Positions 1 to 63,563 of a DNA stretch of 63,563 nt are shown one piece after another. This stretch comes from an uncultured Methanobrevibacter sp. (lineage in GTDB: Archaea > Methanobacteriota > Methanobacteria > Methanobacteriales > Methanobacteriaceae): positions 1 through 63,563 of the forward strand of contig NZ_CAMHFP010000009.1 of NCBI RefSeq assembly GCF_946184425.1, given 5' to 3'. The notes under the pieces were generated by a model. That model was not told where the DNA came from and searched no databases. It saw only the letters and a program-made list of their open reading frames with translations. The stretch's first letter is position 1. Every line of letters starts with the position of its first letter. The position numbers and the translations under genes were made by a program.

Positions 1-136
1 GCTCATGGTGCTCATGCTCATCATGACAACCACAATCAGAATCAGAACAAGAATCCTCAACGTCATAATCATGATGATGCTCATGGTGCTCATGCTCATC
101 ATGACAACCACAATCAGAATCAGAACAAGAATCTTC
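1..136. repeat. 78-bp tandem repeat inside the metal-binding N-terminus
   Basis: The block beginning gctcatggtgctcatgctca occurs at 1 and again at 79, nearly identical for about 58 bases, so the period is 78 bp or 26 codons. Each unit encodes one CSDSDCGCH block plus one His/Glu run. The array probably continues left of the window. The period is a multiple of three, so copy-number change would alter metal-binding capacity without breaking the frame. Confidence 0.85.
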
Positions 137-418
137 ATGTTCATGATGATGGTGGTCATGATCATGGTCGTCTGCACAATCAGGGCAACCACAAATACTT
201 ATATTAACATCTTCATCATAATCAATTTCTTCTCTATGGTCATATATACTTAAATCTGAACTTTCTTGAAAGTCTTTTAACAACTGTTTATCATAATGAT
301 TTGTATCAGTACAACGAATATCATCGCAATTTGGATCAAAACAGATGTAATTATAATGTTCAGGATTGTGACAGTTTTCATCTGCACAATCAGCATCATA
401 ACATCTATTTTCTACCAT
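1..418 (-). CDS. Cys/His-rich N-terminus of probable heavy-metal pump (partial)
   Basis: The reading frame is open from the ATG at 418 to the left edge, giving 139 codons without a stop; the C-terminus lies outside the window. The visible protein is full of metal ligands: CDPNCDD-like Cys pairs in the first 40 residues, an acidic linker, a CGCPDC motif, then alternating HDHDHHHHEHE stretches and CSDSDCGCH blocks repeated every 26 residues. No membrane segment is visible yet. It lies 18 bases downstream of an ArsR/SmtB repressor on the same strand, the usual arrangement for a Zn/Cd/Cu P1B-type ATPase, and such pumps often carry His-rich N-terminal tails. The pump identity is inferred from context; a cation diffusion facilitator or a stand-alone metal-binding protein is also possible. 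Confidence 0.7.
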   Translation of the reverse strand, partial: MVENRCYDADCADENCHNPEHYNYICFDPNCDDIRCTDTNHYDKQLLKDFQESSDLSIYDHREEIDYDEDVNISICGCPDCADDHDHDHHHHEHEDSCSDSDCGCHDEHEHHEHHHDYDVEDSCSDSDCGCHDEHEHHE

Positions 419-436
419 AATATCACCAATTAAAAA

Positions 437-817
437 TTATTCTAATATATGTTCCAATCCTACTTTGTAAATCATTTCAATATGGAGGTCAGTTAATGAA
501 TATCTTGCCATTTTTCCTTCTTTTTGAAATTTAACTATATTATTTGCACGTAATATCCTCAATTGATTTGAAACAGTTGTTTGATTTAAATCAAGTGCCT
601 CACAAATATCACATACACATAAATCTTCTACAGTCAGTAGGGAAATAATTTTTAATCTTGTAGGATTTCCAAATATTTTGAAGAATTCAGATAGCTCAGC
701 ATATTCTTCTTCAGCAGGCATGCGTCCTTTAACACGTTCAACAGCATCTTCATGAGAGTTGAACACATCACACAGACCTTCATCTTTATTTTCAAGATTA
801 TTTTCTTTCATTTCCAT
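437..817 (-). CDS. ArsR/SmtB family metal-sensing repressor
   Basis: A 126-residue winged-helix protein. After an acidic N-terminal tail come a helix with FGNPTRLKIISLL (about 49-61), the metal-binding recognition motif DLCVCDIC (66-73), the DNA-recognition helix NQTTVSNQLRILR (78-90) and a wing KFQKEGKMARYSL. The CxC within helix alpha-3, with a further Cys at 72, is typical of CadC/ArsR-type soft-metal sensors, which leave DNA when metal binds. The ATG at 817 was chosen; a GTG at 820 and an ATG at 811 are alternatives. A TATA-like AT stretch lies only about 20 bases upstream, so the message may be leaderless or nearly so. The downstream gene encodes the His/Cys-rich protein, which it likely controls along with itself. 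Confidence 0.9.
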   Translation of the reverse strand: MEMKENNLENKDEGLCDVFNSHEDAVERVKGRMPAEEEYAELSEFFKIFGNPTRLKIISLLTVEDLCVCDICEALDLNQTTVSNQLRILRANNIVKFQKEGKMARYSLTDLHIEMIYKVGLEHILE

Positions 818-835
818 CACATATATTATATATTT

Positions 836-894
836 ACATATTATGATATGTTTATGTATTTAAATGTTGTCATATCATGATATTATGATATGTT
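836..894. promoter_or_regulatory. Paired palindromic operators upstream of the ArsR gene
   Basis: Two dyads lie just upstream of the repressor gene. 871-892 has perfect 8-base arms (catatcat / atgatatg) around six bases; 836-851 has 6-base arms (acatat / atatgt) around four. Both contain the same 14-mer tattatgatatgtt, at 839-852 and 881-894, exactly 42 bp apart (about four helical turns). Placement over and upstream of the promoter fits ArsR/SmtB autorepression. The sequences are seen; the binding is inferred. Confidence 0.7.
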
Positions 895-961
895 AATGGA
901 AAAAATTATTTCAAAAATTGAGAAAAAAAAATAAAAAAAATAGATTAAAATTCACAATTAA

Positions 962-1414
962 TTACTTGCTACGTAAATCATGAATTTCTTTTCCTTGATA
1001 AGTCACATTTTTAACTTCTAAAACATCTTTAAAAACAGTCCCATTTCCTAAAGAGTGGTTTCCAACAACTTCACACTTAATGAATAGTTCAATGTATAAA
1101 TCAGTGACATGTTCAGAAGGAAGCTTCTTTGCATCATCCCAATCCATTACTATAAGTGCATCTGGAGAAGAGAAAACACCTTTTGAACCCAATGATTCCA
1201 TCCAATTTACAGTATCATTATTATAACCTTTATAATACTGATTGGATCTTATTTCATGAATTATTTTATTTAAATCAGTTGGTCCTGCAGAAGAAACATT
1301 TAACTCGGTCATATTGGTCCTGTTGCCATCATCAACACTAGCACTAACACAACTAATTGATAAAATAGCTAAAATCAATACCAATATTGCAAATTTACCT
1401 TTAATATACTTCAT
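962..1414 (-). CDS. Secreted small protein, paralog of the 2779-3231 gene
   Basis: The start is the ATG at 1414, preceded by GGGAGG 11 bases upstream, giving 150 residues; longer readings add an unsupported N-terminus. It has a clear signal peptide (MKYIKGKFAIL, hydrophobic core, VSAS). The mature part shares an ordered set of motifs with the protein at 2779-3231: (Y/Q)YY(K/Q)GY(N/D)NDT, NWM(E/K)(S/T)LG, VF(S), (I/V)MD(W/S)(D/N)DA, LP/IPS, ENHSLGN-like GNHSLGN, and a terminal Y(Q/M)G(K/E). I do not recognise a named family. Several NxS/T sites fit surface N-glycosylation. Likely an extracellular or membrane-anchored protein; function unknown. Confidence 0.75.
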   Translation of the reverse strand: MKYIKGKFAILVLILAILSISCVSASVDDGNRTNMTELNVSSAGPTDLNKIIHEIRSNQYYKGYNNDTVNWMESLGSKGVFSSPDALIVMDWDDAKKLPSEHVTDLYIELFIKCEVVGNHSLGNGTVFKDVLEVKNVTYQGKEIHDLRSK

Positions 1415-1537
1415 GGAAAAAATACCTCCCAGAATATTAATATAGTATATGAAAACCACATTATATAACTGTTTATTAATGAAAATTAACAATAACACAG
1501 ATTAACAAATATTCCTAATTTACTTAATGAGAATATT

Positions 1538-2461
1538 TTAAAGATTTTTAACTTCTTCAAGAGACAATCCAGTGCATTTAGCTATTTCCATGTCTGAAAG
1601 AAAATCTTTTAGGTTTTTTGCAATATTCCTACTGACATTATTTGTCACCTTTTCAGTGACTTGCTTAGTAACCTGTTCAGTAACCTGTTCAGTAACCTGT
1701 TTAGTAACCTGTTTAGTAACCTGTTTAGTAACCTGTTTAGTAACTTCTGCAGTAGTTCTATTTATCAAATCAGTTTCATATTTAACTAAAAAATCATTAT
1801 TCATTTTAATAATCTCCCAAAATTCATTAAACAATTTTTCATCATCATCTGCAATAATTTGTGCAACAATGTATTGACATTGCTTAATTTCAGCCTGTTC
1901 ATCTTCACTGAAAAATTTTTTATCATTAACTATCTTAAAGACTTCAAAAGCTACTTTTACACCATTTACATTTCCCATTAATGGTATGAACACTAAATTA
2001 TACCTGTCAATCTGGGTTAACTCTTCATGATTTTTAATTTTATTTTTAATATATTTTAATTTTTCCAAACCATCTAATTCTGCATAGAAAAATAACCTTG
2101 GTTTAAAATGAAAAATTTTAGAGACATATGCGATTGATTTAGATTTAATTTTCAAACCTGTGGAAAATACGTTTGTTTCAACATATTTTCCGCTGACAAT
2201 CCTGAGATTAATCGCATATTGGGCACATCTCAAAAGAAATTTTTCATTTATGTTTCCAGTTTGAAACTCTATGTTCATTAACGTTCCGTCATCAAGCTCC
2301 AACACTCCATCCATCAATCTTTTCCTAAATGTTGGAATAATCAATTCTGTAGGGTAAAAACCTACGACTTTTCTGGTATCCCCCATGACTGCTAATATTG
2401 CCTGTGCAAATGTAATGAGTGATAGTTTTTGCAATGTATCTTTAGCAAAAGGAATATACAT
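1538..2461 (-). CDS. Rpn/PD-(D/E)XK-type nuclease-transposase family protein with VTKQ repeats
   Basis: 307 residues from the ATG at 2461, chosen because GGTGAG lies just upstream; an ATG seven codons earlier has no such site. The N-terminal half resembles the Rpn/PD-(D/E)XK transposase-like family common in gut microbes: D51 in LMDGVLELDDG followed by the catalytic-type E-F-Q (65-67), which fits the D...ExK/Q nuclease core. The middle part is helical. Residues about 250-285 are near-perfect tetrapeptide repeats VTKQ/VTEQ, likely a coiled or helical spacer. The C-terminus has LSDMEIAKCTGLSLEEV, which resembles the short helix-turn-helix tail often seen in this family. Rpn proteins promote recombination, but many genomic copies have no known role. 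Confidence 0.7.
   Translation of the reverse strand: MYIPFAKDTLQKLSLITFAQAILAVMGDTRKVVGFYPTELIIPTFRKRLMDGVLELDDGTLMNIEFQTGNINEKFLLRCAQYAINLRIVSGKYVETNVFSTGLKIKSKSIAYVSKIFHFKPRLFFYAELDGLEKLKYIKNKIKNHEELTQIDRYNLVFIPLMGNVNGVKVAFEVFKIVNDKKFFSEDEQAEIKQCQYIVAQIIADDDEKLFNEFWEIIKMNNDFLVKYETDLINRTTAEVTKQVTKQVTKQVTKQVTEQVTEQVTKQVTEKVTNNVSRNIAKNLKDFLSDMEIAKCTGLSLEEVKNL
1656..1745. repeat. 12-bp tandem repeat (about seven copies) encoding VTKQ/VTEQ
   Basis: The plus strand reads gtaacctgttta or gtaacctgttca repeatedly, with seven near-identical 12-bp units in frame within the Rpn-like gene. The period is a multiple of three, so slippage would change spacer length by whole tetrapeptides. Confidence 0.9.
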
Positions 2462-2487
2462 TTTCTCACCATAATATTTCAATTATG

Positions 2488-2501
2488 GTATGCCGACATA
2501 C
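2488..2501. promoter_or_regulatory. 14-bp dyad upstream of the Rpn-like gene
   Basis: gtatg-ccga-catac is a perfect dyad 27 bases upstream of the chosen start. It could be an operator. The rest of the 2462-2778 interval is AT-rich with a TATA-like ttttatatt (reverse strand, near 2527) and no convincing gene. Confidence 0.3.
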
Positions 2502-2778
2502 ACAAGAATATATTAGTAATTAACAGAATATAAAACAACCAGTTGTAAATTAAATCAATTTTAAATAGTTAAATAAATTTTATAACTATGTGTAAATTTT
2601 ATAAACTGAAATCAATAATATAAAGTAGAAAATGAAAAAAAAGAGGTGAGAAAATAAAAAAAATGACAAGATATTTTCAGATAAAAATATCAAAATAACT
2701 TTGATTAGTAATTCTTATTAATGAATTCCGCGAAAATACCTGCAAGCATCATCAATATCTAAATCAATGAAATGGAAT

Positions 2779-3231
2779 TCAGGCTCCACCTCCCGGAATA
2801 TCAATAATTTTTTCACCCATATATTCAACATCTCCTACAAGCAAAACATCTCTTGGATATTTCATATTACCCAAAGAGTGATTTTCCAAAACATGACATT
2901 TAAAATCTTCAATTATGAAAACATCTGTTGCATACACTGACGGAATTTTATCTGCATCGTTGGAATCCATTATAACAAATGTCCCATTTCCGCTGAAAAC
3001 CTGTTTTTTCCCCAAAGTCTTCATCCAATTAAGTGTGTCATTATCATAACCCTGGTAATAAGAATAATTTTCTATATTCATAATGAGTTCACCCAATTCA
3101 ATAGGTCCCTCAGAATAAACTGATACAACTTTGGAATTATCCGCAGGATATTCTGTTATTGAATAAGCCGCCACAAGGCCAATCATTGCAATCAAAATAG
3201 ATACGATAACATATATTCCTTTGCTGGGCAT
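2779..3231 (-). CDS. Secreted/membrane-anchored small protein, paralog of the 962-1414 gene
   Basis: 150 residues from the ATG at 3231, with GGTG six bases upstream; a GTG five codons earlier lacks a ribosome binding site. The N-terminus is one hydrophobic segment after MPSKG (IYVIVSILIAMIGLVAAY), a signal peptide or anchor. The rest aligns throughout with the 962-1414 product: YYQGYDNDT, NWMKTLGKKQVFS, VIMDSNDADKIPS, ENHSLGN and a closing VEYMGEKI. It follows the CGCAxxGCC gene with a 15-base gap and is probably co-transcribed. Unknown family and function; the two genes are a local duplication separated by the Rpn-like gene. Confidence 0.75.
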   Translation of the reverse strand: MPSKGIYVIVSILIAMIGLVAAYSITEYPADNSKVVSVYSEGPIELGELIMNIENYSYYQGYDNDTLNWMKTLGKKQVFSGNGTFVIMDSNDADKIPSVYATDVFIIEDFKCHVLENHSLGNMKYPRDVLLVGDVEYMGEKIIDIPGGGA

Positions 3232-3246
3232 AAAAACACCTTCCAC

Positions 3247-3657
3247 TCATAACATTGCTTCTAGAATTTCTGCAGCAGATTCAACCATCTTCGGACAGAA
3301 TTCTTTGAATAAATTATTATCCCTTGCATACCTGACGCCTTTTTCAGTAGCAATATCACATTCAAGCAAATCACGGCAGATATATGATCCGTTTTGGTTT
3401 TTAAATTCATCTAAAAATCTGTCACATACCTCACCACTTTTGGCTTTGTTGTCCCCATACTTCAGACCCAATACCATAAGAGCTCCAGTACAAGCCCCAC
3501 AGACTTCGCCTTTGCGCATTCCACTTCCAAAACAAGCCCCAATATTTAATGCTTGCTCTTTTGAAAGACCCAAATCCTCAGAAAATGCTGCAAAAACAGC
3601 TTGAGAACACATATAACCGTCTTCAAATAGTTGAACTGCATCCTTAATTGAATTCAT
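3247..3657 (-). CDS. C_GCAxxG_C_C family protein (putative redox protein)
   Basis: 136 residues, close to the family's normal length. It shows the ordered cysteines of the family: GYMCSQAVFAAF near residue 17, IGACFGSGM around 42, VCGACTGALMVLGLKYG around 53-67, later CDRF and ICRDLLECDI, and a final FCPKMV. The spaced cysteines suggest a metal or disulfide redox centre, but no member's reaction is firmly known to me. It lies 65 bases downstream of the second ABC permease and 15 bases before a secreted protein, all on the minus strand, so it may be the tail of the exporter operon. Confidence 0.85.
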   Translation of the reverse strand: MNSIKDAVQLFEDGYMCSQAVFAAFSEDLGLSKEQALNIGACFGSGMRKGEVCGACTGALMVLGLKYGDNKAKSGEVCDRFLDEFKNQNGSYICRDLLECDIATEKGVRYARDNNLFKEFCPKMVESAAEILEAML

Positions 3658-3722
3658 GATTAATTATTTATACGAGCTTCCATATTAAATTATCTGAACG
3701 TCTAAAATAACCTACACTGCAA

Positions 3723-5981
3723 TTATTCAACATCTTTTAGTGCTTCAACCATATTCAAATCATTGATTTTATCTGAAAACATTAAATTAACCCCTATAGA
3801 TATTGCAAATGTAATGAATGCAGACAATAAAATGTTACCCCATGTTAAGGATGGAACATAATAAAGAGAATCCCCTGCGGCATTCAGCATCAATGTCATG
3901 AAATAAAATCCTACAGGAATTCCTAAAACAAATCCTATCGCAGTGAAAATCAGGTTTTGCGTTAGAAGTAACTTTCTTAAAACATTTGTCCTGAAACCTA
4001 AAACTTTTAATGTAGCAATTTCTCTTTCCATTTCGGTGAATGATAATATGCCCAGATTATACAAAACTAAAATGGCAAGTACACCCGCAACGATTGTTAC
4101 AACATAAACCATCATCATTACCGCAGAAGTCATAATATCCCAACTTTCTCTCATATCCTCAAGGGTTGTGACCGATTTAATGGACTCCCAGTTTTCACCG
4201 AATTTTTCTTTAGTTAAAATACTGGTAGGAGTAAAGTTCAGACCTTGGTCTTCAAGAGTGTCTGGAGACATTATCAAACCTTGTGAAATTGGTTCTGCGT
4301 GAATTTGACCTATTTTTGAGGTTACCCAATCATCACTGCCCACAATATGCCACCGGATTTCATCGCCAATGTTTAAATCAAATTTATCAGAAAGTTTTTG
4401 AGAAATTGAAACATCCCCCTCTCCAATTTTAATCGAATCTCTGCTGCTGTTTGTATATGATATCAAATCAGTGTTGTTTGAAACTAAAAGCGATACCGTA
4501 TCTCCCATATCATTTGCTTTCAGTTCAATAGACTGCTGCATTATGAAACTGCCATTGGTTTCGTTCAAAACATAATACAATTCCAAAGGATTTGGAGAAT
4601 TGGAAAATGCAAGTTTAGATTCATAATGATTTATGTCATCATATTCCCACGATTTCAATTCATTTAAACTATCATTCATCCCAAATGCTGCAATAAGCAA
4701 TGCCACACAACCTAAAACCCCTACAATAGTCATTAACGCTCTAAAGTTATTGCTTTTTGCATCCCTTAAGTTCCAACGAATATTAAAGTTCAGATATTTC
4801 CAGATTCCTGACCTTTCAATAAATCCATTGGTTGAAACATTCGGAGATTTTAATCTCATTGTATTTGCAGGATTTTCTTTTGATATTCTCCTACATGAAA
4901 GATAGGTTACAAAAACTGAAGACAAAACCATAAATATTGCAATGTATACAAAACTCATGTCAAAGCCAGGATGCCATGAAGGCATACTATAGTTTGTAGC
5001 CATTGTTGGATAAAACATTTGAGGAATTATCATAGGCCCAGTTATCAAACCTAAAACAGCACCTGCCAAAACCGGCCAAAATCCATAAGAAATATAATGA
5101 AGTATGATTGTTTTGTCTTTAAATCCAACCGCTTTTAAAACTCCAATTTGTGTCCTTTGATGCGATACAATACGAGTCATTGTTGTCAGAAGTGTTAGAA
5201 AAGTGATTAAAACAAAAACTATGGGAAATACATCCCCAATCATCTTATGTTGTGCCATTTCATCTGCAAACTTGGATACACTGAGATGGTCCTCTTTTTT
5301 AGTGAATGAAAGATATGAAATGGAATCATCCAATTTTTCTTTGAATTTGGTGTCTGAAGAATCATATTTGACAAGTAATGTATCATATTCCAAATCTTCA
5401 GGATATGCTTTACTTGACAGATATGCAAATCCCATTTGGGCAAAATCAGGAGTCATTGAAGCAGGCGAAACTTCAAATACATATTCCGGAGAATAACCAA
5501 TACCCTTTATTTCCTTTTCGATTGTTTGATTGTCAAATTCAAATGTAATGTTATCTCCGACTTTCAAACCTCTAGCGTCAGCAAATCTTGCATCCAACCA
5601 AACACCAGAATCATCAGATGCATTGAACTGAGACCCTTCAGTCGTGTAAAACATGGAAATCGTTCCATTTTCAACAAAATGCAGAGTAATGTCAGGTTTA
5701 CTTTCAAGATCTGCAACAGATTTGACAACCGCCTGCCTATCTGTTTGTGTTGCAAAATCACTTACTTTATCTACTGACAAATTATCAAAAGTAGAATTAT
5801 AAACCCACCCATCAGCAAGGTTTGTTTGAGAGTAGAATTCATCTGAAGTTTGAATTAAACCGTAATACTCCCCATAAATTCCACTATATGCAAAAATACC
5901 TATAAATGCCATCAGAAATATTGCAATGAACTGTGTTTTATTGATTTTTATATCCCTCAGCATTTTTCGAGTAAGTGACAT
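3723..5981 (-). CDS. ABC transporter permease, FtsX/MacB type (copy 2)
   Basis: 752 residues. The architecture is that of a large FtsX-domain permease: one membrane segment near residues 14-33, a long extracytoplasmic domain, a three-helix FtsX block (about 250-370) containing GVLKAVGFKDKTI, another helix near 415, a second outside domain, and a C-terminal FtsX block with FTEMEREIATLKVLGFR. It is clearly homologous along its whole length to the 6347-8617 product, so the pair arose by duplication and probably forms a heterodimer with the single ATPase at 8622-9326. Such systems move lipids, lipoproteins or peptides, or transmit force, rather than import solutes. No Shine-Dalgarno is evident; a TATA-like tttatat about 30 bases upstream allows a leaderless message. 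Confidence 0.9.
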   Translation of the reverse strand: MSLTRKMLRDIKINKTQFIAIFLMAFIGIFAYSGIYGEYYGLIQTSDEFYSQTNLADGWVYNSTFDNLSVDKVSDFATQTDRQAVVKSVADLESKPDITLHFVENGTISMFYTTEGSQFNASDDSGVWLDARFADARGLKVGDNITFEFDNQTIEKEIKGIGYSPEYVFEVSPASMTPDFAQMGFAYLSSKAYPEDLEYDTLLVKYDSSDTKFKEKLDDSISYLSFTKKEDHLSVSKFADEMAQHKMIGDVFPIVFVLITFLTLLTTMTRIVSHQRTQIGVLKAVGFKDKTIILHYISYGFWPVLAGAVLGLITGPMIIPQMFYPTMATNYSMPSWHPGFDMSFVYIAIFMVLSSVFVTYLSCRRISKENPANTMRLKSPNVSTNGFIERSGIWKYLNFNIRWNLRDAKSNNFRALMTIVGVLGCVALLIAAFGMNDSLNELKSWEYDDINHYESKLAFSNSPNPLELYYVLNETNGSFIMQQSIELKANDMGDTVSLLVSNNTDLISYTNSSRDSIKIGEGDVSISQKLSDKFDLNIGDEIRWHIVGSDDWVTSKIGQIHAEPISQGLIMSPDTLEDQGLNFTPTSILTKEKFGENWESIKSVTTLEDMRESWDIMTSAVMMMVYVVTIVAGVLAILVLYNLGILSFTEMEREIATLKVLGFRTNVLRKLLLTQNLIFTAIGFVLGIPVGFYFMTLMLNAAGDSLYYVPSLTWGNILLSAFITFAISIGVNLMFSDKINDLNMVEALKDVE

Positions 5982-6045
5982 GATACAATGTTTATAATAA
6001 ATAGGATATAAAATTCATCATTTAAATTGTGTGTTAATGTCACAA

Positions 6046-6267
6046 TCAGTAAGAATCAATCAAATTTTGAAATAGTGAAACTGTTTCTTCAACACTCATA
6101 TCAGCGCGTTTGCTAACTTCCTCAAGATTAGATTCCCATAAGGAAATTTTGCCCATAGGAGTAACTAAAAACTTGAATTGATGATTTCTATGTACAAGGT
6201 CTGTTTTTAATAAAGGATACTCATTTAACAAATCCATATATTTTGATTCCTTTGTAACTTCAACCAT
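6046..6267 (-). CDS. Small DUF1858-like protein
   Basis: 73 residues from the ATG at 6267, set by GGGTGA five bases upstream; upstream codons are unsupported. The pattern YMDLLNEYPLLKTDLV, then a mid-segment FKFLVTPMGKI and a closing helix RADMSVEETVSLFQNLI, resembles the DUF1858 domain (a short helical module found alone or fused to hybrid-cluster and DUF438 proteins). It sits between the two duplicated permease genes, 79 and 64 bases from them, on the same strand. Its partner and role are unknown. Domain call moderately sure. Confidence 0.65.
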   Translation of the reverse strand: MVEVTKESKYMDLLNEYPLLKTDLVHRNHQFKFLVTPMGKISLWESNLEEVSKRADMSVEETVSLFQNLIDSY

Positions 6268-6346
6268 AATATCACCCAAATAACAATTAATTCTAATCAG
6301 ATTTAAAGATTTTGTCACAATTAATGGGTAAAAAGTAGGTTTGAAC

Positions 6347-8617
6347 CTACTCTCCACTTTTTAGTGATTCGACCATATCCAACTTTTTAATTTTGCGTGA
6401 AAACATTAAATTAACCAATATGGATAATGCAAATGTTATAGCTGCAGCCAATAGGAAATTTGATAATGATATGGAAGGCAGAATATAAAATGAATCTCCT
6501 GATGACTTCCACATAATATCCAAGATTATATAACCTACTGGAAGACCTAATATAAATCCAATAGCCGTAAACCATAAGTTTTGAGTTAATAAAAGCTTTC
6601 TTAAAGCACCAGTTTTAAATCCTAAAACTTTTAGTGTAGCAATTTCCCTTTCAATTTCTGTAAATGAGAGCAATCCCAAATTATATAGGACAATCACTGC
6701 TAAAAGAGATGCAAAGAATATTAAAATATATATTAACAGCCACATGGATTCAGTCAATTCATCCCAACTGCCAGTCATATTTTTCATTGAATTAGCAGCT
6801 TTAACGCCACCATAATCATTTACAACATGTTCCACAGTAACAATGCTTGTTGGAGTGTAGTTTAAATCCAAATCCTCCAATTTATCTGCAGACATTATGA
6901 ATCCTTGTGAAATTGGGTCTGCATGGATTTTATCAATAGTTGTATTTACCCATTTATCAGAACCCATAATATGCCATTTAACTTTATCGCCAACACCTAC
7001 GTCTAGCATCTCAGCCATTTTTTGAGATATTGAAACCTCATCATCTGCAATTTCAACCTTATTCCAATCATAATCAGTTGGTGTCACCAAATCAGTATTG
7101 TTCAATACTGTAAGCGAACCCGACTTTTTAACACTATCCGATTCAATTTCAATTGCAGATTCCATTAATTTATCACCGTTAACTGCTTCGGCAACCTCAT
7201 CAATTTGAGAATCAGTTGCATTTTCTTCAATCACCAATTTTGAATCATAATGATTAATTTGATTATATTCCCACTCTTTTAAATCATTCATGCCATCATA
7301 CATTCCGAATGCACATACCAAAAGTGCACTGCAACCTATTACGCCAATAATTGTCATTAATGCTCTGAATTTATTCCTTTTAGCATCACGCCAATTCCAA
7401 CGGGCATTAAATGACAGATGCTTCCAAATGTCTAATTTTTCAATAAAACCTGAAGTGGATACTTTCGGTGATTTTGGTCTAATTGTATCCGCAGGCTTTT
7501 CATCGGAAATACTTTTAACTGAGTAATATGAAACCGCAAGGGACATCAATACCATCAATACAGCCACATAAACAAAATTCATGCTCCATGCAGGATTCCA
7601 TGAAGGCAGTTTATATGTAGCACTCATTGACGGATAAAATAGCTGAGGCAAAGTCATTGGCCCCAAAATCAATCCCAAAATGGATCCGATTAAAACCAGC
7701 CAGAAACCATAAGACACATAATGTAAAATTATAGAATGATTTTTAAATCCACTGGCTTTTAGAATACCTATCTGCATTCTCTGATGTGTAATAATTCTAG
7801 TCATTGTTGTTAAAAGAATAAGCATTGCAATCAATATGAATACAACAGGAAAAATATCCCCCATCATCCTGTGCTGATTCATTTCATCTGCAAATTGACT
7901 AACACTGGAATGCTGTGACCTTTCAACAAATGAACTGTAATAACCGTCCATATGATAAGACAGCAAATCATTGTAGTTTTCAGAAGTTCCATCAAATTTG
8001 ACTTCCAAAACATTATATGAAATATTATCACCAGGAAATGCTTTATTTGACAAATATGCAAAACCTATTTTGTTAAAATCCGGAATTACTGATGCGCTTG
8101 ATGCATGATAAACATATTCAGGAGAATATCCCAGCCCTCGAATTTCCTTTTCAATTACATGACCTTCAAATTCAAAACTAATGTTGTCGCCAACTTTCAA
8201 TCCTTTTGCATCGGCAAAACTTTTGTCAAGCCATACCCCGTTTTCATCATTAATATCAAATTTATCCCCTTCAAGCAAATAGAATTTTGATATTGTGTTG
8301 TTTTCCACAAAATGAAGTGTTACGTCAGGATCATTGTCAAAATTCGCCACCGAATCCACTACATATTGCCTTTCCATTTCAGTAGTTGCACCTAATGCAT
8401 TTATCTGGTCTAAAAAAAGATCATTTATACCATATGAATAAATCCATCCGTCAGCCAGATTAGTTTCATTATAAAAATCATTGACATTGACTTCAAGACC
8501 CACTGATTCCCCTCCGACACCTGAAAACACAAATACTCCTAAAAATGCCATTAAAAAAATAGATATGAATTGAGCTTTGTGCTTTGAGATGTCTCTCAAC
8601 ATCTTCTTAGCAAGCAT
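6347..8617 (-). CDS. ABC transporter permease, FtsX/MacB type (copy 1)
   Basis: 756 residues, same layout as the 3723-5981 product: an N-terminal membrane helix (AQFISIFLMAFLGVFVFSG), a large outside domain, an FtsX three-helix block including QIGILKASGFKNHSI, then a second domain and a C-terminal block with FTEIEREIATLKVLGFK. The ATG at 8617 is preceded by GGTGA, which overlaps the end of the ATPase gene; only four bases separate the genes, so translation is probably coupled. With the ATPase it forms the core exporter of this operon. Substrate unknown; the palindromic metal-box-like site upstream of the ATPase hints at metal-responsive expression, which is inference. Confidence 0.9.
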   Translation of the reverse strand: MLAKKMLRDISKHKAQFISIFLMAFLGVFVFSGVGGESVGLEVNVNDFYNETNLADGWIYSYGINDLFLDQINALGATTEMERQYVVDSVANFDNDPDVTLHFVENNTISKFYLLEGDKFDINDENGVWLDKSFADAKGLKVGDNISFEFEGHVIEKEIRGLGYSPEYVYHASSASVIPDFNKIGFAYLSNKAFPGDNISYNVLEVKFDGTSENYNDLLSYHMDGYYSSFVERSQHSSVSQFADEMNQHRMMGDIFPVVFILIAMLILLTTMTRIITHQRMQIGILKASGFKNHSIILHYVSYGFWLVLIGSILGLILGPMTLPQLFYPSMSATYKLPSWNPAWSMNFVYVAVLMVLMSLAVSYYSVKSISDEKPADTIRPKSPKVSTSGFIEKLDIWKHLSFNARWNWRDAKRNKFRALMTIIGVIGCSALLVCAFGMYDGMNDLKEWEYNQINHYDSKLVIEENATDSQIDEVAEAVNGDKLMESAIEIESDSVKKSGSLTVLNNTDLVTPTDYDWNKVEIADDEVSISQKMAEMLDVGVGDKVKWHIMGSDKWVNTTIDKIHADPISQGFIMSADKLEDLDLNYTPTSIVTVEHVVNDYGGVKAANSMKNMTGSWDELTESMWLLIYILIFFASLLAVIVLYNLGLLSFTEIEREIATLKVLGFKTGALRKLLLTQNLWFTAIGFILGLPVGYIILDIMWKSSGDSFYILPSISLSNFLLAAAITFALSILVNLMFSRKIKKLDMVESLKSGE

Positions 8618-8621
8618 ATAC

Positions 8622-9326
8622 TCACCAGTCTAAATCAGTGCCCATTTTTGGGCTTTCATTAACAACAATACTTTCTATCTGACCGTTTTTAATTCTGATT
8701 ACCTTATCAGCAGCTTCAGCAAGTATTGCATTATGAGTTACAATTACAACAGTTGTGTTTTGATTATTACTCATGCTTTGAAGCAGGTTTAAAATCAAAA
8801 CTCCCGTTTTTGAGTCCAGTGCACCAGTTGGTTCATCACATAAAAGCATTGTAGGTTGTTTGGCAACAGCTCTTGCAATAGACACCCTTTGCTGTTCTCC
8901 TCCAGACAATTGTGCAGGAAACTGATTAGCATGGTCTTTAAGACCTACTGAATCAAGAACACTTAAGCCATCTATATTAACCTTTACAATATCTTTCATC
9001 AATTCCACATTTTCCAATGCAGTCAAATTAGGAATCAAGTTATAAAACTGGAAAATAAAACCAACATTTTTAGCTCTGTATTCAGTCAGCTGATTATCAT
9101 CAAATGACTCGACATGCTGATTATTCACAATGATTTCACCGGAAGTGACTGAATCTAAACCCCCTAAAAGATTTAACAGAGTAGATTTACCCGCTCCTGA
9201 CGGACCAAGAATAACTACAAATTCCCCACTATCAATAGTGAAATTCACATTATTCATAGCTTTTAAAATGTGATCCCCAGATTTATACTCTTTATTCACA
9301 TTTTTAAATTCAATAATTGTACACAT
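8622..9326 (-). CDS. ABC transporter ATP-binding protein (LolD/MacB type)
   Basis: 234 residues with all ATPase motifs: Walker [10 protein letters not shown] (41-49), Q-loop Q93, signature LSGGEQQR (140-147), Walker B LLCDEP (161-166) followed by TGALDSKTG, and the switch His in IVTHN. The [11 protein letters not shown] opening and [19 protein letters not shown] segment are typical of the LolD/MacB/FtsE group that pairs with FtsX-type permeases. It is the first gene of the operon. The ATG has AAGGC upstream. A perfect 22-bp palindrome at 9384-9405 overlaps its likely BRE/TATA region (tttaaata on the reverse strand near 9379-9386). Confidence 0.95.
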
Positions 9327-9383
9327 TATTATTGCCTTCTTTATAATAATTATTTAAGAATATATTTATTAATTTTAGTATTT

Positions 9384-9405
9384 AAATTTAGGCATACCTA
9401 AATTT
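9384..9405. promoter_or_regulatory. TTTAGG-n4-CCTAAA palindrome upstream of the ABC operon
   Basis: aaatttagg-cata-cctaaattt has perfect 9-base arms. It overlaps the presumed promoter of the exporter operon. The half-sites recall DtxR/IdeR-type metal-repressor boxes (TTAGG...CCTAA). Related sites with the same spacing lie at 14129-14144 and 34026-34039. Confidence 0.65.
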
Positions 9406-9588
9406 TACTTAAATTAAATTGATTCAAAAAAAATGACTTGAATGAATGTTGAAGTCAAATGTCAAAATATATTCTCAAACAATAAATAGAGTTTTCATTC
9501 TTGTAAAAAATTATATCAATTAACAATACATATAAAACATTTCAAAACATATAATTATATTATAATAAAATGTTTAAGGAAAATCCAA

Positions 9589-10335
9589 ATGTCATTTAAA
9601 AAAGATGAAATGTTAATAATGCCTGCCGTTGACATAAAAAACGGCAAGTGCGTACAACTTGTGCAGGGCGAACCTGGAAGTGAAATGGTCGAAATTGAAA
9701 ATCCCGAAAAGGTTGCAAGACACTGGCAGGATTTAGGAGCAAAAAATATCCACGTTATTGATTTGGACGGGACAATAAATGGCATAGCCAGCTTTAACAT
9801 CATAAAAAAAATATTAGATGAAGTTTCAGTTCCAATTCAATTAGGCGGAGGAATAAGAAGCGTTGAATATGCACGCCAGTTATTGGATCTTGACATTGAA
9901 AGACTCATAATTGGAACAATGGGAATACAAAACCCTGAAACAATTACAGAATTATCAAATGAATATGGTTCTGAAAGAATTATGATTTCACTTGACAGCA
10001 AGGATAACAAAGTAGTCATTAAAGGATGGCAGGAAAAAATAGATAAAAGTCCGGTAGAACTTTCCCAAGAGTTTAAAGCCCATGGTGCTGGAAGTATTTT
10101 ATTTACAAATGTGGATGTTGAAGGGCTTTTAGGCGGATTTTACACAGAACCTGTGGAAAATTTAAAAAAGTCCGTGGATTTACCTATTGTTTATTCTGGA
10201 GGAATAACAACTATTGAAGACATTAAAAAATTAAATGAAAGTGGTGTGGAAGGAGTTGTAATCGGTTCTGCACTTTATAAAGATAAAATTGATTTAACTG
10301 AAGCTTTAAAATATCAAAAGAGGCCAATAAAATGA
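9589..10335 (+). CDS. hisA: ProFAR isomerase HisA (histidine biosynthesis)
   Basis: 248 residues forming a (beta/alpha)8 barrel. HisA converts the amino-aldose ProFAR into the ketose PRFAR, an Amadori rearrangement in histidine synthesis. Catalytic acids are D15 (PAVDIKNGK) and D136 (ISLDSKD); the phosphate loops are GGGIR (86-90) and YSGGI (202-206) plus VIGSALY. The IDLDGT stretch (57-62) supports HisA over HisF. It has a weak AAGGA upstream of the ATG. The stop overlaps the ribL start by four bases (ATGA), suggesting coupled translation. First gene of a five-gene plus-strand run. Confidence 0.93.
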   Translation: MSFKKDEMLIMPAVDIKNGKCVQLVQGEPGSEMVEIENPEKVARHWQDLGAKNIHVIDLDGTINGIASFNIIKKILDEVSVPIQLGGGIRSVEYARQLLDLDIERLIIGTMGIQNPETITELSNEYGSERIMISLDSKDNKVVIKGWQEKIDKSPVELSQEFKAHGAGSILFTNVDVEGLLGGFYTEPVENLKKSVDLPIVYSGGITTIEDIKKLNESGVEGVVIGSALYKDKIDLTEALKYQKRPIK

Positions 10336-10793
10336 AAGTAATGGCGACTGGAACATTCGACATACTCCACCCAGGCCATGGAGTTTACCTTGAAGAGTCA
10401 AAAAAGCTTGGGGGAGAAGATGCTGAACTTTATGTAGTTGTTGCACGTGATGCAACAGTAGAAAGAAGAAAACGAGTCCCCATTGTTGGAGAAGACCAAC
10501 GGTTGGAATTAATAAAAATGTTAAAACCCGTAACAGATGCTTTTTTGGGTGATGCAAATGGAGACGTGTTTAAAATCGTTCGTGAAATAGACCCCGACAT
10601 CATCACCGTAGGAGCAGATCAAAATCATGATGTAACCAAACTACAGCAAGCTATCGATAAACGAGGCTTAAAAGCAAAAGCAGTCCGTATTGAAAAATAT
10701 CGTGACTGTGAACTCGACAGCAGCTGTAAAATTATTCGTAAAATACAAAATACAGATTTTAAAGGAAAAATAATGGACCATTGTGAAGATTAG
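10332..10793 (+). CDS. ribL: Archaeal FAD synthetase RibL
   Basis: 153 residues of the nucleotidyltransferase fold: [10 protein letters not shown] (7-16) holds the HxGH nucleotide-binding motif, followed by [14 protein letters not shown] and [10 protein letters not shown]. Length and the Cys-bearing tail [15 protein letters not shown] match archaeal RibL (the Methanocaldococcus MJ1179 type), which adenylylates FMN to FAD in the cytoplasm. Some relatives are annotated glycerol-3-phosphate cytidylyltransferase, but the methanogen setting favours FAD synthesis. It overlaps hisA by four bases and is followed 11 bases later by argC. Confidence 0.88.
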
Positions 10794-10804
10794 GAGATGA
10801 AAAA

Positions 10805-11827
10805 ATGTTTAAAGTAGCAATAATAGGAGCAAGCGGATATACAGGTGGAGAACTTTTAAGAATGCTATTGAACCACCCTGAAGTAGAAATTACAGACATT
10901 ACATCAAGACAGTATGACGGAACTCCAGCACATAAGATCCACCCCCACATAAGAGACTCAGGACTGGTATTCACCAACAAAAGTCCGTCTGATTTGGATG
11001 CTGATGTGGCATTTACCGCAACACCTCACGGAGCATCTATGAAAATAGTTCCAGAACTATTGAATGCTGGAATGAAAGTGGTTGACTTAAGTGGAGATTA
11101 CAGATACCGTGATACAAAAGTGTACGAAGAATGGTATGGCATGGAACATACTGACAGTGAAAATGAAGGAGTATTCGGACTTCCGGAAATATATAGGGAC
11201 GAAATCAAAAAAGCAGACCTTGTTGCAAACCCAGGATGTTTCCCAACAGGTGCAATTTTATCTTCATACCCTCTTGTTAAAAATGGATTGGTTGACAGAA
11301 TTGTAATCGATTCAAAAACTGGAGTAAGCGGAGCCGGAGTAAATGCATCTTCAACTACCCATTACCCAAATATTGCAGATAACATTAACCCATACAAAAT
11401 TTCAACACACAGACACTCTTCTGAAATCAAACAGGAATTACATGGATTTGATGAAGTGAAAGTTTCATTCACTCCTCATTTGGTTCCAGTCATCAGAGGA
11501 ATCCAAACAACAAGCCACAGCTTTTTAAATGATGAAAATATAGATATTACACCTGACGAATTAAGAAAATTATATGAAAAAGAATATGGTGAAGAATACT
11601 TTATTAAACTAATGGATGAAGGAGAAATACCTCACCTGAGTTCTGTTAGAGGATCCAACTTTGTTCACATTGGCGGATTTGAAATAGACGATACCGGAAG
11701 AATAGTGATGTTGTCATGCATTGACAACCTTGTTAAAGGTGCATCAGGTCAAGCCATACAAAACATGAACATTATTTTAGGAATTAACGAGCAAGCAGGT
11801 TTAACTCACTTCGGTCTTCATCCTTAA
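10805..11827 (+). CDS. argC: N-acetyl-gamma-glutamyl-phosphate reductase ArgC
   Basis: 340 residues. It reduces N-acetylglutamyl phosphate to the semialdehyde with NADPH in arginine biosynthesis. The Rossmann motif [14 protein letters not shown] is at 8-22, the catalytic Cys145 in [10 protein letters not shown], and the substrate-loop residues in [11 protein letters not shown] and [16 protein letters not shown] lies eight bases before the ATG, directly after the ribL stop. Arginine made by this pathway feeds the PdaD/agmatinase pair near 32-34 kb. Full length and intact. Confidence 0.95.
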
Positions 11828-11845
11828 ATATAAGGAGATTATGAA

Positions 11846-12340
11846 ATGGCAACTTTAATTATTTATTATTCACAAAGAGGAACAACAGATTTAGTTGCAA
11901 AAACATTAGCTAAAAACTTAAACGGAAGTCTGATTAGAATTCAGGATTTAAAAAATCGTGAAGGATTTAAAAACAGATTGTTTTCAACAATCAGTGCATT
12001 CAGGGAAGAAAAAACTGACATCATCCCCCCTAAAATTGATTTGACAAATTATGATACAGTTTACATCGGTTCTCCAACATGGGCTGGAAATCCAACACCC
12101 GCAATACTAACAATTATCGACAGGTGCAATTTTACAGGCAAAGATGTTGTTTTGTTTGCTACAATGGACAGCAATCGTGGAGATACAAACATAAACAGAC
12201 TTGAAGAAAAAGTTAAGATGCGCGGAGCCAGAGTCATTGAAAGCTTTACCATTGCAACAAAAAACAAAAGTGCAGAACAATTAGTTAACGATACTGAAGC
12301 AATAATCGAAATGAAAGACTTGAAAATGTATAAAAGGTAG
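11846..12340 (+). CDS. Flavodoxin-fold protein
   Basis: 164 residues with the FMN phosphate loop YYSQRGTTDLVAKTLA near residues 7-22, and the isoalloxazine-side loop GSPTWAGNPTPAI (about 74-86). The third strand VVLFATMDSNRGDTN matches the flavodoxin family. Likely a cytoplasmic FMN electron carrier or NADPH-independent reductase. It sits 18 bases after argC with GGAG before the ATG, and its stop codon overlaps the AGGTAG element of the next gene. Partner unknown. Confidence 0.85.
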   Translation: MATLIIYYSQRGTTDLVAKTLAKNLNGSLIRIQDLKNREGFKNRLFSTISAFREEKTDIIPPKIDLTNYDTVYIGSPTWAGNPTPAILTIIDRCNFTGKDVVLFATMDSNRGDTNINRLEEKVKMRGARVIESFTIATKNKSAEQLVNDTEAIIEMKDLKMYKR

Positions 12341-12346
12341 ATTAAA

Positions 12347-12826
12347 TTGACAAAAAATAAAAAATCTGAATTGAAAATTAAAGCTATTGAAAATGGTACT
12401 GTAATCGATCATATTACTGCCAATAAATCATTGCACATTCTTAAAATATTAGGGCTTCCAGACAATGAAACACAGAACGTTACAATAGCAATGAATGTTT
12501 CTTCTGGAGAAATTGGCAGAAAAGACATTGTAAAAATTGAAAATAGGGAATTGGATCATGAAGAACTTAATCAAGTTGCTTTAATTGCTCCCAAAGCTAC
12601 CATTAACATTATCAGAAACTTTGAACCTATTAAAAAAGATAAGATTATACTTCCGGACAAGATTACATCAATTATTAAATGTACCAATCCGAAATGTATT
12701 ACAAATTATGAAAATGAACCTATTACACCAATTTTCAATGTAATAAACAAGTATCCTCCGGTTGTCAGATGCCATTATTGTGAAAAATTAATAAAAACAG
12801 AAGATATCGACAAACAATTCGAATAA
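12347..12826 (+). CDS. pyrI: Aspartate carbamoyltransferase regulatory chain PyrI
   Basis: 159 residues. The N-terminal allosteric domain contains [14 protein letters not shown] and HILKILGLP. The C-terminal zinc domain has the four-Cys site CTNPKC (C-x4-C) and CHYC (C-x2-C). PyrI binds CTP/ATP and holds PyrB trimers together; pyrB is not in the window. The start is a TTG at 12347 with AGGTAG seven bases upstream; no in-frame ATG lies near. It converges with the Fe-S flavin oxidoreductase, four bases between the two stops. Confidence 0.93.
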
Positions 12827-12830
12827 TCTT

Positions 12831-14039
12831 CTATTTATTGATTAAATAATCTGCTAATCGTTTAGACAATGCAAGTATTGTTAATATTGGTGGTTTTCCA
12901 GGTGATATTGGCAATACACTTGCATCACTAACATACAAACCTTCTATTTCTGTTTGCTGATTTGAATCTACTATTTTTCCTATCGGTGCGGTTCCGCCAG
13001 GGTGTGCTCCCCTGTAAACTGTTGAACCGATTGTGCTTGGGTCAACTCCTGCTCTTTCTAAGATAAATCCTGCTGTAGCTGTTCCTTCAGCTAAAAATCT
13101 AATATCATGAATAGTGTTAATTTTAACTACATCCCCCTCATCATCGACATATCCTCTGCATTCATCAGGAGTCTTTACCATGATACTCAATATGTCACCG
13201 TCAGCTACTGAATCATCAGGAATATTTGCTCTAATGAATGAAGAAAAGTGAGGAGACAATACAAAGTTTTCGCCAATAACCAAACCCGCCATCTGAACTT
13301 CAGTGTTGAAATTGACATCCTTTAGATATCCTCCAACTGAAACAAAGGGGTCAAAGAATAACTGGCGACCTGCTTCTTCAATTCCAGATTTTCTTAAAAT
13401 TAAAGTGGAACCTATAGCCCCTGCAGCTAGAACAACAGTATCGGCTGAAATGATTTTTTCATTGTTATTTTTAATGTATTTTACTCCAGTTGCATTATTG
13501 TTTTCACTTAAAACTTCAATTACCTCAGCGTCACAAATCAATTCCGCTCCCGCTTCAATTGCCATGTCCACAAAATCTTTTCCAGACCATTTTGCATTAA
13601 CCGGACATCCGAATGCGCATCTTCCGCACTGAATGCAGTCTTCCTCCCTAATCGCTTTAGGCATTTTTAAAGTTGTCAAACCCAATTCACGTCCGGCATC
13701 CAAAAATGCCTGAGTACCTTTTCCAATATGAGAATCATCAAGCTGATGAACACCAACAAGCTGTTCAACATATTCATAAGCTTCAGTCAAATCAACATCA
13801 TATTCCAATAGCTCCTCATCAAGTGCCCTTACCATATTGGACATTGAAACTATGGTTGCTCCACCAATACAAGTGGTTGTCAACAAATCCACATCTTCAG
13901 AATATTTATCATAATAATTAAATGCATCTTTTGAATCTATATAAGGCCCCTTTTCCAGAATAGTAACAGGAATTTTATTTTTTGCAAGTTCATAAGCCAA
14001 AATTCCTCCACCTGCACCCGTACCTACAATAATTATCAT
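12831..14039 (-). CDS. GMC-like FAD oxidoreductase with one [4Fe-4S] motif
   Basis: 402 residues from the ATG at 14039, set by GGGTGA upstream; a TTG at 14066 is less likely. The N-terminus is an FAD dinucleotide fold (IIIVGTGAGGGILAYELA, then ILEKGP). CIQCGRCAFGCPVN gives four cysteines at about 135, 138, 141 and 145, a 4Fe-4S site. The C-terminus has the GMC-type YRGAHPGGTAPIG and LYVSDASVLPISPGKPPILTILALSKR. Members oxidise alcohols or sugars or act in lipid and isoprenoid reduction; the substrate here is not evident. The Fe-S site points to ferredoxin-linked chemistry rather than oxygen. Confidence 0.85.
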   Translation of the reverse strand: MIIIVGTGAGGGILAYELAKNKIPVTILEKGPYIDSKDAFNYYDKYSEDVDLLTTTCIGGATIVSMSNMVRALDEELLEYDVDLTEAYEYVEQLVGVHQLDDSHIGKGTQAFLDAGRELGLTTLKMPKAIREEDCIQCGRCAFGCPVNAKWSGKDFVDMAIEAGAELICDAEVIEVLSENNNATGVKYIKNNNEKIISADTVVLAAGAIGSTLILRKSGIEEAGRQLFFDPFVSVGGYLKDVNFNTEVQMAGLVIGENFVLSPHFSSFIRANIPDDSVADGDILSIMVKTPDECRGYVDDEGDVVKINTIHDIRFLAEGTATAGFILERAGVDPSTIGSTVYRGAHPGGTAPIGKIVDSNQQTEIEGLYVSDASVLPISPGKPPILTILALSKRLADYLINK

Positions 14040-14128
14040 TAAATCACCCAATTTTTTATATATCAATTGTTATATTTTATTTTATAATATAAAAAACTTG
14101 GCAAAATATTTCAAACCCAATAACTTTA

Positions 14129-14144
14129 TTTAGGAGTACCTAAA
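14129..14144. promoter_or_regulatory. TTTAGG-n4-CCTAAA palindrome upstream of a secreted protein gene
   Basis: tttagg-agta-cctaaa has perfect 6-base arms and ends 20 bases before the ATG at 14165, where it would overlap the transcription start. Same arms and spacer length as the site at 9384-9405. Confidence 0.6.
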
Positions 14145-14164
14145 AAATTAATATGGTGAAAAAA

Positions 14165-14602
14165 ATGAAAATATCAAAAATTTTTATTGGAGCATTAATA
14201 TTGATTTGTGCCATGGGCGTTGTTTGCGCAACTGACATCACAAAATTACAAATGCCTGAAAACTACATGAATTTAGGTGATGGAAGTTATGGAAGTGAAG
14301 TTGATGATGTTGAAATCGATGTTTTTGTAGAAGACGTCGAAAATAGTGTAAAAAATGACACTTCAATTAACTATACCGTAGTTCCGGGTAAAATTAAAAA
14401 CACTTTCAACTTTACTGACGGAATCAATAACGAAACTGGAGTACTTGAAATAGTCAAAATCAATAACAAACCGACAGTCATAACATTTTGGACAGAAACA
14501 GGTTCTAATAGCAGCGACCTTCAAAGATTTAATGATGCACTAACGGAAGTAAACAAATTAAATAAATTTGAACCTCTCGACCCTGCAACCATAGACTGGT
14601 AA
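14165..14602 (+). CDS. Secreted small protein of unknown function
   Basis: 145 residues from the ATG at 14165; GGTGA lies five bases upstream and actually overlaps an earlier ATG (14153), which is therefore the poorer choice. Signal peptide MKISKIFIGALILICAMGVVCA, then an acidic, Asn-rich mature domain with several N-glycosylation sequons (NDTS, NYTV, NFTD, NETG, NSSD). I do not recognise the family. Likely exported. Its promoter carries the TTTAGG palindrome, so it may share metal-dependent control with the ABC operon. A hairpin terminator follows the stop. Confidence 0.75.
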   Translation: MKISKIFIGALILICAMGVVCATDITKLQMPENYMNLGDGSYGSEVDDVEIDVFVEDVENSVKNDTSINYTVVPGKIKNTFNFTDGINNETGVLEIVKINNKPTVITFWTETGSNSSDLQRFNDALTEVNKLNKFEPLDPATIDW

Positions 14603-14604
14603 AT

Positions 14605-14640
14605 AATGCGAATTTCGCATTTTTCTTTTTCTTTTTTTAA
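14605..14640 (+). terminator. Hairpin plus T-tract
   Basis: aatgcga-att-tcgcatt (14605-14621) is a perfect 7-base stem followed by a long T-rich run, directly after the secreted protein's stop codon. Confidence 0.7.
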
Positions 14641-14737
14641 AATAAATTACAAATAAAAGCAAACCCTTAATATTAAAAAAGTTTTATTAACATTGAAACT
14701 AACATATATAACATTAATAAAATTTTGAGGGATAAAA

Positions 14738-16108
14738 ATGGAAGAATATATTTCTTTATTTGAAAATGTAATTAAAAAAACAATCCCAAATGTAGACTAC
14801 ATAGATATTAGAGCTGGAATGAGCGATAATACATCCATATTGATGAAAGATGGAAATGTAGATGAAATTAACACCGGAATGAGTTTAGGAGCAAGAATAA
14901 GAGTGTTAAATAATGGAGCTTGGGGTTTTGCATATACTACCGATTTATCAAAATTGGATGAAATCACCGATACCGCAATCAAATTATCCAATTCACTTAC
15001 AGGAGATGTTGAACTGAGTGAAAGTGAAGTGATAAAGGATAAAATGGAAGTTGACGTCAGGATTCCATTCAAGGACATTTCAATCGAGGAGAAAAAAGAA
15101 ATATTAAAAGAAGCCAATGACGCCGCAACAATCGAAAAAGTCAATAGTACCACAGTTAGCTACTCTGACGGGGAAATAAACGAATTGTTCATGAACAGCG
15201 AAGGCAGTGAAATACAAACCAAAACCAGCAAAGTTAGAATGGCTCTAAACGCATCTGCAACAAATGGAGAAATAATTCAGTTTGGACATGGTAGCCTTGG
15301 AGGCGTTAAAGGATTTGAAGTAATTGCTGATGCTGATATCGAAGAGTTTGGACGCAACATCGGTGAAAAAGCAGTAAGACTACTTGATGCCGAAGCTGCA
15401 CCATCAGGCAGATTCCCAGTAATAGCTGACCCGGAACTTACCGGAGTACTGATACATGAAGCATTAGGTCATGCTGCGGAGGGAGATTTGATTTTGCAAA
15501 ACGATTCCATACTCAAAGGCAAAATAGGAGAAAAAATTGCATCAGATATTGTGAACATATTTGATGATGCCAGCAAAAAGGACGGATTCGGGTACTACCC
15601 ATATGATGTTGAAGGAGTCAGAACCAAACCGAACCAATTAGTGAAAGACGGAAAATTAATTTCACTATTGAATTCAAGAGAAACATCATCCAAATTTGGA
15701 ATGAAATCCTCAGGAAATGCAAGATCAATCATTGCAGACAAACCAATAGTGAGAATGAGCAACACTTACCTCCAACCTGGAGACAATACATTTGAAGAAT
15801 TGATTGAAGACATTCCGGATGGAATTTATCTCAAAGGATCCAGAGGAGGACAAGTCGATACCGGAAAAGGTATTTTCCAATTCAATGCAGCAGAAGGATA
15901 CCTTATCAAAAACGGTGAAATTTCCACACCACTCAGAGACGTTTCCCTATCAGGAAATATCCTAGAAACCTTAAAAAACATTGATGCGATTGGAAATGAC
16001 TTTAAGTTAAGTGTCGGATTCTGTGGAAAAGACGGACAAACCGTACCTGTGGGAGATGGAGGTCCACATACCAAAATTTTAAATGCACTAGTTGGAGGAA
16101 TGGGATAA
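14738..16108 (+). CDS. tldD: TldD-family metalloprotease
   Basis: 456 residues, full length for TldD. The zinc-binding HExxxH is HEALGH at 240-245 in [17 protein letters not shown], with downstream glycine-rich [25 protein letters not shown] and the closing [20 protein letters not shown] typical of the family. TldD/PmbA complexes degrade or trim unstructured peptides and mature some modified peptides. PmbA (TldE), its usual partner, is not adjacent here. GAGGGAT precedes the ATG. The stop codon overlaps the start of the AMMECR1 gene (TAATG), so translation is coupled. Confidence 0.93.
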
Positions 16109-16665
16109 TGATAAGTGAAAATGGCGGACAATATTTGGTAAATCTTGCAAAAGAGACAATAATGCATTACTTGGAAACAGGAAAAAAATTAGAAATTCCT
16201 GAAAATCATCCGATAGAACTTGATGAAAAATTAGGAGTCTTTGTTACATTGAATAAAAACAATGCTCTAAGAGGATGCATAGGATATGCAGAACCTATCG
16301 AACCTGCAATTAATGCAACAATTGAAGTTGCAATTGCAGCAGCTTTCAATGATCCTAGATTTCCCGCATTGACCAAAGACGAATTTGAAAACCTGGACTT
16401 TGAAGTTACCGTCTTGACAAAACCCGAAGTAATTTATGTAGCTCATCCAAAACAATACTTTAATGAAATTGAGATTGGAAGAGACGGATTGATTGTTCAA
16501 AAGGGATATTCAAGAGGCCTGTTGCTTCCCCAAGTGGCAACAGAGAACATGTTTAATGAAGAGGAATTTTTAGAACATACCTGTATGAAAGCGGGCATCA
16601 GTGCAGACAGCTGGATGGATGAAAGCTGCGATGTCTACAAATTCCAAGGACAAATTTTCAAATAA
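16108..16665 (+). CDS. AMMECR1-domain protein
   Basis: 185 residues comprising a complete AMMECR1 domain: VFVTLNKNNALRGCIGYAEP (about 47-66) carries the conserved LRGCIG motif, followed by AAFNDPRFPALTKDEFENLDFEVTVLTKPE and GLIVQKGYSRGLLLPQVA. The biochemical role of this universally conserved domain is not established; RNA or redox chemistry has been proposed. It starts on the last base of tldD, implying co-expression with the protease. A hairpin follows the stop. Confidence 0.92.
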   Translation: MISENGGQYLVNLAKETIMHYLETGKKLEIPENHPIELDEKLGVFVTLNKNNALRGCIGYAEPIEPAINATIEVAIAAAFNDPRFPALTKDEFENLDFEVTVLTKPEVIYVAHPKQYFNEIEIGRDGLIVQKGYSRGLLLPQVATENMFNEEEFLEHTCMKAGISADSWMDESCDVYKFQGQIFK

Positions 16666-16667
16666 AC

Positions 16668-16701
16668 AATCAGTTATAACTGATTTTCTAATTCTTTTTT
16701 T
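16668..16701 (+). terminator. Hairpin plus T-tract after tldD-AMMECR1
   Basis: aatcagtt-at-aactgatt (16668-16685) is an 8-base perfect dyad followed by ttctaattcttttttt. It ends the operon. Confidence 0.65.
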
Positions 16702-16855
16702 AAACAAAATATTCCATTAGAATATTTCCATCCAATCATCTGAAAAAAATTTTAGCATATCAAACTAATCTTTTATGAAATCAACATCATATTTAAACTT
16801 CATTAAAATAGTTTTAATTTATTTTAAACGATTACAATCATTTTAACTTTTTAAG

Positions 16856-16892
16856 ATGCAAGCAAGCACTTACACTCGAAAAAATTTATATA
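16856..16892 (+). promoter_or_regulatory. Promoter with 16-base upstream element, BRE and TATA box
   Basis: atgcaagcaagcactt (16856-16871) is followed by a BRE-like cgaaaaaa and TATA box tttatata (16885-16892). The same 16-mer, with matching downstream bases, precedes another small gene at 59431-59468 on the other strand. The element sits where an archaeal activator would contact TFB/TBP. It drives the peptide gene at 16956. Confidence 0.7.
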
Positions 16893-16955
16893 CTCTCTTT
16901 CAAATATATTTGATAGAAAATACTCAATTAAATTAATCCATTAGGAGGTTAAATA

Positions 16956-17027
16956 ATGGAAAAATTTATTATATCATTAACTATTTTATCACTTGCTTTA
17001 ATATGCGCAAGTACATTACTCGGCTGA
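16956..17027 (+). CDS. 23-residue hydrophobic peptide
   Basis: The ATG at 16956 has a perfect GGAGG seven bases upstream and a strong archaeal BRE/TATA 64 bases upstream. The product is MEKF followed by about 18 hydrophobic residues ending CASTLLG, so it is either a single-span membrane peptide or a bare signal sequence. The frame stops at TGA (17025-17027). The following 130 bases hold an open stretch in another frame without a start codon, so frameshift decay of a longer secreted protein cannot be excluded. Apart from this gene the 16702-17294 interval shows nothing convincing. Confidence 0.5.
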   Translation: MEKFIISLTILSLALICASTLLG

Positions 17028-17294
17028 TGCAAACTTTATGACATGAAAATCTAACATCACTAGATGCGGAAATTGATTCCTTACAAAACGCTAAAACAAA
17101 CGATGATACTCTTTGCAAATCAATCACCAAAAAAATGAAATAATCACCACCAATTACTTAAAGAATTTAAAATTAGATTACTATATCTATTAACATTTAA
17201 TTTTACATCAAAATTTCCATAAATTTAATTAACTATCCAAATCATAACTTAACATAATAATGATTTTTAAAATAATTTACATTTTGGTGATAGA

Positions 17295-18320
17295 ATGATG
17301 ATACCAACAATACCTACGCCCGAAGAATTATTGGACAAGGGATTCAGTAGGGGAAAGAAACAGGCGGACCTAATCAGAAGTCAGAAGATACCTAAACACT
17401 TGAAAGGTAAAAGAATTGAAGAAAGAAGAGTTGTCACTTCCTGTCAGGTTATAAAAGACAAATTAAAATCAATCATCGATGCAGTTCCTGAAATAGAAGA
17501 ACTCCATCCATTTTATCAAGATTATATTGACATTACCGTCGGCGTGGATGACTTGAAACAGTCATTAGGAGCATTGAACTGGGCTTATGGAATTATTACC
17601 CAACTTGAAAAGGAATATGGTGCTAAAATTAGGAAAAATCCATCTGAACGATCAACAGCCATCCAAAAACAAGCTTATGGGAGAATATCCTCTGTTGTGA
17701 ATAAAATCAAAAAAGATTTGGACTTTTTGGATTTTGCAAAACAAAATTTAAGAAACATGCCAACCATAGATTTTGATGCAACAACAATCGTAATAGCAGG
17801 TTTTCCGAATGTTGGAAAGTCAACTCTCCTAAGACAGATTACAGGTGCTGACCCTCAGGTTGCAAATTATCCTTTTACAACAAAAGGGATTCAAATTGGA
17901 CATACTGAAATGCACTGGAGGAGCATACAAATTATCGACACACCAGGATTATTGGACCGACCTGTTCTTGAAATGAATGACATTGAAATGAACGCTATTG
18001 TAGCTCTTGAACATTTGGCCGATGCCATACTCTTTATTTTTGATGCATCTGAAACCTGCGGTTTCCATCTCGAAAATCAGTATAACCTTTTAAAGCAAAT
18101 CGAAAAGATATTTTCTGAAATACCTGTATATTACCTTTTCAATAAAATGGATCTAATTGAAGATACAGAATATCTCAATGAATATATTGACAATGAAGAC
18201 AATTCCATTTTCATCTCAGCAATTGAAGGAGAAGGTATTGATGAAATCAATAAAGTCATCCGTTCGATTAAAAAGATAGACAGAACACCTGTTGAAGATG
18301 ACGATGATGACTATTATTAA
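17295..18320 (+). CDS. NOG1/Obg-type GTP-binding protein
   Basis: 341 residues. GTPase motifs: G1 GFPNVGKST (169-177), G2 region YPFTTKG, G3 DTPGLL (215-220), G4 NKMD (283-286) and G5-like ISAIEGEG. The helical N-terminal domain (residues 1-160, with [11 protein letters not shown] and [17 protein letters not shown]) is that of NOG1, a large-subunit ribosome assembly GTPase in eukaryotes; archaeal members are assumed to act on the 50S subunit. An acidic tail DDDDDYY closes the protein. GGTGAT precedes the ATG pair. Single-gene unit. Confidence 0.93.
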
Positions 18321-18714
18321 TTAAACTTTGAACCTCAATGATTTTTGGGGTTTATTTTATTATTTTTTGAAACAAATATTGAATTACATTAACCTCCTCT
18401 TTTTTAAAGAAAAGATATTTTTAAAAATAAGCATGTATATACAAATATTAAAATAAAATTGTTCTTTAATATCATTCCAGTTAATTCAAAAATCAATGAA
18501 AAAAACTAATAGTAACATATTTTAACATGATTTAATCAATGCTGAAATTAATTATTTAATGGATAAAAATTTTGGTAAAAATTATATTGAAAAAATGGCT
18601 TTGTGGGAATCATTATTTATTGAATTTGTATTGACCTGTAAATGCATACATTTTTAATGTGCAAAAGAAGAAGAAAAAAAAGAGGGTGTGGAATAACCCT
18701 CATGGTTAAATTAC
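18321..18714. other. Gap between convergent genes, no supported gene
   Basis: AT-rich intergenic sequence. T-rich runs after 18345 probably terminate the GTPase gene, and the A-rich run near 18668-18682 the opposing gene. An open stretch of about 40 codons on the plus strand (about 18530-18657) lacks a ribosome binding site and is not called. Confidence 0.5.
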
Positions 18715-20058
18715 TTACATCTGATAAATACCGTCAATGTCCCTCCCATAATCTCCTTCAGGAGTATATACACAGACATAATACAATCTTTCAGATACTT
18801 CCTTTTGTTTTAGGAATTCCAATGCATCAGCTTTTGTTTTTGCATCATAACATTCATAAATTCCCTGATTGTGGTTGAATTTTTCTCTGAATTTAACTTC
18901 ACCGGTCGCTTTAGTTGATTTGGTTTTTTTAACGGATTTATCAGGTTCCAAGTTATTTTTACGAGTGCCCCCATGACTTATAAATGAGTCTTCAGCAAGT
19001 TTGAAGTCATCATATGTCAAGTCCTTACCACAGACAATCGCTTCATAGTTGTTTGTGCTGACTTCATAAAATCCGAAAATGTACACATCATCACAAATCA
19101 AACTGCCAGTATCGTCTGCCTTGTGAATGTATGGCAATTCAAGCAATGCGTCCTCAGCATCTTTAGCAGAGCTGAATGAATATAATGTAAATGGATCTTT
19201 TTCTTCTTTTGCCATCCTTTCACCTAACCAATAGGCATTTGCCTTATTTACATCATCATGGCGAGTGCCCATATTATCCTTTTCTAAGTATTTTTCATCG
19301 GAACTTTCTGAAACTGTTTCCTTTTTAACATCTATGCCTCTCCCAACATTTTGATTTAATTCCTGCTGAGGTGCATTCATAGTGTCTGAAGAGACAGTTA
19401 CAGGATTTGAAACTTCATTGGGAACTTTTGGTTTTGCAATCAACTTGGAAATAACCCATCCGATAACGAATACTGGAATTGTTAATATGAATGCCATAAT
19501 TAAAGAAGAAATAATATCAGCAAATCCCAAAATCGCATATGAAGATATTAAAAATATCGACAGCAATAAAATAAACCACAATTCAGAGAATATTTTAGTC
19601 TTGGACAATCTTAAAAGGCCGAACTCAACATCAGTTTTGTAAAACAGAATATTTACAATGCCCTTACCTGATGAATCCTGCTGACGAGTTTCATTTACAT
19701 TCGATTTTTGTGTAACTTTTGGTTTTGTTTGTTTTTTTGAAGCAGTTGTTGTAGATAAAGGCTTTATTTCTGGTTTTTCACTGCTTTTTCGTGTAGACAA
19801 CGGCTTGGTTGCTTGTTTTTTAGTATCCTTTGAGAAATTATATTTTGTCAATTCACCTAAAATACTCATATTGTTTGGAGTGATGTTTACATTAAACACT
19901 TTACGGCATTCATGGCACATTATGGCATTTTCACTAACTCCATTATCCTTTGCAAGACGTGCAGAATTTTCAAATATTAATGTAGTGCCGCAATTTGGGC
20001 ATTTGCTTTGAACTTTCATGAGACTCTTTAATAAATCTTCGCCATTACCAACATACAT
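18715..20058 (-). CDS. Zinc-ribbon membrane protein of unknown function
   Basis: 447 residues. Near the N-terminus is a zinc-ribbon with CPNCGTTLIF (about 18-27) and a second knuckle CHECRKVF (about 48). A low-complexity Lys/Thr/Ser linker follows, then two adjacent membrane helices (WFILLLSIFLISSYAILGFADIISSLIMAFILTIPVFVIGW, about 160-202). The C-terminal half is soluble and holds two alpha/beta stretches ending in similar repeats (FTLYSFSSAKDAEDALLEL; IYECYDAKTKADALEFLKQ). AGGAGGTGA precedes the ATG, so expression may be strong. It follows two other membrane proteins on the same strand. I do not recognise the family. Confidence 0.75.
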   Translation of the reverse strand: MYVGNGEDLLKSLMKVQSKCPNCGTTLIFENSARLAKDNGVSENAIMCHECRKVFNVNITPNNMSILGELTKYNFSKDTKKQATKPLSTRKSSEKPEIKPLSTTTASKKQTKPKVTQKSNVNETRQQDSSGKGIVNILFYKTDVEFGLLRLSKTKIFSELWFILLLSIFLISSYAILGFADIISSLIMAFILTIPVFVIGWVISKLIAKPKVPNEVSNPVTVSSDTMNAPQQELNQNVGRGIDVKKETVSESSDEKYLEKDNMGTRHDDVNKANAYWLGERMAKEEKDPFTLYSFSSAKDAEDALLELPYIHKADDTGSLICDDVYIFGFYEVSTNNYEAIVCGKDLTYDDFKLAEDSFISHGGTRKNNLEPDKSVKKTKSTKATGEVKFREKFNHNQGIYECYDAKTKADALEFLKQKEVSERLYYVCVYTPEGDYGRDIDGIYQM

Positions 20059-20085
20059 ATTTTCACCTCCTACTCATTTACAATA

Positions 20086-20571
20086 TCAAAGATTATAACT
20101 GGTCTTAGCCACGATGTTGTCCTTATCATCAATAAGGTTTACATCAATGCTTCCCACATCTTCGGATATTGAAGTTCCACTAAATCTCATTTCTCCATTA
20201 TCATCTTCCAAGTAATTGAAATCCATTGTTATTTCATATCCATTTCTATCATTATAAGTTACAAATACCCGATAATCAGTAGTGTTTATTGATTTAGGAG
20301 TAATTTTACCATAAACCCAACACCAGCCATCACTGTCCTGACGAACATCAGTCAGCTGAACGTTGATGCCCGATGTGGATGATATATCTGGATATCCACT
20401 TAAATCATAAGTTGGATAACTACCTGCACCATCCTGAATTACAGGGATAGCAAGCAAATATAAAACAATTATGACAGCTACAAGAGCAATTGCAACATAA
20501 ATGATTTTTTTATCCCTATTTACCCTTTTTTCAAATTCCAGAGGAATATTTTCATCATTTCCATCAACCAT
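20086..20571 (-). CDS. Single-span membrane protein, unknown function
   Basis: 161 residues. A charged N-terminus (VNRDKK) is followed by one membrane helix IIYVAIALVAVIIVLYLLAI (about 24-43). The remainder is an outside beta-rich domain with YDLSGYPDISSTSG, a FxYLEDDNGEMRFSGTS segment and a Trp-rich centre (DGWCWVYGK), resembling FxLYD-like extracytoplasmic domains, though I cannot assign it firmly. GGGGGTGA lies upstream of the ATG. It lies 27 bases ahead of the zinc-ribbon gene and 29 after the preceding gene; the three form an operon. Confidence 0.7.
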   Translation of the reverse strand: MVDGNDENIPLEFEKRVNRDKKIIYVAIALVAVIIVLYLLAIPVIQDGAGSYPTYDLSGYPDISSTSGINVQLTDVRQDSDGWCWVYGKITPKSINTTDYRVFVTYNDRNGYEITMDFNYLEDDNGEMRFSGTSISEDVGSIDVNLIDDKDNIVAKTSYNL

Positions 20572-20600
20572 ACATTTTCACCCCCATTTAAATAAAATAA

Positions 20601-21344
20601 TTAATTATCCATCATATTTGAAATTAAAGAGAGAGTTCCATGAACAAGGATTATCAATGCAACAATTAAAAGCAGTTCACTGCTGTCAGTAAATCTAAGC
20701 ACCATTCTTCCACTCAATGCACCAATAATATAAAAAATTGCAATCAATATTTCAAACACATTTTGAACTTTACTTCCCCTATATTTTCTTGGAATTATGC
20801 CTTTATTAGCTGATTTATCTGAAACTGTTGAATTCTGTGAATTCGCATTAGATGATTTTGAATCTTTTTTTATAGATGCCATGCTGGAAACTTTTGAAAC
20901 ATTGCCTGAACTGGCATCTGATTTTTCATCATTTAGCATATAGGCAAATAATTGATCAGTTAAATCCTCATCTCCAGTTTGAACATCGATAGTTTGGCTA
21001 TTCTCCGTTGAAGAGGGAATTTTTGCATTTTTATTGGCTTGCTTTATCGCTTCGACTATTTCATCAAGCACCTGTTTGCATGACCTTTTTGGAAGAGCTC
21101 CTACAGCTCCCTTCAATTCACTATCCCTTCCGAAATTCTTCACCCATCCTTCCAGGATTACCTTGTCTCCCTCAAAATAATAGCGAATAAACTTAGGGGA
21201 TGCAGTGACCCCTATACCCTGTTGCCAGTACGGTTCATCACCCTTATCATTGAAATCATAATTATGGGAATTTAAAATTTCATCAATGACTTGTGACAAA
21301 TAATGATTATCCTTGCTTTCAACTTCAATTCGTGTTCTGGACAT
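20601..21344 (-). CDS. Membrane-tethered protein, first gene of a three-gene unit
   Basis: 247 residues from the ATG at 21344, with AGGTG six bases upstream; a GTG three codons earlier is the alternative. The N-terminal domain (1-110: EVESKDNHYLSQVIDEIL, QGIGVTASPKFIRYYFEGDKVILEGWV, AVGALPKRSCKQVLDEIV) is a compact alpha/beta module that I do not recognise by name. A Ser/Asp-rich linker follows, then two C-terminal membrane helices (FEILIAIFYIIGALSG; LLLIVALIILVHGTLSLI). A cytoplasmic domain anchored by a C-terminal hairpin is the likely topology. Confidence 0.7.
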   Translation of the reverse strand: MSRTRIEVESKDNHYLSQVIDEILNSHNYDFNDKGDEPYWQQGIGVTASPKFIRYYFEGDKVILEGWVKNFGRDSELKGAVGALPKRSCKQVLDEIVEAIKQANKNAKIPSSTENSQTIDVQTGDEDLTDQLFAYMLNDEKSDASSGNVSKVSSMASIKKDSKSSNANSQNSTVSDKSANKGIIPRKYRGSKVQNVFEILIAIFYIIGALSGRMVLRFTDSSELLLIVALIILVHGTLSLISNMMDN

Positions 21345-21595
21345 TTTCAACACCTTTTCTTCTAAAACTGAATAATATATTTGTATAAAATAATATCTCT
21401 AAAAAAAAGTATATAAGTCAAGTAAAGTTTTTACTTTAATGGAAGATAAATGAAGAAAAAAGAGTGTTTGGATAACTTATTTGATTGTAAACATTCTGTT
21501 ATTTATTGAATTTCAACATAGATATTTTTAAGTTAATGTATGAATGTTTTTTGAATAAATACCCGCAGATTTTAAAAAAAAGTGAAAGAGAGCAA

Positions 21596-21827
21596 TTAAA
21601 CACCATTACTATTAGTCATATAGTAGCATAATACTCCCTTTCACCATATTCATCAATAACCGTCATTGGAGATGAAGCACATGAGGTAACATTAGAGTGT
21701 TGTATTGTAACTGAAGCATTGTTGTATCGGTTGCATTTTTAGTGTTTACAGGATTTACACCTTCTGATTTATGTCCACTCCACACAAGAATAACCTCATT
21801 GATTTTAAACCATTTTACGATCTCCAT
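21596..21827 (-). pseudogene. Decayed coding remnant, possibly of a surface protein
   Basis: From an ATG near 21827 the minus strand reads a protein-like stretch (VKWFKINEVILVWSGHK, then NPVNTKNATD) that stops after 53 codons. Shifting frame near 21715 continues with NNASVTIQHSNVTSCASS and DEYGEREYYATI, and a further shift gives a short tail stopping at 21596. The Asn/Thr/Ser/Val-rich composition is like methanogen adhesin-like proteins. At least two frameshifts are needed. The flanking parts of 21345-22009 hold only AT-rich DNA and the Hsp20 promoter. Confidence 0.4.
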
Positions 21828-21940
21828 TATAAGTATCAATAAAGTAATTCATCAATTTCTTAAAATAAAACATCAACAACATATAAAATAAAAGTCCAAT
21901 AGTATTATCTTTTAATAACTTTTAGTAAATTTAATAGAAA

Positions 21941-21950
21941 ACTATATATA
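21941..21950 (+). promoter_or_regulatory. TATA box of the Hsp20 gene
   Basis: actatatata, preceded by purine-rich gaaa (BRE-like), lies 60 bases upstream of the ATG at 22010. It predicts a leader of about 35 bases containing the AAGGAG site. Confidence 0.6.
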
Positions 21951-22009
21951 CCAACATAAAGTAAATAAAAAACAATAGATATGATTCATCAAATAAGGAG
22001 TGTGAAAAA

Positions 22010-22624
22010 ATGGTAGATAGCGAAACTATTGAAACCAAAATTTCCGACAAAAAAGAAGAATTTGAAGAAAAAATTGATGAAACAAAAGGAAAATTCGAAG
22101 AAAAAAAAGAAAAATACGAAGAAAAAATTGATGAAACAAAAGAAAAATACGAAGAAAAAAAAGAAAAACGCAAAGTAATGGCTGATAGCGTAATCAACGA
22201 TATTTCTAAAAGCATTGATGAATTTAAAGAAAATCTCAAAAACGTTCAAAAAGCTGCTGATCAAAGATACAACGATTACAAAAAGACCACTGTAAAAAGT
22301 TTGGATGTTGATTTGATTGAAACTGATGATGTATACTACATCAAAGCAGCAGTTCCAGGAATTGAAAAAGAAGACATTTTAATCGAAGCTGGAGACAATG
22401 ACATCAGCATTGAAGCCACATTCGTACCATACATCGAAGAATTCGATGAAGAAGACGGCGCTGAAGTTATCGTCAGTTCTTTAAAATCAGGAAGATGTGT
22501 AAAAACCATCAGATTTGAAAACAGCATCGATTTAGAAAACATTACTGCGAAATTCAAAAACGGAATGGTTATCATCAACATTCCAAAATTAATCATACCA
22601 AAACATAAAGTGAATGTAGAATAA
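22010..22624 (+). CDS. Hsp20/alpha-crystallin small heat shock protein with charged coiled-coil
   Basis: 204 residues. The first 60 are an unusual Lys/Glu repeat (KKEEFEEKIDETK repeated with small changes), a predicted long charged helix or coiled coil. Residues about 95-200 are an alpha-crystallin domain: VDLIETDDVYYIKAAVPGIEKEDILIE opens it, and AKFKNGMVIINIPK is the conserved A-x-x-x-n-G-v-L signature. Most Hsp20 proteins have shorter N-terminal arms, so the repeat arm is the odd part; it may set oligomer size. AAGGAG lies upstream of the ATG. It acts as an ATP-independent holdase in the cytoplasm. Confidence 0.88.
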   Translation: MVDSETIETKISDKKEEFEEKIDETKGKFEEKKEKYEEKIDETKEKYEEKKEKRKVMADSVINDISKSIDEFKENLKNVQKAADQRYNDYKKTTVKSLDVDLIETDDVYYIKAAVPGIEKEDILIEAGDNDISIEATFVPYIEEFDEEDGAEVIVSSLKSGRCVKTIRFENSIDLENITAKFKNGMVIINIPKLIIPKHKVNVE

Positions 22625-22645
22625 CTATTCTACACCACACTATTT
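22615..22645 (+). terminator. Hairpin overlapping the Hsp20 stop codon
   Basis: tgtagaata-ac-tattctaca (22615-22634) is a perfect 9-base dyad including the TAA stop, followed by a T-rich run. Confidence 0.55.
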
Positions 22646-22655
22646 TTTTAAAATT

Positions 22656-23135
22656 TTATTTGAATTTAACTGTTTGACCTATTTCTTTTAACAGATTCAA
22701 GTCTGAGCCTTCAATTATTACGTAACACTCACCCGGCCAAAACAAAAATCCATCCTGCTGTTTTACCACATAATAATCACCAGTATCATTAAAGCAAATC
22801 AGACCATTATCATTGCTTATCTCATCACCAATTACATTTTCTGAGTAATTTCCATTAGCTGTGGAATTCAAAAATTTATATGTAATATCATTTTTTCCAT
22901 CCTCATATGACACATATTTGTCACGAGCATTGGATACCGCACTTTGAATGCTGCTTGATGAAAGAGATCTGGAATCCACATTATGCACCACTGCTGAATA
23001 ATAAGCTTTAATATCTGAATCTGCAGGAATATCCGCAGTAAAGTTACCGAAATCATGATTGACCGAATTTGTAGCGCTAACGCATACAATTGTGCAAATC
23101 AAAATTAAAAATAGTATACCTAAAAATTTTTTCAT
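22656..23135 (-). CDS. Secreted small protein of unknown function
   Basis: 159 residues from the ATG at 23135, with AGGTGA five bases upstream; the GTG three codons earlier overlaps that site and is rejected. Signal peptide MKKFLGILFLILICTIVCVSA, then a mature domain that opens with NHDFGNFTADIPADSD and closes DLNLLKEIGQTVKFK. That closing segment resembles the end of the 27999-28490 product (NLNDLKRYASSVKFV), and both have a VDVP/ADIP-like start, so they probably belong to one family of exported proteins. Function unknown. Confidence 0.75.
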   Translation of the reverse strand: MKKFLGILFLILICTIVCVSATNSVNHDFGNFTADIPADSDIKAYYSAVVHNVDSRSLSSSSIQSAVSNARDKYVSYEDGKNDITYKFLNSTANGNYSENVIGDEISNDNGLICFNDTGDYYVVKQQDGFLFWPGECYVIIEGSDLNLLKEIGQTVKFK

Positions 23136-23231
23136 TATTATCACCTATTAATATATTCTATTTAAAAAATATATAAATAGGATAAAGAAATTTATTTCCT
23201 CAAAAAATAGTTTAAAGTAGAATAATCTACT

Positions 23232-24242
23232 TTAATATCTTACTTTTCCGATGTGTCTTGTAGCACCAGGATCTTCACCATTGAAGTGAGCCAGGTAATA
23301 TACAAACCATTCAAGAGGAATCACTAAAATAAATGGGGACAATAACTTGTCAACATCAGCATAGTCATTGAGTTTATATATAATTGATTTTGCTTCAAGA
23401 TTTTCGCAAAAGTCAATGGCCTTTTGGGTGATTTCATCTGATTCCAAATCAGATGTTAAAAATATTACAGGAACATCCTTTTCAGCCCTTTCAATCAAAC
23501 CGTGCCTGAATTCAGCGGAATATTCCGGACATGCATGTTTTATTGCTCCTTCCATAAGCATTGTCATTGCCAATTTATATGCAAGACCAAAGTTAGGACC
23601 ACTGCCTAAGCAGTAAAATATGTCCTCATCACTGTATTTTTCAGCCAAAGCCTTGTTTTCATCTTCTGTGGTGAGCAACAGTTTTTCAAGCATTTTCGGC
23701 ATTTCGGCAAGTTGAGCCAATAGTTCAGTTTTATTTTCATAATCAGAAGCGCTAAACAATATCTGGTAAAGACAAGCTAATTGGGTGATGTAAGTTTTAG
23801 TACCTAAAATAGCTGTTTCTGTCTCACACCTAGTAACTATTGGAGTTTTAGCTTCTTTAATCATTGAACTATCAGGTTCATTTGAAATTGAAACAGTGTG
23901 AATACCGAAATCATTAGCCCTCCTAAGGGATGCTAAAGTGTCTGCGGTTTCGCCTGACTGGGAAGTAAAAATAGCCATGGCATTTTCGTTTTGTTGTAAT
24001 TTCTTGTTATAGTAAAATTCATAACCTGTGTAAACTTCAATGTTGATGTTAGTGCTGGACATTCTTATTGCATCCCTAACACTGTAACAGGTTGAAATAG
24101 AACTTCCGCAACCGATTAAATAGACTTTGTCCACATCAGCAATCAAATCAGAAACTTCCCTTAATGTGGCAAATTCACTTTCAAAAGTCTTTCTGAGTGA
24201 ATCCGGCTGCTCCATCATTTCATCATACATTTTATATTTCAT
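23232..24242 (-). CDS. SIS-domain sugar isomerase (GlmS isomerase-like, no glutaminase)
   Basis: 336 residues from the ATG at 24242 with GGAG upstream. The opening [19 protein letters not shown] matches the start of the isomerase half of GlmS. Two SIS domains follow: [18 protein letters not shown], with [16 protein letters not shown], and the second with [23 protein letters not shown] and [10 protein letters not shown]. The C-terminal [13 protein letters not shown] differs from the usual PRNLAKSVTVE end of GlmS. The glutamine amidotransferase domain is absent, so it probably acts on a pre-formed amino sugar phosphate or as an ammonia-using isomerase or deaminase. Single gene. Confidence 0.85.
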
Positions 24243-24335
24243 AAGCCAAACTCCTTTAAAATTTATTAACAATAATAATATGTAGTTAAAACATATATAA
24301 AAATATTTTTAAAAGAATTATAAATAATGATAATT

Positions 24336-24962
24336 ATGGAAATTGATTTAAGATTAATCGGAATGGAAAAAGGAAAGCAATATGAGACTATTATCACTAC
24401 AGTAAACGCACAGAATGTTCAAAATGCCGCACCTATTGGAGTACTGTGTGCGGGAAAAGACATTGTTTTAAGCAGGATTTTCAAAGGCGGAAAGACCCTG
24501 GACAACATCATCTCTCAAAAGGAGTTTACAGTAAACATCACACACAATCCGGAACTGTTTACAATGTCAACTCTCGGAAATCTCCCTAAAGACTATTTCA
24601 ATGAAGACAATTCCATTAAAGATATTGACGCCTACTTTAAATGCGAAGTAATTTCCATCAAGGAGGCAGTCAAGCAAAGCGATCCGATAAAGAAAAAAGA
24701 CGAGGCCAATGTCATTAAGTCAAAAGTGACTGAAATGGTCATCAATAATGACATTAAAGCAGCTAACAGAGCATTTGCATGCATTATAGAGACTCTTGCA
24801 AATCTTACCCGCTTTGACATAGTGGATGAGAAAACAAAGCAATATTACCTAAGCAGATTCCAGGAAAACAGCCGTGTTGTAAACAAAGTCGGCGGAAAAA
24901 CAGAAAGACTCACAATGAACGAAATAAAAAAAGAATTGATAAAAAAGGGCTATGAACCCTAA
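24336..24962 (+). CDS. DUF447 family flavin-binding-like protein
   Basis: 208 residues from the ATG at 24336, where [13 protein letters not shown] matches the usual start of this archaeal family; an ATG three codons earlier is possible. The conserved opening [10 protein letters not shown]...[13 protein letters not shown], the [10 protein letters not shown] segment and the C-terminal [13 protein letters not shown] fit DUF447, whose structures show a split-barrel FMN-binding fold. The reaction is unknown. No Shine-Dalgarno is visible; a TATA-like tatataa about 40 bases upstream allows a short leader. It overlaps the adenine deaminase gene tail-to-tail by four bases. Confidence 0.85.
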
Positions 24963-26674
24963 TTTATTATTACATCCATAAATTCAAAGTTATCTCCATC
25001 AAACAATCCCATATCTGAAATCTTGATAGATGGAATTACCAGAAGTGCCATAAATGCCATTGTCATGAATGGAGCTTCAATTTGACAGCCTAAAACCTCC
25101 GCCATATTATGCAATGTTTCCAACTTGCGTGCAACTGCATAGGCATCATCATTACTCATAAGTCCTGCAATAGGAAGAGACAGGGAGTCTGTGAAGTCTT
25201 CGCTGACAACGGAAATTCCACCCTTATCATCTATTATTCTGTTGACAGCTTCAGCCATACTTTGCGAATTATAACCAATTACAATTATATTGTGAGAGTC
25301 ATGAGCTATGGAAGATGCAATTGCACCTTTTTTAAGACCAAAACCTTTAATGAATGCGTTAGTGATTTTGTTTCCACCATAACGTTCCACAACAGCAATT
25401 TTCAATACATCCTGAGTGATATCTGATTGTATTTTTCCATCAACTGTTTTAAGTTTTGCAGTTGCTTTTTTGGTCAGTAGCTCCCCGTCAAAGCATTCTA
25501 TAACATTAACTTCAGCTTCATCCCCTTCATAATATATCTCAAAATCATCTGCGGTTTTTCTGGAAGTGTTGATTGAATTTTCAGCATCAATTTCAGGAGC
25601 ATCAAATAAGACATTTTCACCATCGAATACACATTTGCCCCCAATATATGTTTTTAAAATTTTTAAATCTGATAAACTGTTTACAATTAGATAATCTGCT
25701 CTTGCACCTTCAACAATTGCTCCACAATTTAAATTGTAATGGTATGCAGGGTTAATTGTCACCATATGAATGGCTTTGATTATGTCTATTCCCAAATTGA
25801 CCGCTTTTTTTACAGAAAGATTCAAATGACCTTTGATTAAATCTTCAGGGTGCTTGTCATCACTAACAATAAAATCAAACAGTGGTGAGAAAATTTTTTG
25901 GCCGAATATCTCATTATAAATCATTCCCAATGCATCAGGATCTTCCACCATCTTTTCACCACCTTCCAAATCGAAAAGGTTTTCCATATTCAATGCAGAC
26001 GATCCGTCACGCACCATAATTTTCATACCTTTCATCTTCTTTTCAATGACTTCCAAAAGGTTGCTGCATTCATGGTCTGTTATTATACCTTCAGCAAGAT
26101 ATTTATCCAGTTCTTCACGTGTAAGCAACGGAGCATGACCGTCAATCGGTTTACCGTACTGTTTTGCCAATGACAATTTGCTTAAAACTTCCTTATCACC
26201 ATTGATTACACCCGGAAAATTCATCATCTCTCCAAGAGCGACAATTTCCTCTTTTTTAAGCAAATATTCAATTTCAGGAGAGTTCAAAATAGCTCCTGAA
26301 GTTTCAAATGGTGTTGCAGGAACACAGGACGGTGCTGTAAAAAAGAAATTGAAAGGAACTTTTTTAGAGTTCTCAATCATTGCTTCCACACCTGCAACAC
26401 CCAGTACATTAGCTATTTCATGAGGATCACAGACAACAGCAGTGGTTCCATGGCGAACAGCAACACGGGCGAATTGTGCAGGAGTAAGCATGCTGCTTTC
26501 AATATGAATATGAGAATCTATAAAACCCGGAATCATCAAACCATCAATATCCATCCGAGTTTTCTCATTAATTAAAATTGGCTCAATATTTGTATAAACA
26601 CCATTTTCAATTGTAATTCTTGCCGGATAAACGGAATTGGATATAACATCAAGTATAAAAGATGTAAAAGCCAT
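24959..26674 (-). CDS. ade: Adenine deaminase
   Basis: 571 residues from the ATG at 26674, with GAGGAGTGAG upstream. An amidohydrolase that converts adenine to hypoxanthine plus ammonia in purine salvage. Metal-binding H55-x-H57 lies in [16 protein letters not shown], then [17 protein letters not shown] (HxP region) and DHECS; the C-terminal domain has [20 protein letters not shown], all hallmarks of the Ade family. Length is normal. The start overlaps the Shine-Dalgarno within the tail of the upstream TIGR00300 gene (four bases apart), so the two are co-transcribed. Confidence 0.95.
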
Positions 26675-26678
26675 ATTC

Positions 26679-27899
26679 TCACTCCTCATGTAGAGCATTA
26701 TATAATAGTGGCAGGAATGTGCCTATATCAGTAACGATACTGACAACCTGTGCGCTTCCCCTGTCTGACAATTTGGTAACTGTAGATGGGTTGATATCTA
26801 CACAGATACTTTTAACCCTTGAAGGCAAGAGATTTCCCATTGCAATTGAGTGTAACATTGTTGAAATCATAAGCACCATGTCAACTTCCTGAGCATATTT
26901 TCTCATGACCTTTTGGGCTTCAATAACATCAGTCATGACATCCGGAAGAGGTCCGTCGTCACGGATTGATCCTGCAAGAACAAATGGAACATCATTTTTA
27001 ATACATTCATACATTATACCGCCTGTCAAAGTTCCGTCTTCAACCGCCTGTCTGATAGAGCCTGAATTGTTGATTCTGTTGATTGCCCTCATATGGTGAG
27101 TATGACCGTGAGCTACGATTTTTCCGGTTTCCACTTCAATTCCCAGAGAGGTTCCGAAGAGATTTGATTCAATATCGTGAGTTGCAAGAGCATTGCCTGC
27201 CATGATTACATCAATGTATCCTTCCTTAACTAAAGCTGCAAGGTATTTGCCGGATCCCGTGTGCACAATAGCTGGTCCTCCAACAACACCTATTTTTCCC
27301 CCTTGAGCCTTGATTTCTTTCATTTCTTTTGCAATTCCATTAATCAAGTTCATCAATGGTTTTTCAGAGGACACATCACTGTTCATGAATTCAAACACTT
27401 GCTGTTTTTCTCTGGAGCGGTGAGGAGGGGTTACCCTAACACCATCAAGACCAACTACAATTTTATCACCAGCCTTAATGTCGGCGATTGGCCTTACGAA
27501 TGCCCGTTTTTCTTTCTCATCAACAACAACCAGACAATCCATTTCAATATCCTCAACAGGAATCCAGTTGCCATCAAAATAAATATGTGTTGTGTGATTG
27601 GATGATGAATAAAAGCCTTCAGGAGCTACCTTATCTTTAGTGGCCGCTACAAGATTTACTTCCTTGATTTCATTGATTGATGCACCTAAAACAGACAGTT
27701 CATCCAGAATGGAATTCAATAATTCGGGAGAATCAGCCTGAACTTCAATTTTTGCATAGCTTGCATCTGATTTTTTACGCCCAACATCGATTTCCAATAT
27801 GTCAAATTCTCCTCCCTTGTCCATAATTATTGCCATTGTCTTGGTTAAGGTCATTGAATCAATAATATGGCCGGAAAGCTCAATTATTCTTTTATTCAT
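26679..27899 (-). CDS. TIGR00300 family protein (archaeal ornithine cyclodeaminase type)
   Basis: 406 residues from the ATG at 27899; an ATG three codons earlier sits too close to GGAG. The family combines an N-terminal LOR/SDH-type domain ([27 protein letters not shown], then [21 protein letters not shown] segment) with a C-terminal Rossmann-like part ([48 protein letters not shown]). Homologs in methanogens and cyanobacteria have been shown to convert ornithine to proline plus ammonia, giving a proline route in archaea without ProC. That role here is by family. The neighbouring adenine deaminase also releases ammonia. Confidence 0.82.
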
Positions 27900-27998
27900 A
27901 ATATTCATGCTCCATTTTAGTTAATATTATAAATATATGTTACTATGATATTTAATGGTATGGTTAGGGTTTAAAAAAAATAGAAAAAATAGTGAATT

Positions 27999-28490
27999 TT
28001 AAACAAATTTGACAGAACTGGCATATCTTTTCAGGTCATTGAGATTGTTTCCACCTACAAATACAACCTCACTTCCTTCATCATTTGCAACACCTACAAG
28101 ATATGGAGGCATATTTCTCATTCCAATGTCATTTGACAGCACAAATAGATTTCCATCCCTGCCATGAATCTTATATAAATACGAAGTATTTAATCCATGA
28201 AGCGCATGCTGCAATGCATTGGATTCACCTTCAACCAGCAAGGAATTATCATAGTAATAGATAACAATTTCATTTCCATCAATTTCACAGTCCGCATTAT
28301 CCTCCCAGTATTCATTTGCACATCCCAATCTTCCGTTTGGCAAACACCAGGCAACATTACTGTAATGCTGGCCGACAGGAACATCAACAGTAAAAAGTCC
28401 GTCAAAATTTTGTGCTAAACACAATGCAGGCATTGCCAGAACTAATGCAATTATAATCAAAACCAGTACAATAATTATTTTCTTTTTGAT
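27999..28490 (-). CDS. Secreted small protein with apparent AUC start
   Basis: The mature part (NFDGLFTVDVPVGQHYSNVAW to NLNDLKRYASSVKFV) is a well-formed exported protein with disulfide-capable cysteines. Extending upstream from the first conventional candidate (TTG at 28460) gives a Lys-Lys-Lys N-region and complete hydrophobic core, but no ATG, GTG or TTG exists before an in-frame stop at 28503. An ATC at 28490, five bases after GGTG in GGGGTG, begins IKKKIIIVLVLI and would make a textbook signal peptide of 163 residues in all. One base change (ATC to ATG) would restore a normal start. Related in ending to the 22656-23135 product. Confidence 0.65.
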   Translation of the reverse strand: MKKKIIIVLVLIIIALVLAMPALCLAQNFDGLFTVDVPVGQHYSNVAWCLPNGRLGCANEYWEDNADCEIDGNEIVIYYYDNSLLVEGESNALQHALHGLNTSYLYKIHGRDGNLFVLSNDIGMRNMPPYLVGVANDEGSEVVFVGGNNLNDLKRYASSVKFV

Positions 28491-28602
28491 GATAACACCC
28501 CATCAGTAATAATAATTCTTTTGAACACAAGATATAAACATTTACATAATCAAACAAAAAAAGAGAAAAATAAGAAAATTACTTTCTTTTTATAATCATT
28601 AC

Positions 28603-29412
28603 TCATAAGTTGAATCTATCGAATATCGGTTGTATATTATCCTTGAAGTATACATTTGAAATGTATGCTACAGCAATTCCCAAAACGATAAGGATAATAA
28701 GATGCCCTCCGAAAAAACCTTCATAGAATCCGGCTATAAATGCACCATACATAAATTCAACCAACGGATTTTCAAGCAATCCTAAAACCAAACCCACTAC
28801 AAAACCGAAAGCAATTGCATTAACCTCATTGTTGATTTTAGCAGCAAACAATCCGACGCTCAATATGATTGCGATGATAAAAGAAAACCATGAAAATCCA
28901 ATCAGCAATCCTATTAACGCCAATATAACAGATAACGCAAGGGCAATTACTGAAGGTTTCACTATCATGTTCAAGTTAAGCTTATCGGAAAATGAATTTT
29001 GAATATGAGCATCTGAAGCGGATTTTACACCTGTGAATAAATTTGTTCCGCATTCATCACAGAATGTTGCATTAGCGTCTATCCTTGTTCCGCAATTCGG
29101 GCAAGTTTTGGTCAAGTCAATTTTTCTATTAGAATTCTTTGCCCCACAAGTCGGACAGAATAATGAATTTTCTGAAAGTTGTGACCCGCAATTTTCACAT
29201 TTAATGGAAACTTCTTCATTATTTATTTTATTTCCGCAGATTGGGCAGAATGCATCGCTTTTTTTTAAATCAGCTCCACAGTTATCGCATTTCAACGAAG
29301 ATTCATCCTGAGGCAGAGATGTTTCTTCCATTTTGGAAACTTCATTTCCGCAGTTTGGACAGTTTTCAAGACCATCAGCAATTTCCAATCCGCAATTACC
29401 GCATCTAACCAT
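28603..29412 (-). CDS. Membrane protein with four zinc ribbons
   Basis: 269 residues. Four CxxC...CxxC zinc ribbons run in series: CGNCGLEI/CPNCGNEV (4-25), CDNCGADL/CPICGNKI (about 41-62), CENCGSQL/CPTCGAKN (about 71-92) and CPNCGTRI/CDECGTNLF (about 100-122). After a linker come four or so membrane helices (about 150-250) rich in Gly and Ile, ending KDNIQPIFDRFNL. The tandem ribbons probably bind protein or nucleic acid on the cytoplasmic side. GGTGTAACT precedes the ATG. Last gene of a three-gene unit with the next two entries. Confidence 0.78.
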   Translation of the reverse strand: MVRCGNCGLEIADGLENCPNCGNEVSKMEETSLPQDESSLKCDNCGADLKKSDAFCPICGNKINNEEVSIKCENCGSQLSENSLFCPTCGAKNSNRKIDLTKTCPNCGTRIDANATFCDECGTNLFTGVKSASDAHIQNSFSDKLNLNMIVKPSVIALALSVILALIGLLIGFSWFSFIIAIILSVGLFAAKINNEVNAIAFGFVVGLVLGLLENPLVEFMYGAFIAGFYEGFFGGHLIILIVLGIAVAYISNVYFKDNIQPIFDRFNL

Positions 29413-29422
29413 AGTTACACCA

Positions 29423-30382
29423 TCAGTTAAACAGCAAATCCTGTTTTAATTGGTTAAATTCATCCTGTGTAATTGCACCACTTTCAAGCAATTCCTGGAA
29501 TTCCTTTAATTGCTGCGCTTTTGTAGGTTGGCTGGACTGATTTTCAACAACAACCGTTTGAGGCTTTGATCTTAATGTTTCAAATAGATCAATTAAGTTT
29601 TGGCCAAACTTGTAACTTGGAAGCCTTATTTCATAGGAGGTATTGTCAACAAGTTTTATTAACAGACGGTCAAACATGTCTGCACTGTCATTATTTGCAA
29701 TCATGTCCTTGAATCTGGTTGCCTTAAGAGACTGAATGTCATTGTGAATATTTTTCATGATAGCGCCCGGAGAAATGAATTCCCTTTTTGTGATGTCTTC
29801 ATATCTGCTTTCATCACCCAATCTTTTGGTTACTCTCATGGATACGATTTTATCGAAATAAAAATTGTTTATTCCTGCATTGACCTTTTCAAAGTCCCTA
29901 TTGTCAATTTCCATGAAAACAAATTTATCTTCCTTAATCAAGAAAAATCCGTCGATGATTGTTTCATTACCTACAAAATTTCTTCTTGCTCTTCCTAAAG
30001 GAAAACCCAACACAGCTACATCAACCACATCATTTGCTAGCTGATGCTTTGTTGTTGACTGTTCAAGCTTATTGAATCTTTTGACACTTGTTAAAAAATA
30101 ATCCTCATCTTTTATTCCGAACTCCTCTGCAAGCTTGTCATATCTTTCAATTACCTCGTTTCTCTTTTGGTTCCATTCCCTTTGACCTGATGACATGAAT
30201 GGACCGTTTTCAGTGTGCAATTTATTGCCGCATTCCTTACAGAATGTAGTATTCCTACTGTTTTTAGCACCACATTTAGGGCAGATATCAGAATCGCTTT
30301 CAAATTGTTCCACTTTTTCTCCACAATTAAAGCAGAAATTAGAACCTACTACCTCTGCACCGCAGTTTTGACATTTAACCAT
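29423..30382 (-). CDS. Zinc-ribbon, PH-like and SHOCT domain protein
   Basis: 319 residues. Two zinc ribbons at the N-terminus (CQNCGAEV/CFNCGEKV; CPKCGAKN/CKECGNKLH), a helical region, then a PH-like beta domain (about 145-250: GFFLIKEDKFVFMEIDNRDFEKVNAGINNFYFDKIVSMRVTKR). The last 30 residues AQQLKEFQELLESGAITQDEFNQLKQDLL are a clear SHOCT motif, which mediates oligomerisation. No membrane helix is seen. The gene starts three bases after the upstream stop and ends ten bases before the four-ribbon membrane protein. Function unknown. Confidence 0.78.
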   Translation of the reverse strand: MVKCQNCGAEVVGSNFCFNCGEKVEQFESDSDICPKCGAKNSRNTTFCKECGNKLHTENGPFMSSGQREWNQKRNEVIERYDKLAEEFGIKDEDYFLTSVKRFNKLEQSTTKHQLANDVVDVAVLGFPLGRARRNFVGNETIIDGFFLIKEDKFVFMEIDNRDFEKVNAGINNFYFDKIVSMRVTKRLGDESRYEDITKREFISPGAIMKNIHNDIQSLKATRFKDMIANNDSADMFDRLLIKLVDNTSYEIRLPSYKFGQNLIDLFETLRSKPQTVVVENQSSQPTKAQQLKEFQELLESGAITQDEFNQLKQDLLFN

Positions 30383-30385
30383 GAT

Positions 30386-30940
30386 TTAACCCCAATTGTT
30401 CTGATCTATTGTTTTTTTTATTTTATTTCCCCACTTGTTCTCTTCAATTTCGTCAACAGTACTTTGAAGGTTAGTGGATACATCTGAAATTGATGAATTA
30501 AGCGCATTAATCTTATTGTCCATGATATCGATTTCCAGTTTCATGAATCCCTTTTCAATGTCTGTGTATGTTTTGGAAGTTTCCTCGGAAATCATTTCCA
30601 CTTCAGTTCCCTCATTTAACATGTCCATCAATCTTAAAAATACATGTTCCTGATGCTGTTTTTCATATTCCTTGATATCCGCAACACTGTAAATGTTATC
30701 CAAAAGCATCTTGATTACGTTGATAAAATCTTCCCTATCTGAGTGAGTGTTTATGTTACTTGGAATAATATCAGTTTTTAGTAAAAATACTGAATTGATT
30801 TCATCCCCATGTTTTAAAACTAATGAATATCCTTTGTTTTCAATATATACTAAAGAAATTGATTTATTATCATATATTTCAAGTTCTACTTTCGCAAATT
30901 CTTTAGGAATTGATAAAAAATTCAAATTACGCACTAACAT
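30386..30940 (-). CDS. Unknown protein with C-terminal coiled coil
   Basis: 184 residues. The N-terminal part is beta-rich (FAKVELEIYDNKSISLVYIENKGYSLVLKH); the C-terminal third (IEKGFMKLEIDIMDNKINALNSSISDVSTNLQSTVDEIEENKW) has heptad spacing typical of a coiled coil. No membrane span, metal motif or recognised domain. GGTGGTAAA precedes the ATG. It heads the unit with the SHOCT and four-ribbon proteins, so the three may form one complex. Confidence 0.65.
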   Translation of the reverse strand: MLVRNLNFLSIPKEFAKVELEIYDNKSISLVYIENKGYSLVLKHGDEINSVFLLKTDIIPSNINTHSDREDFINVIKMLLDNIYSVADIKEYEKQHQEHVFLRLMDMLNEGTEVEMISEETSKTYTDIEKGFMKLEIDIMDNKINALNSSISDVSTNLQSTVDEIEENKWGNKIKKTIDQNNWG

Positions 30941-31085
30941 TTTACCACCTTCTTACAATCAATGACTGTAGGTCATCCCACAACAAAGCCGATTCAGTTA
31001 AAATGGATTTAACGATTATTTTTTTGATGTGAAATAACCTCAAGATAATTGTTAAATTTGTTACACACATAATATAAACATTGCT

Positions 31086-31115
31086 ATTAGCATGCTAATA
31101 TCATATAGATATCTA
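31086..31115. promoter_or_regulatory. Two perfect palindromes before the winged-helix gene
   Basis: attagcatgctaat (31086-31099) and tagatatcta (31106-31115) are perfect palindromes within 60 bases of the start of the regulator gene at 31145, and between it and the divergent unit starting at 30940. Either or both could be the regulator's own operator. TATA-like sequence (ctatatagc) overlaps. Confidence 0.5.
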
Positions 31116-31144
31116 CTATATAGCTAAAGTATAAAGTTAAAATT

Positions 31145-31423
31145 ATGAGTAAAAAAGATGATATGAGTATTGTATCACTGCTGGCCCGTTCGAAAAAACG
31201 AATCAAGGTTTTGAAATCCCTTGAAAAGGAGAACAAGATTCCTTCAAAAATAAGCAAAGACATTGACGACAACAGCAATCATGTTTCAAAATATCTGAAA
31301 ACTTTAAAAGAAGCAAATCTAGTGGAATGTCTAAATGAAGATGACAAAAGATACAGATTCTACAGCATCACTGACAAAGGCAAATATTATCTTGACAGAG
31401 TAGAAAAAGATTTTAATGACTAA
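31145..31423 (+). CDS. Winged-helix DNA-binding regulator
   Basis: 92 residues, one domain. Helices KKRIKVLKSLEKENKIPSKISKDI and the recognition helix NSNHVSKYLKTLKEANLVECL, then a wing EDDKRYRFYSITDKGKYYLDRV, give the ArsR/MarR-like winged-helix fold used by many small archaeal regulators. No metal-ligand cysteines, so a metal sensor is unlikely. It is divergent from the unit at 30940 and converges with the NapH-like gene, two bases between stops. Probably autoregulated through the palindromes at 31086-31115. Targets unknown. Confidence 0.82.
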   Translation: MSKKDDMSIVSLLARSKKRIKVLKSLEKENKIPSKISKDIDDNSNHVSKYLKTLKEANLVECLNEDDKRYRFYSITDKGKYYLDRVEKDFND

Positions 31424-31425
31424 TT

Positions 31426-32247
31426 TTACAATTTAACTGCATTTTTAGGGCAATTCTTAATGCATTCAGTACACAAAATACATTCAGTTCCGTTTTCCCT
31501 TGAGCGTGAATTATCAAGCAGATCAACATCCATAGGACATTTTTGAGTACAAACACCACAGTCAACACACTTGTTTTTATCAACCTTTACTCTTATCAAT
31601 GAAAAATAGCTGGTCGGCTTTAAAAATACAGTTATTGGACAAACATATTTGCAAAATGCTCTGTTGTCTTTTAGGAAATATGCAAGAGCAACTCCAACAC
31701 TATAATACAATATATTTCCAATTATAAACATATAAAATATAATCAAATCCAAATCAGCAATCTTTAACAGGAATAATAGTGATACACTCAGTAAAATTAC
31801 GCCAAACAGAACATATCTTAAATATCCCCAATTCTTTCTGGGATTTTGCGGAACTCTGTATGGAAGCAAATCAAGTACCATAGCTATCCAACATGCATAT
31901 CCACACCATCCACGGCCAAATATGAATGGCCCTGCGATTTTTGCAATAAGAAAGTGAACTACAGCCGCTTCAAAAACGCCTAAAAACAGATAATACCAAA
32001 ATCCACTCATCAGCATATTTTCATGACCCATAATGGCAACGTAAAATAAGATATATGAACCGACTGCAAGCAGAATCACGTTTCTTGCATATTTGTTTCC
32101 CTTTGCCATCAGGAACAATCCTATTGAAATGGCAGTTCCGATATACAAGAAGTTAAATATAAAAAAAGTATTTGATGTTGCAAAATACATCAAACCTGCA
32201 ATAACTACAAAAATTATCTCCATAATAATTGGTGGTTTAACATCCAT
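31426..32247 (-). CDS. NapH-like membrane Fe-S protein
   Basis: 273 residues. Five or six membrane helices fill the first 190 residues. A GRGWCGYACW segment (about 113) and CKYVCP (about 196-201) are the membrane-edge Cys motifs of the NapH/CcoG/RnfB-like group. Two [4Fe-4S] ferredoxin motifs end the protein: CVDCGVCTQKCPMD and CILCTECIKNCPKN. Such proteins pass electrons across or along the membrane. It begins one base after the agmatinase stop with no clear ribosome binding site, so translation may depend on the upstream gene. Electron donor and acceptor are unknown. Confidence 0.85.
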   Translation of the reverse strand: MDVKPPIIMEIIFVVIAGLMYFATSNTFFIFNFLYIGTAISIGLFLMAKGNKYARNVILLAVGSYILFYVAIMGHENMLMSGFWYYLFLGVFEAAVVHFLIAKIAGPFIFGRGWCGYACWIAMVLDLLPYRVPQNPRKNWGYLRYVLFGVILLSVSLLFLLKIADLDLIIFYMFIIGNILYYSVGVALAYFLKDNRAFCKYVCPITVFLKPTSYFSLIRVKVDKNKCVDCGVCTQKCPMDVDLLDNSRSRENGTECILCTECIKNCPKNAVKL

Positions 32248-32248
32248 A

Positions 32249-33115
32249 TTAATCTATTAAGGTCAAAAAGTCATAAATAATTTTTGCCGCAACAACCGCC
32301 GTGTTGTCCCCCAACCTGTCACTTGCTGTTTCCACAACATCCAAACCGACAACATTCTTGTGACACAATGTTTCAAATATTGTTTCGATTTCAGATACAA
32401 AAAGTCCTCCAGGGGTTGGATTTCCAACATTAGGTGCAATAGCAGGGTCAACTACATCCATATCCACTGAAATGTAGATTGGTCCGTCGATGTTTACAAG
32501 ATAATACTCAATTGCATCCATGTGCTTGTGTACATCCCTGTTCTTGAATGTCTGGATATTATATGTTGACTTTACGAATTCCTCCTCTTCAAGAGATGAT
32601 GACCTTATTCCTATTTGAACCAGATTTGCACCATCCTCATGAGCTCTTCTCATTACGGTTGCGTGTGAGTATTTCTCACCTATGAATTCAAATGCAAGGT
32701 CTCTGTGAGCGTCCAGATGGATTACGGTTAACTTTTCCAGCCTTTCACTTAATGCCTTGATGGCTCCTATTGATGCGGAATGTTCTCCACCAATTATAAC
32801 TGGCTTTAGACCCAAATCCAAAAGTTCGTTTACTGTATCCTCAACTATCCTGCAGGTCTCTTTACAGTTTCCGGGAACTACATTGACATCACCGAAATCA
32901 TAAAAAGTAGTTGTCAAATCTTTATTAAAAACAGTGTTGTATTTTTCAAAACCAAATGAAGCCTCTCTTACAACAATTGGCCCCAAACGTGCACCGGAGT
33001 GATAAGAAGTAGTACTGTCAAAGGGAACTCCGATTATCCCATATGAATTTTCCTTAAAATTTTCATTTTCCGCTGAAAACGCGAATTTCCATGGTTCATA
33101 AGTATTTAAAAGCAT
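32249..33115 (-). CDS. speB: Agmatinase
   Basis: 288 residues of the arginase/agmatinase family, hydrolysing agmatine to putrescine and urea with two Mn ions. Metal ligands are in GGEHS (109-113), DAHRD (135-139), H151, and SVDMDVVDPA (D218, D220). Length is typical of archaeal agmatinases. Directly downstream of aIF5A on the minus strand; PdaD, which makes agmatine from arginine, lies 1 kb away on the other strand. Together they form the route to putrescine and spermidine, the donor of the hypusine side chain. In some archaea the same family acts on aminopropylagmatine instead; that is possible here. Confidence 0.93.
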   Translation of the reverse strand: MLLNTYEPWKFAFSAENENFKENSYGIIGVPFDSTTSYHSGARLGPIVVREASFGFEKYNTVFNKDLTTTFYDFGDVNVVPGNCKETCRIVEDTVNELLDLGLKPVIIGGEHSASIGAIKALSERLEKLTVIHLDAHRDLAFEFIGEKYSHATVMRRAHEDGANLVQIGIRSSSLEEEEFVKSTYNIQTFKNRDVHKHMDAIEYYLVNIDGPIYISVDMDVVDPAIAPNVGNPTPGGLFVSEIETIFETLCHKNVVGLDVVETASDRLGDNTAVVAAKIIYDFLTLID

Positions 33116-33151
33116 AATTTATCTAAAAAAATGAAAATAATTTTAGAGGAC

Positions 33152-33550
33152 TTAAGCAGATCCTCTAGTTCTCATTATTTTCATGTTTCCTAAAGCGACG
33201 ATGTATTCAACTTCAATACCTTCGACGATGTCATCTTTTAAGTCTTCAGGCATTGGTAAGTCGATGGTATCGTAGTTTTCCATATCCATCAATTGAACAT
33301 TGTCACCTTGGATTGAAATAACCTGACCTAATCTTTTGTCGATAATAGGAATATCTACTTTGTTGTCCACTGGTTTAACGAGACTTCTTTTTTGATTGTC
33401 GAAAACACCTACAGCTTCAATTCTTGCTTTTGCTGCACCGTGTTTACCAGGTGATGAAGTAGTATAACTGATAATTTTACAAGCTTCTCCGCCTAAAACG
33501 ATATATTTTCCAACTTTTAATGTTTTAATTTCTACAACTTTTGTTGACAT
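33152..33550 (-). CDS. Translation initiation factor aIF5A
   Basis: 132 residues, full length. The KOW/SH3-like N-terminal domain carries the loop [11 protein letters not shown], whose K36 is the residue converted to (deoxy)hypusine using spermidine; the C-terminal OB domain ends [14 protein letters not shown]. aIF5A relieves ribosome stalling at difficult peptide bonds. GGAGG lies upstream of the ATG. It is followed after 36 bases by agmatinase, linking the factor with the pathway that makes its modification. Confidence 0.97.
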
Positions 33551-33672
33551 TAATTTTCCTCCATAAATAAAAACCGGTTTTTATAATCTTATAATAAGGA
33601 ATATTATTAGATTAATATAAAGTATATTTTCTATTTTATATAAATTATTCGATTATATGGATTTTAAAAAAA

Positions 33673-34026
33673 TTAAATTAAACCTTTATTTATCAAATTC
33701 AACCACATAGAAGCTGCCGCAAGAGCCAAAATGACAATTACCCAAATTACAATGAATAATTTTTTATTATCTTTTGCTCCCTTGTAAAGGTATCTTTCAC
33801 CTTTCTTGTCACTGTGATAATCCCTGTTATTTTTATAAAATTCATCATTTCTCAAATAATTGTAAAAAGCTCTTGTGATAAAGTAAAATACCTCAATAAG
33901 AATTATTCCTGCAAAGGGAAGGGTTCCTCCAGGCACAAACATCATTATTGCAGATGATGAAATCAGTATCAGCAAAATCATGAAACACAGTGATAAGACT
34001 AAAGACAAATTTCTGTTCAAAATCAT
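33673..34026 (-). CDS. Small membrane protein of unknown function
   Basis: 117 residues from the ATG at 34026, chosen because AGGTG lies seven bases upstream; a GTG three codons earlier overlaps that site. Two hydrophobic helices near the N-terminus (LSLVLSLCFMILLILISSSAIMMF; FAGIILIEVFYFITRAF), a charged cytoplasmic loop (KNNRDYHSDKKGERYLYKGAKDNKK) and a C-terminal helix (LFIVIWVIVILALAAASMWL). The TTAGG palindrome at 34026-34039 spans the ribosome binding site region and divergent promoter. Not recognised. Confidence 0.65.
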   Translation of the reverse strand: MILNRNLSLVLSLCFMILLILISSSAIMMFVPGGTLPFAGIILIEVFYFITRAFYNYLRNDEFYKNNRDYHSDKKGERYLYKGAKDNKKLFIVIWVIVILALAAASMWLNLINKGLI

Positions 34027-34039
34027 TAGGTACACCTAA
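34026..34039. promoter_or_regulatory. TTAGG-n4-CCTAA palindrome between divergent genes
   Basis: ttagg-taca-cctaa lies at the 5' end of the minus-strand membrane protein gene, covering its AGGTG site, and about 20 bases upstream of the TATA-like tttaaata preceding pdaD. Third member of the set at 9384-9405 and 14129-14144; the arms here are shorter (5 bases). Confidence 0.45.
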
Positions 34040-34099
34040 ATTATTATTATGAGTAAATCATTTAAATATTTTATTATAAATATTAAAGCAAGTGATAAA

Positions 34100-34561
34100 A
34101 TGAAAATAGCTATTGTGACTGGAAAAGATGAAGGACCAACAAAACTGAATGCCTTCGATAATGCACTAAGCGATGCCGGAATCGGTGATGTAAACCTTAT
34201 AAAAGTATCCAGCATGCTTGCAGGCAATGCAGAGATTTGCGAACTGCCACCCCTTAAAGCGGGAAGCATGGTGAACTGTGTTTTATCAAGCGTCACATCA
34301 GACAACCCAGGAGATGAAATAAGTGCAGTGATTGGACTTGCAATTGGAGAGGAATTGGGCTGTGTTGTTGAAACAACAGGAATCAATAAAAAATTGGAAG
34401 ACCTGAAAAATGAAGCCAAATACATGGTCCGATACATGATGGAAAAACGTAATGTGGAAATTAAAGACATGATTATAAAATCATCCTCAGCAACTGTCGA
34501 AAATATCGCATCAGTTGTCGCATCGGTTGTATACCTAAAAGATGAAATTATTGAGGGATAA
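34100..34561 (+). CDS. pdaD: Pyruvoyl-dependent arginine decarboxylase
   Basis: 153 residues from the ATG at 34100, with AGTGAT upstream; it begins MKIAIVTGKDEGPTKLNAFD, matching the family start. The proenzyme cleaves itself between Ser37 and Ser38 (LIKVSSML), turning the second Ser into the catalytic pyruvoyl group. The downstream LPPLKAGSMVNCVLSS and ISAVIGLAIGEE segments match the family. It decarboxylates arginine to agmatine, the substrate of the neighbouring agmatinase. The stop lies one base from the start of the NAD kinase fusion gene, so the two are co-translated. Confidence 0.92.
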   Translation: MKIAIVTGKDEGPTKLNAFDNALSDAGIGDVNLIKVSSMLAGNAEICELPPLKAGSMVNCVLSSVTSDNPGDEISAVIGLAIGEELGCVVETTGINKKLEDLKNEAKYMVRYMMEKRNVEIKDMIIKSSSATVENIASVVASVVYLKDEIIEG

Positions 34562-34562
34562 C

Positions 34563-36383
34563 ATGGATGCCAAAGACAAAAAAATCGCAACAGACCTCTG
34601 CTATGAAATCATAAGAGAAGTGGGAATGGCAATAAGGCCATATGTAGGAAAGCCGGAATCCGGCGAAAAGGTAAAGATGGGAGCTGACGGCACACCCACA
34701 TCACTGATTGACATAATAGCAGAAGAAAAAGTTATTAACATACTGAAAAACGCTCCAGTCCTCTCATACATTGTTAGTGAAGAAATTGGAGAATTGAAAT
34801 TAGGTAAAGGTACCAAAAGAAGTATTGTTCTGACTCAGGAACTTAGAAGAGACGACATTGATGAAGACGAAAAGCCAAAATTCATATTCCTTGTCGATCC
34901 TGTTGACGGAACAAGCAACGCAATCAAGGAAATTCCAGCATTCGGAATTTCAATAGCTGTCGCCAACGTGCCCGAAGGAAGAGTGGCTACACTCAACGAT
35001 GTTGAATTGGGATTCATAAGTAACTTCGGAAACGGAAACTTTTTTGAAGCTGAAAAGGGAAAAGGATGCTGGTTGAACAATGAAGAAGTTCATCCAAGCA
35101 ATACCGTGAACATAAGCGATATAACCCTTGGAGGATTTACAAAAAGCGGAACCTCTGCAGCTTCAAAACTGGTCGACAATGCAAGAAGAATGCGAGTGCT
35201 TGGAAGCGTAGTGCTTGAGATTTCATATGTTGCAAGCGGAAGATATGATGCATTCATAGATTTGAGGGGAAGCAGAATAATAGACATTGCAGCATCCAAA
35301 CTGATTCTGGAAGAAGCCGGAGGAATCATCACCGACAAGTATGGAGAAAAACTGAACAACAAATTAAGCATCCACGAAAAGACAATAGTTATTGCAGCAA
35401 ACAACAATATTCTCCACAAGCAGATGATTGATATCCTCAACGACAACCAGACTGATTTCATCGGAAAAATAGGAATCGCAAGCAGAATCGACCAGGACCG
35501 CCCAATACTTTTTACAGCACAGCTTGTTGATTTTCTTCTTACAAACGGACGGGAAGTTGTCATTGAAACCAGGGTGGCTCAAAAGCTTCAAGAGCTTAAG
35601 GAAAATCCTAAACTGGACAAAATCATTAAAAAAACAATAAAGCAGTACCCTGAATTATCCGAAATTCTTGAATATATCAACTTCAAAATCGACTACAAGC
35701 AGCTTGCCTGCGACATAAACGAGTTTGACTGCGATATGGCAATCGTTCTTGGAGGTGACGGAACCCTTTTAAGAGCTCAAAGAAAAATGAAACCTGAAAC
35801 ACCAATATTCGGTATCAACATGGGAACCGTCGGATTTTTAACAGAAATCGAAGCAAAAGATGCGTTCAAAGCATTGGATGAAGTACTTAGAGGCAACTAT
35901 TACAAGGAAAAAAGGTCAAAGCTTGTCGTATCACACGAAAACCACCAGTATACCGCAATGAATGAAGTGGTTATAATGACCAACAAGCCTGCAAAGATGC
36001 AGCACTTCCAAATCAAGGTGGACGGAGAAATCATTGAAGAGGTCCGAGCTGACGGACTCATCGTTTCCACCCCAAGCGGATCAACAGCATATGCAATGTC
36101 TGCAGGAGGACCTATTGTTGATCCTAAAGTCGGAGGATTCATAATAATTCCTATTTGTCCTTACAAACTCAGCGCAAGACCGTTCATTGTGTCAGACAAC
36201 AGTGAAATTACAGTCAAACTGCTTAAAAAAGGTAAGACTGCAGTGTTTGTAATGGACGGTCAGAGAAACGAAGAGGCAGAATATGAAGAGGAAATCAAAT
36301 TCAAGAAATCCGACAAAAACGTTTATCTGATTAGAACCTCAACCAAATACTTCTACAAAAAGGTAAAGGACAAGTTAAACTAG
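34563..36383 (+). CDS. Bifunctional NADP phosphatase/NAD kinase
   Basis: 606 residues from the ATG at 34563 (GAGGGAT upstream). The N-terminal half is an inositol-monophosphatase fold: metal ligands E73 and DPVDGTSNA (112-120), then DIAASKLILEEAGG. The C-terminal half is an NAD kinase: GGDGTLLRAQ near 397-406, NMGTVGFLTE, and the substrate site SGSTAYAMSAGGPIVDP near 503-519. The same fusion in Methanocaldococcus (MJ0917) both makes and hydrolyses NADP. Holding opposed activities in one chain implies tight control of NADP level. Linkers are intact, no frameshift. Confidence 0.93.
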   Translation: MDAKDKKIATDLCYEIIREVGMAIRPYVGKPESGEKVKMGADGTPTSLIDIIAEEKVINILKNAPVLSYIVSEEIGELKLGKGTKRSIVLTQELRRDDIDEDEKPKFIFLVDPVDGTSNAIKEIPAFGISIAVANVPEGRVATLNDVELGFISNFGNGNFFEAEKGKGCWLNNEEVHPSNTVNISDITLGGFTKSGTSAASKLVDNARRMRVLGSVVLEISYVASGRYDAFIDLRGSRIIDIAASKLILEEAGGIITDKYGEKLNNKLSIHEKTIVIAANNNILHKQMIDILNDNQTDFIGKIGIASRIDQDRPILFTAQLVDFLLTNGREVVIETRVAQKLQELKENPKLDKIIKKTIKQYPELSEILEYINFKIDYKQLACDINEFDCDMAIVLGGDGTLLRAQRKMKPETPIFGINMGTVGFLTEIEAKDAFKALDEVLRGNYYKEKRSKLVVSHENHQYTAMNEVVIMTNKPAKMQHFQIKVDGEIIEEVRADGLIVSTPSGSTAYAMSAGGPIVDPKVGGFIIIPICPYKLSARPFIVSDNSEITVKLLKKGKTAVFVMDGQRNEEAEYEEEIKFKKSDKNVYLIRTSTKYFYKKVKDKLN

Positions 36384-36391
36384 ATGGTAAC

Positions 36392-37810
36392 ATGCACTAC
36401 ATTGTCATCGATTTAACACACGGAGGAGTGAAGATTGCAATAAGCCTTGCCAAAAAGGGAAAGGTTGTCCATGCAATCGACTATTACGATACGCTGAATG
36501 TCATAGACACAAAAATGCTTGAGGTTTATGACATCAATCTTATTTCCCTGGAAAATCTTTCAAACTTCAAAGGAAAAGCCTGCGTGATAGCTCCTATACA
36601 CTTTCCACTCACATCAGACGAGATCCAGGAGTACAATCCCGATTTGAACTGCGAATTTTTAACCCATCATGAAGCAGTTGCAAAAATTCTTAAGAATTGG
36701 GGTGAAGACATTCCTAAAATTGAAGTCACAGGGGTGAAAGGAAAGACAAGTTCAGTATTCATGCTGAAAGAGATTTTAATCGATGAAAATCCACTTATAC
36801 TGTCAAGCCTGGGAGCAATACTTTATGACAATAAAAGAGAACTTGTCCTGAAAAAGGACATTTCAATAACCCCTGCAAACATAAAGGAAACAATAGATCT
36901 TGCATATAAAGTTGCAAATCCCGTGTGTCTGATAGCTGAAGGTAAGCTCAAAAGCGAAAACCTCAAAAAATACTCTTCAGCAATTTTTGAAAGCTCTCTG
37001 GGAGTTACTGGAATAGGTGATGTGGGGCTTTTGACAAACATTGCTGAAGACTATCCAATAGCCAAGGCCAAAAGCTCTGCAAGCAGTGCAAAAGCACAGG
37101 TTTTCAGATGCAAGACAGTTGCATGTCAAAAGGAAGCATATGACAAATACTACTCACAAATCAGCCACGAGAGGCTGAATACATTTTCTTTAAATGATTC
37201 CAAGGCAAATCTTTATGCTAAAAGAATCATATATTCCCTTGACAAGACCTCCATCGACATAAGCTATAGTGATGTGAAGACTAATGAAGGCAATGTCTTA
37301 AGTGGAGATATTCAACTCAAATGCTTTGCACCGGGTCCGCACCACGTGTCAAACGTTTTAGGTGTTGTGCTTGCGAGCTTATGTCTTGAAATTCCTCATG
37401 AAAAAATCATAAATGGTCTTGAAAACTACAGGGGAATTGCAGGACGAACAAATATGAAACTAATTGAAAACTCAATCATCATCGAAGAGATTAATCCCGG
37501 AATAAACACACAGGCAATAAAGGAATCAATCAATATGATTACCAATCCCAAAGATTTCTACATCGCCATTGGCGGAGACTACGGAATCACATGCGAAGAG
37601 ATTGACGAGGAAAAACTATCACAGTTTTTAGGCACTGCCGAGTGCAATATCATACTGACCGGAGATGTAGGAAAATCCCTTTCAAAAAGACTGTCTGAAA
37701 ATATACAGTTTATCGAAAATTACAACGACTGCTACGATTTGGCCATAAAAAACAATAAAAACCTTCTTTTTATCTACAGGTCCGATTACAGAAAACTTTC
37801 CCAAAGATAA
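36392..37810 (+). CDS. cfbE: Coenzyme F430 synthetase CfbE
   Basis: 472 residues of the Mur-ligase superfamily. The P-loop is GVKGKTSSVFMLKE (about 113-126). The long N-terminal part (HYIVIDLTHGGVKIAISLAKKG) and the MurF-like C-terminal domain match CfbE, which uses ATP to close the final carbocyclic ring of F430 from seco-F430, the methyl-coenzyme M reductase cofactor. It starts nine bases after the NAD kinase fusion and precedes hemC. Murein-type ligases are an alternative for this superfamily, but neighbourhood and N-terminus favour CfbE. Confidence 0.88.
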   Translation: MHYIVIDLTHGGVKIAISLAKKGKVVHAIDYYDTLNVIDTKMLEVYDINLISLENLSNFKGKACVIAPIHFPLTSDEIQEYNPDLNCEFLTHHEAVAKILKNWGEDIPKIEVTGVKGKTSSVFMLKEILIDENPLILSSLGAILYDNKRELVLKKDISITPANIKETIDLAYKVANPVCLIAEGKLKSENLKKYSSAIFESSLGVTGIGDVGLLTNIAEDYPIAKAKSSASSAKAQVFRCKTVACQKEAYDKYYSQISHERLNTFSLNDSKANLYAKRIIYSLDKTSIDISYSDVKTNEGNVLSGDIQLKCFAPGPHHVSNVLGVVLASLCLEIPHEKIINGLENYRGIAGRTNMKLIENSIIIEEINPGINTQAIKESINMITNPKDFYIAIGGDYGITCEEIDEEKLSQFLGTAECNIILTGDVGKSLSKRLSENIQFIENYNDCYDLAIKNNKNLLFIYRSDYRKLSQR

Positions 37811-37934
37811 TTTTTCCAGTAATTCCAGTAAAAATTGAAACATTTAATTATTATTAGATATAAAAATTAAAAATGTAAAAATTTGTTGAGGTTATCAGCC
37901 ACAGCAATGAAAAAATTTAAAATGGGGATAATAA

Positions 37935-38804
37935 ATGATAGTTGGAACTAGAGGCAGTCAATTGGCTTTGGCGCAAACCAGACAGGTATGTGCAGACTTA
38001 TCAAAGTTAACCAAAGAACCTATTGACGTGGAAATCATAAAAACAAAAGGAGATAAAATCACATCTTCACAATTATACAATATGGATTCAAAAGGTCTTT
38101 TTACCAAAGAATTGGATATTGCACTGCTTGAAGAGGAAGTTGATTTTACTGTCCACAGTTTTAAGGATTTACCTACAGAACTTGATGAAGATTTGGAAAT
38201 TGTAGCCGTTCCAAAACGTGAATCCCCACATGAAGCATTAATTTCTGAAAAAGGCTGGGATGAATTGGAACCAGGTTCAAAACTCGGTACCAGCAGCCTT
38301 AGAAGAGAAGCATTCTGCAACCATTATCACAAGGAATTTGAACTTATGCCAATCAGAGGAAACATTGAAACCAGAATCAACAAGGTGTTTGAAACCGACC
38401 TTGATGCTACCCTAATGGCTGAGGCAGGACTGAAAAGGTTAAACCTGACAAAATACATCAAAACTGTATTTCCGCTTAACTACATCACTCCTCCTGCAGG
38501 ACAGGGAGCTTTGGCAATAATTACCAGAAAAGACTCTGATGTTAAGGACAAGATTTCCAAACTGAATGATTATGTTTCAATGCAGGAAGTGCTTTCAGAA
38601 AAAATGGTGCTTGAAGAGTTAGGCGTTGGATGTCAATGGCCTATCGGAGCGATAGCACGAATGAACGATAAAGAATTTAATATTTATTCAATATTATTAG
38701 CTAAGGATGGCGAAATCCTTAAAGAGCAAAGCGAAAAGGGTTCCATCAAAGATGCTGTTGAACTTGGTAAACGCATCGGAAAACTTTTCGAGGATTATGT
38801 TTAA
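37935..38804 (+). CDS. hemC: Porphobilinogen deaminase (hydroxymethylbilane synthase)
   Basis: 289 residues. Joins four porphobilinogens into hydroxymethylbilane, the common precursor of F430, corrinoids and heme. The N-terminal GTRGSQLALAQT, KTKGDKI, TVHSFKDLPTEL and IRGNIETRI motifs are all present, and C233 in ELGVGCQWPIGA carries the dipyrromethane primer. GGGGAT lies before the ATG. Close behind cfbE, so early and late steps of F430 synthesis are adjacent. Also needed for the corrinoid bound by MtrA. Confidence 0.96.
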   Translation: MIVGTRGSQLALAQTRQVCADLSKLTKEPIDVEIIKTKGDKITSSQLYNMDSKGLFTKELDIALLEEEVDFTVHSFKDLPTELDEDLEIVAVPKRESPHEALISEKGWDELEPGSKLGTSSLRREAFCNHYHKEFELMPIRGNIETRINKVFETDLDATLMAEAGLKRLNLTKYIKTVFPLNYITPPAGQGALAIITRKDSDVKDKISKLNDYVSMQEVLSEKMVLEELGVGCQWPIGAIARMNDKEFNIYSILLAKDGEILKEQSEKGSIKDAVELGKRIGKLFEDYV

Positions 38805-38818
38805 ACGGAGGAATTGAA

Positions 38819-39775
38819 TTGAGAACTGTAAACGTAGGAGTAATTGGAGTCGGAGCAATGGGTGAAAACCATGTTCGTGTATACCATAAAATGGAAGAAG
38901 CAAATTTAATTGCGGTTTCTGATGTTAGCGAAAGAGCACTTAAAAAAATAGAGAAAAAATATGGTGCGAAAGGTTACACCGATTATTGTGAATTACTCTC
39001 AAATCCAGAAATTGAAGTAGTGAGTGTTTGTGTACCAACCACATTCCACCATGCCGTTGTAATGGAAGCAATAAAACACAAGAAACATGTTTTGGTTGAA
39101 AAGCCAATTGCATTTACATTGAGCGAAGCTGAAGAAATGATTGCCGCTGCAAAAGAGGCGGGAGTAACACTTGCAACAGGACATGTGGAAAGATTTAATC
39201 CAGCAGTTCAAAAAGCTAAAGAGCTTATTGATGATGGAGTAATTGGAGACATAGTATCCGCTTTTGCAAAAAGAGTAGGACCATTACCACCAAGAATAAA
39301 GGACGTTGGTGTATCAATCGACTTAGCTATTCACGATTTGGACATTATGAACTATCTTTTTGAAGAGGACATTACCCAAGTTTACGGAACAATGAACAGC
39401 AGCTTTGATGACAGCGAATTTGAAGACCACGCAGAAATCATGGTAAGTTTCGACAACGAATCAACAGGAATCATCGAAGTGAACTGGTTAACCCCATACA
39501 AACGTAGAGAACTGGAACTTACCGGAACAGCAGGAATCATTTCTGTAGACTACATCCAGCAAAGCATAGAAGTTTACGGTAAATTTGCTCAAGATATTGA
39601 AATCAAACATGAAGAACCTCTAAAAGGTGAATTAAAATCATTCCTCAATTCAGTTGTTGAAGAAAAAGAACCTGAGATAACTGGTGAAGATGGACTTAAA
39701 GCTCTTAAAATGGTTATCGCAGCTAACAGATCATCCAAAGAACATAGACCGATTAGCTTAAATGAACTTGAATAG
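38819..39775 (+). CDS. Gfo/Idh/MocA family oxidoreductase
   Basis: 318 residues starting at TTG 38819, with GGAGG seven bases upstream and no in-frame ATG nearby. Rossmann motif GVIGVGAMGENHVRVYHKM at the N-terminus; the family EKP dyad is VEKPIAFTLSEAEEM (about 93-107), with HVERFNPAVQKAKE and the catalytic-type IDLAIHDLDIMNYLF. Likely a NAD(P)-dependent sugar or inositol-type dehydrogenase. It ends against the GfcR-type regulator gene, overlapping its ribosome binding site. Substrate unknown; UDP-sugar oxidation is one possibility. Confidence 0.88.
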   Translation: MRTVNVGVIGVGAMGENHVRVYHKMEEANLIAVSDVSERALKKIEKKYGAKGYTDYCELLSNPEIEVVSVCVPTTFHHAVVMEAIKHKKHVLVEKPIAFTLSEAEEMIAAAKEAGVTLATGHVERFNPAVQKAKELIDDGVIGDIVSAFAKRVGPLPPRIKDVGVSIDLAIHDLDIMNYLFEEDITQVYGTMNSSFDDSEFEDHAEIMVSFDNESTGIIEVNWLTPYKRRELELTGTAGIISVDYIQQSIEVYGKFAQDIEIKHEEPLKGELKSFLNSVVEEKEPEITGEDGLKALKMVIAANRSSKEHRPISLNELE

Positions 39776-39784
39776 GTGAGATAC

Positions 39785-40396
39785 GTGAAACAAAAATTAA
39801 TTCAAAAAGCTCAAGAACTCAGACAGCATGGATTTACTACCGGTGAAATTGCAGATGAACTAAATGTGAGCATGGATACTGCAAGATGGCTGACCCTTCA
39901 AAAGGCGGCTGAAGTAAAAACAGAAGCCCCAACAGACTTTGCAATCAACTGGAAAAGTATTGGAGGAAATGCGGCACGTTTAAGATATGTTTCCAGCGCA
40001 TTAAGTGACATGACATTGACTCATGGTGAAGCTGATGTTATTTGCGGCATTGCAGTGAGTGGAATTCCATTTGCTACAATGATGTCTGACCTATTGGAAG
40101 ATATGACAGGCCTTGACACTTCACTTGCAATCTTCCACCCTCACAAACACAGAAAAGACACAGATGACAGCGATGACGAAGGAACCATAAGTACCAACTT
40201 CGGAACAGTCGAAGGCAAGAAGGTCGTCATTGTCGACGATGTCATCACAAGCGGAAAAACAGCCCGTGAAGTTATCCACACAGTAAAGGATTTAGGTGGA
40301 GAACCTCTCTGTGTAGTCGTTTTAATTGACAAAGCAGGTCTTTCCGAAATCGAAGGAATTCCTGTAGAATCATTAATCAAAGTAAGTAGAATCTAA
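39785..40396 (+). CDS. gfcR: GfcR-type regulator: HTH fused to orotate PRTase-like domain
   Basis: 203 residues from GTG 39785, five bases after GGTGA; a GTG at 39776 overlaps that site and is rejected. An HTH occupies the N-terminus ([24 protein letters not shown]), followed by a phosphoribosyltransferase fold with ISGI-like [15 protein letters not shown] and PRPP loop [16 protein letters not shown] (about 146-161). In haloarchaea GfcR controls sugar catabolism; methanogen members are annotated orotate phosphoribosyltransferase-like and their targets are not known to me. Co-transcription with the Gfo/Idh/MocA oxidoreductase is a lead to its ligand. Confidence 0.85.
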
Positions 40397-40465
40397 CCAG
40401 TCTACTTATATTTTTTTAAAATTTTTTTAAAGTAACATAATTTTACCATCAATAAAAGGAATAAT

Positions 40466-42406
40466 ATGGACTTAGCACTACTTGGAAACATGTCAGTAAT
40501 TCTCATTACTGCAGTAATAGTATTACTGATTTTCAACAAACTTAAGCTGCCGACAATGATTGGGCTTTTCATTACGGGAATAGTGATTGGTCATGCAATC
40601 AATGACACAACCCTGATTTCAACCGTTTCCGAACTGGGAGTAATATTCCTGCTTTTTATCATAGGTCTTGAGTTTTCCGCAGAGAAGTTCTCAGCAATAA
40701 GGCATTACGCACTGATTGGAGGTCTCCTTCAGGTATGCCTAACCACAGTTTTGATAACATGTCTGGGACTCATACTGAGATTGCCATTAAACTCAGCACT
40801 ATTTTTCGGATTTCTGGTGGCTTTTTCAAGTACCGCTATCGTGATGAAGATAATGCAGCAAAGGCACATCACCCACTCAGTTCAGGGAAGGGTAACACTA
40901 GGTATTCTGATATTTCAGGACATTGCAGTTATTATCGTGATACTGATAACACCTCTTTTGGGTGGAGAGGAACTTGCCCTAAACAGCCTGCCGTCAGTTG
41001 CGGTTAAAGTAATCGGTCTGATAATACTTCTGTATGTAGGAGCAAAATGGTTCATCCCTCTTGCGCTGAAGGATGCTGCAAAGACAAAAAACAGAGACCT
41101 CTTTCTGCTTTTGACACTTTTCATCTGTATGGGAACAACATTCGGAACCAGCCTTATCGGAATAGGACCTGAACTTGGAGCATTCATTGCAGGACTTCTG
41201 ATTTCAAATACTGACTACTCCCACCAGACTCTCGGATACATTCAGCCGTTCCAGGACGTGTTCATGAGCATATTTTTCATAAGTATCGGGCTTATGGTTA
41301 ACCTGCATCTCTTTTTAGCAAATATAGGCATCATCATAGCCCTTACTGCAGCTATTCTAGTAATTAACTTCGCAGCAACAATGATTACTGGAACAGTCTT
41401 AAAATTGCCTACAAAAGTAATGGTGAGCATTGCATTATTATTAAGTCAAATCGGAGAATTTTCCTTTGTTTTAGCAAGTGAAGGTATGAATTATGGCCTT
41501 ATGACCAATGAGTTTTTCAGCGTATTTCTGGGCGTGAGCATCCTTACCATGTCTGCAACACCATTTCTGGAAAAGCTTACTCCAAAAATCACCGAGCTCT
41601 TTACACGCATCGACTACTTCAGCATTGACGATGAGCTTTTGACACTGCCTGAAGAAATAGAGGACCCGCAGGAAATCAGGGATCATGTTATACTGGTCGG
41701 TCTAGGACGTAACGGAAAGCACATGGCAAGTGCATGCAAGAAGTTCAACATCCCATACCGCATCGTGGATATGAATCCTGTTATCGTTGAAAACCAGCAG
41801 GCATTGGGACTTCCAGTCATATACGGTAAGGCATCAAACGAAAGCGTGCTTAAGGAACTGGGCATTACCTCTGCTTTGTGCATAGTCATATCCGCTTCAA
41901 CTTATGATGAAACCATCAAAACAATCGATGCTGCCCGCAGACTTAATCCCGACATTCATATCATTGTCCGTACAAAGTATCTCAAAAACATTGATGATGT
42001 CATAGAGGCAGGTGCTGATGAGGTAATTCCGAAGGAGTTCGAAACAAGTATCATGATGTTTACAAGAATCATGGATTATTATAACAAGGATGTCGATGAC
42101 ATTACAAATGCTGTTAACGATCTTCGATCTAACAACTATGATGCATTCCGTAACGTAACTTCAGAAGATATATCTACATATCTAAACTACAAATACACAG
42201 ATTTGGAAGTTGACTCTCTGAGAGTATCTGAAGATGTCCATATCGAAGACCTTCCGTTCAAGCAGAACAGTCTTACAGTAACAGGAGTAATTCGAGGAAA
42301 GGACACATTCATAGACGTGACAAAAGGATTCAAATTCCTTGAAGACGACCTTATTGTTTTTGTCGGACACAGGGAAAACATCAACAAGTTCTTTGACTCA
42401 ATCTGA
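40466..42406 (+). CDS. CPA2 cation/proton antiporter with RCK domain (Kef-like)
   Basis: 646 residues. About twelve membrane helices occupy 5-385, including the GLFITGIVIGHAI, FLLFIIGLEFS and GPELGAFIAGLLIS segments typical of CPA2. A TrkA-N (RCK) domain begins near residue 405 with HVILVGLGRNGKHMA and VIYGKASNESVLKELGI, and a TrkA-C domain closes the protein (LTVTGVIRGKDTFIDVTKGFKFLEDDLIVFVG). It exchanges K+ or Na+ for protons, gated by nucleotide. It converges with the methylase-like operon; three bases separate the two stops. Confidence 0.93.
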   Translation: MDLALLGNMSVILITAVIVLLIFNKLKLPTMIGLFITGIVIGHAINDTTLISTVSELGVIFLLFIIGLEFSAEKFSAIRHYALIGGLLQVCLTTVLITCLGLILRLPLNSALFFGFLVAFSSTAIVMKIMQQRHITHSVQGRVTLGILIFQDIAVIIVILITPLLGGEELALNSLPSVAVKVIGLIILLYVGAKWFIPLALKDAAKTKNRDLFLLLTLFICMGTTFGTSLIGIGPELGAFIAGLLISNTDYSHQTLGYIQPFQDVFMSIFFISIGLMVNLHLFLANIGIIIALTAAILVINFAATMITGTVLKLPTKVMVSIALLLSQIGEFSFVLASEGMNYGLMTNEFFSVFLGVSILTMSATPFLEKLTPKITELFTRIDYFSIDDELLTLPEEIEDPQEIRDHVILVGLGRNGKHMASACKKFNIPYRIVDMNPVIVENQQALGLPVIYGKASNESVLKELGITSALCIVISASTYDETIKTIDAARRLNPDIHIIVRTKYLKNIDDVIEAGADEVIPKEFETSIMMFTRIMDYYNKDVDDITNAVNDLRSNNYDAFRNVTSEDISTYLNYKYTDLEVDSLRVSEDVHIEDLPFKQNSLTVTGVIRGKDTFIDVTKGFKFLEDDLIVFVGHRENINKFFDSI

Positions 42407-42409
42407 AAC

Positions 42410-44068
42410 CTAAAAATACATGTCCAATTCATGAAGCAGATTATCTATCTTATCGTTGAGCTTGGCCATCCCATATTCCATGTCTGTCTTGCTCATCTTC
42501 AGGTCTGCAAGCCTTATGAACTCCCCTTCATACGTATCAACATATCTTGAAACCGTCAGGTTGAAGTCTGTTCCCTTAAGTTCATCTAACCTAACCACAT
42601 TCGAGAATTTTTCTATGGTTTTTCGGTTATTAAGAACATCTATAATCTTGGATGTAGTGGCATTGTCCAAAATCAGATTGCGCCTCAAAAGTCCGCCTGT
42701 TGCATTTCTGGAAGGAACCGTTCCATATTCCTTTGAAAGGTCTATAAATACAATATCACCACTTTGTTTGTTTTTCCTGAATACTATAATCACTTCAGGC
42801 CTTACAGACCTTCCAAGCTCTTCGGGAAGTGAAATGATTGCATCTATGTAGTTGTTTTCATAAGTCAGGAACTTTCTCAAAAGGGTCAGTGAATTCTTGA
42901 AAAGGAAGTTCTGTGAAAGGGACACCACCATCACCCCATCCCCATCAAGGGAATTAATCATGTTGATTAAAAACAGAAACTCACTGTCTTTGAGACTTTC
43001 ATATTCACCTGAAAAATGAATCATTTCTCTTTTTTTCAGCTCAACGATGCGGTTTTGCAAAAATTCCAATGCTTCCATTGCTTCCTTGTCATCGCTTATT
43101 CTGTCCATATCAACATTTGAAAGCAGCCTTTCATTACTGACATTTTTAGGTGATGGTGCTTCAAGGCTTTGTTTTCTTCTTTTTGATATTGCTGGAAAGC
43201 GGGTTGGAATCTTCGATACTATTACATCAAATGTCCTGTCCCTCACAGACATTGAGCTGATAGCATCCTCATTGAAGAAAAATATCCGATTTAAATTTAC
43301 TTCATGGATGAAAGCCTTTATAACAGAGTAAAAATAACCTATTCCCCGGCTTTCCTTACCAACAATATTTCCAACATGCATATTTTCCGCAAGATTGAAA
43401 AGAATTGATGAATCCCCCATGAACGGATCATAAACTGATGAAGCAGACGGCAATTGGGATTCGACAATGGAGGTTATGATGTTTGAGATGTATTCCGGAG
43501 TGTTTGGAATATGAATCTGTCTTGAAGATGCAAATGCATCATATACCTGTCTGAATGTGAAACTGTTTTCATCAATGTTCAATTTTGAAATGGTATACAT
43601 GAAATTACTTACAAAGAGATTCAGCTCATCATCTCTGGTCAATGAAAATGATCCATATTGCTTCTGGAGAATTTCAAATATCCTGTTGAAGTATTTTTCA
43701 GACTGATTGCCATCGGAAAATGTAATGTGGTCCTTAAGGATTTTGTAAAATTCAGGTCCCGCAAGGGCTTCAATTATGTTGTTGTCAATATACTGATCCA
43801 TGAATGCAAAATCGGATTCGATGAAATAGCCCATCTCATCCAGGCACATCTTCCGGAGCTCATATACTCTCTCCAAATTGGAATAAACCCGTCTGATGTC
43901 TGTTTCACCTGTTTTTTTAAGCATGAAATTTTTGAGTCTGTCTGACATGAACTTGTATAGAAATCCATATAAAAACAGATAGTTCACGTTTGAAGGCAAA
44001 TTTCCCCTTCTGGATTTCCTCATCATCCCTGAAAGAATAGCTCGATTATTGGATTTTGTTTTAATCAT
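42410..44068 (-). CDS. HsdM-like N6-methylase homolog with degenerate catalytic motif
   Basis: 552 residues. Overall layout is that of a type I modification subunit: a helical N-terminal domain, IPNTPEYISNIITSIVESQL (comparable with the TPxxVxxLM start of the methylase domain), motif I as SVYDPFMGDSSILF (212-224) and a C-terminal part with DAIISLPEELGRSVRPEVIIVFRK as in HsdM. The catalytic NPPF, expected after FDVIV, instead reads SKIPTRF (about 285-291), so the adenine-flipping Asn-Pro-Pro is gone. It overlaps the S-like gene by eight bases. Either an inactive specificity scaffold or a diverged enzyme. No HsdR is nearby. Confidence 0.8.
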   Translation of the reverse strand: MIKTKSNNRAILSGMMRKSRRGNLPSNVNYLFLYGFLYKFMSDRLKNFMLKKTGETDIRRVYSNLERVYELRKMCLDEMGYFIESDFAFMDQYIDNNIIEALAGPEFYKILKDHITFSDGNQSEKYFNRIFEILQKQYGSFSLTRDDELNLFVSNFMYTISKLNIDENSFTFRQVYDAFASSRQIHIPNTPEYISNIITSIVESQLPSASSVYDPFMGDSSILFNLAENMHVGNIVGKESRGIGYFYSVIKAFIHEVNLNRIFFFNEDAISSMSVRDRTFDVIVSKIPTRFPAISKRRKQSLEAPSPKNVSNERLLSNVDMDRISDDKEAMEALEFLQNRIVELKKREMIHFSGEYESLKDSEFLFLINMINSLDGDGVMVVSLSQNFLFKNSLTLLRKFLTYENNYIDAIISLPEELGRSVRPEVIIVFRKNKQSGDIVFIDLSKEYGTVPSRNATGGLLRRNLILDNATTSKIIDVLNNRKTIEKFSNVVRLDELKGTDFNLTVSRYVDTYEGEFIRLADLKMSKTDMEYGMAKLNDKIDNLLHELDMYF

Positions 44069-44627
44069 TTACTTCACGCTCCCAGATTTCATTAAGAACA
44101 CCTTCTTTCAGATTTCTGTCATATTCAAGCATTTCCAAATCCTTGGAAATCTTTTCGTTTATTGTATCCAACAGCTCGGCGCACATGTCCTGTGTTTTTC
44201 TGTCTGGCAATACCAGTTCCAGTTCCTTGATTTGGCCAAGTGAAGTGTGAGGTATTTTTTCTGTACTTCCGAGCTCATACAGCTGTTTTTTTATATGGGC
44301 ATTAGTTAGAAGATGAGCAATGAATGAGGGATTGTGGTTTTCTGTGAGTCTGATGATGGCTATCCTGTCGCTTACGACAAGGTTCTTTTGGCTAACACAA
44401 ACAACATCATAAGGATACGGCATCTTCATCAGAATGTCTCCTGGCCTTGTGAAATAGCGAGGCCGTGGCATTTTTAGCCTCATCTTTTCAAAATCATCCA
44501 GCACCCCATCTTTTTTGATGGATCTCTGGACAACAACATTATATTCCATTTCATTTTCATCCCGATATCTCCTATATGACATTCCGGAGATTACATCCGC
44601 AATGTCTGCGAGTTTTATCCTGTTCAT
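44061..44627 (-). CDS. Half-length type I specificity (HsdS-like) subunit
   Basis: 188 residues, about half of a normal HsdS, with one target-recognition domain. MNRIKLADIADVISGMSYRRY is the usual domain opening, YFTRPGDILMKMPYPYD the typical GDIL segment, and IPHTSLGQIKELELVLPD followed by the helical TQDMCAELLDTINEKISKDLEML the conserved spacer. Half-S proteins can act as dimers recognising a palindrome. GAGG precedes the ATG. It overlaps the HsdM-like gene and follows two small unknown genes, so the four are probably made together. Confidence 0.82.
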   Translation of the reverse strand: MNRIKLADIADVISGMSYRRYRDENEMEYNVVVQRSIKKDGVLDDFEKMRLKMPRPRYFTRPGDILMKMPYPYDVVCVSQKNLVVSDRIAIIRLTENHNPSFIAHLLTNAHIKKQLYELGSTEKIPHTSLGQIKELELVLPDRKTQDMCAELLDTINEKISKDLEMLEYDRNLKEGVLNEIWEREVND

Positions 44628-44665
44628 GTTTTGCCTCTAGTTAGTTATGATTGTAAATATTAAAA

Positions 44666-45058
44666 TCAGGTCCCAAAAACCCTTTCTGGAACCAAAGTTG
44701 CACCAATTGTCTTCGCCCAAAGGGCAATGTGGTGAGGTACGTTATGATATTCTTCGATGTAGGTGAAAAAGGTTTTCCTTTTCCACAACATATACATTGA
44801 CTTGAATAGGGTGAGCTGGTCGAAATAAGCATGCTTGCGGTTGAATGATTTTTTCCACACCAAATGTTCCTGACATCGAAGAAGGTACTTGATGTCCCTT
44901 CTCAATATATCCATTTTCCTGTATTCCTCAGGAAGAGGTGGATTGGAGAGATTGTAATAATCGTTTTGAAACTGTCTGATTTTCTTGTTCAAAAGCAGTT
45001 CCCTATCATAATACGCATTATTCCTGTGCCTTTTTCCTGGTTTGAATCTTCTTTTCAT
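44666..45058 (-). CDS. Basic protein of unknown function in the HsdM/S-like operon
   Basis: 130 residues, strongly basic and aromatic (MKRRFKPGKRHRNNAYYDREL start; KSFNRKHAYFDQL; YMLWKRKTFFTYIEEYHNV). No metal motif, membrane span or known domain is visible; the charge suggests nucleic-acid contact, which is inference. GAGGAT lies before the ATG. It sits 38 bases ahead of the S-like gene and 21 bases after the acidic 120-residue gene. Confidence 0.6.
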   Translation of the reverse strand: MKRRFKPGKRHRNNAYYDRELLLNKKIRQFQNDYYNLSNPPLPEEYRKMDILRRDIKYLLRCQEHLVWKKSFNRKHAYFDQLTLFKSMYMLWKRKTFFTYIEEYHNVPHHIALWAKTIGATLVPERVFGT

Positions 45059-45079
45059 GATATCCTCAAAAAATGGGGT

Positions 45080-45442
45080 TTATTGGTATAAACCTCCAAG
45101 ATCATCATATTCTGCATCCTCTGAAATTTCAGAGGCATCCATTTTCTCAGCAGACACCCCACCGATTACACCCACACTTTGAATATTGGATTTCAAAACG
45201 GCTGTTGAGGTTATGCCTGAGCCCTGAGGTGAGAGAACAAAAAGGTCAAGAAATGTGTCATCCTCTGAGACAATGAATGCAGGTTCGATTGATTCTGCTG
45301 ATTTGGTTTGAACCTTAATCAAAATGTGCTTCGCCTCGTTTTCACCTTCGATTCCGATTTCGCGACGGATATTCTCATCAAGGTTTTTTACTTTTTCAGA
45401 CCAGTTGATTACAATTTGAGAGTTTTTTGCTAATTCATACAT
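45080..45442 (-). CDS. Acidic protein of unknown function, first gene of the HsdM/S-like operon
   Basis: 120 residues from the ATG at 45442; an ATG three codons earlier abuts AGGAT and is less likely. The first half (SQIVINWSEKVKNLDENIRREIGIEGENEAKHILIKVQ) looks helical; the second (FIVSEDDTFLDLFVLSPQGSGITSTAVLKSNI) beta-rich; the end is acidic (EISEDAEYDDLGG). Its charge is opposite to that of the next gene product, so the two might pair. Not a family I recognise. Its promoter lies in the 45443-45903 gap. Confidence 0.6.
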   Translation of the reverse strand: MYELAKNSQIVINWSEKVKNLDENIRREIGIEGENEAKHILIKVQTKSAESIEPAFIVSEDDTFLDLFVLSPQGSGITSTAVLKSNIQSVGVIGGVSAEKMDASEISEDAEYDDLGGLYQ

Positions 45443-45746
45443 AATTATCATATCCTATAATTTTTTTGATGTCCACCTTAAAAGATAAAACATGTGAACA
45501 ATGATGATATCTTTTTTGGAAATATACATAATATTTCCGTGTACTTTTTGGTAAAAGTACACATCCGCACATATACATATGCTCTCATAATATATAAAGT
45601 TATTGTTTTTGTAAAATATTTTTTTTAAAAATACAAAATATTCCTTGTGCAAATAAGAATATATACGATATATTATATAAAATTTATCTTTTTTAAAAAA
45701 GTTCAAAAAAATTATTCAGTGAAAAATCATACAATCATTTAAATGC

Positions 45747-45893
45747 ATGTATAAACAAAATTACATCAAGGAAGTTGAAACAATGTTTTTAAAAATGTCA
45801 GAAATTCTTTTGGTCAAATCAGAAAAACAAAACAGATTATCCAGAAACATTATATACCGGAACTTCCTTGACATTATAAAAATAATTAGTTAA
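45747..45893 (+). other. Leader region with inverted repeat and 48-codon open frame
   Basis: tcaaggaagtt (45766-45776) and aacttccttga (45861-45871) are perfect 11-base inverted copies 84 bases apart, and a TATA-like ttatatacc lies between. The whole interval is also an open frame, ATG 45747 to TAA 45891-45893, ending 10 bases before the YhgE start; its Shine-Dalgarno is weak and composition is ordinary for AT-rich DNA. Best read as a control region, with a leader peptide as the alternative. The rest of 45443-45903 holds nothing convincing. Confidence 0.4.
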
Positions 45894-45903
45894 AGATGAA
45901 AAA

Positions 45904-47742
45904 ATGAGTGGAAGAGATATCAGAAATATCTTTGAAATAATGAAGACAGACTTTAAAAACATTAGCAAAAGCCCTATTGCGATGATAGTAATCATTGCAA
46001 TTATAATTCTGCCTTCACTTTACGCTCTTTTGAATATACAGGCCTGTTGGGACCCTTATGAAAATACAGGAGATATTGACTTTGCAATAGCCAACCTTGA
46101 TAACGGATCATCCTACGAAGGCCAGAGATTGAATGTAGGCAACGAACTTGTAAAGGAGCTGAAGGACAATGATGACTTTAACTGGGTATTTGTAACCGAA
46201 AAGGAACTACGGGACGGAGTTGATTCGGGAAAATATTATGCAGGAATAATAATACCCAAAAATATGAGTGAAAATGTCATCTCAATTACATCAGACAATC
46301 CTCATTCAGCCGAACTTCAGTATGTCGTGAACATCAAAGCCAATCCTGTGGCAAATAAGTTGACCGACAGCGGTTCCAAGGCAGTGTATAATACAATGAA
46401 TGCAAAAATTGTTGAATTCATTAACCTTGCAGCTTACGGCAAGCTTGGAGAATTGCAGTCAGGCCTTGCAGCAGGTGCCGGTGCCATGAGTTCAGGAGCA
46501 GGACAGCTGCAAAGCGGTGCTGGTCAGGTATCTGCAGGCGCAAGTGAACTTTCATCAGGAGCCGCAAGCATCAGCAATGGTGCAAACAAACTGAATGACG
46601 GAGCAAGTCAGGTAAGTCAGGGCGCACAGGCGATTGACAGTGGTGCAAGCCAAGTGTCAAGCTCTGCAAGTGAAATCAAAACCGGTTCATCACAAGTTCA
46701 AAAATCAGCTGCACAGCTTGATTCAGCAGTCGACACATCCCAATTGCCTGACGGACCTGTTAAACAGGTTGTTGAAGGGTCAAAAGGCCTTGCAAATGCA
46801 AGTTCCAAATTGGCAGGAGGTTCAAGTGCATTGGCTGACGGTTCTGTCGAACTTGCCAAAAAATCATCCGAACTTGCAAACGGAGCATCCGGTGTTGCAG
46901 GAGGTGCAAGTGAACTTGCAAGCGGAACTGACGAACTTGCAAAAGGGGCATTAAGTCTTGCAGCAGGTTCTGAACTTTTATCCAACTCCGCAGCACAGGC
47001 ATTAATTACAGCAGCCAGCTCCCTTTCAGGAGCGGCAGGGACATTGTCTGAAGTGACCGGAGTAAATGAAAGTATGGTTGGAGACTATTTCTTCTCACCA
47101 GTCAAGCTAAACAGAGAGGAAGTCTATCCTGTTGAAAACTACGGATCAAACGTTGCACCATTCTATATTGTCCTTTCAATGTGGGTAGGTGCAGTAATTA
47201 CCTGCGTTATGATCAGACCGGGAAACAGTTCCGGAACAAAATACTCCCCGTTGGAGATGTATTTCGGAAAACAGTCACTATTCGTGATAATGAGCATACT
47301 GCAGTGTATAGTCACACTTACCGGAATATACCTGCTTGGAATTAAAGTGGACAATCCTGCACTCTTCGTATTTTCATGCGTGCTGGTGTCAACAGCATTT
47401 ATGCTATTGATATACTCCCTAGTATCTTCATTGGGTCAGATCGGAAAGGGAATAGGAGTAATCCTTCTGGTGCTTCAGATATCCGGTACAGGAGGAATTT
47501 ATCCTATTGAAATTATGGATCCGTTTTTCAAAGTCCTCTACCCGTACCTGCCTATGACCTATGCCATAAACATTATAAGGGAATCACTTCTTGGAGTGGT
47601 CTGGGCAAATTACCTTCCAGCATTGATAATACTTGCTGCAATGATTATAGCAACCATCATTGTTTCAGTTATTATCAAGGAAAAGGCAGACGATAAAAGT
47701 CACTACATTGAAGAGCGTTTAGAAAAAACTGGAATATTTTAA
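45904..47742 (+). CDS. YhgE/Pip family membrane protein (ABC-2-like exporter)
   Basis: 612 residues. N-terminal membrane helix (SPIAMIVIIAIIILPSLYALLNI), then the conserved YhgE segment WDPYENTGDIDFAIANLDNGS and KYYAGIIIPKNMSENV. Residues about 180-370 are repeats of the type GAxxLSxGAxxISNGA, forming a long helical stalk outside the membrane. The C-terminal half has six helices with the ABC-2-like ISGTGGIYPIEIMDPFFKVLYPYLPMTYAINIIRES. Relatives act as phage receptors and in type VII/ESX-linked or surface polymer export. No clear Shine-Dalgarno; see the leader region. Function here unknown. Confidence 0.88.
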   Translation: MSGRDIRNIFEIMKTDFKNISKSPIAMIVIIAIIILPSLYALLNIQACWDPYENTGDIDFAIANLDNGSSYEGQRLNVGNELVKELKDNDDFNWVFVTEKELRDGVDSGKYYAGIIIPKNMSENVISITSDNPHSAELQYVVNIKANPVANKLTDSGSKAVYNTMNAKIVEFINLAAYGKLGELQSGLAAGAGAMSSGAGQLQSGAGQVSAGASELSSGAASISNGANKLNDGASQVSQGAQAIDSGASQVSSSASEIKTGSSQVQKSAAQLDSAVDTSQLPDGPVKQVVEGSKGLANASSKLAGGSSALADGSVELAKKSSELANGASGVAGGASELASGTDELAKGALSLAAGSELLSNSAAQALITAASSLSGAAGTLSEVTGVNESMVGDYFFSPVKLNREEVYPVENYGSNVAPFYIVLSMWVGAVITCVMIRPGNSSGTKYSPLEMYFGKQSLFVIMSILQCIVTLTGIYLLGIKVDNPALFVFSCVLVSTAFMLLIYSLVSSLGQIGKGIGVILLVLQISGTGGIYPIEIMDPFFKVLYPYLPMTYAINIIRESLLGVVWANYLPALIILAAMIIATIIVSVIIKEKADDKSHYIEERLEKTGIF

Positions 47743-47775
47743 TGAAAGCCTCGGCTTTCATTCTATTTTTTTTTT
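47741..47775 (+). terminator. Strong hairpin plus T-tract after the YhgE gene
   Basis: aatgaaagcc-tc-ggctttcatt (47741-47762) is a perfect 10-base stem including the last bases of the stop codon, followed by a T-run near 47766-47775. Confidence 0.8.
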
Positions 47776-47847
47776 GAATTACAGAAGAAGCAATGATAAT
47801 CTTAATCTGAAAACGTTTATCATATAAAAAAAGTAAGAAAAAAAGAT

Positions 47848-48411
47848 TTAAGCTTCAGCTTTTTTATCCTTTTTCTTTTTATCAACAATAACCATCTTTT
47901 CATTTTCTTCATCGACTTCCATGACAATCGGATCAGCTTCTAGCGCACCAGGATCCTTTTCAACACATTCATTGATTTTTGACTGAATTGCACCGATGTC
48001 TTCAGTATCGATTAAATCAACAATTTCCAGTTGCTGCTGGAAGCGTTCAACACCGTCAAGAGGTACGTTTTCAACGAAAGGAATAGCACCAGTTGCGCCA
48101 ATGATTTTCTTTTTGTCAGGATCAGCACCGTTTTCATGAAGCGCCTTGAAGCTCTGACCTGTGATGTGGCCCTGTACTTCAGCACCTGCCAAAATCAGAA
48201 ATCTGATGTTTGGATTTGATATGATGTTTGCAACAACCTTTTCGATTCCTAAGTTTTCTGTTTTACATGGTCCGGCAATTGCAGCTCCACTCAATTCGGC
48301 TTCAATGTGAGAAGCGAGAGTTGTAACAGCTACTGGACTTTCCGGGTCTCCTACAATATAGTCCCCACTTATTACTGGCCAACCATCTGCAGGAGCTTTT
48401 TTATCAGCCAT
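47848..48411 (-). CDS. Soluble MtrA paralog (tetrahydromethanopterin S-methyltransferase subunit A type)
   Basis: 187 residues. The corrinoid-binding domain is intact: [22 protein letters not shown] opens it, and [16 protein letters not shown] carries H82, equivalent to the cobalt-ligand histidine of MtrA. Canonical MtrA ends in a membrane helix; here the end is charged ([14 protein letters not shown]) with no helix. The other mtr genes are absent, so this is a stand-alone paralog, perhaps a soluble methyl carrier for another methyltransferase. GGAGG precedes the ATG. Corrinoid dependence links it to HemC. Confidence 0.9.
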
Positions 48412-48524
48412 CTTGATATTCCTCCATATAATTCTATAAAGATGGATATATTTTAAAATGTATTTAAAGGTTTTGTAACTTTTAATGGGTAAGAAGTATT
48501 AACCAGATTGACGAATATAGATAT

Positions 48525-49085
48525 ATGGATTTAAATACTCAGATTTTCTATTTCATAAACAATGACCTTGCAAATCCTGCATTTAATGCAGTGCTGCCTA
48601 ATTTTACCCATCTTGGAGGGTTTACATTCATGGGCATTTTCATTGCGGCATTGTTAATCATCACACGTTTTGACATCTTCAGCTCAAAAAGATATTACGG
48701 TCTTGTCAAAACAATTGCAGGGGCACTGATTCTGATGGTTATGATAGTGTCCTGCCTAAAGCTGGCATTCCATGCTCCAAGGCCCTTCATGATTCTTGAC
48801 CATGTGAATCTGCCGGCACCCTTTGGAGGCATGTCCATTGAAGATCCGAACTCATTTCCGTCCGGCCATTCAGCCACTAGCGCTGCTGTTGTATCAGTCA
48901 TAATCCTCAGGTCAAAAGAGTATTTTAAAAAGTATAATCTGGTCAATGTAATAGCTGTTCTGTTTTTTGTGGTGATTGCATTTTCAAGAATCTATATAGG
49001 AATGCACTTCCCGCTAGATGTCTTAACCGGTTCGGTGATAGGGATGGTATGTGGTGTTTTGGCATGGAAGTTTTTAAAAGTATAA
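48525..49085 (+). CDS. PAP2 family phosphatase
   Basis: 186 residues with five or six membrane helices. The three phosphatase motifs are KLAFHAPRP (79-87, K-x6-RP), PSGH (112-115) and SRIYIGMHFPLD (154-165, SR-x5-H-x3-D). Such enzymes dephosphorylate lipid phosphates such as undecaprenyl or archaeal polyprenyl diphosphates, recycling the carriers used in envelope glycan synthesis; that link suits the glycosyltransferase genes downstream. No Shine-Dalgarno; possibly leaderless. It overlaps the opposing small gene by 12 bases. Confidence 0.9.
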   Translation: MDLNTQIFYFINNDLANPAFNAVLPNFTHLGGFTFMGIFIAALLIITRFDIFSSKRYYGLVKTIAGALILMVMIVSCLKLAFHAPRPFMILDHVNLPAPFGGMSIEDPNSFPSGHSATSAAVVSVIILRSKEYFKKYNLVNVIAVLFFVVIAFSRIYIGMHFPLDVLTGSVIGMVCGVLAWKFLKV

Positions 49086-49364
49086 TTCTGACGGTTTTCC
49101 GATGTATTCGAAATCGTCCTTGTTGTCCAGATACTTGACGCCTATGACCTTTCCGTCGGCAAATCTTGTGACAACACTCATTCCGTCATTTACATCAATT
49201 ACAATGACTTTTGTATTTTCTCCGCTTTCGGCTTCTATTTTTATTATATCATCATTGCGGACAAGTTTTGGCTCTTCGAATTCCGGTCCGATGTCAGTTG
49301 AATTCCAATGCTGAGGTACTTTTATACGAATTCCTAAATCATCTAAAACTTCTTTTACATACAT
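49074..49364 (-). CDS. Small protein of unknown function
   Basis: 96 residues, beta-rich, no membrane span. GGGGAT lies upstream of the ATG. Segments such as VPQHWNSTDIGPEFEEPKLVRNDDIIKI and GENTKVIVIDVNDGMSVVTRF suggest a compact all-beta domain. The last four codons overlap the end of the PAP2 gene on the other strand. Family not recognised. Confidence 0.65.
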   Translation of the reverse strand: MYVKEVLDDLGIRIKVPQHWNSTDIGPEFEEPKLVRNDDIIKIEAESGENTKVIVIDVNDGMSVVTRFADGKVIGVKYLDNKDDFEYIGKPSELYF

Positions 49365-49484
49365 AATCTGATCCCCTTCATAATAGAGTAGTTAATATTA
49401 ATTATCTTTGAAGTATATTTAAATATTTTGTAACTTTATGAGGGTTAAAAGTAGTAAAAAAAAGAATTCCAGAGAAATAAATTC

Positions 49485-49595
49485 CTAGAAAGTAATTTTA
49501 AATGCTGAACCAAGATACTTATAGTCTTCAGCAAATTTAAGGATAACATATCCTCCTCTAATCAGAGGCACGAAATCATGGCTAAAATTATTTCC
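49485..49595 (-). pseudogene. C-terminal coding fragment without a start
   Basis: The minus strand between the 49074-49364 gene and the glycosyltransferase reads GNNFSHDFVPLIRGG then YVILKFAEDYKYLGSAFKITF and a TAG at 49485. Composition is protein-like, but a stop lies shortly upstream and no start codon or ribosome binding site exists. It looks like the end of a lost gene, perhaps of a surface protein. The rest of 49365-49644 is empty AT-rich sequence. Confidence 0.3.
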
Positions 49596-49644
49596 TAAAA
49601 ATATACATATAAATAAACTAAATTAAGTTATTTAATTAACAAAA

Positions 49645-52332
49645 TTAACGATTGAATTCCATTTCGCGAATGGCTTCATAGACCCTTTTTGAATTGTTTT
49701 TGTCCCGGAACTTAAAGAAATCATTTACACGTTCTTTATAAATGTCTTCCATTTCGCAGCCATTGAGGACATATGATATAATGTCGTTTTTAAGCTCTTC
49801 GTGAGTGTGTGCAACAGGACCGAATCCCATTGTCTCATAATCAAAGTATCCGGACTCAACATCGAAATGATAATCATTGCCGTACTGATAATAGATGAGC
49901 GGCTTTTCGATGTATGCGAAATCGAAAAATACGCTGGAATAATCTGTAATCAAAAGTGAAGAGTGGTTGAAAATTTCGGAATAATCATCTTCAATGAATT
50001 CCACATCACTGTTTCTGTCAAACAGGTGGATGAACTTGTAGATGTTCGGATGGGGCTTGAACACCATCTTATATCCCTGGGAATTCAGGAAGTCTATAAG
50101 CTCAGTATCGTTGAGGAGATTATTGAATGCATGGAAGAATGTGGTTTTTGAGAAGTTCTCATCGCTCAGGTTTGTATAGTGCCTCCTCCATGTCGGCATT
50201 ACTACTATTTCCTTTTCATCTTCCAGTTTTTCCAGCTTGTCAAACCTTGGAAAACCTAAAACCTCTATGGAATCCTTAGGATATCCATAGTCATTATCAA
50301 TGAATGACTGGCGTTCCTTGTCTGAAACTGTCACAATCATGTCAAGGTTCTTGTCGTACTTGTTGAGCCATGATGATGTGTCATCTTTGGTAACTCCGTG
50401 CTGAAGGAATACTGTCTTTGACTTTACAAGACCTGAAAGGAACGGGAAATTTCCCCAGAACGGATATATTATGTTATTGTCGGGATTTGATGAAATTATC
50501 ACTTCTGCAAATAGTGCATAGAGTCTGTGGCGAATGGATCTGTAGGGAATGTCAAATCCTATATCCGCAACCTTCTGGTATTCGCTGCTAGGGTTTCCAA
50601 GTCCCAAAAGTCTTCTGATTTTAAACATTTTTGAACTTGAACGGTACTTGTTTGCCATTATCTCTACATCCTGCACTTCATAGTCATGCTTTGAGATTGC
50701 AAAATACTTGTTTATATCCTTGTCGTTTGCCTCAACCGCATATTTGAAAAGCTGGAATGCATTGTCATCAGCGCGGTACGGCAGGTCCATGAAAATCCAT
50801 ATGTGCCGGTCCTTGTATGCAGGATAGAAGAAGAAATATAAAAATCTTAAAAGCACACCTGTTCTCCAGCCCTCCTCACGTTTTGTTAGAATTCTTCTCA
50901 TTGTCCTTATCTCATTTTTGAAGATGATTGAAGTTTTTCTTGGAAGAATCATGATATGATTGTCCATGTCCTGAACAATGTATCTGTCGGAAAGCATGTA
51001 CTTTGACACCTTGGAAAGCCTTGATATGTGTGAGTATTCGGGAATAAGCTTGTGATGATCTATTTTGAACTCTATTTTCATGTTCTCCTCAATCGGAATG
51101 GATACCTCAAAGTTATGGTTGAAACCGTAGTTGAAATTGAGGGAAAAATTATCCCTTTGAGGAAAGCTTATGAGAGTTACGGGCATTGTCCTTGAGTCAT
51201 TTATTCTCACCTGAATGTTCGGCTCCATAGTGAAAGTTGTGAAGTATCCCATAATGTATAACCTGTCGTTTTCGATTTGGCAGATGTCTATGTTGATTTT
51301 ATCCAAATCAAGCTCCTCTATGTGTGTGCACTTGTCGTTTCCAACGTCATTTTTATCTGAAAGGTATCTGACGTCATACTTTTTCAAAAGCAGGATGTGA
51401 GTTTTTAATATTCCCGGAATTGACTTCTGGAAAATGATTACATCAGTGTCTATGAATGAAAGTATCTTAATCAGTTTGGCATAAAGCACCATGACTTCCT
51501 CGCTGTTTAGAAGATGGCTGACATGCCTGATTTCAAAAATCCACTGCAGATCATACATGAGCACATGCTGGATGAATTTCGGAACTTCGGCGCGCTTTTT
51601 AAGAGCACAGTCAAGAAGCTTTAAAAAGTAGTTGTCAACCCTTGAGGTGAAATAGGACTTGTTGTTTGTTGAGTTGCCTATTAAAGATTTCTGGTTAATG
51701 TGCTTTCTGTAATAGTATGCGCAGCCGTCAAGAAATCCGATGTTTGGATTGTCCAGAAGCATCTGGTTTATCAAAAGGGGATCTTCTGAAACCCTCAAAT
51801 CCTCGTTGAAACTGTAGTTTTTCAATGCTGAAAATCTGAAAAAAGATGATGCTCCCGAAAGCTGGATGTACTCCGGATTTTCATCCAGATTGATTACCTG
51901 AGTTTGATCGTATTTGTAATTTAGGGAATGACCTCCCCTTCGTGCGCCAAAGTAATAGATTGGCATGGAAACGATGTCGATTTCATCATGCTTTTTAAAC
52001 AGGTTCAGTGCCTGGTTGAATGCATATTCAGTTATGAAATCATCACTGTCAAGGAAATTGACGAATTCTGCCTGTACATGACCGAGACCACGGTTTCTTG
52101 AATATGCAGGACCATGGTTTTCTGTGTTGCTTAAAACAAAAATGTTTTCAGGATATTTATTCTGATAATAATGGGCAATATCTGGCGTATGGTCATTGCT
52201 TGCATCATCGATTATGATAATCTGGATGTTTCTTTTAAAATCAAGGCTTTGGTTGATTATTGACTCAATAGCTACTGAAAGATAGTTTTCACTATTGTAT
52301 GCAGTCATCACAACACAAAATTTAAACGCCAA
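49645..52332 (-). CDS. GT2 glycosyltransferase fused to CDP-glycerol-type glycerophosphotransferase
   Basis: 895 residues from a TTG start at 52332; GGAGG lies seven bases upstream and the N-terminus is FKFCVVMTAYNSENYLSVAIESI, so the call is secure. The GT2 domain (1-250) has IDDAS (41-45) and DSDD (95-98) for nucleotide-sugar and metal binding. The C-terminal region (about 500-890) is TagB/TagF-like: FLQHGVTKDD with H645, PTWRRH, MVFKPHPNIY and ITDYSSVFFDFAY near 795. It would build a polyol-phosphate or sugar polymer, like teichoic acids, on the cell surface. The middle region has no clear domain. Confidence 0.92.
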   Translation of the reverse strand: MAFKFCVVMTAYNSENYLSVAIESIINQSLDFKRNIQIIIIDDASNDHTPDIAHYYQNKYPENIFVLSNTENHGPAYSRNRGLGHVQAEFVNFLDSDDFITEYAFNQALNLFKKHDEIDIVSMPIYYFGARRGGHSLNYKYDQTQVINLDENPEYIQLSGASSFFRFSALKNYSFNEDLRVSEDPLLINQMLLDNPNIGFLDGCAYYYRKHINQKSLIGNSTNNKSYFTSRVDNYFLKLLDCALKKRAEVPKFIQHVLMYDLQWIFEIRHVSHLLNSEEVMVLYAKLIKILSFIDTDVIIFQKSIPGILKTHILLLKKYDVRYLSDKNDVGNDKCTHIEELDLDKINIDICQIENDRLYIMGYFTTFTMEPNIQVRINDSRTMPVTLISFPQRDNFSLNFNYGFNHNFEVSIPIEENMKIEFKIDHHKLIPEYSHISRLSKVSKYMLSDRYIVQDMDNHIMILPRKTSIIFKNEIRTMRRILTKREEGWRTGVLLRFLYFFFYPAYKDRHIWIFMDLPYRADDNAFQLFKYAVEANDKDINKYFAISKHDYEVQDVEIMANKYRSSSKMFKIRRLLGLGNPSSEYQKVADIGFDIPYRSIRHRLYALFAEVIISSNPDNNIIYPFWGNFPFLSGLVKSKTVFLQHGVTKDDTSSWLNKYDKNLDMIVTVSDKERQSFIDNDYGYPKDSIEVLGFPRFDKLEKLEDEKEIVVMPTWRRHYTNLSDENFSKTTFFHAFNNLLNDTELIDFLNSQGYKMVFKPHPNIYKFIHLFDRNSDVEFIEDDYSEIFNHSSLLITDYSSVFFDFAYIEKPLIYYQYGNDYHFDVESGYFDYETMGFGPVAHTHEELKNDIISYVLNGCEMEDIYKERVNDFFKFRDKNNSKRVYEAIREMEFNR

Positions 52333-52581
52333 ATTTTCGCCTCCTATAACTTATATGTTAGTATTACATATTATATAAATCAATAGCATTTTGAATTATA
52401 AATGAAATAAAGAACTTTAATCGAGTTATATTGTAAAAAAAATAAAAATGGGCAAGAAAAATTATACACATTCTTAACATAATTACAAAAAAAGTACAAT
52501 TTAAAAGTATTTTGTGCACTTCAAATTAAAATTGGCAAAATCATAATCTGATATCATGAGGGTAGGAAATGAAAATATTTC

Positions 52582-53904
52582 CTAACATCCTATCTGATAC
52601 AGTTCAAAGCCATACTTCCTGATTTTTTTATCATATATGTTTCTTCCATCAAAAATTATGGACTGATTAAGTTTTTCTGAAAGATACTGCCAGTCAGGTG
52701 TTCTGAATTCCTTCCATTCGGTTATCAGAATAAGTGCATCCGCCTTTTCAACAGCATCATACCTGTTTTGCGTGAAAGTGATTTGCGAAAGACATTCATC
52801 TGGAATTGCCCTTTTGAACTCTTCGGTTGCCTGAGAATCATAGGCCTGAATTTTGGCACCTCTTTTTATCAGCTCCTCTGCAACAACCAGTGAAGTCGCC
52901 TCCCTCACATCGTCGGTTCCTGGCTTGAATGCAAGTCCCCAGATGGCAAATGTCCTGCCTGAGAGGTCTTCTCCGAATCTTTTTGTGACCTTGTCAACCA
53001 GAACAAGTTTCTGCCTTTTGTTTACAAGCTCCACATGGGAGAGTATTTCCGGTTCGTATCCGTGTGTCTGTGCTGTATTGATTAAAGCCTGCACATCCTT
53101 TGGAAAGCAGCTTCCCCCATATCCGCATCCTGCATATATGAAATGATATCCTATCCTTTTGTCAGACCCTATTCCCATCCTTACCTTTTGAACGTCAGCA
53201 CCTGTGACCTCGCAAATGTTTGCTATTTCGTTCATGAATGAAATTTTGGTTGCAAGCATTGCGTTTGCAACGTATTTTGTCATCTCAGATGATTTGACAT
53301 CCATCAAAACAAATCTGTCCCTGTTGATTACAAAGGGAGAGTAAAGTTCCTTTAAAGTGTCGAAGACTTCTTCCTTTTCGGCCCCAAGCACTATCCGATC
53401 TGGACTCATGCAATCTTCAATTGCCCGTCCTTCCTTTAAAAATTCGGGATTGGATGCAATTTCTATGTGCACATCTGAATTTTTCTCTTTCAGAATTTTG
53501 TTGATGTGGTCCTTTACCTTGAATCCTGTGCCTATTGGAACTGTTGACTTGATGACAACAAGTGAATCCTTTGTGATGTTGTTTGCAATGTCTGAAGCTG
53601 CTGAAAAGATATATTCCAAATTTGCGCTTCCATCTTCAGCCATAGGAGTTCCGACAGCTATAAAAACAATGTCAGTATTGTCGAGAGCTTCCTGGATATC
53701 TGTTGTGAAAATCAGATCTCCCTTTTCCTGGCCGTTTATGACCATTGTGCCCAGATGGGGTTCGAAAATTGGAAGGATTCCCTTTTTAAGTCCTTCGATT
53801 TTTGCCTCGTCAATGTCTACGCAGTACACTCTGTTTCCCATTTTGGAAAAGCATGCGCCTGTTACAAGTCCAACATAACCTGTTCCGATAACAGTAATAT
53901 TCAT
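52582..53904 (-). CDS. UDP-glucose 6-dehydrogenase (TuaD/Ugd type)
   Basis: 440 residues from the ATG at 53904 (GTGA upstream). Oxidises UDP-glucose, or a related UDP-hexose, to the uronic acid with two NAD. Rossmann motif ITVIGTGYVGLVTGACFS (3-20); catalytic C266 in GYGGSCFPKD; ASNPEFLKEGRAIEDCMSPDRIVLG and the C-terminal AIWGLAFKPGTDDVREA are typical. Length and sequence fit the gram-positive/archaeal TuaD-like branch, distinct from the shorter paralog at 59596. Substrate would come from GalU at 61068. Confidence 0.93.
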   Translation of the reverse strand: MNITVIGTGYVGLVTGACFSKMGNRVYCVDIDEAKIEGLKKGILPIFEPHLGTMVINGQEKGDLIFTTDIQEALDNTDIVFIAVGTPMAEDGSANLEYIFSAASDIANNITKDSLVVIKSTVPIGTGFKVKDHINKILKEKNSDVHIEIASNPEFLKEGRAIEDCMSPDRIVLGAEKEEVFDTLKELYSPFVINRDRFVLMDVKSSEMTKYVANAMLATKISFMNEIANICEVTGADVQKVRMGIGSDKRIGYHFIYAGCGYGGSCFPKDVQALINTAQTHGYEPEILSHVELVNKRQKLVLVDKVTKRFGEDLSGRTFAIWGLAFKPGTDDVREATSLVVAEELIKRGAKIQAYDSQATEEFKRAIPDECLSQITFTQNRYDAVEKADALILITEWKEFRTPDWQYLSEKLNQSIIFDGRNIYDKKIRKYGFELYQIGC

Positions 53905-54128
53905 AATAATCACAAAATAATTTAATAATACTTAATATTAGGTTTTGAAGATATTTAAAGGTATTAAATTTTACAGAGAAAAAAGATTAAATATTATAAG
54001 ATAGCTGCAAAAAGTTTTGATTTAACATTTTATAAGATTTTATTAAATTCTTTTTTAAAATTTAAAGCAATATTGCAAAATAAAAACAGTATTAAATAAA
54101 ATAAATGAAAAAAATAAGTTAAGATAAT

Positions 54129-55313
54129 TTAGTCATTTGCTAAATTATCAAAGTATCCTTGAATAAATACAACAGGTGTTCCCTTATCTCCGGAACCGCT
54201 TGTCAAATCGCATAATGATCCGATTAAATCAGTTAATCTTCTTGGAGTGGTTCCTTCGGTAATCATCTGACCGGTCAGATCCTTGTCCTTGTTTTTGATT
54301 TCATCCTTGATTGCCTCTTTAAGCTCATCGCCTTTCAAATCGGCAAACTTGTTGTCTGAAACGTATTTCAGTTTGATTTCATTAGGTGTTCCGACAAGTC
54401 CGTCAGTGTGTGCAGGTGAAACCACAGGGTCTGCAAGCTCCCAGATTTTTCCAACAGGATCCTTGAATGCGCCGTCACCGTAAACCATTACTTCAATCTG
54501 TTTTCCTGTGATGTCAATAAGCCTTTTTTGAACTTCACGAACAAGTTTGTCTCCTGTTTTCGGGAAGAGTTTCAATTTCTCTTCGGTTGCCTTGTTTGAA
54601 CCTAAAAGTCCGTAGTCAGGATTGTATCCTGAATCGCCAACAGGTTCGGCCAATACCTGATGCATTCCGTAGACGTTTGCGCCCAAATCCTTTAAAAGCT
54701 TTGTGGACTTTTCTCTTGTGTGGATGTCACAGGTGAGGACATCATTTGTGTAATCAAGAATTGTTTTGATGTCATTTGAAAATACAAATTCCACTTCACA
54801 GTCTTCGCTTTCAATCAGTTCACGGTAGAATTCGACCATGTTGATTCCGGTGAACGGATGAATCCATGAGCCGAAGGTTTCCTTATATTCCTCTTCTGAA
54901 ATCACGCTTGCAAGATTGAACTCGCTTTCATCAAGTATTCTTTCATCAAGAATTCCGTTTCCAACCTCATCTGACGGAAAAGAAGTTAAAAGAGTAATCT
55001 TATCCATTCCTCTTGCAATACCTTTAAGCACAATGGAGAATCTGTTTCTGCTTAAAATCGGATTTACAACTCCGATGCTTTTGGACGGGAACTTGTTCTG
55101 CAAGTCTTCAGCCACATCATCAACGGTTACATAGTTACCTTCTGAAATTCCGACAACAGCTTCAGTTATTGCGACAACGTCCTTGTCTTTAAATTCAAAT
55201 CCTTCAGCTTCCTTTGCAGCCATCAGGGAATCAACCACAATAGTTGCCAAATCATCATTTTCCTTAATAATTGGTGTTCTTATACCACGCACAACTGTGC
55301 CAACACATCTCAT
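54129..55313 (-). CDS. CofE-like coenzyme F420:glutamate ligase family protein
   Basis: 394 residues, longer than ordinary CofE (about 250). The F420-ligase fold is shown by GIRTPIIKENDDLATIVVDSL, DVVAITEAVVGISEGNYVTVDDV, NPILSRNRFSIVLKGIARG and the late MVYGDGAFKDPVGKIWELADPVVSPAHTDGL. Homologs of this length occur also in bacteria lacking F420, so glutamate ligation to F420 is not certain; another amino-acid ligation is likely. GAGGAG lies before the ATG. Single gene, unknown substrate. Confidence 0.8.
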   Translation of the reverse strand: MRCVGTVVRGIRTPIIKENDDLATIVVDSLMAAKEAEGFEFKDKDVVAITEAVVGISEGNYVTVDDVAEDLQNKFPSKSIGVVNPILSRNRFSIVLKGIARGMDKITLLTSFPSDEVGNGILDERILDESEFNLASVISEEEYKETFGSWIHPFTGINMVEFYRELIESEDCEVEFVFSNDIKTILDYTNDVLTCDIHTREKSTKLLKDLGANVYGMHQVLAEPVGDSGYNPDYGLLGSNKATEEKLKLFPKTGDKLVREVQKRLIDITGKQIEVMVYGDGAFKDPVGKIWELADPVVSPAHTDGLVGTPNEIKLKYVSDNKFADLKGDELKEAIKDEIKNKDKDLTGQMITEGTTPRRLTDLIGSLCDLTSGSGDKGTPVVFIQGYFDNLAND

Positions 55314-55442
55314 ATTCGATACTCCTCAAATAAAAATGAAAATCTTTTTGAATAATCTTCAAAAAAACCTATTATCTTTATATTTTTCAACATATATAAA
55401 AGTTAAGATTAACATACATCCTTAAAAATTCTGTCGGAAAAC

Positions 55443-56852
55443 TCATTGCCAGCAGTCCACCTCACCTTCCGCTAATCCAACTGTTTTTGCCTTGAATTCA
55501 GGATTCTTTCCCTCTTTTTTCTGACGTTCATAATCCTTCAGACAGTCAAGGGCAAATTTACCTAAAAGCACACATACAGGAAGGTTAATGAGAGTCATTC
55601 CTCCCATAGTGATGTCCGCCATTGCCCATGCGGCATCCATAGGTATGATAGCACCTACAAAAACGATTACTGTTGCGCAAATGTAGAATATGTTCATGAA
55701 CCTTTTTGAAGGTTTTCTCTTTCGGTTCAAATAAATCAGCGCATTGTCAACATAATAGAGATTTCCGATAAGTGTTGTGAATGCAAAAAGAACCATTGCA
55801 ACAGTGATGAATATCGGACCGATTGAGCCGAAAACGCTTGCGATTGCATTCTGCACATATGGAGCTCCTGAAACTGAAACGTCCCTTACAACGCCTGTTG
55901 AAAGACACATTAATGCTGTTGCAGTACACAAAAGCAAAGTGTCAATATATACTGACAGTGTCTGTACAAGCCCCTGTTTTGCAGGGTGTGTTACGTTTGC
56001 TGATGCTGATGCGTTAGGTGCTGAACCTACACCCGCCTCATTTGAAAATAGCCCCCTCTTGATTCCTAAAACCAGACATGATCCTACACCTGCTCCAAGG
56101 ATTGCCTGGAAATTGAATGCATCCTGGAATATTAGGACAAACATTCCAGGTATGTTCTGGAAGTTTACAAGAATTACAATAAGAGCCACGATCACATAGG
56201 ATATTCCCATAAACGGAACGACAGTACCTGTAATTTTAACTATTCTTTTGCCCCCTCCAAGCAGGCAGTATCCTGTGAGAATTGCAAGAATTGCGCCTAT
56301 GATAACCGGTGTTGTGGCATTATAGAATGAATAATCCATGAATGTTGACTGGAGGTTGTATGAACACAAAAGGTTGAACCCTACAGCATATGTGGCAATC
56401 AGGAATATTGAAAATAATGCGGCAAGCTTCGGCATGTTCAGACCCTGCTCGATATAATGAGCCGGACCTCCAAAGAAATTGCCATCGGAGTCCTTTCTTT
56501 TATAAATCTGGGCAAGAGTACTTTCAATGAATGCTGATGAAGCCCCTATTATACACAAAAGCCACATCCAGAAGCATGCTCCAGGTCCACCGATACACAA
56601 TGCAGTTGACACACCGATTATGTTTCCTGTTCCAACCCGTGAAGCGGTTGATACAAGCATAGCCTGAAGCGATGATACCGAATCGTCATCTGAAGGCTCC
56701 AAAAGAAGTCGTACTGATTCCGGAAAAAGTCTGATTTGCACTCCCCTGGTTCGGGCAGTGAAATACAACCCCGCCACCACCATGACTATGATTAAAATAG
56801 GAAAGTACATGACATCGTCAATCTGATTTAAAATATTAACTATATCCAACAT
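55443..56852 (-). CDS. Sodium:alanine symporter (AGCS family)
   Basis: 469 residues with about eleven membrane helices. Family motifs include SSLQAMLVSTASRVGTGNIIGVSTALCIGGPGACFWMWL near residues 60-98 and GIKRGLFSNEAGVGSAPNASASANVTHPAKQGLVQ near 263-297. Imports alanine, or glycine, with Na+. AGGTAG precedes the ATG. In pseudomurein-walled methanogens alanine is a wall component, so uptake may serve wall synthesis; that is inference. No adjacent metabolic partner. Confidence 0.93.
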   Translation of the reverse strand: MLDIVNILNQIDDVMYFPILIIVMVVAGLYFTARTRGVQIRLFPESVRLLLEPSDDDSVSSLQAMLVSTASRVGTGNIIGVSTALCIGGPGACFWMWLLCIIGASSAFIESTLAQIYKRKDSDGNFFGGPAHYIEQGLNMPKLAALFSIFLIATYAVGFNLLCSYNLQSTFMDYSFYNATTPVIIGAILAILTGYCLLGGGKRIVKITGTVVPFMGISYVIVALIVILVNFQNIPGMFVLIFQDAFNFQAILGAGVGSCLVLGIKRGLFSNEAGVGSAPNASASANVTHPAKQGLVQTLSVYIDTLLLCTATALMCLSTGVVRDVSVSGAPYVQNAIASVFGSIGPIFITVAMVLFAFTTLIGNLYYVDNALIYLNRKRKPSKRFMNIFYICATVIVFVGAIIPMDAAWAMADITMGGMTLINLPVCVLLGKFALDCLKDYERQKKEGKNPEFKAKTVGLAEGEVDCWQ

Positions 56853-57052
56853 AATTCTACCTTTAAAATTAATTGTTCATTTATAAGCAGTATTATCAAT
56901 ATTTTTTGAAAAATGTTTAATTTCACAGATTTAAAGTATAAAAATTAATTAAAATGAACACATAGAATAAATATTTGTCATTCATAGTATAATAATGTAT
57001 AGAAAATGTTTAAAAAAAAAAGAGTAAAAAAATATTGCCCAAAAAGCAATAC

Positions 57053-58225
57053 TTATTGAATATATTTTGCCAGATCATCAGCTTTATCGGTTTGCTCCCA
57101 TGGAAGTGAATCAATTCCGAAGTGGCCGTATTTGGCAGTCTGTTTGTAACGTGTGTCCCTTAACTTTAAGGTTTCTATTATTCCGTCAGGAGTCAGCTTG
57201 AAGTTTTCACGTACAATCTCTTCAAAAGACTTATCACCTATATCAGCACCGGTTCCGAAGGTATCTACCATAACGGAAGTAGGTTCAGCCACACCGATAG
57301 CATATGACAGCTGTATTTCACATTTTTCAGCAAGCCCGCTTGCAACTATGTTTTTAGCAATGTATCTTGCCATATAACATGCACTTCTGTCCACTTTGGT
57401 GCAGTCTTTTCCGGAAAATGCTCCGCCACCGTGCCTTGCATATCCACCATAGGTATCAACGATGATTTTACGTCCGGTAAGACCAGCGTCCCCATGAGGT
57501 CCTCCGATTTCGAATTTGCCAGTTGGGTTGATGTGCTCTTTGGTGTTTTCTGTCATCAGTCCTTCGGGAATGACGGCCTTGAAGAGTTTTTCTCTGATGT
57601 CTTCTTTCAGTTTTTCCTGATTGTCTGAAACGCTTTCATCATGCTGGGTTGACAGTACGACTGCATCGAGTGAAAGGACATTTCCATCCTCATCATAATT
57701 GACTGATACCTGCGCTTTTCCATCAGGTCTGAGATATGGGATTTCTCCAGATTCCCTAAGTTCAGTCAATTTGTTTGTGAGTTTTCTTGCAAGGTCAATT
57801 GGAAACGGCATAAGTGATTCGGTTTCATTGGTTGCAAAACCGAACATCATACCCTGATCTCCTGCTCCGGTTTCCTCATCTCCCCTGTCAACACCTTGGT
57901 TGATGTCCTGGGATTGTGCATGGAGCCTGTTTACCACTTCACATTTGTGACCGTCGAATTTCAGGTCAGGGTTATCATATCCAATTTCAATGATTGTGTC
58001 CCTTATGATTTTTTCAATGTCATCATCTTCCAAAACAGCATCAGATGTGATTTCCCCAAATACCATACAGAAATCAGTTGTCACACAGGTTTCGCATGCA
58101 ACGTGTGAATTTGGATCCTGTTCCATGTAAGCGTCCAATATTGCATCTGAAATGATGTCTGCAACTTTGTCAGGGTGTCCCTGGGTTACTGACTCAGATG
58201 TAAATGTTCTATAAACTTCACTCAT
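57053..58225 (-). CDS. metK: S-adenosylmethionine synthetase, bacterial MetK type
   Basis: 390 residues. MetK signature sequences are perfect: [24 protein letters not shown] (9-32), [12 protein letters not shown] (120-131), [17 protein letters not shown] (266-282). GGTGA sits five bases before the ATG. It joins ATP and methionine to make S-adenosylmethionine. Most archaea use a different, highly diverged enzyme (the Methanocaldococcus MJ1208 type); this is the bacterial form, implying lateral transfer into this lineage. Whether the archaeal gene is also kept cannot be seen here. Confidence 0.96.
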
Positions 58226-58366
58226 TTTTTCACCAAAATATGTTTAACTGAATGTATTTATGTAAATCATTTAATAAAAGAATTTCGGAAATGATTTAAA
58301 TGTTATAACTTTTTTGCCCAATAGAAAAAAAAATAATATCTGAATGGAAATTAAATCAGACATTCG

Positions 58367-59074
58367 CTAGACTGTCAGCCTGTCTATTGTCCTGACAAGG
58401 TCCCGTGCGGTGAGGGTCTTGTTGTATTGCGTGTCGCTTTGGGCGGTTTCAAAAAGAATTGTGTTGTGATTTTTTTGGGAAATCGGTATTGTCACCCATT
58501 CCGGCGAAGTTCCTCCATTGATTAAAAACACAGGATAGCTTAAGTTATTCCCGATTTCTGCCGCATACTCCTTTTCAACATCTGAATTGTTGTCAAGGAT
58601 TCCGACATATCTCTGGTCTTCCCAGTAGCTTTCCATCTCATGAACGTCAACTACAACGTACGGATCATACTTCTCGATATCCGGAAGGACATACCTGTTT
58701 GCCAGAAGCTCACCCATATGCCTGTTTGTATCGTAGTCACTGGTGTTCATTCCGCTGTCCTTGAAATTGAGCTTTATGAAGTAAACGATGAATTTTCTGT
58801 TGAGAGCGTTGTCCTTGGTGAAATTCATTATCGATTCGTTTGTTGCGTTGTGGATTCCGCTTTCAAGACTGTGAACCCCCAATATCACGATTGCAGTATC
58901 TGAAGAAGAGTTGTTTCCACATACAATTTTGTACACAGTACCGTTGGAATTGTTTCCGATAACTGTCGTAAATTCATCAAGTGCGGAGTTATTATCTTGT
59001 GTTAAAGTTGATATCACGGCAAAGACAAGAAGAAAAATTAGAATAGCAAATAAAATCTTTACAGTTTTATTCAT
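58367..59074 (-). CDS. Secreted protein resembling an M14-type zinc amidase
   Basis: 235 residues from the ATG at 59074, the start of a clear signal peptide (MNKTVKILFAILIFLLVFAV). After an Asn-rich stretch, GVHSLESG gives H68-x-x-E71, VVDVHEME gives H145, and TILFETAQSD gives E209, the order and spacing of the zinc ligands and catalytic Glu of M14 carboxypeptidases and related succinylglutamate desuccinylases. No ribosome binding site is visible; a TATA-like element lies about 30 bases upstream. A cell-surface peptide- or wall-cleaving enzyme is likely. Some methanogen phage lysins use other folds, so pseudomurein cleavage is only a guess. Confidence 0.6.
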   Translation of the reverse strand: MNKTVKILFAILIFLLVFAVISTLTQDNNSALDEFTTVIGNNSNGTVYKIVCGNNSSSDTAIVILGVHSLESGIHNATNESIMNFTKDNALNRKFIVYFIKLNFKDSGMNTSDYDTNRHMGELLANRYVLPDIEKYDPYVVVDVHEMESYWEDQRYVGILDNNSDVEKEYAAEIGNNLSYPVFLINGGTSPEWVTIPISQKNHNTILFETAQSDTQYNKTLTARDLVRTIDRLTV

Positions 59075-59212
59075 CGTATGTAATGTATATCGGCCACAGC
59101 ATATAAAAGTTAAATATAACATACATGAAAAATTGACTGATTTTGAAAACCTTAAAAATTGCAGTTAATCATCATGCTGTAAACTCTTACAGAATAATAA
59201 AAAAAAGTAAAA

Positions 59213-59374
59213 TTATTGCACATAGGAATAAGGTATGCCTCCTGTGCATGTCGGTATTATGTGAATCTTTTCGACAGTGCCGTTTTTGCCGTTGACTTTT
59301 TCAATTGAGTAGGGTTCAACTACAGGATTGTTCAAAACATCCATAATACCTTTGAGTGTATCTGACATATTCAT
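59213..59374 (-). CDS. 53-residue protein with a conserved-promoter element upstream
   Basis: The ATG at 59374 has GGAGG nine bases upstream. The product reads MNMSDTLKGIMDVLNNP, then VVEPYSIEKVNGKNGTVEKI and HIIPTCTGGIPYSYVQ, a compact hydrophilic protein with one Cys in PTCTGG. It is not a membrane peptide. No family name is known to me. Its promoter carries the same 16-base element, BRE and TATA arrangement as the peptide gene at 16956. Confidence 0.7.
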   Translation of the reverse strand: MNMSDTLKGIMDVLNNPVVEPYSIEKVNGKNGTVEKIHIIPTCTGGIPYSYVQ

Positions 59375-59430
59375 ATTACGAAACCTCCAATAATTTTTTC
59401 ATAAAAGTTATTTCATAGTCTGTAAAACCT

Positions 59431-59468
59431 TATTTAAAATATTTCCGACTGCAAGTGCTTGCTTGCAT
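59431..59468 (-). promoter_or_regulatory. Promoter with 16-base upstream element (second copy)
   Basis: On the minus strand, atgcaagcaagcactt (59468-59453) is followed by cagtcggaaata and a TATA box tttaaata (59438-59431). Position by position it matches the 16856-16892 module over most of 37 bases, including TCGnAAA before the TATA box. It lies 57 bases upstream of the ATG at 59374. Confidence 0.7.
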
Positions 59469-59595
59469 AATACTGCTCACTTATTGAGTTTTATTTTGAA
59501 AAATAATCTCAAAAAGTTATTTTCAAATATCCAATCGACAAAAACATTCATTAATGTTGAAGTCAATAACTATTGATTAAATAAATATTACAACT

Positions 59596-60834
59596 ATGAG
59601 TAAATTTAAAATGAAAATTACAGTTGCAGGAGTAGGATATGTGGGGCTTTCCCTTGCTGTTCTGCTCGCTCAAAACCATGAAGTTACAGCAATTACAACA
59701 ACCCCGTCAAAAGCGAAAATGCTGAATGAATTCATAAGCCCTATCCAGGATGATGAGATAGAAAGATTTTTTAAAGAAGCAAGAGACGGCGAAAGAAAAC
59801 TGAACCTTCACACAACAACAGATAAGGAATCTGCATACAGGAGTGGCGAGCTTGTAATCATTGCCACACCGACAAACTACGATGATGTCAACCATTTCTT
59901 TGACACATCAGCGGTTGAGGATGCAATCGAGTGGACACTTAAGGTCAATCCGGATGTCCTTATGGTCATAAAATCAACAATACCTGTGGGATATACCGAA
60001 TCCGTGCGGGAAAAGTACGGAATTAAAAATATAATATTCAGCCCGGAGTTCCTTCGTGAATCAAAGGCGCTTTACGACAATCTCCATCCAAGCAGGATTG
60101 TTGTGGGATGCGATGATGACCAGAAAGCTGAAGGGCAGATGTTTGCAGACCTTCTTCTCGAAGGTGCAAGACTGGAGGAGAAAAGAGCGGGTTTAGCCGA
60201 ACAGGACATTCCGATTTTACTTGCGCATTTAACAGAAGCGGAAGCAATAAAGCTTTTTGCAAATACATATCTTGCAGTGAGGGTGAGCTACTTCAACGAG
60301 CTTGACACCTATGCCCAGACCAAAGGCCTTGACACACAGATGATTATTGACGGAGTGTGCATGGATCCTCGCATAGGCAGGCACTACAACAACCCGTCAT
60401 TCGGATACGGAGGATACTGTCTTCCAAAGGATACAAAACAGCTGCTTGCAAACTACAAGGATGTGCCACAGACCATGATAAAGGCCGTTGTCGACTCCAA
60501 TTCCGTTAGAAAGGAATTCATTGCAGATGAAATCATTGCCAGAGAACCTAAAACAGTTGGTGTTTACCGCCTTACCATGAAAAGCAGCAGCGACAATTTC
60601 CGTGCCTCTGCAATACAGGATGTCATGAAACGCATTAAAGCGGAAGGAATTCCAATAATCATATATGAGCCTACACTTGATGACGGAAGCGAATTTTTCA
60701 AATCTGAAGTTGTAAATGACATTGACCGCTTTAAAAGTGAAAGTGATGTGATTCTGGCAAACCGTTTTGATTCAGACATCCTTGGAGATGTTTCAGATAA
60801 AGTTTATACCAGAGATCTTTTCAGAAGAGACTGA
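59596..60834 (+). CDS. UDP-glucose/nucleotide-sugar dehydrogenase (Ugd, short type)
   Basis: 412 residues. Rossmann motif [19 protein letters not shown] (8-26), [11 protein letters not shown], the invariant [24 protein letters not shown], and catalytic C275 in [11 protein letters not shown]. Closest in form to the E. coli-type Ugd branch. Paralog of the enzyme at 52582 but clearly divergent, so each may prefer a different UDP sugar. No Shine-Dalgarno is evident, so the message may be leaderless. A terminator hairpin follows. Confidence 0.92.
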
Positions 60835-60848
60835 TTTTTTAAAAAAAA

Positions 60849-60885
60849 AAGTGTTTTTGAAGCACTTCTATTTTTCTTTTTTTAT
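60849..60885 (+). terminator. Hairpin plus T-tract after the Ugd gene
   Basis: aagtg-tttttgaag-cactt (60849-60867) followed by tctatttttctttttttatttt. An A-run precedes it, so it could serve both strands. Confidence 0.55.
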
Positions 60886-61067
60886 TTTGCAAATTCGCCA
60901 AAAAATTCAACAGGCATTTACTTCAAAAAACACCCAATTATTTAACTACATTTTAGTTTAAATATAAAAATAATTTATTCATAAAGTGAGTTAATGATAG
61001 CAATATGCTGAAAAAGAGTAAAATGTAAAAGAAATGTATATGAAAAAAAATAAAAAAAGATTTTGAT

Positions 61068-61907
61068 TTAAATGAATGTTTTCATATAACCAATCAAATC
61101 GTTTTTAAACTCATCATCATCCAGTGCAAACTCGATTGATGATTTGAGCCATTCTCGTCGGTTTTCGATGTTGAAGACCTTACCTTCGTATTTGACGCCA
61201 TAGATGTCATCAAGCTTTGAGATTGCATCTGTAAGCTGGATTTCGTCATTGAAGCCGGGTTCTGTTTCTTCAATCTTATCGAAAATGTCAGGTGTCAGGA
61301 CATATCTTCCAGTTATTGCGAGGTTTGTCGGTGACTGACCTATTTCAGGCTTTTCAATGAGATTGTTGATTTTATAAATGTTTTCATCGATTTCAGTTCC
61401 GCTGACGATACCGTACTTGTTGACATGCTCGTTTGGAACTTCCCGAATTGAAATTGTTGACTTTTGATATTTGTCAAATACTTCCAGCAGTTTTTTGGTG
61501 CATAGCGGACCTTTAGTGATTGAATCACCCAATAAAACAACGAAAGGTTCTGATCCCACATGCCTTTTTGCAGACATGATCGCATCCCCCAGGCCTTTCA
61601 TGTCCTTTTGCCTTACATAGCATATGTCTGCAAGGTCTGTGATTTTTCTGACTTTTTTAAGATCACGGTCCTTTCCTGCTTTCTGCAGAGTATATTCTAG
61701 TTCATATGATTTGTCAAAATAATCTTCAATTGATCTTTTGTTTCTGCCCGTTATGACAATAATGTCATCAACTCCTGACTGAAGAGCCTCTTCAATAACA
61801 TAATGGATTGTCGGCTTGTCATAGACAGGCAGCATTTCTTTTGGTTGTGCTTTAGTGGCAGGTAGTAATCTTGTACCTAAACCTGCTGCCGGAATAATAG
61901 CTTTCAT
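61068..61907 (-). CDS. galU: UTP-glucose-1-phosphate uridylyltransferase
   Basis: 279 residues. Nucleotidyl-transfer motif IPAAGLGTRLLPATKAQPKEMLPVYDKPTI at the N-terminus, then ALQSGVDDIIVITGRNKRSIEDYFD and VLLGDSITKGP with the metal-binding Asp. Makes UDP-glucose, the substrate for both UDP-sugar dehydrogenases here. AGGTGA precedes the ATG and overlaps the end region of the acyltransferase gene seven bases away, so these two are co-transcribed. Confidence 0.95.
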   Translation of the reverse strand: MKAIIPAAGLGTRLLPATKAQPKEMLPVYDKPTIHYVIEEALQSGVDDIIVITGRNKRSIEDYFDKSYELEYTLQKAGKDRDLKKVRKITDLADICYVRQKDMKGLGDAIMSAKRHVGSEPFVVLLGDSITKGPLCTKKLLEVFDKYQKSTISIREVPNEHVNKYGIVSGTEIDENIYKINNLIEKPEIGQSPTNLAITGRYVLTPDIFDKIEETEPGFNDEIQLTDAISKLDDIYGVKYEGKVFNIENRREWLKSSIEFALDDDEFKNDLIGYMKTFI

Positions 61908-61914
61908 AATTCAC

Positions 61915-62715
61915 CTACTTTAAATAGAATCTGTTTTTGTTTGGCATTAAGAGATTTGACCAGATGTATGTAAGGACATCCTCCATATCCGAACTGTTGA
62001 GCTCACGCTCCACACTGTCCAAATCCAATGTCTTTTCATCATTTTCGTAAATAAACAGGTCCTTGTCATAATGGGACATCTTTTCAATGTCCTCCTGCGA
62101 CCATTCATGGACGGAATGGGGAATCCAGAATGAATCTTGTCTTATTAACTTTAAGGGAGCACCGCCATAGGTAGTATTTGAAGGGATGGTTTTGTTTGAA
62201 ACGACCGAACCCGCTCCGATGATGGAACCCGAACCTATTCTGGAACCCTTGAAAATCATTGCATTCTGGCCGAACCATACATGGTCTCCTGCATATATGC
62301 TTCGGGCATAGTTCATTCGCTCCTTTGAATTTTTATTGTATATCGGATGGCCGTCGGAGACCCTGAAGACAACATTATATGAAATCAGGCAATCATCGCC
62401 CAAAACTATGTTTTTTGACTCTGACAAAACGAATATTGTTTTTCCGTTGAAAAAATTGTTCTTTCCTATATAGCATACATTGTCGTTGTGAAGTGATATA
62501 TTGACAGAATAGTCATGGATGCTACTTGAAAGGTACAATATGGAATTGTCCAGGTTGAAATCTATTCTTGAGTTCCACAGATGGACATTTTCCTCACATA
62601 TCAGGATGTTGTTTTTTCCCCTGAAATTGATTTGTGAGTTTGTAAGCTTTGGAAGTTCGCCTTGAAATTCATTGTCTTTAAGTTCAAGGAGTTCATTCGG
62701 ATTTGTAATCTGCAA
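61915..62715 (-). CDS. Left-handed beta-helix acyltransferase (hexapeptide repeat)
   Basis: 266 residues from TTG 62715, five bases after GGTGA; a GTG three codons earlier overlaps that site. An N-terminal beta-rich half (NFRGKNNILICEENV) is followed by the hexapeptide-repeat region: ILGDDCLISYNVVFRVSDGHPIY, SIYAGDHVWFGQNAMIFKGSRIGSGSIIGAGSVVSNKTIPSNTTYGGAPLKLIR, which is the O-acetyltransferase fold with catalytic His in DGHPI. It acetylates a sugar in the surface polymer. Domain certain, acceptor unknown. Confidence 0.88.
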   Translation of the reverse strand: MQITNPNELLELKDNEFQGELPKLTNSQINFRGKNNILICEENVHLWNSRIDFNLDNSILYLSSSIHDYSVNISLHNDNVCYIGKNNFFNGKTIFVLSESKNIVLGDDCLISYNVVFRVSDGHPIYNKNSKERMNYARSIYAGDHVWFGQNAMIFKGSRIGSGSIIGAGSVVSNKTIPSNTTYGGAPLKLIRQDSFWIPHSVHEWSQEDIEKMSHYDKDLFIYENDEKTLDLDSVERELNSSDMEDVLTYIWSNLLMPNKNRFYLK

Positions 62716-62921
62716 GTTTTTCACCTTAATTTAATTTACTTTCAGAAATTATTTAAATTTAACCTATACGGGGTATTATTAAATGGAAATGCATCCGGTT
62801 GTGTTGATGCACTATACAATTTTCTTATTCGGGAAATGTTTTTTTAAGTGGAGATTAAAATATTTTGTCCTTATCACTCCTGAAAAGGCAATATCTTTAT
62901 TAACTCAAAACTAATAAAAAC

Positions 62922-63182
62922 TCATTTAATAATGCAGTCAATCTGATTAAAATAATCCTCATCATAAAAAGTTTCAGTAATTGTATTTTCAGGAACTTCA
63001 TTTATCCATTTATTTTCAATAGCAATTTTTTTAGTGGCTTTTCTTAAAAACCATTCATATTCAATATCAAGATGTCCGATATCCAATGCATAATATCCTT
63101 CTTCAGCTAAATCATAAGATAGAACTGTTGCAGTGGGGCCAAGAGCTATTAAAAATAATATCCCAGGGTTTCTGACAATCTG
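62922..63182 (-). pseudogene. C-terminal remnant of a GT-D type glycosyltransferase
   Basis: In the frame ending at TGA 62922 the minus strand reads NPGILFLIALGPTATVL, SYDLAEEGYYALDIGHLDIEYEWFL and IENKWINEVPENTITETFY, the conserved C-terminal motif of GT-D (DUF1792-type) glycosyltransferases. A stop lies just upstream at 63183 and the rest of the GT-D gene is missing. The sequence runs directly into the GT2 gene at 63112, out of frame, so an old deletion or recombination joined the two. Confidence 0.7.
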
Positions 63183-63563
63183 TTAACACGTTTAATAAAA
63201 TCCACTCGGGAACACTTTCACCATCACTGTGAACACCACAGACAACATCAAGATCATCAAAAGCAATATGATGGTATAATGTCTCACATGCATCATCCAT
63301 GAAATAATCATCAGGATCTAAAAACATTACAAATTCTTTTGTTGCATGGGTCAGACCCACATTTCGAGGTTTTCCTGCATAACCACTATTTTCATCTAAA
63401 AAAAATGCCTTTACATTTTCATATTTATCAGCATATTCTTTAATGATTTCCGGACAACTATCAGTTGAATTATCATCAATGAAAATAATTTCCAAATTTT
63501 CAAAACCGATTGTTTGAGTTAATAAAGAATTAAAAGCTCTTTTAATATACTTTTCAACATTAT
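63112..63563 (-). CDS. GT2 family glycosyltransferase, N-terminus outside window and C-terminus replaced
   Basis: Continuous frame from the right edge to a stop at 63112. It shows the GT2 core: NVEKYIKRAFNSLLTQTIGFENLEIIFIDDNSTDSCPEII, NSGYAGKPRNVGLTHATKEFVMFLDPDDYF, with IDDNSTD and the DPDD metal site. After about VPEWILLNVLTD the reading continues in an unrelated frame over the GT-D remnant for 20 residues, so the natural C-terminus is lost. Length from the edge is 150 residues. It may be non-functional or truncated to its nucleotide-binding domain. Confidence 0.7.
   Translation of the reverse strand, partial: NVEKYIKRAFNSLLTQTIGFENLEIIFIDDNSTDSCPEIIKEYADKYENVKAFFLDENSGYAGKPRNVGLTHATKEFVMFLDPDDYFMDDACETLYHHIAFDDLDVVCGVHSDGESVPEWILLNVLTDCQKPWDIIFNSSWPHCNSSIL

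Follow-up and report, generated by a model that had tools for sequence, protein, structure and literature searches.

Archaeal regulators, as described in passages of PMC4158304 and PMC6737238, activate from sites upstream of the BRE/TATA promoter elements and repress from sites downstream of them; Ptr2, Tgr/TrmBL1 (PMC4158304) and Tar (PMC6737238) are examples of activators with a site upstream of BRE. In the glycolytic motif of Thermococcales, read by Tgr/TrmBL1, a palindrome activates when it lies upstream of BRE/TATA and represses when it lies downstream, and many promoters come under one regulator (according to the relevant section of PMC4158304), as would be the case for the element described here. 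However, Tgr/TrmBL1 belongs to the TrmB family and acts on sugar metabolism in that account (PMC4158304), whereas our candidate regulator belongs to the TetR family and would act on surface proteins. Tar (TK0271) of Thermococcus kodakarensis is likewise an activator that reads a palindrome upstream of BRE/TATA, although its palindrome, TGGACA-N8-TGTCCA, and its targets, the aromatic amino acid operons, are unlike those found here (PMC6737238, in the part that describes the motif).

The DNA analysed (the window) is a stretch of 63,563 nucleotides from an uncultured Methanobrevibacter sp. The initial annotation had proposed that a 16-mer, ATGCAAGCAAGCACTT, precedes the promoters of two tiny genes in it, and the 16-mer is indeed present at 16856–16871 (plus strand) and 59468–59453 (minus strand), these being its only two exact copies in the whole 2,232,857-base genome (reversed-pattern control, 0). 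Most of the 16-mer is contained in an 18-base palindrome, TGYAAGYRAGCACTTRCA, whose core is the dyad TGYAAG-N6-CTTRCA and which stands at a fixed distance from BRE/TATA. The first copy of this palindromic element, TGCAAGCAAGCACTTACA, with half-sites TGYAAG and CTTRCA, was delimited from sequence, pattern search and alignment at 16857–16874 (plus strand), and is followed by a BRE-like sequence (CTCGAAAAAA, 16875–16884), a TATA box (TTTATATA, 16885–16892), the ribosome site GGAGG and the ORF of a 23-residue hydrophobic micropeptide (MEKFIISLTILSLALICASTLLG, 16956–17027). Element, promoter and ORF all lie inside a 622-bp interval between AMMECR1 and NOG1 (16665–17286, plus strand). The second copy, TGCAAGCAAGCACTTGCA, occupies 59450–59467 on the minus strand, with a BRE-like GTCGGAAATA at 59449–59440 and a TATA-like TTTTAAAT at 59439–59432, and the gene behind it, again with GGAGG, runs from its start at 59374 to 59213 (minus strand) and encodes a soluble protein of 53 residues, for which Pfam gave no match. 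The distance between 16-mer and TATA box, given beforehand as 13–14 bases, measures 13 in both cases, the flank CAnTCGnAAA matches at both copies, and the two ORFs have the predicted lengths of 23 and 53 codons.

Within the window alone the recurrence of the 16-mer is not significant (at three mismatches, 2 matches observed against 0.86 expected, with 17 of 100 shuffles reaching 2), and this loose test is the one point in favour of a chance match, or of a dispersed repeat without relation to promoters. Against it stand the results from whole genomes. A longer pattern, TGYAAGYRAGCACTTRCANNCGRAAA, has 9 sites in the window's own genome at up to three mismatches (reversed control, 0), and at up to two mismatches it is found in 69 of 138 genomes of the family, belonging to 3 of 17 genera, while the reversed controls are 0 in all 138. 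The TATA columns, which are outside the search pattern, recur at one fixed distance and are 87–98% conserved in the 193 sites aligned (of 194). The claim of a recurrence beyond chance is thus upheld, the 16-mer is not scattered without regard to promoters, and, with the class of gene downstream also arguing against coincidence and with no exact pattern match in a viral collection, we regard chance or a dispersed repeat as extremely improbable. The viral search likewise leaves no support for a viral origin of the element. One exact 16-mer in genome G011, at 1394907, has no TATA box behind it and looks like a chance occurrence.

The 16-mer itself, at up to two mismatches, occurs in 44 of 61 genomes (the window's own and 60 relatives), a count that includes chance matches in distant ones; recurring forms in the own genus include ATGCAAGTAAGCACTT and ATGCAAGTGAGCACTT. 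Of 112 exact-match stretches in the named collection, 111 are in Methanobrevibacter or Methanosphaera records, the remaining one being titled “uncultured bacterium”. Two of the three site-bearing genera, g1 and g23, match Methanobrevibacter records, and the third, g26, matches Methanosphaera records.

Genes were assigned to sites by the first ATG with a ribosome site within 200 bases, which gave an ORF for 104 of 207 sites and left 103 unassigned; this survey and an earlier one were confined to distinct sites that have a TATA-like match and are followed by 400 bases or more of sequence. The assigned ORFs comprise 78 of more than 65 residues and 26 small ones (65 residues or fewer). All but one of the longer ORFs (77/78, a count without a background set of its own) begin with a strongly hydrophobic, signal-like segment, and 12 of the 26 small ORFs are hydrophobic. 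Under the earlier, looser rule, 91 of 119 longer ORFs were hydrophobic versus 73 of 329 background ORFs of at least 100 codons; this rule preferred frames of at least 60 codons and so miscounted some small genes, passing over the 53-residue gene of the window for the next gene. The predominance of signal-bearing long ORFs, together with the 26 small ones, points to a regulon that would consist mainly of surface proteins, small genes being the minority. Of the regulon of small proteins suggested by the initial annotation, the shared, regulator-type element in a fixed place is upheld; a pure small-protein regulon is set aside, since only a quarter of the assignable ORFs are small.

Products that recur are adhesin-like proteins, small surface proteins whose start resembles “AIFCVIASAGVVCAAD” and a cysteine-rich protein some 60 residues long. 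The last of these (MKMHKICPRCGS...) is found behind the element in several species (L031, L074, L127, L129, L172 and other loci) and has only a below-cut-off Pfam match. When ORFs around 147 site loci, among them duplicate copies of some places, were clustered without selection, adhesin-like and small surface proteins led and the candidate TetR described below came third (15 loci); the largest neighbour cluster matches the Ig-like domain Big_3_5. The 9 sites of the window's own genome (up to three mismatches, first-ORF rule) precede six secreted-looking ORFs, one MatE transporter and the two window genes. Many of the element-driven or neighbouring genes resemble the adhesin-like proteins described for Methanobrevibacter and Methanosphaera, for which the passages concerned of PMC2812497, PMC13135261 and PMC10658910 name no common promoter element or regulator. 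A search of the open-licence literature found no report of the element, or of a regulator or common promoter element for adhesin-like genes. In G140, five of six sites (up to three mismatches) lie on contig C2, before paralogous secreted-protein genes. The leaders behind the element in three loci with small surface-protein genes (L034, L043 and L044) are about 100 nt long and, by eye, have further sequence in common beyond the TATA box (for example ATAATTAATTGTGC), possibly an RNA element or a start-site motif.

Both types of window gene are found behind the element in other species too. Homologues of the 53-residue protein in G099 (54% identity), G003 (38%) and G117 (37%) each have the element upstream, and G036 has an ORF of 47 residues after the element that resembles the protein by eye, although a homology search at E 0.1 did not recover this ORF. 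Matches in G097, G158 and G061 (E 0.03–0.05) have no element and appear fortuitous. Elsewhere the element is followed by hydrophobic ORFs with 23 residues (L074, L104, L147) or 28 residues (L077, L285); the window's own 23-mer was compared with Pfam alone. AMMECR1 and NOG1 abut in 34 of 67 genomes of the genus (gap of 27 bp or less, counted by hand from the rows), while the window has 622 bp more, and G107 carries a different stretch of 3.8 kb, without the element, at this place. Behind the stop of the 23-residue ORF, at 17028–17140, another frame stays open for 33 codons (HENLTSLDAEIDSLQNAKTNDDTLCKSITKKMK), possibly a gene remnant. The 23-residue ORF may accordingly be no working micropeptide, having been left over as the signal peptide of a decayed secreted-protein gene, as the adjoining open frame would suggest, and as shortened signal-peptide ORFs that follow the element at other loci, such as one of 36 residues in L018, would too. 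Hydrophobic ORFs of the same length (23 residues) in the same place in L104, L147 and L074 speak for a maintained gene; two of these differ by 6 silent and 7 replacement codons, which is no strong proof of selection. We consider decay possible but, on the whole, doubtful.

The initial annotation saw no activator gene in the window, and no regulator was found there; the candidate lies on another contig of the same genome. The entry point to it was G011, where one site overlaps the start of a TetR gene. Homologues of this TetR occur in 62 of 138 genomes at 67 places, all of which were fetched, giving 66 usable loci (L204 being that of G011); the first 20 were chosen for apparent adjacency to sites and the rest were then added. 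The Pfam domain TetR_N (PF00440) scored above cut-off in all three proteins tested. The best matches among solved structures are the TetR/AcrR proteins 1vi0 and FadR 3whb (profile E about 1e-11), which share this domain with weak sequence likeness. The gene behind the G011 TetR matches ABC2_membrane_3 and DUF3533. It is presumably YhgE/Pip-like, and ORFs resembling it by eye follow the TetR in G018, G069, G157 and G108.

The TetR tree has 62 rows, copies of fewer than 150 residues having been dropped (G014, G002, G098, G029) and G160b having given no usable row. Clade B takes in 48 of these rows with support of 100/99, and includes every one of the 21 rows labelled as having an element shortly downstream, but not one of the 13 labelled as having an operator at the gene start. 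Outside clade B, the palindrome lies within 45 bp before the TetR's own start codon in 13 of 14 rows, versus 0 of 48 inside; with two short copies that are not in the tree, the count is 15 of 16, where the background of these loci would predict 0.01. This start operator mostly sits directly behind a TATA-like box, in the order TTTATATG-TAAGTAAGCACTTACTTACATT-ATG. Around clade-B genes the element lies within 400 bp in 22 of 50 loci (21 times on the gene's own strand and downstream of it), and 28 of 50 have no element within that distance. A TetR-type protein, one with relatives that bear the palindrome at their own gene start, is the likeliest reader of the element.

Presence of clade B and presence of sites go together: sites are found in 48 of 48 genomes with clade B versus 21 of 58 without it (Fisher p 7.5e-14 across the three genera, kinship ignored). 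By genus, again with kinship ignored, p is 6e-9 in g1 and 0.003 in g23, while in Methanosphaera (g26) alone the association is not significant (2/2 versus 6/18, p 0.15). These counts of clade B include broken or partial genes (G000, G014, G002, G092, G005, G134 and G026), and the single site of G018 is the start palindrome of its own TetR. The most sites seen are the 62 in the 3.1-Mb genome G091 (g23); clade-B genomes average about 6.6, G028 having 20 and G079 four.

In the window's own genome (G000) the clade-B copy, at G000:C1:21374-21931 on the minus strand, shows a stop immediately ahead of codon 11, lacks an in-frame start and is followed by an element at 25 bp. With the start and the first codons of the gene absent, the two promoters in the window may have escaped control by now; an assembly error at this point is the alternative. 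The copies in G014 and G002 have three stops each, yet sites persist. Furthermore, clade B is missing from 21 of the 69 site-bearing genomes, and the sites in these show no apparent erosion; two of them are G006, which is 99% complete and has 10 sites, and G140, which is 99% complete in two contigs and has 5 sites. Clade B is thus not a sole reader present everywhere. Sites may therefore outlive their regulator, the gene may be missing from some assemblies, or another protein may read them. On the last possibility, the element would be a surface-protein promoter element read by another factor, with the clade-B TetR a neighbour, competitor or part-time reader; intact-looking sites in genomes without clade B and sites that persist beside a broken regulator in G000, G014 and G002 agree with this, and are to be set against the occurrence of this palindrome at the gene start in 13 of 14 related TetRs, the absence of any clade-B genome without sites and the linkage in 22 of 50 loci, which together make it an unlikely explanation. 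The TetR_N genes of other kinds in genomes that lack clade B were rejected as readers, having a different recognition region; G140 has just two such genes, neither of clade-B type, and among all these genes a single one, in G140, has a site in the flank that was fetched, about 0.76 kb upstream. A mixed cluster of neighbours that we take to be MarR-like, present in 5 site loci among the matches listed, is too small and too diverse to supply a reader.

The element, its fixed spacing, the target class, the palindrome at the start of related TetR genes, the linkage and the co-occurrence can be read from sequence, while TetR binding, the sign of the control and any ligand are our inference. A dimeric clade-B TetR would bind the element directly upstream of BRE/TATA, where a bound regulator can help to recruit TBP/TFB. 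The result would be common control, probably activation, of mainly secreted or surface proteins and some small proteins in gut Methanobrevibacter and Methanosphaera. That clade B reads the element and exerts such control is a reading we hold to be somewhat better than evenly supported. In the relatives of clade B, the palindrome between the TATA box and the TetR's own start, before an ABC-2-type membrane-protein gene, would be an autorepressor layout, as known TetR/AcrR proteins lead one to expect, whereas here the operator precedes the TATA box. By the positional rule given at the outset, the layout of the relatives would mean autorepression and that of the regulon activation, and a shift of the operator from the downstream to the upstream side of the TATA box would have altered its function.

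Repression is the commonest mode of action among TetR regulators. The clade-B protein might thus read the element and repress, hindering TFB from its place beside BRE until a ligand releases it, in keeping with this habit of the family and with the autorepressor layout of the relatives. In the 193 aligned sites, however, the element lies upstream of BRE/TATA and overlaps neither, which is the place of an activator (PMC4158304, PMC6737238, in the passages on site position) and makes an activator role of the element plausible; sites also persist where the regulator is broken or missing, though a pure repressor would allow the same. We judge repression to be quite improbable.

With activation by clade B still the preferred reading, the history might be that a TetR autorepressor of gut methanogens was turned, by the move of its operator, into an activator of surface and small proteins across the genome, and that the regulon spread as blocks of element plus gene inserted between genes, for which the 622-bp block of the window is offered as an example, and decays in some lineages through loss of the regulator; we advance this tentatively, as a little short of an even chance. 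According to the relevant passage of PMC5816558, 26 adhesin-like transcripts of M. ruminantium M1 go up in response to lauric acid. By analogy with this response, and with FadR among the nearest structures, one may guess at a fatty-acid signal for the regulator.

Adhesin-like and other surface proteins have been linked, in the portions of the literature drawn on here, to the attachment of rumen and gut methanogens to their partners, and vaccination against them has been attempted. With a concrete element and a candidate TetR, the control of these proteins becomes directly testable, and the two positions of the operator, downstream of the TATA box in the relatives and upstream of it here, would offer a natural test of position-dependent change of role in archaeal regulators.
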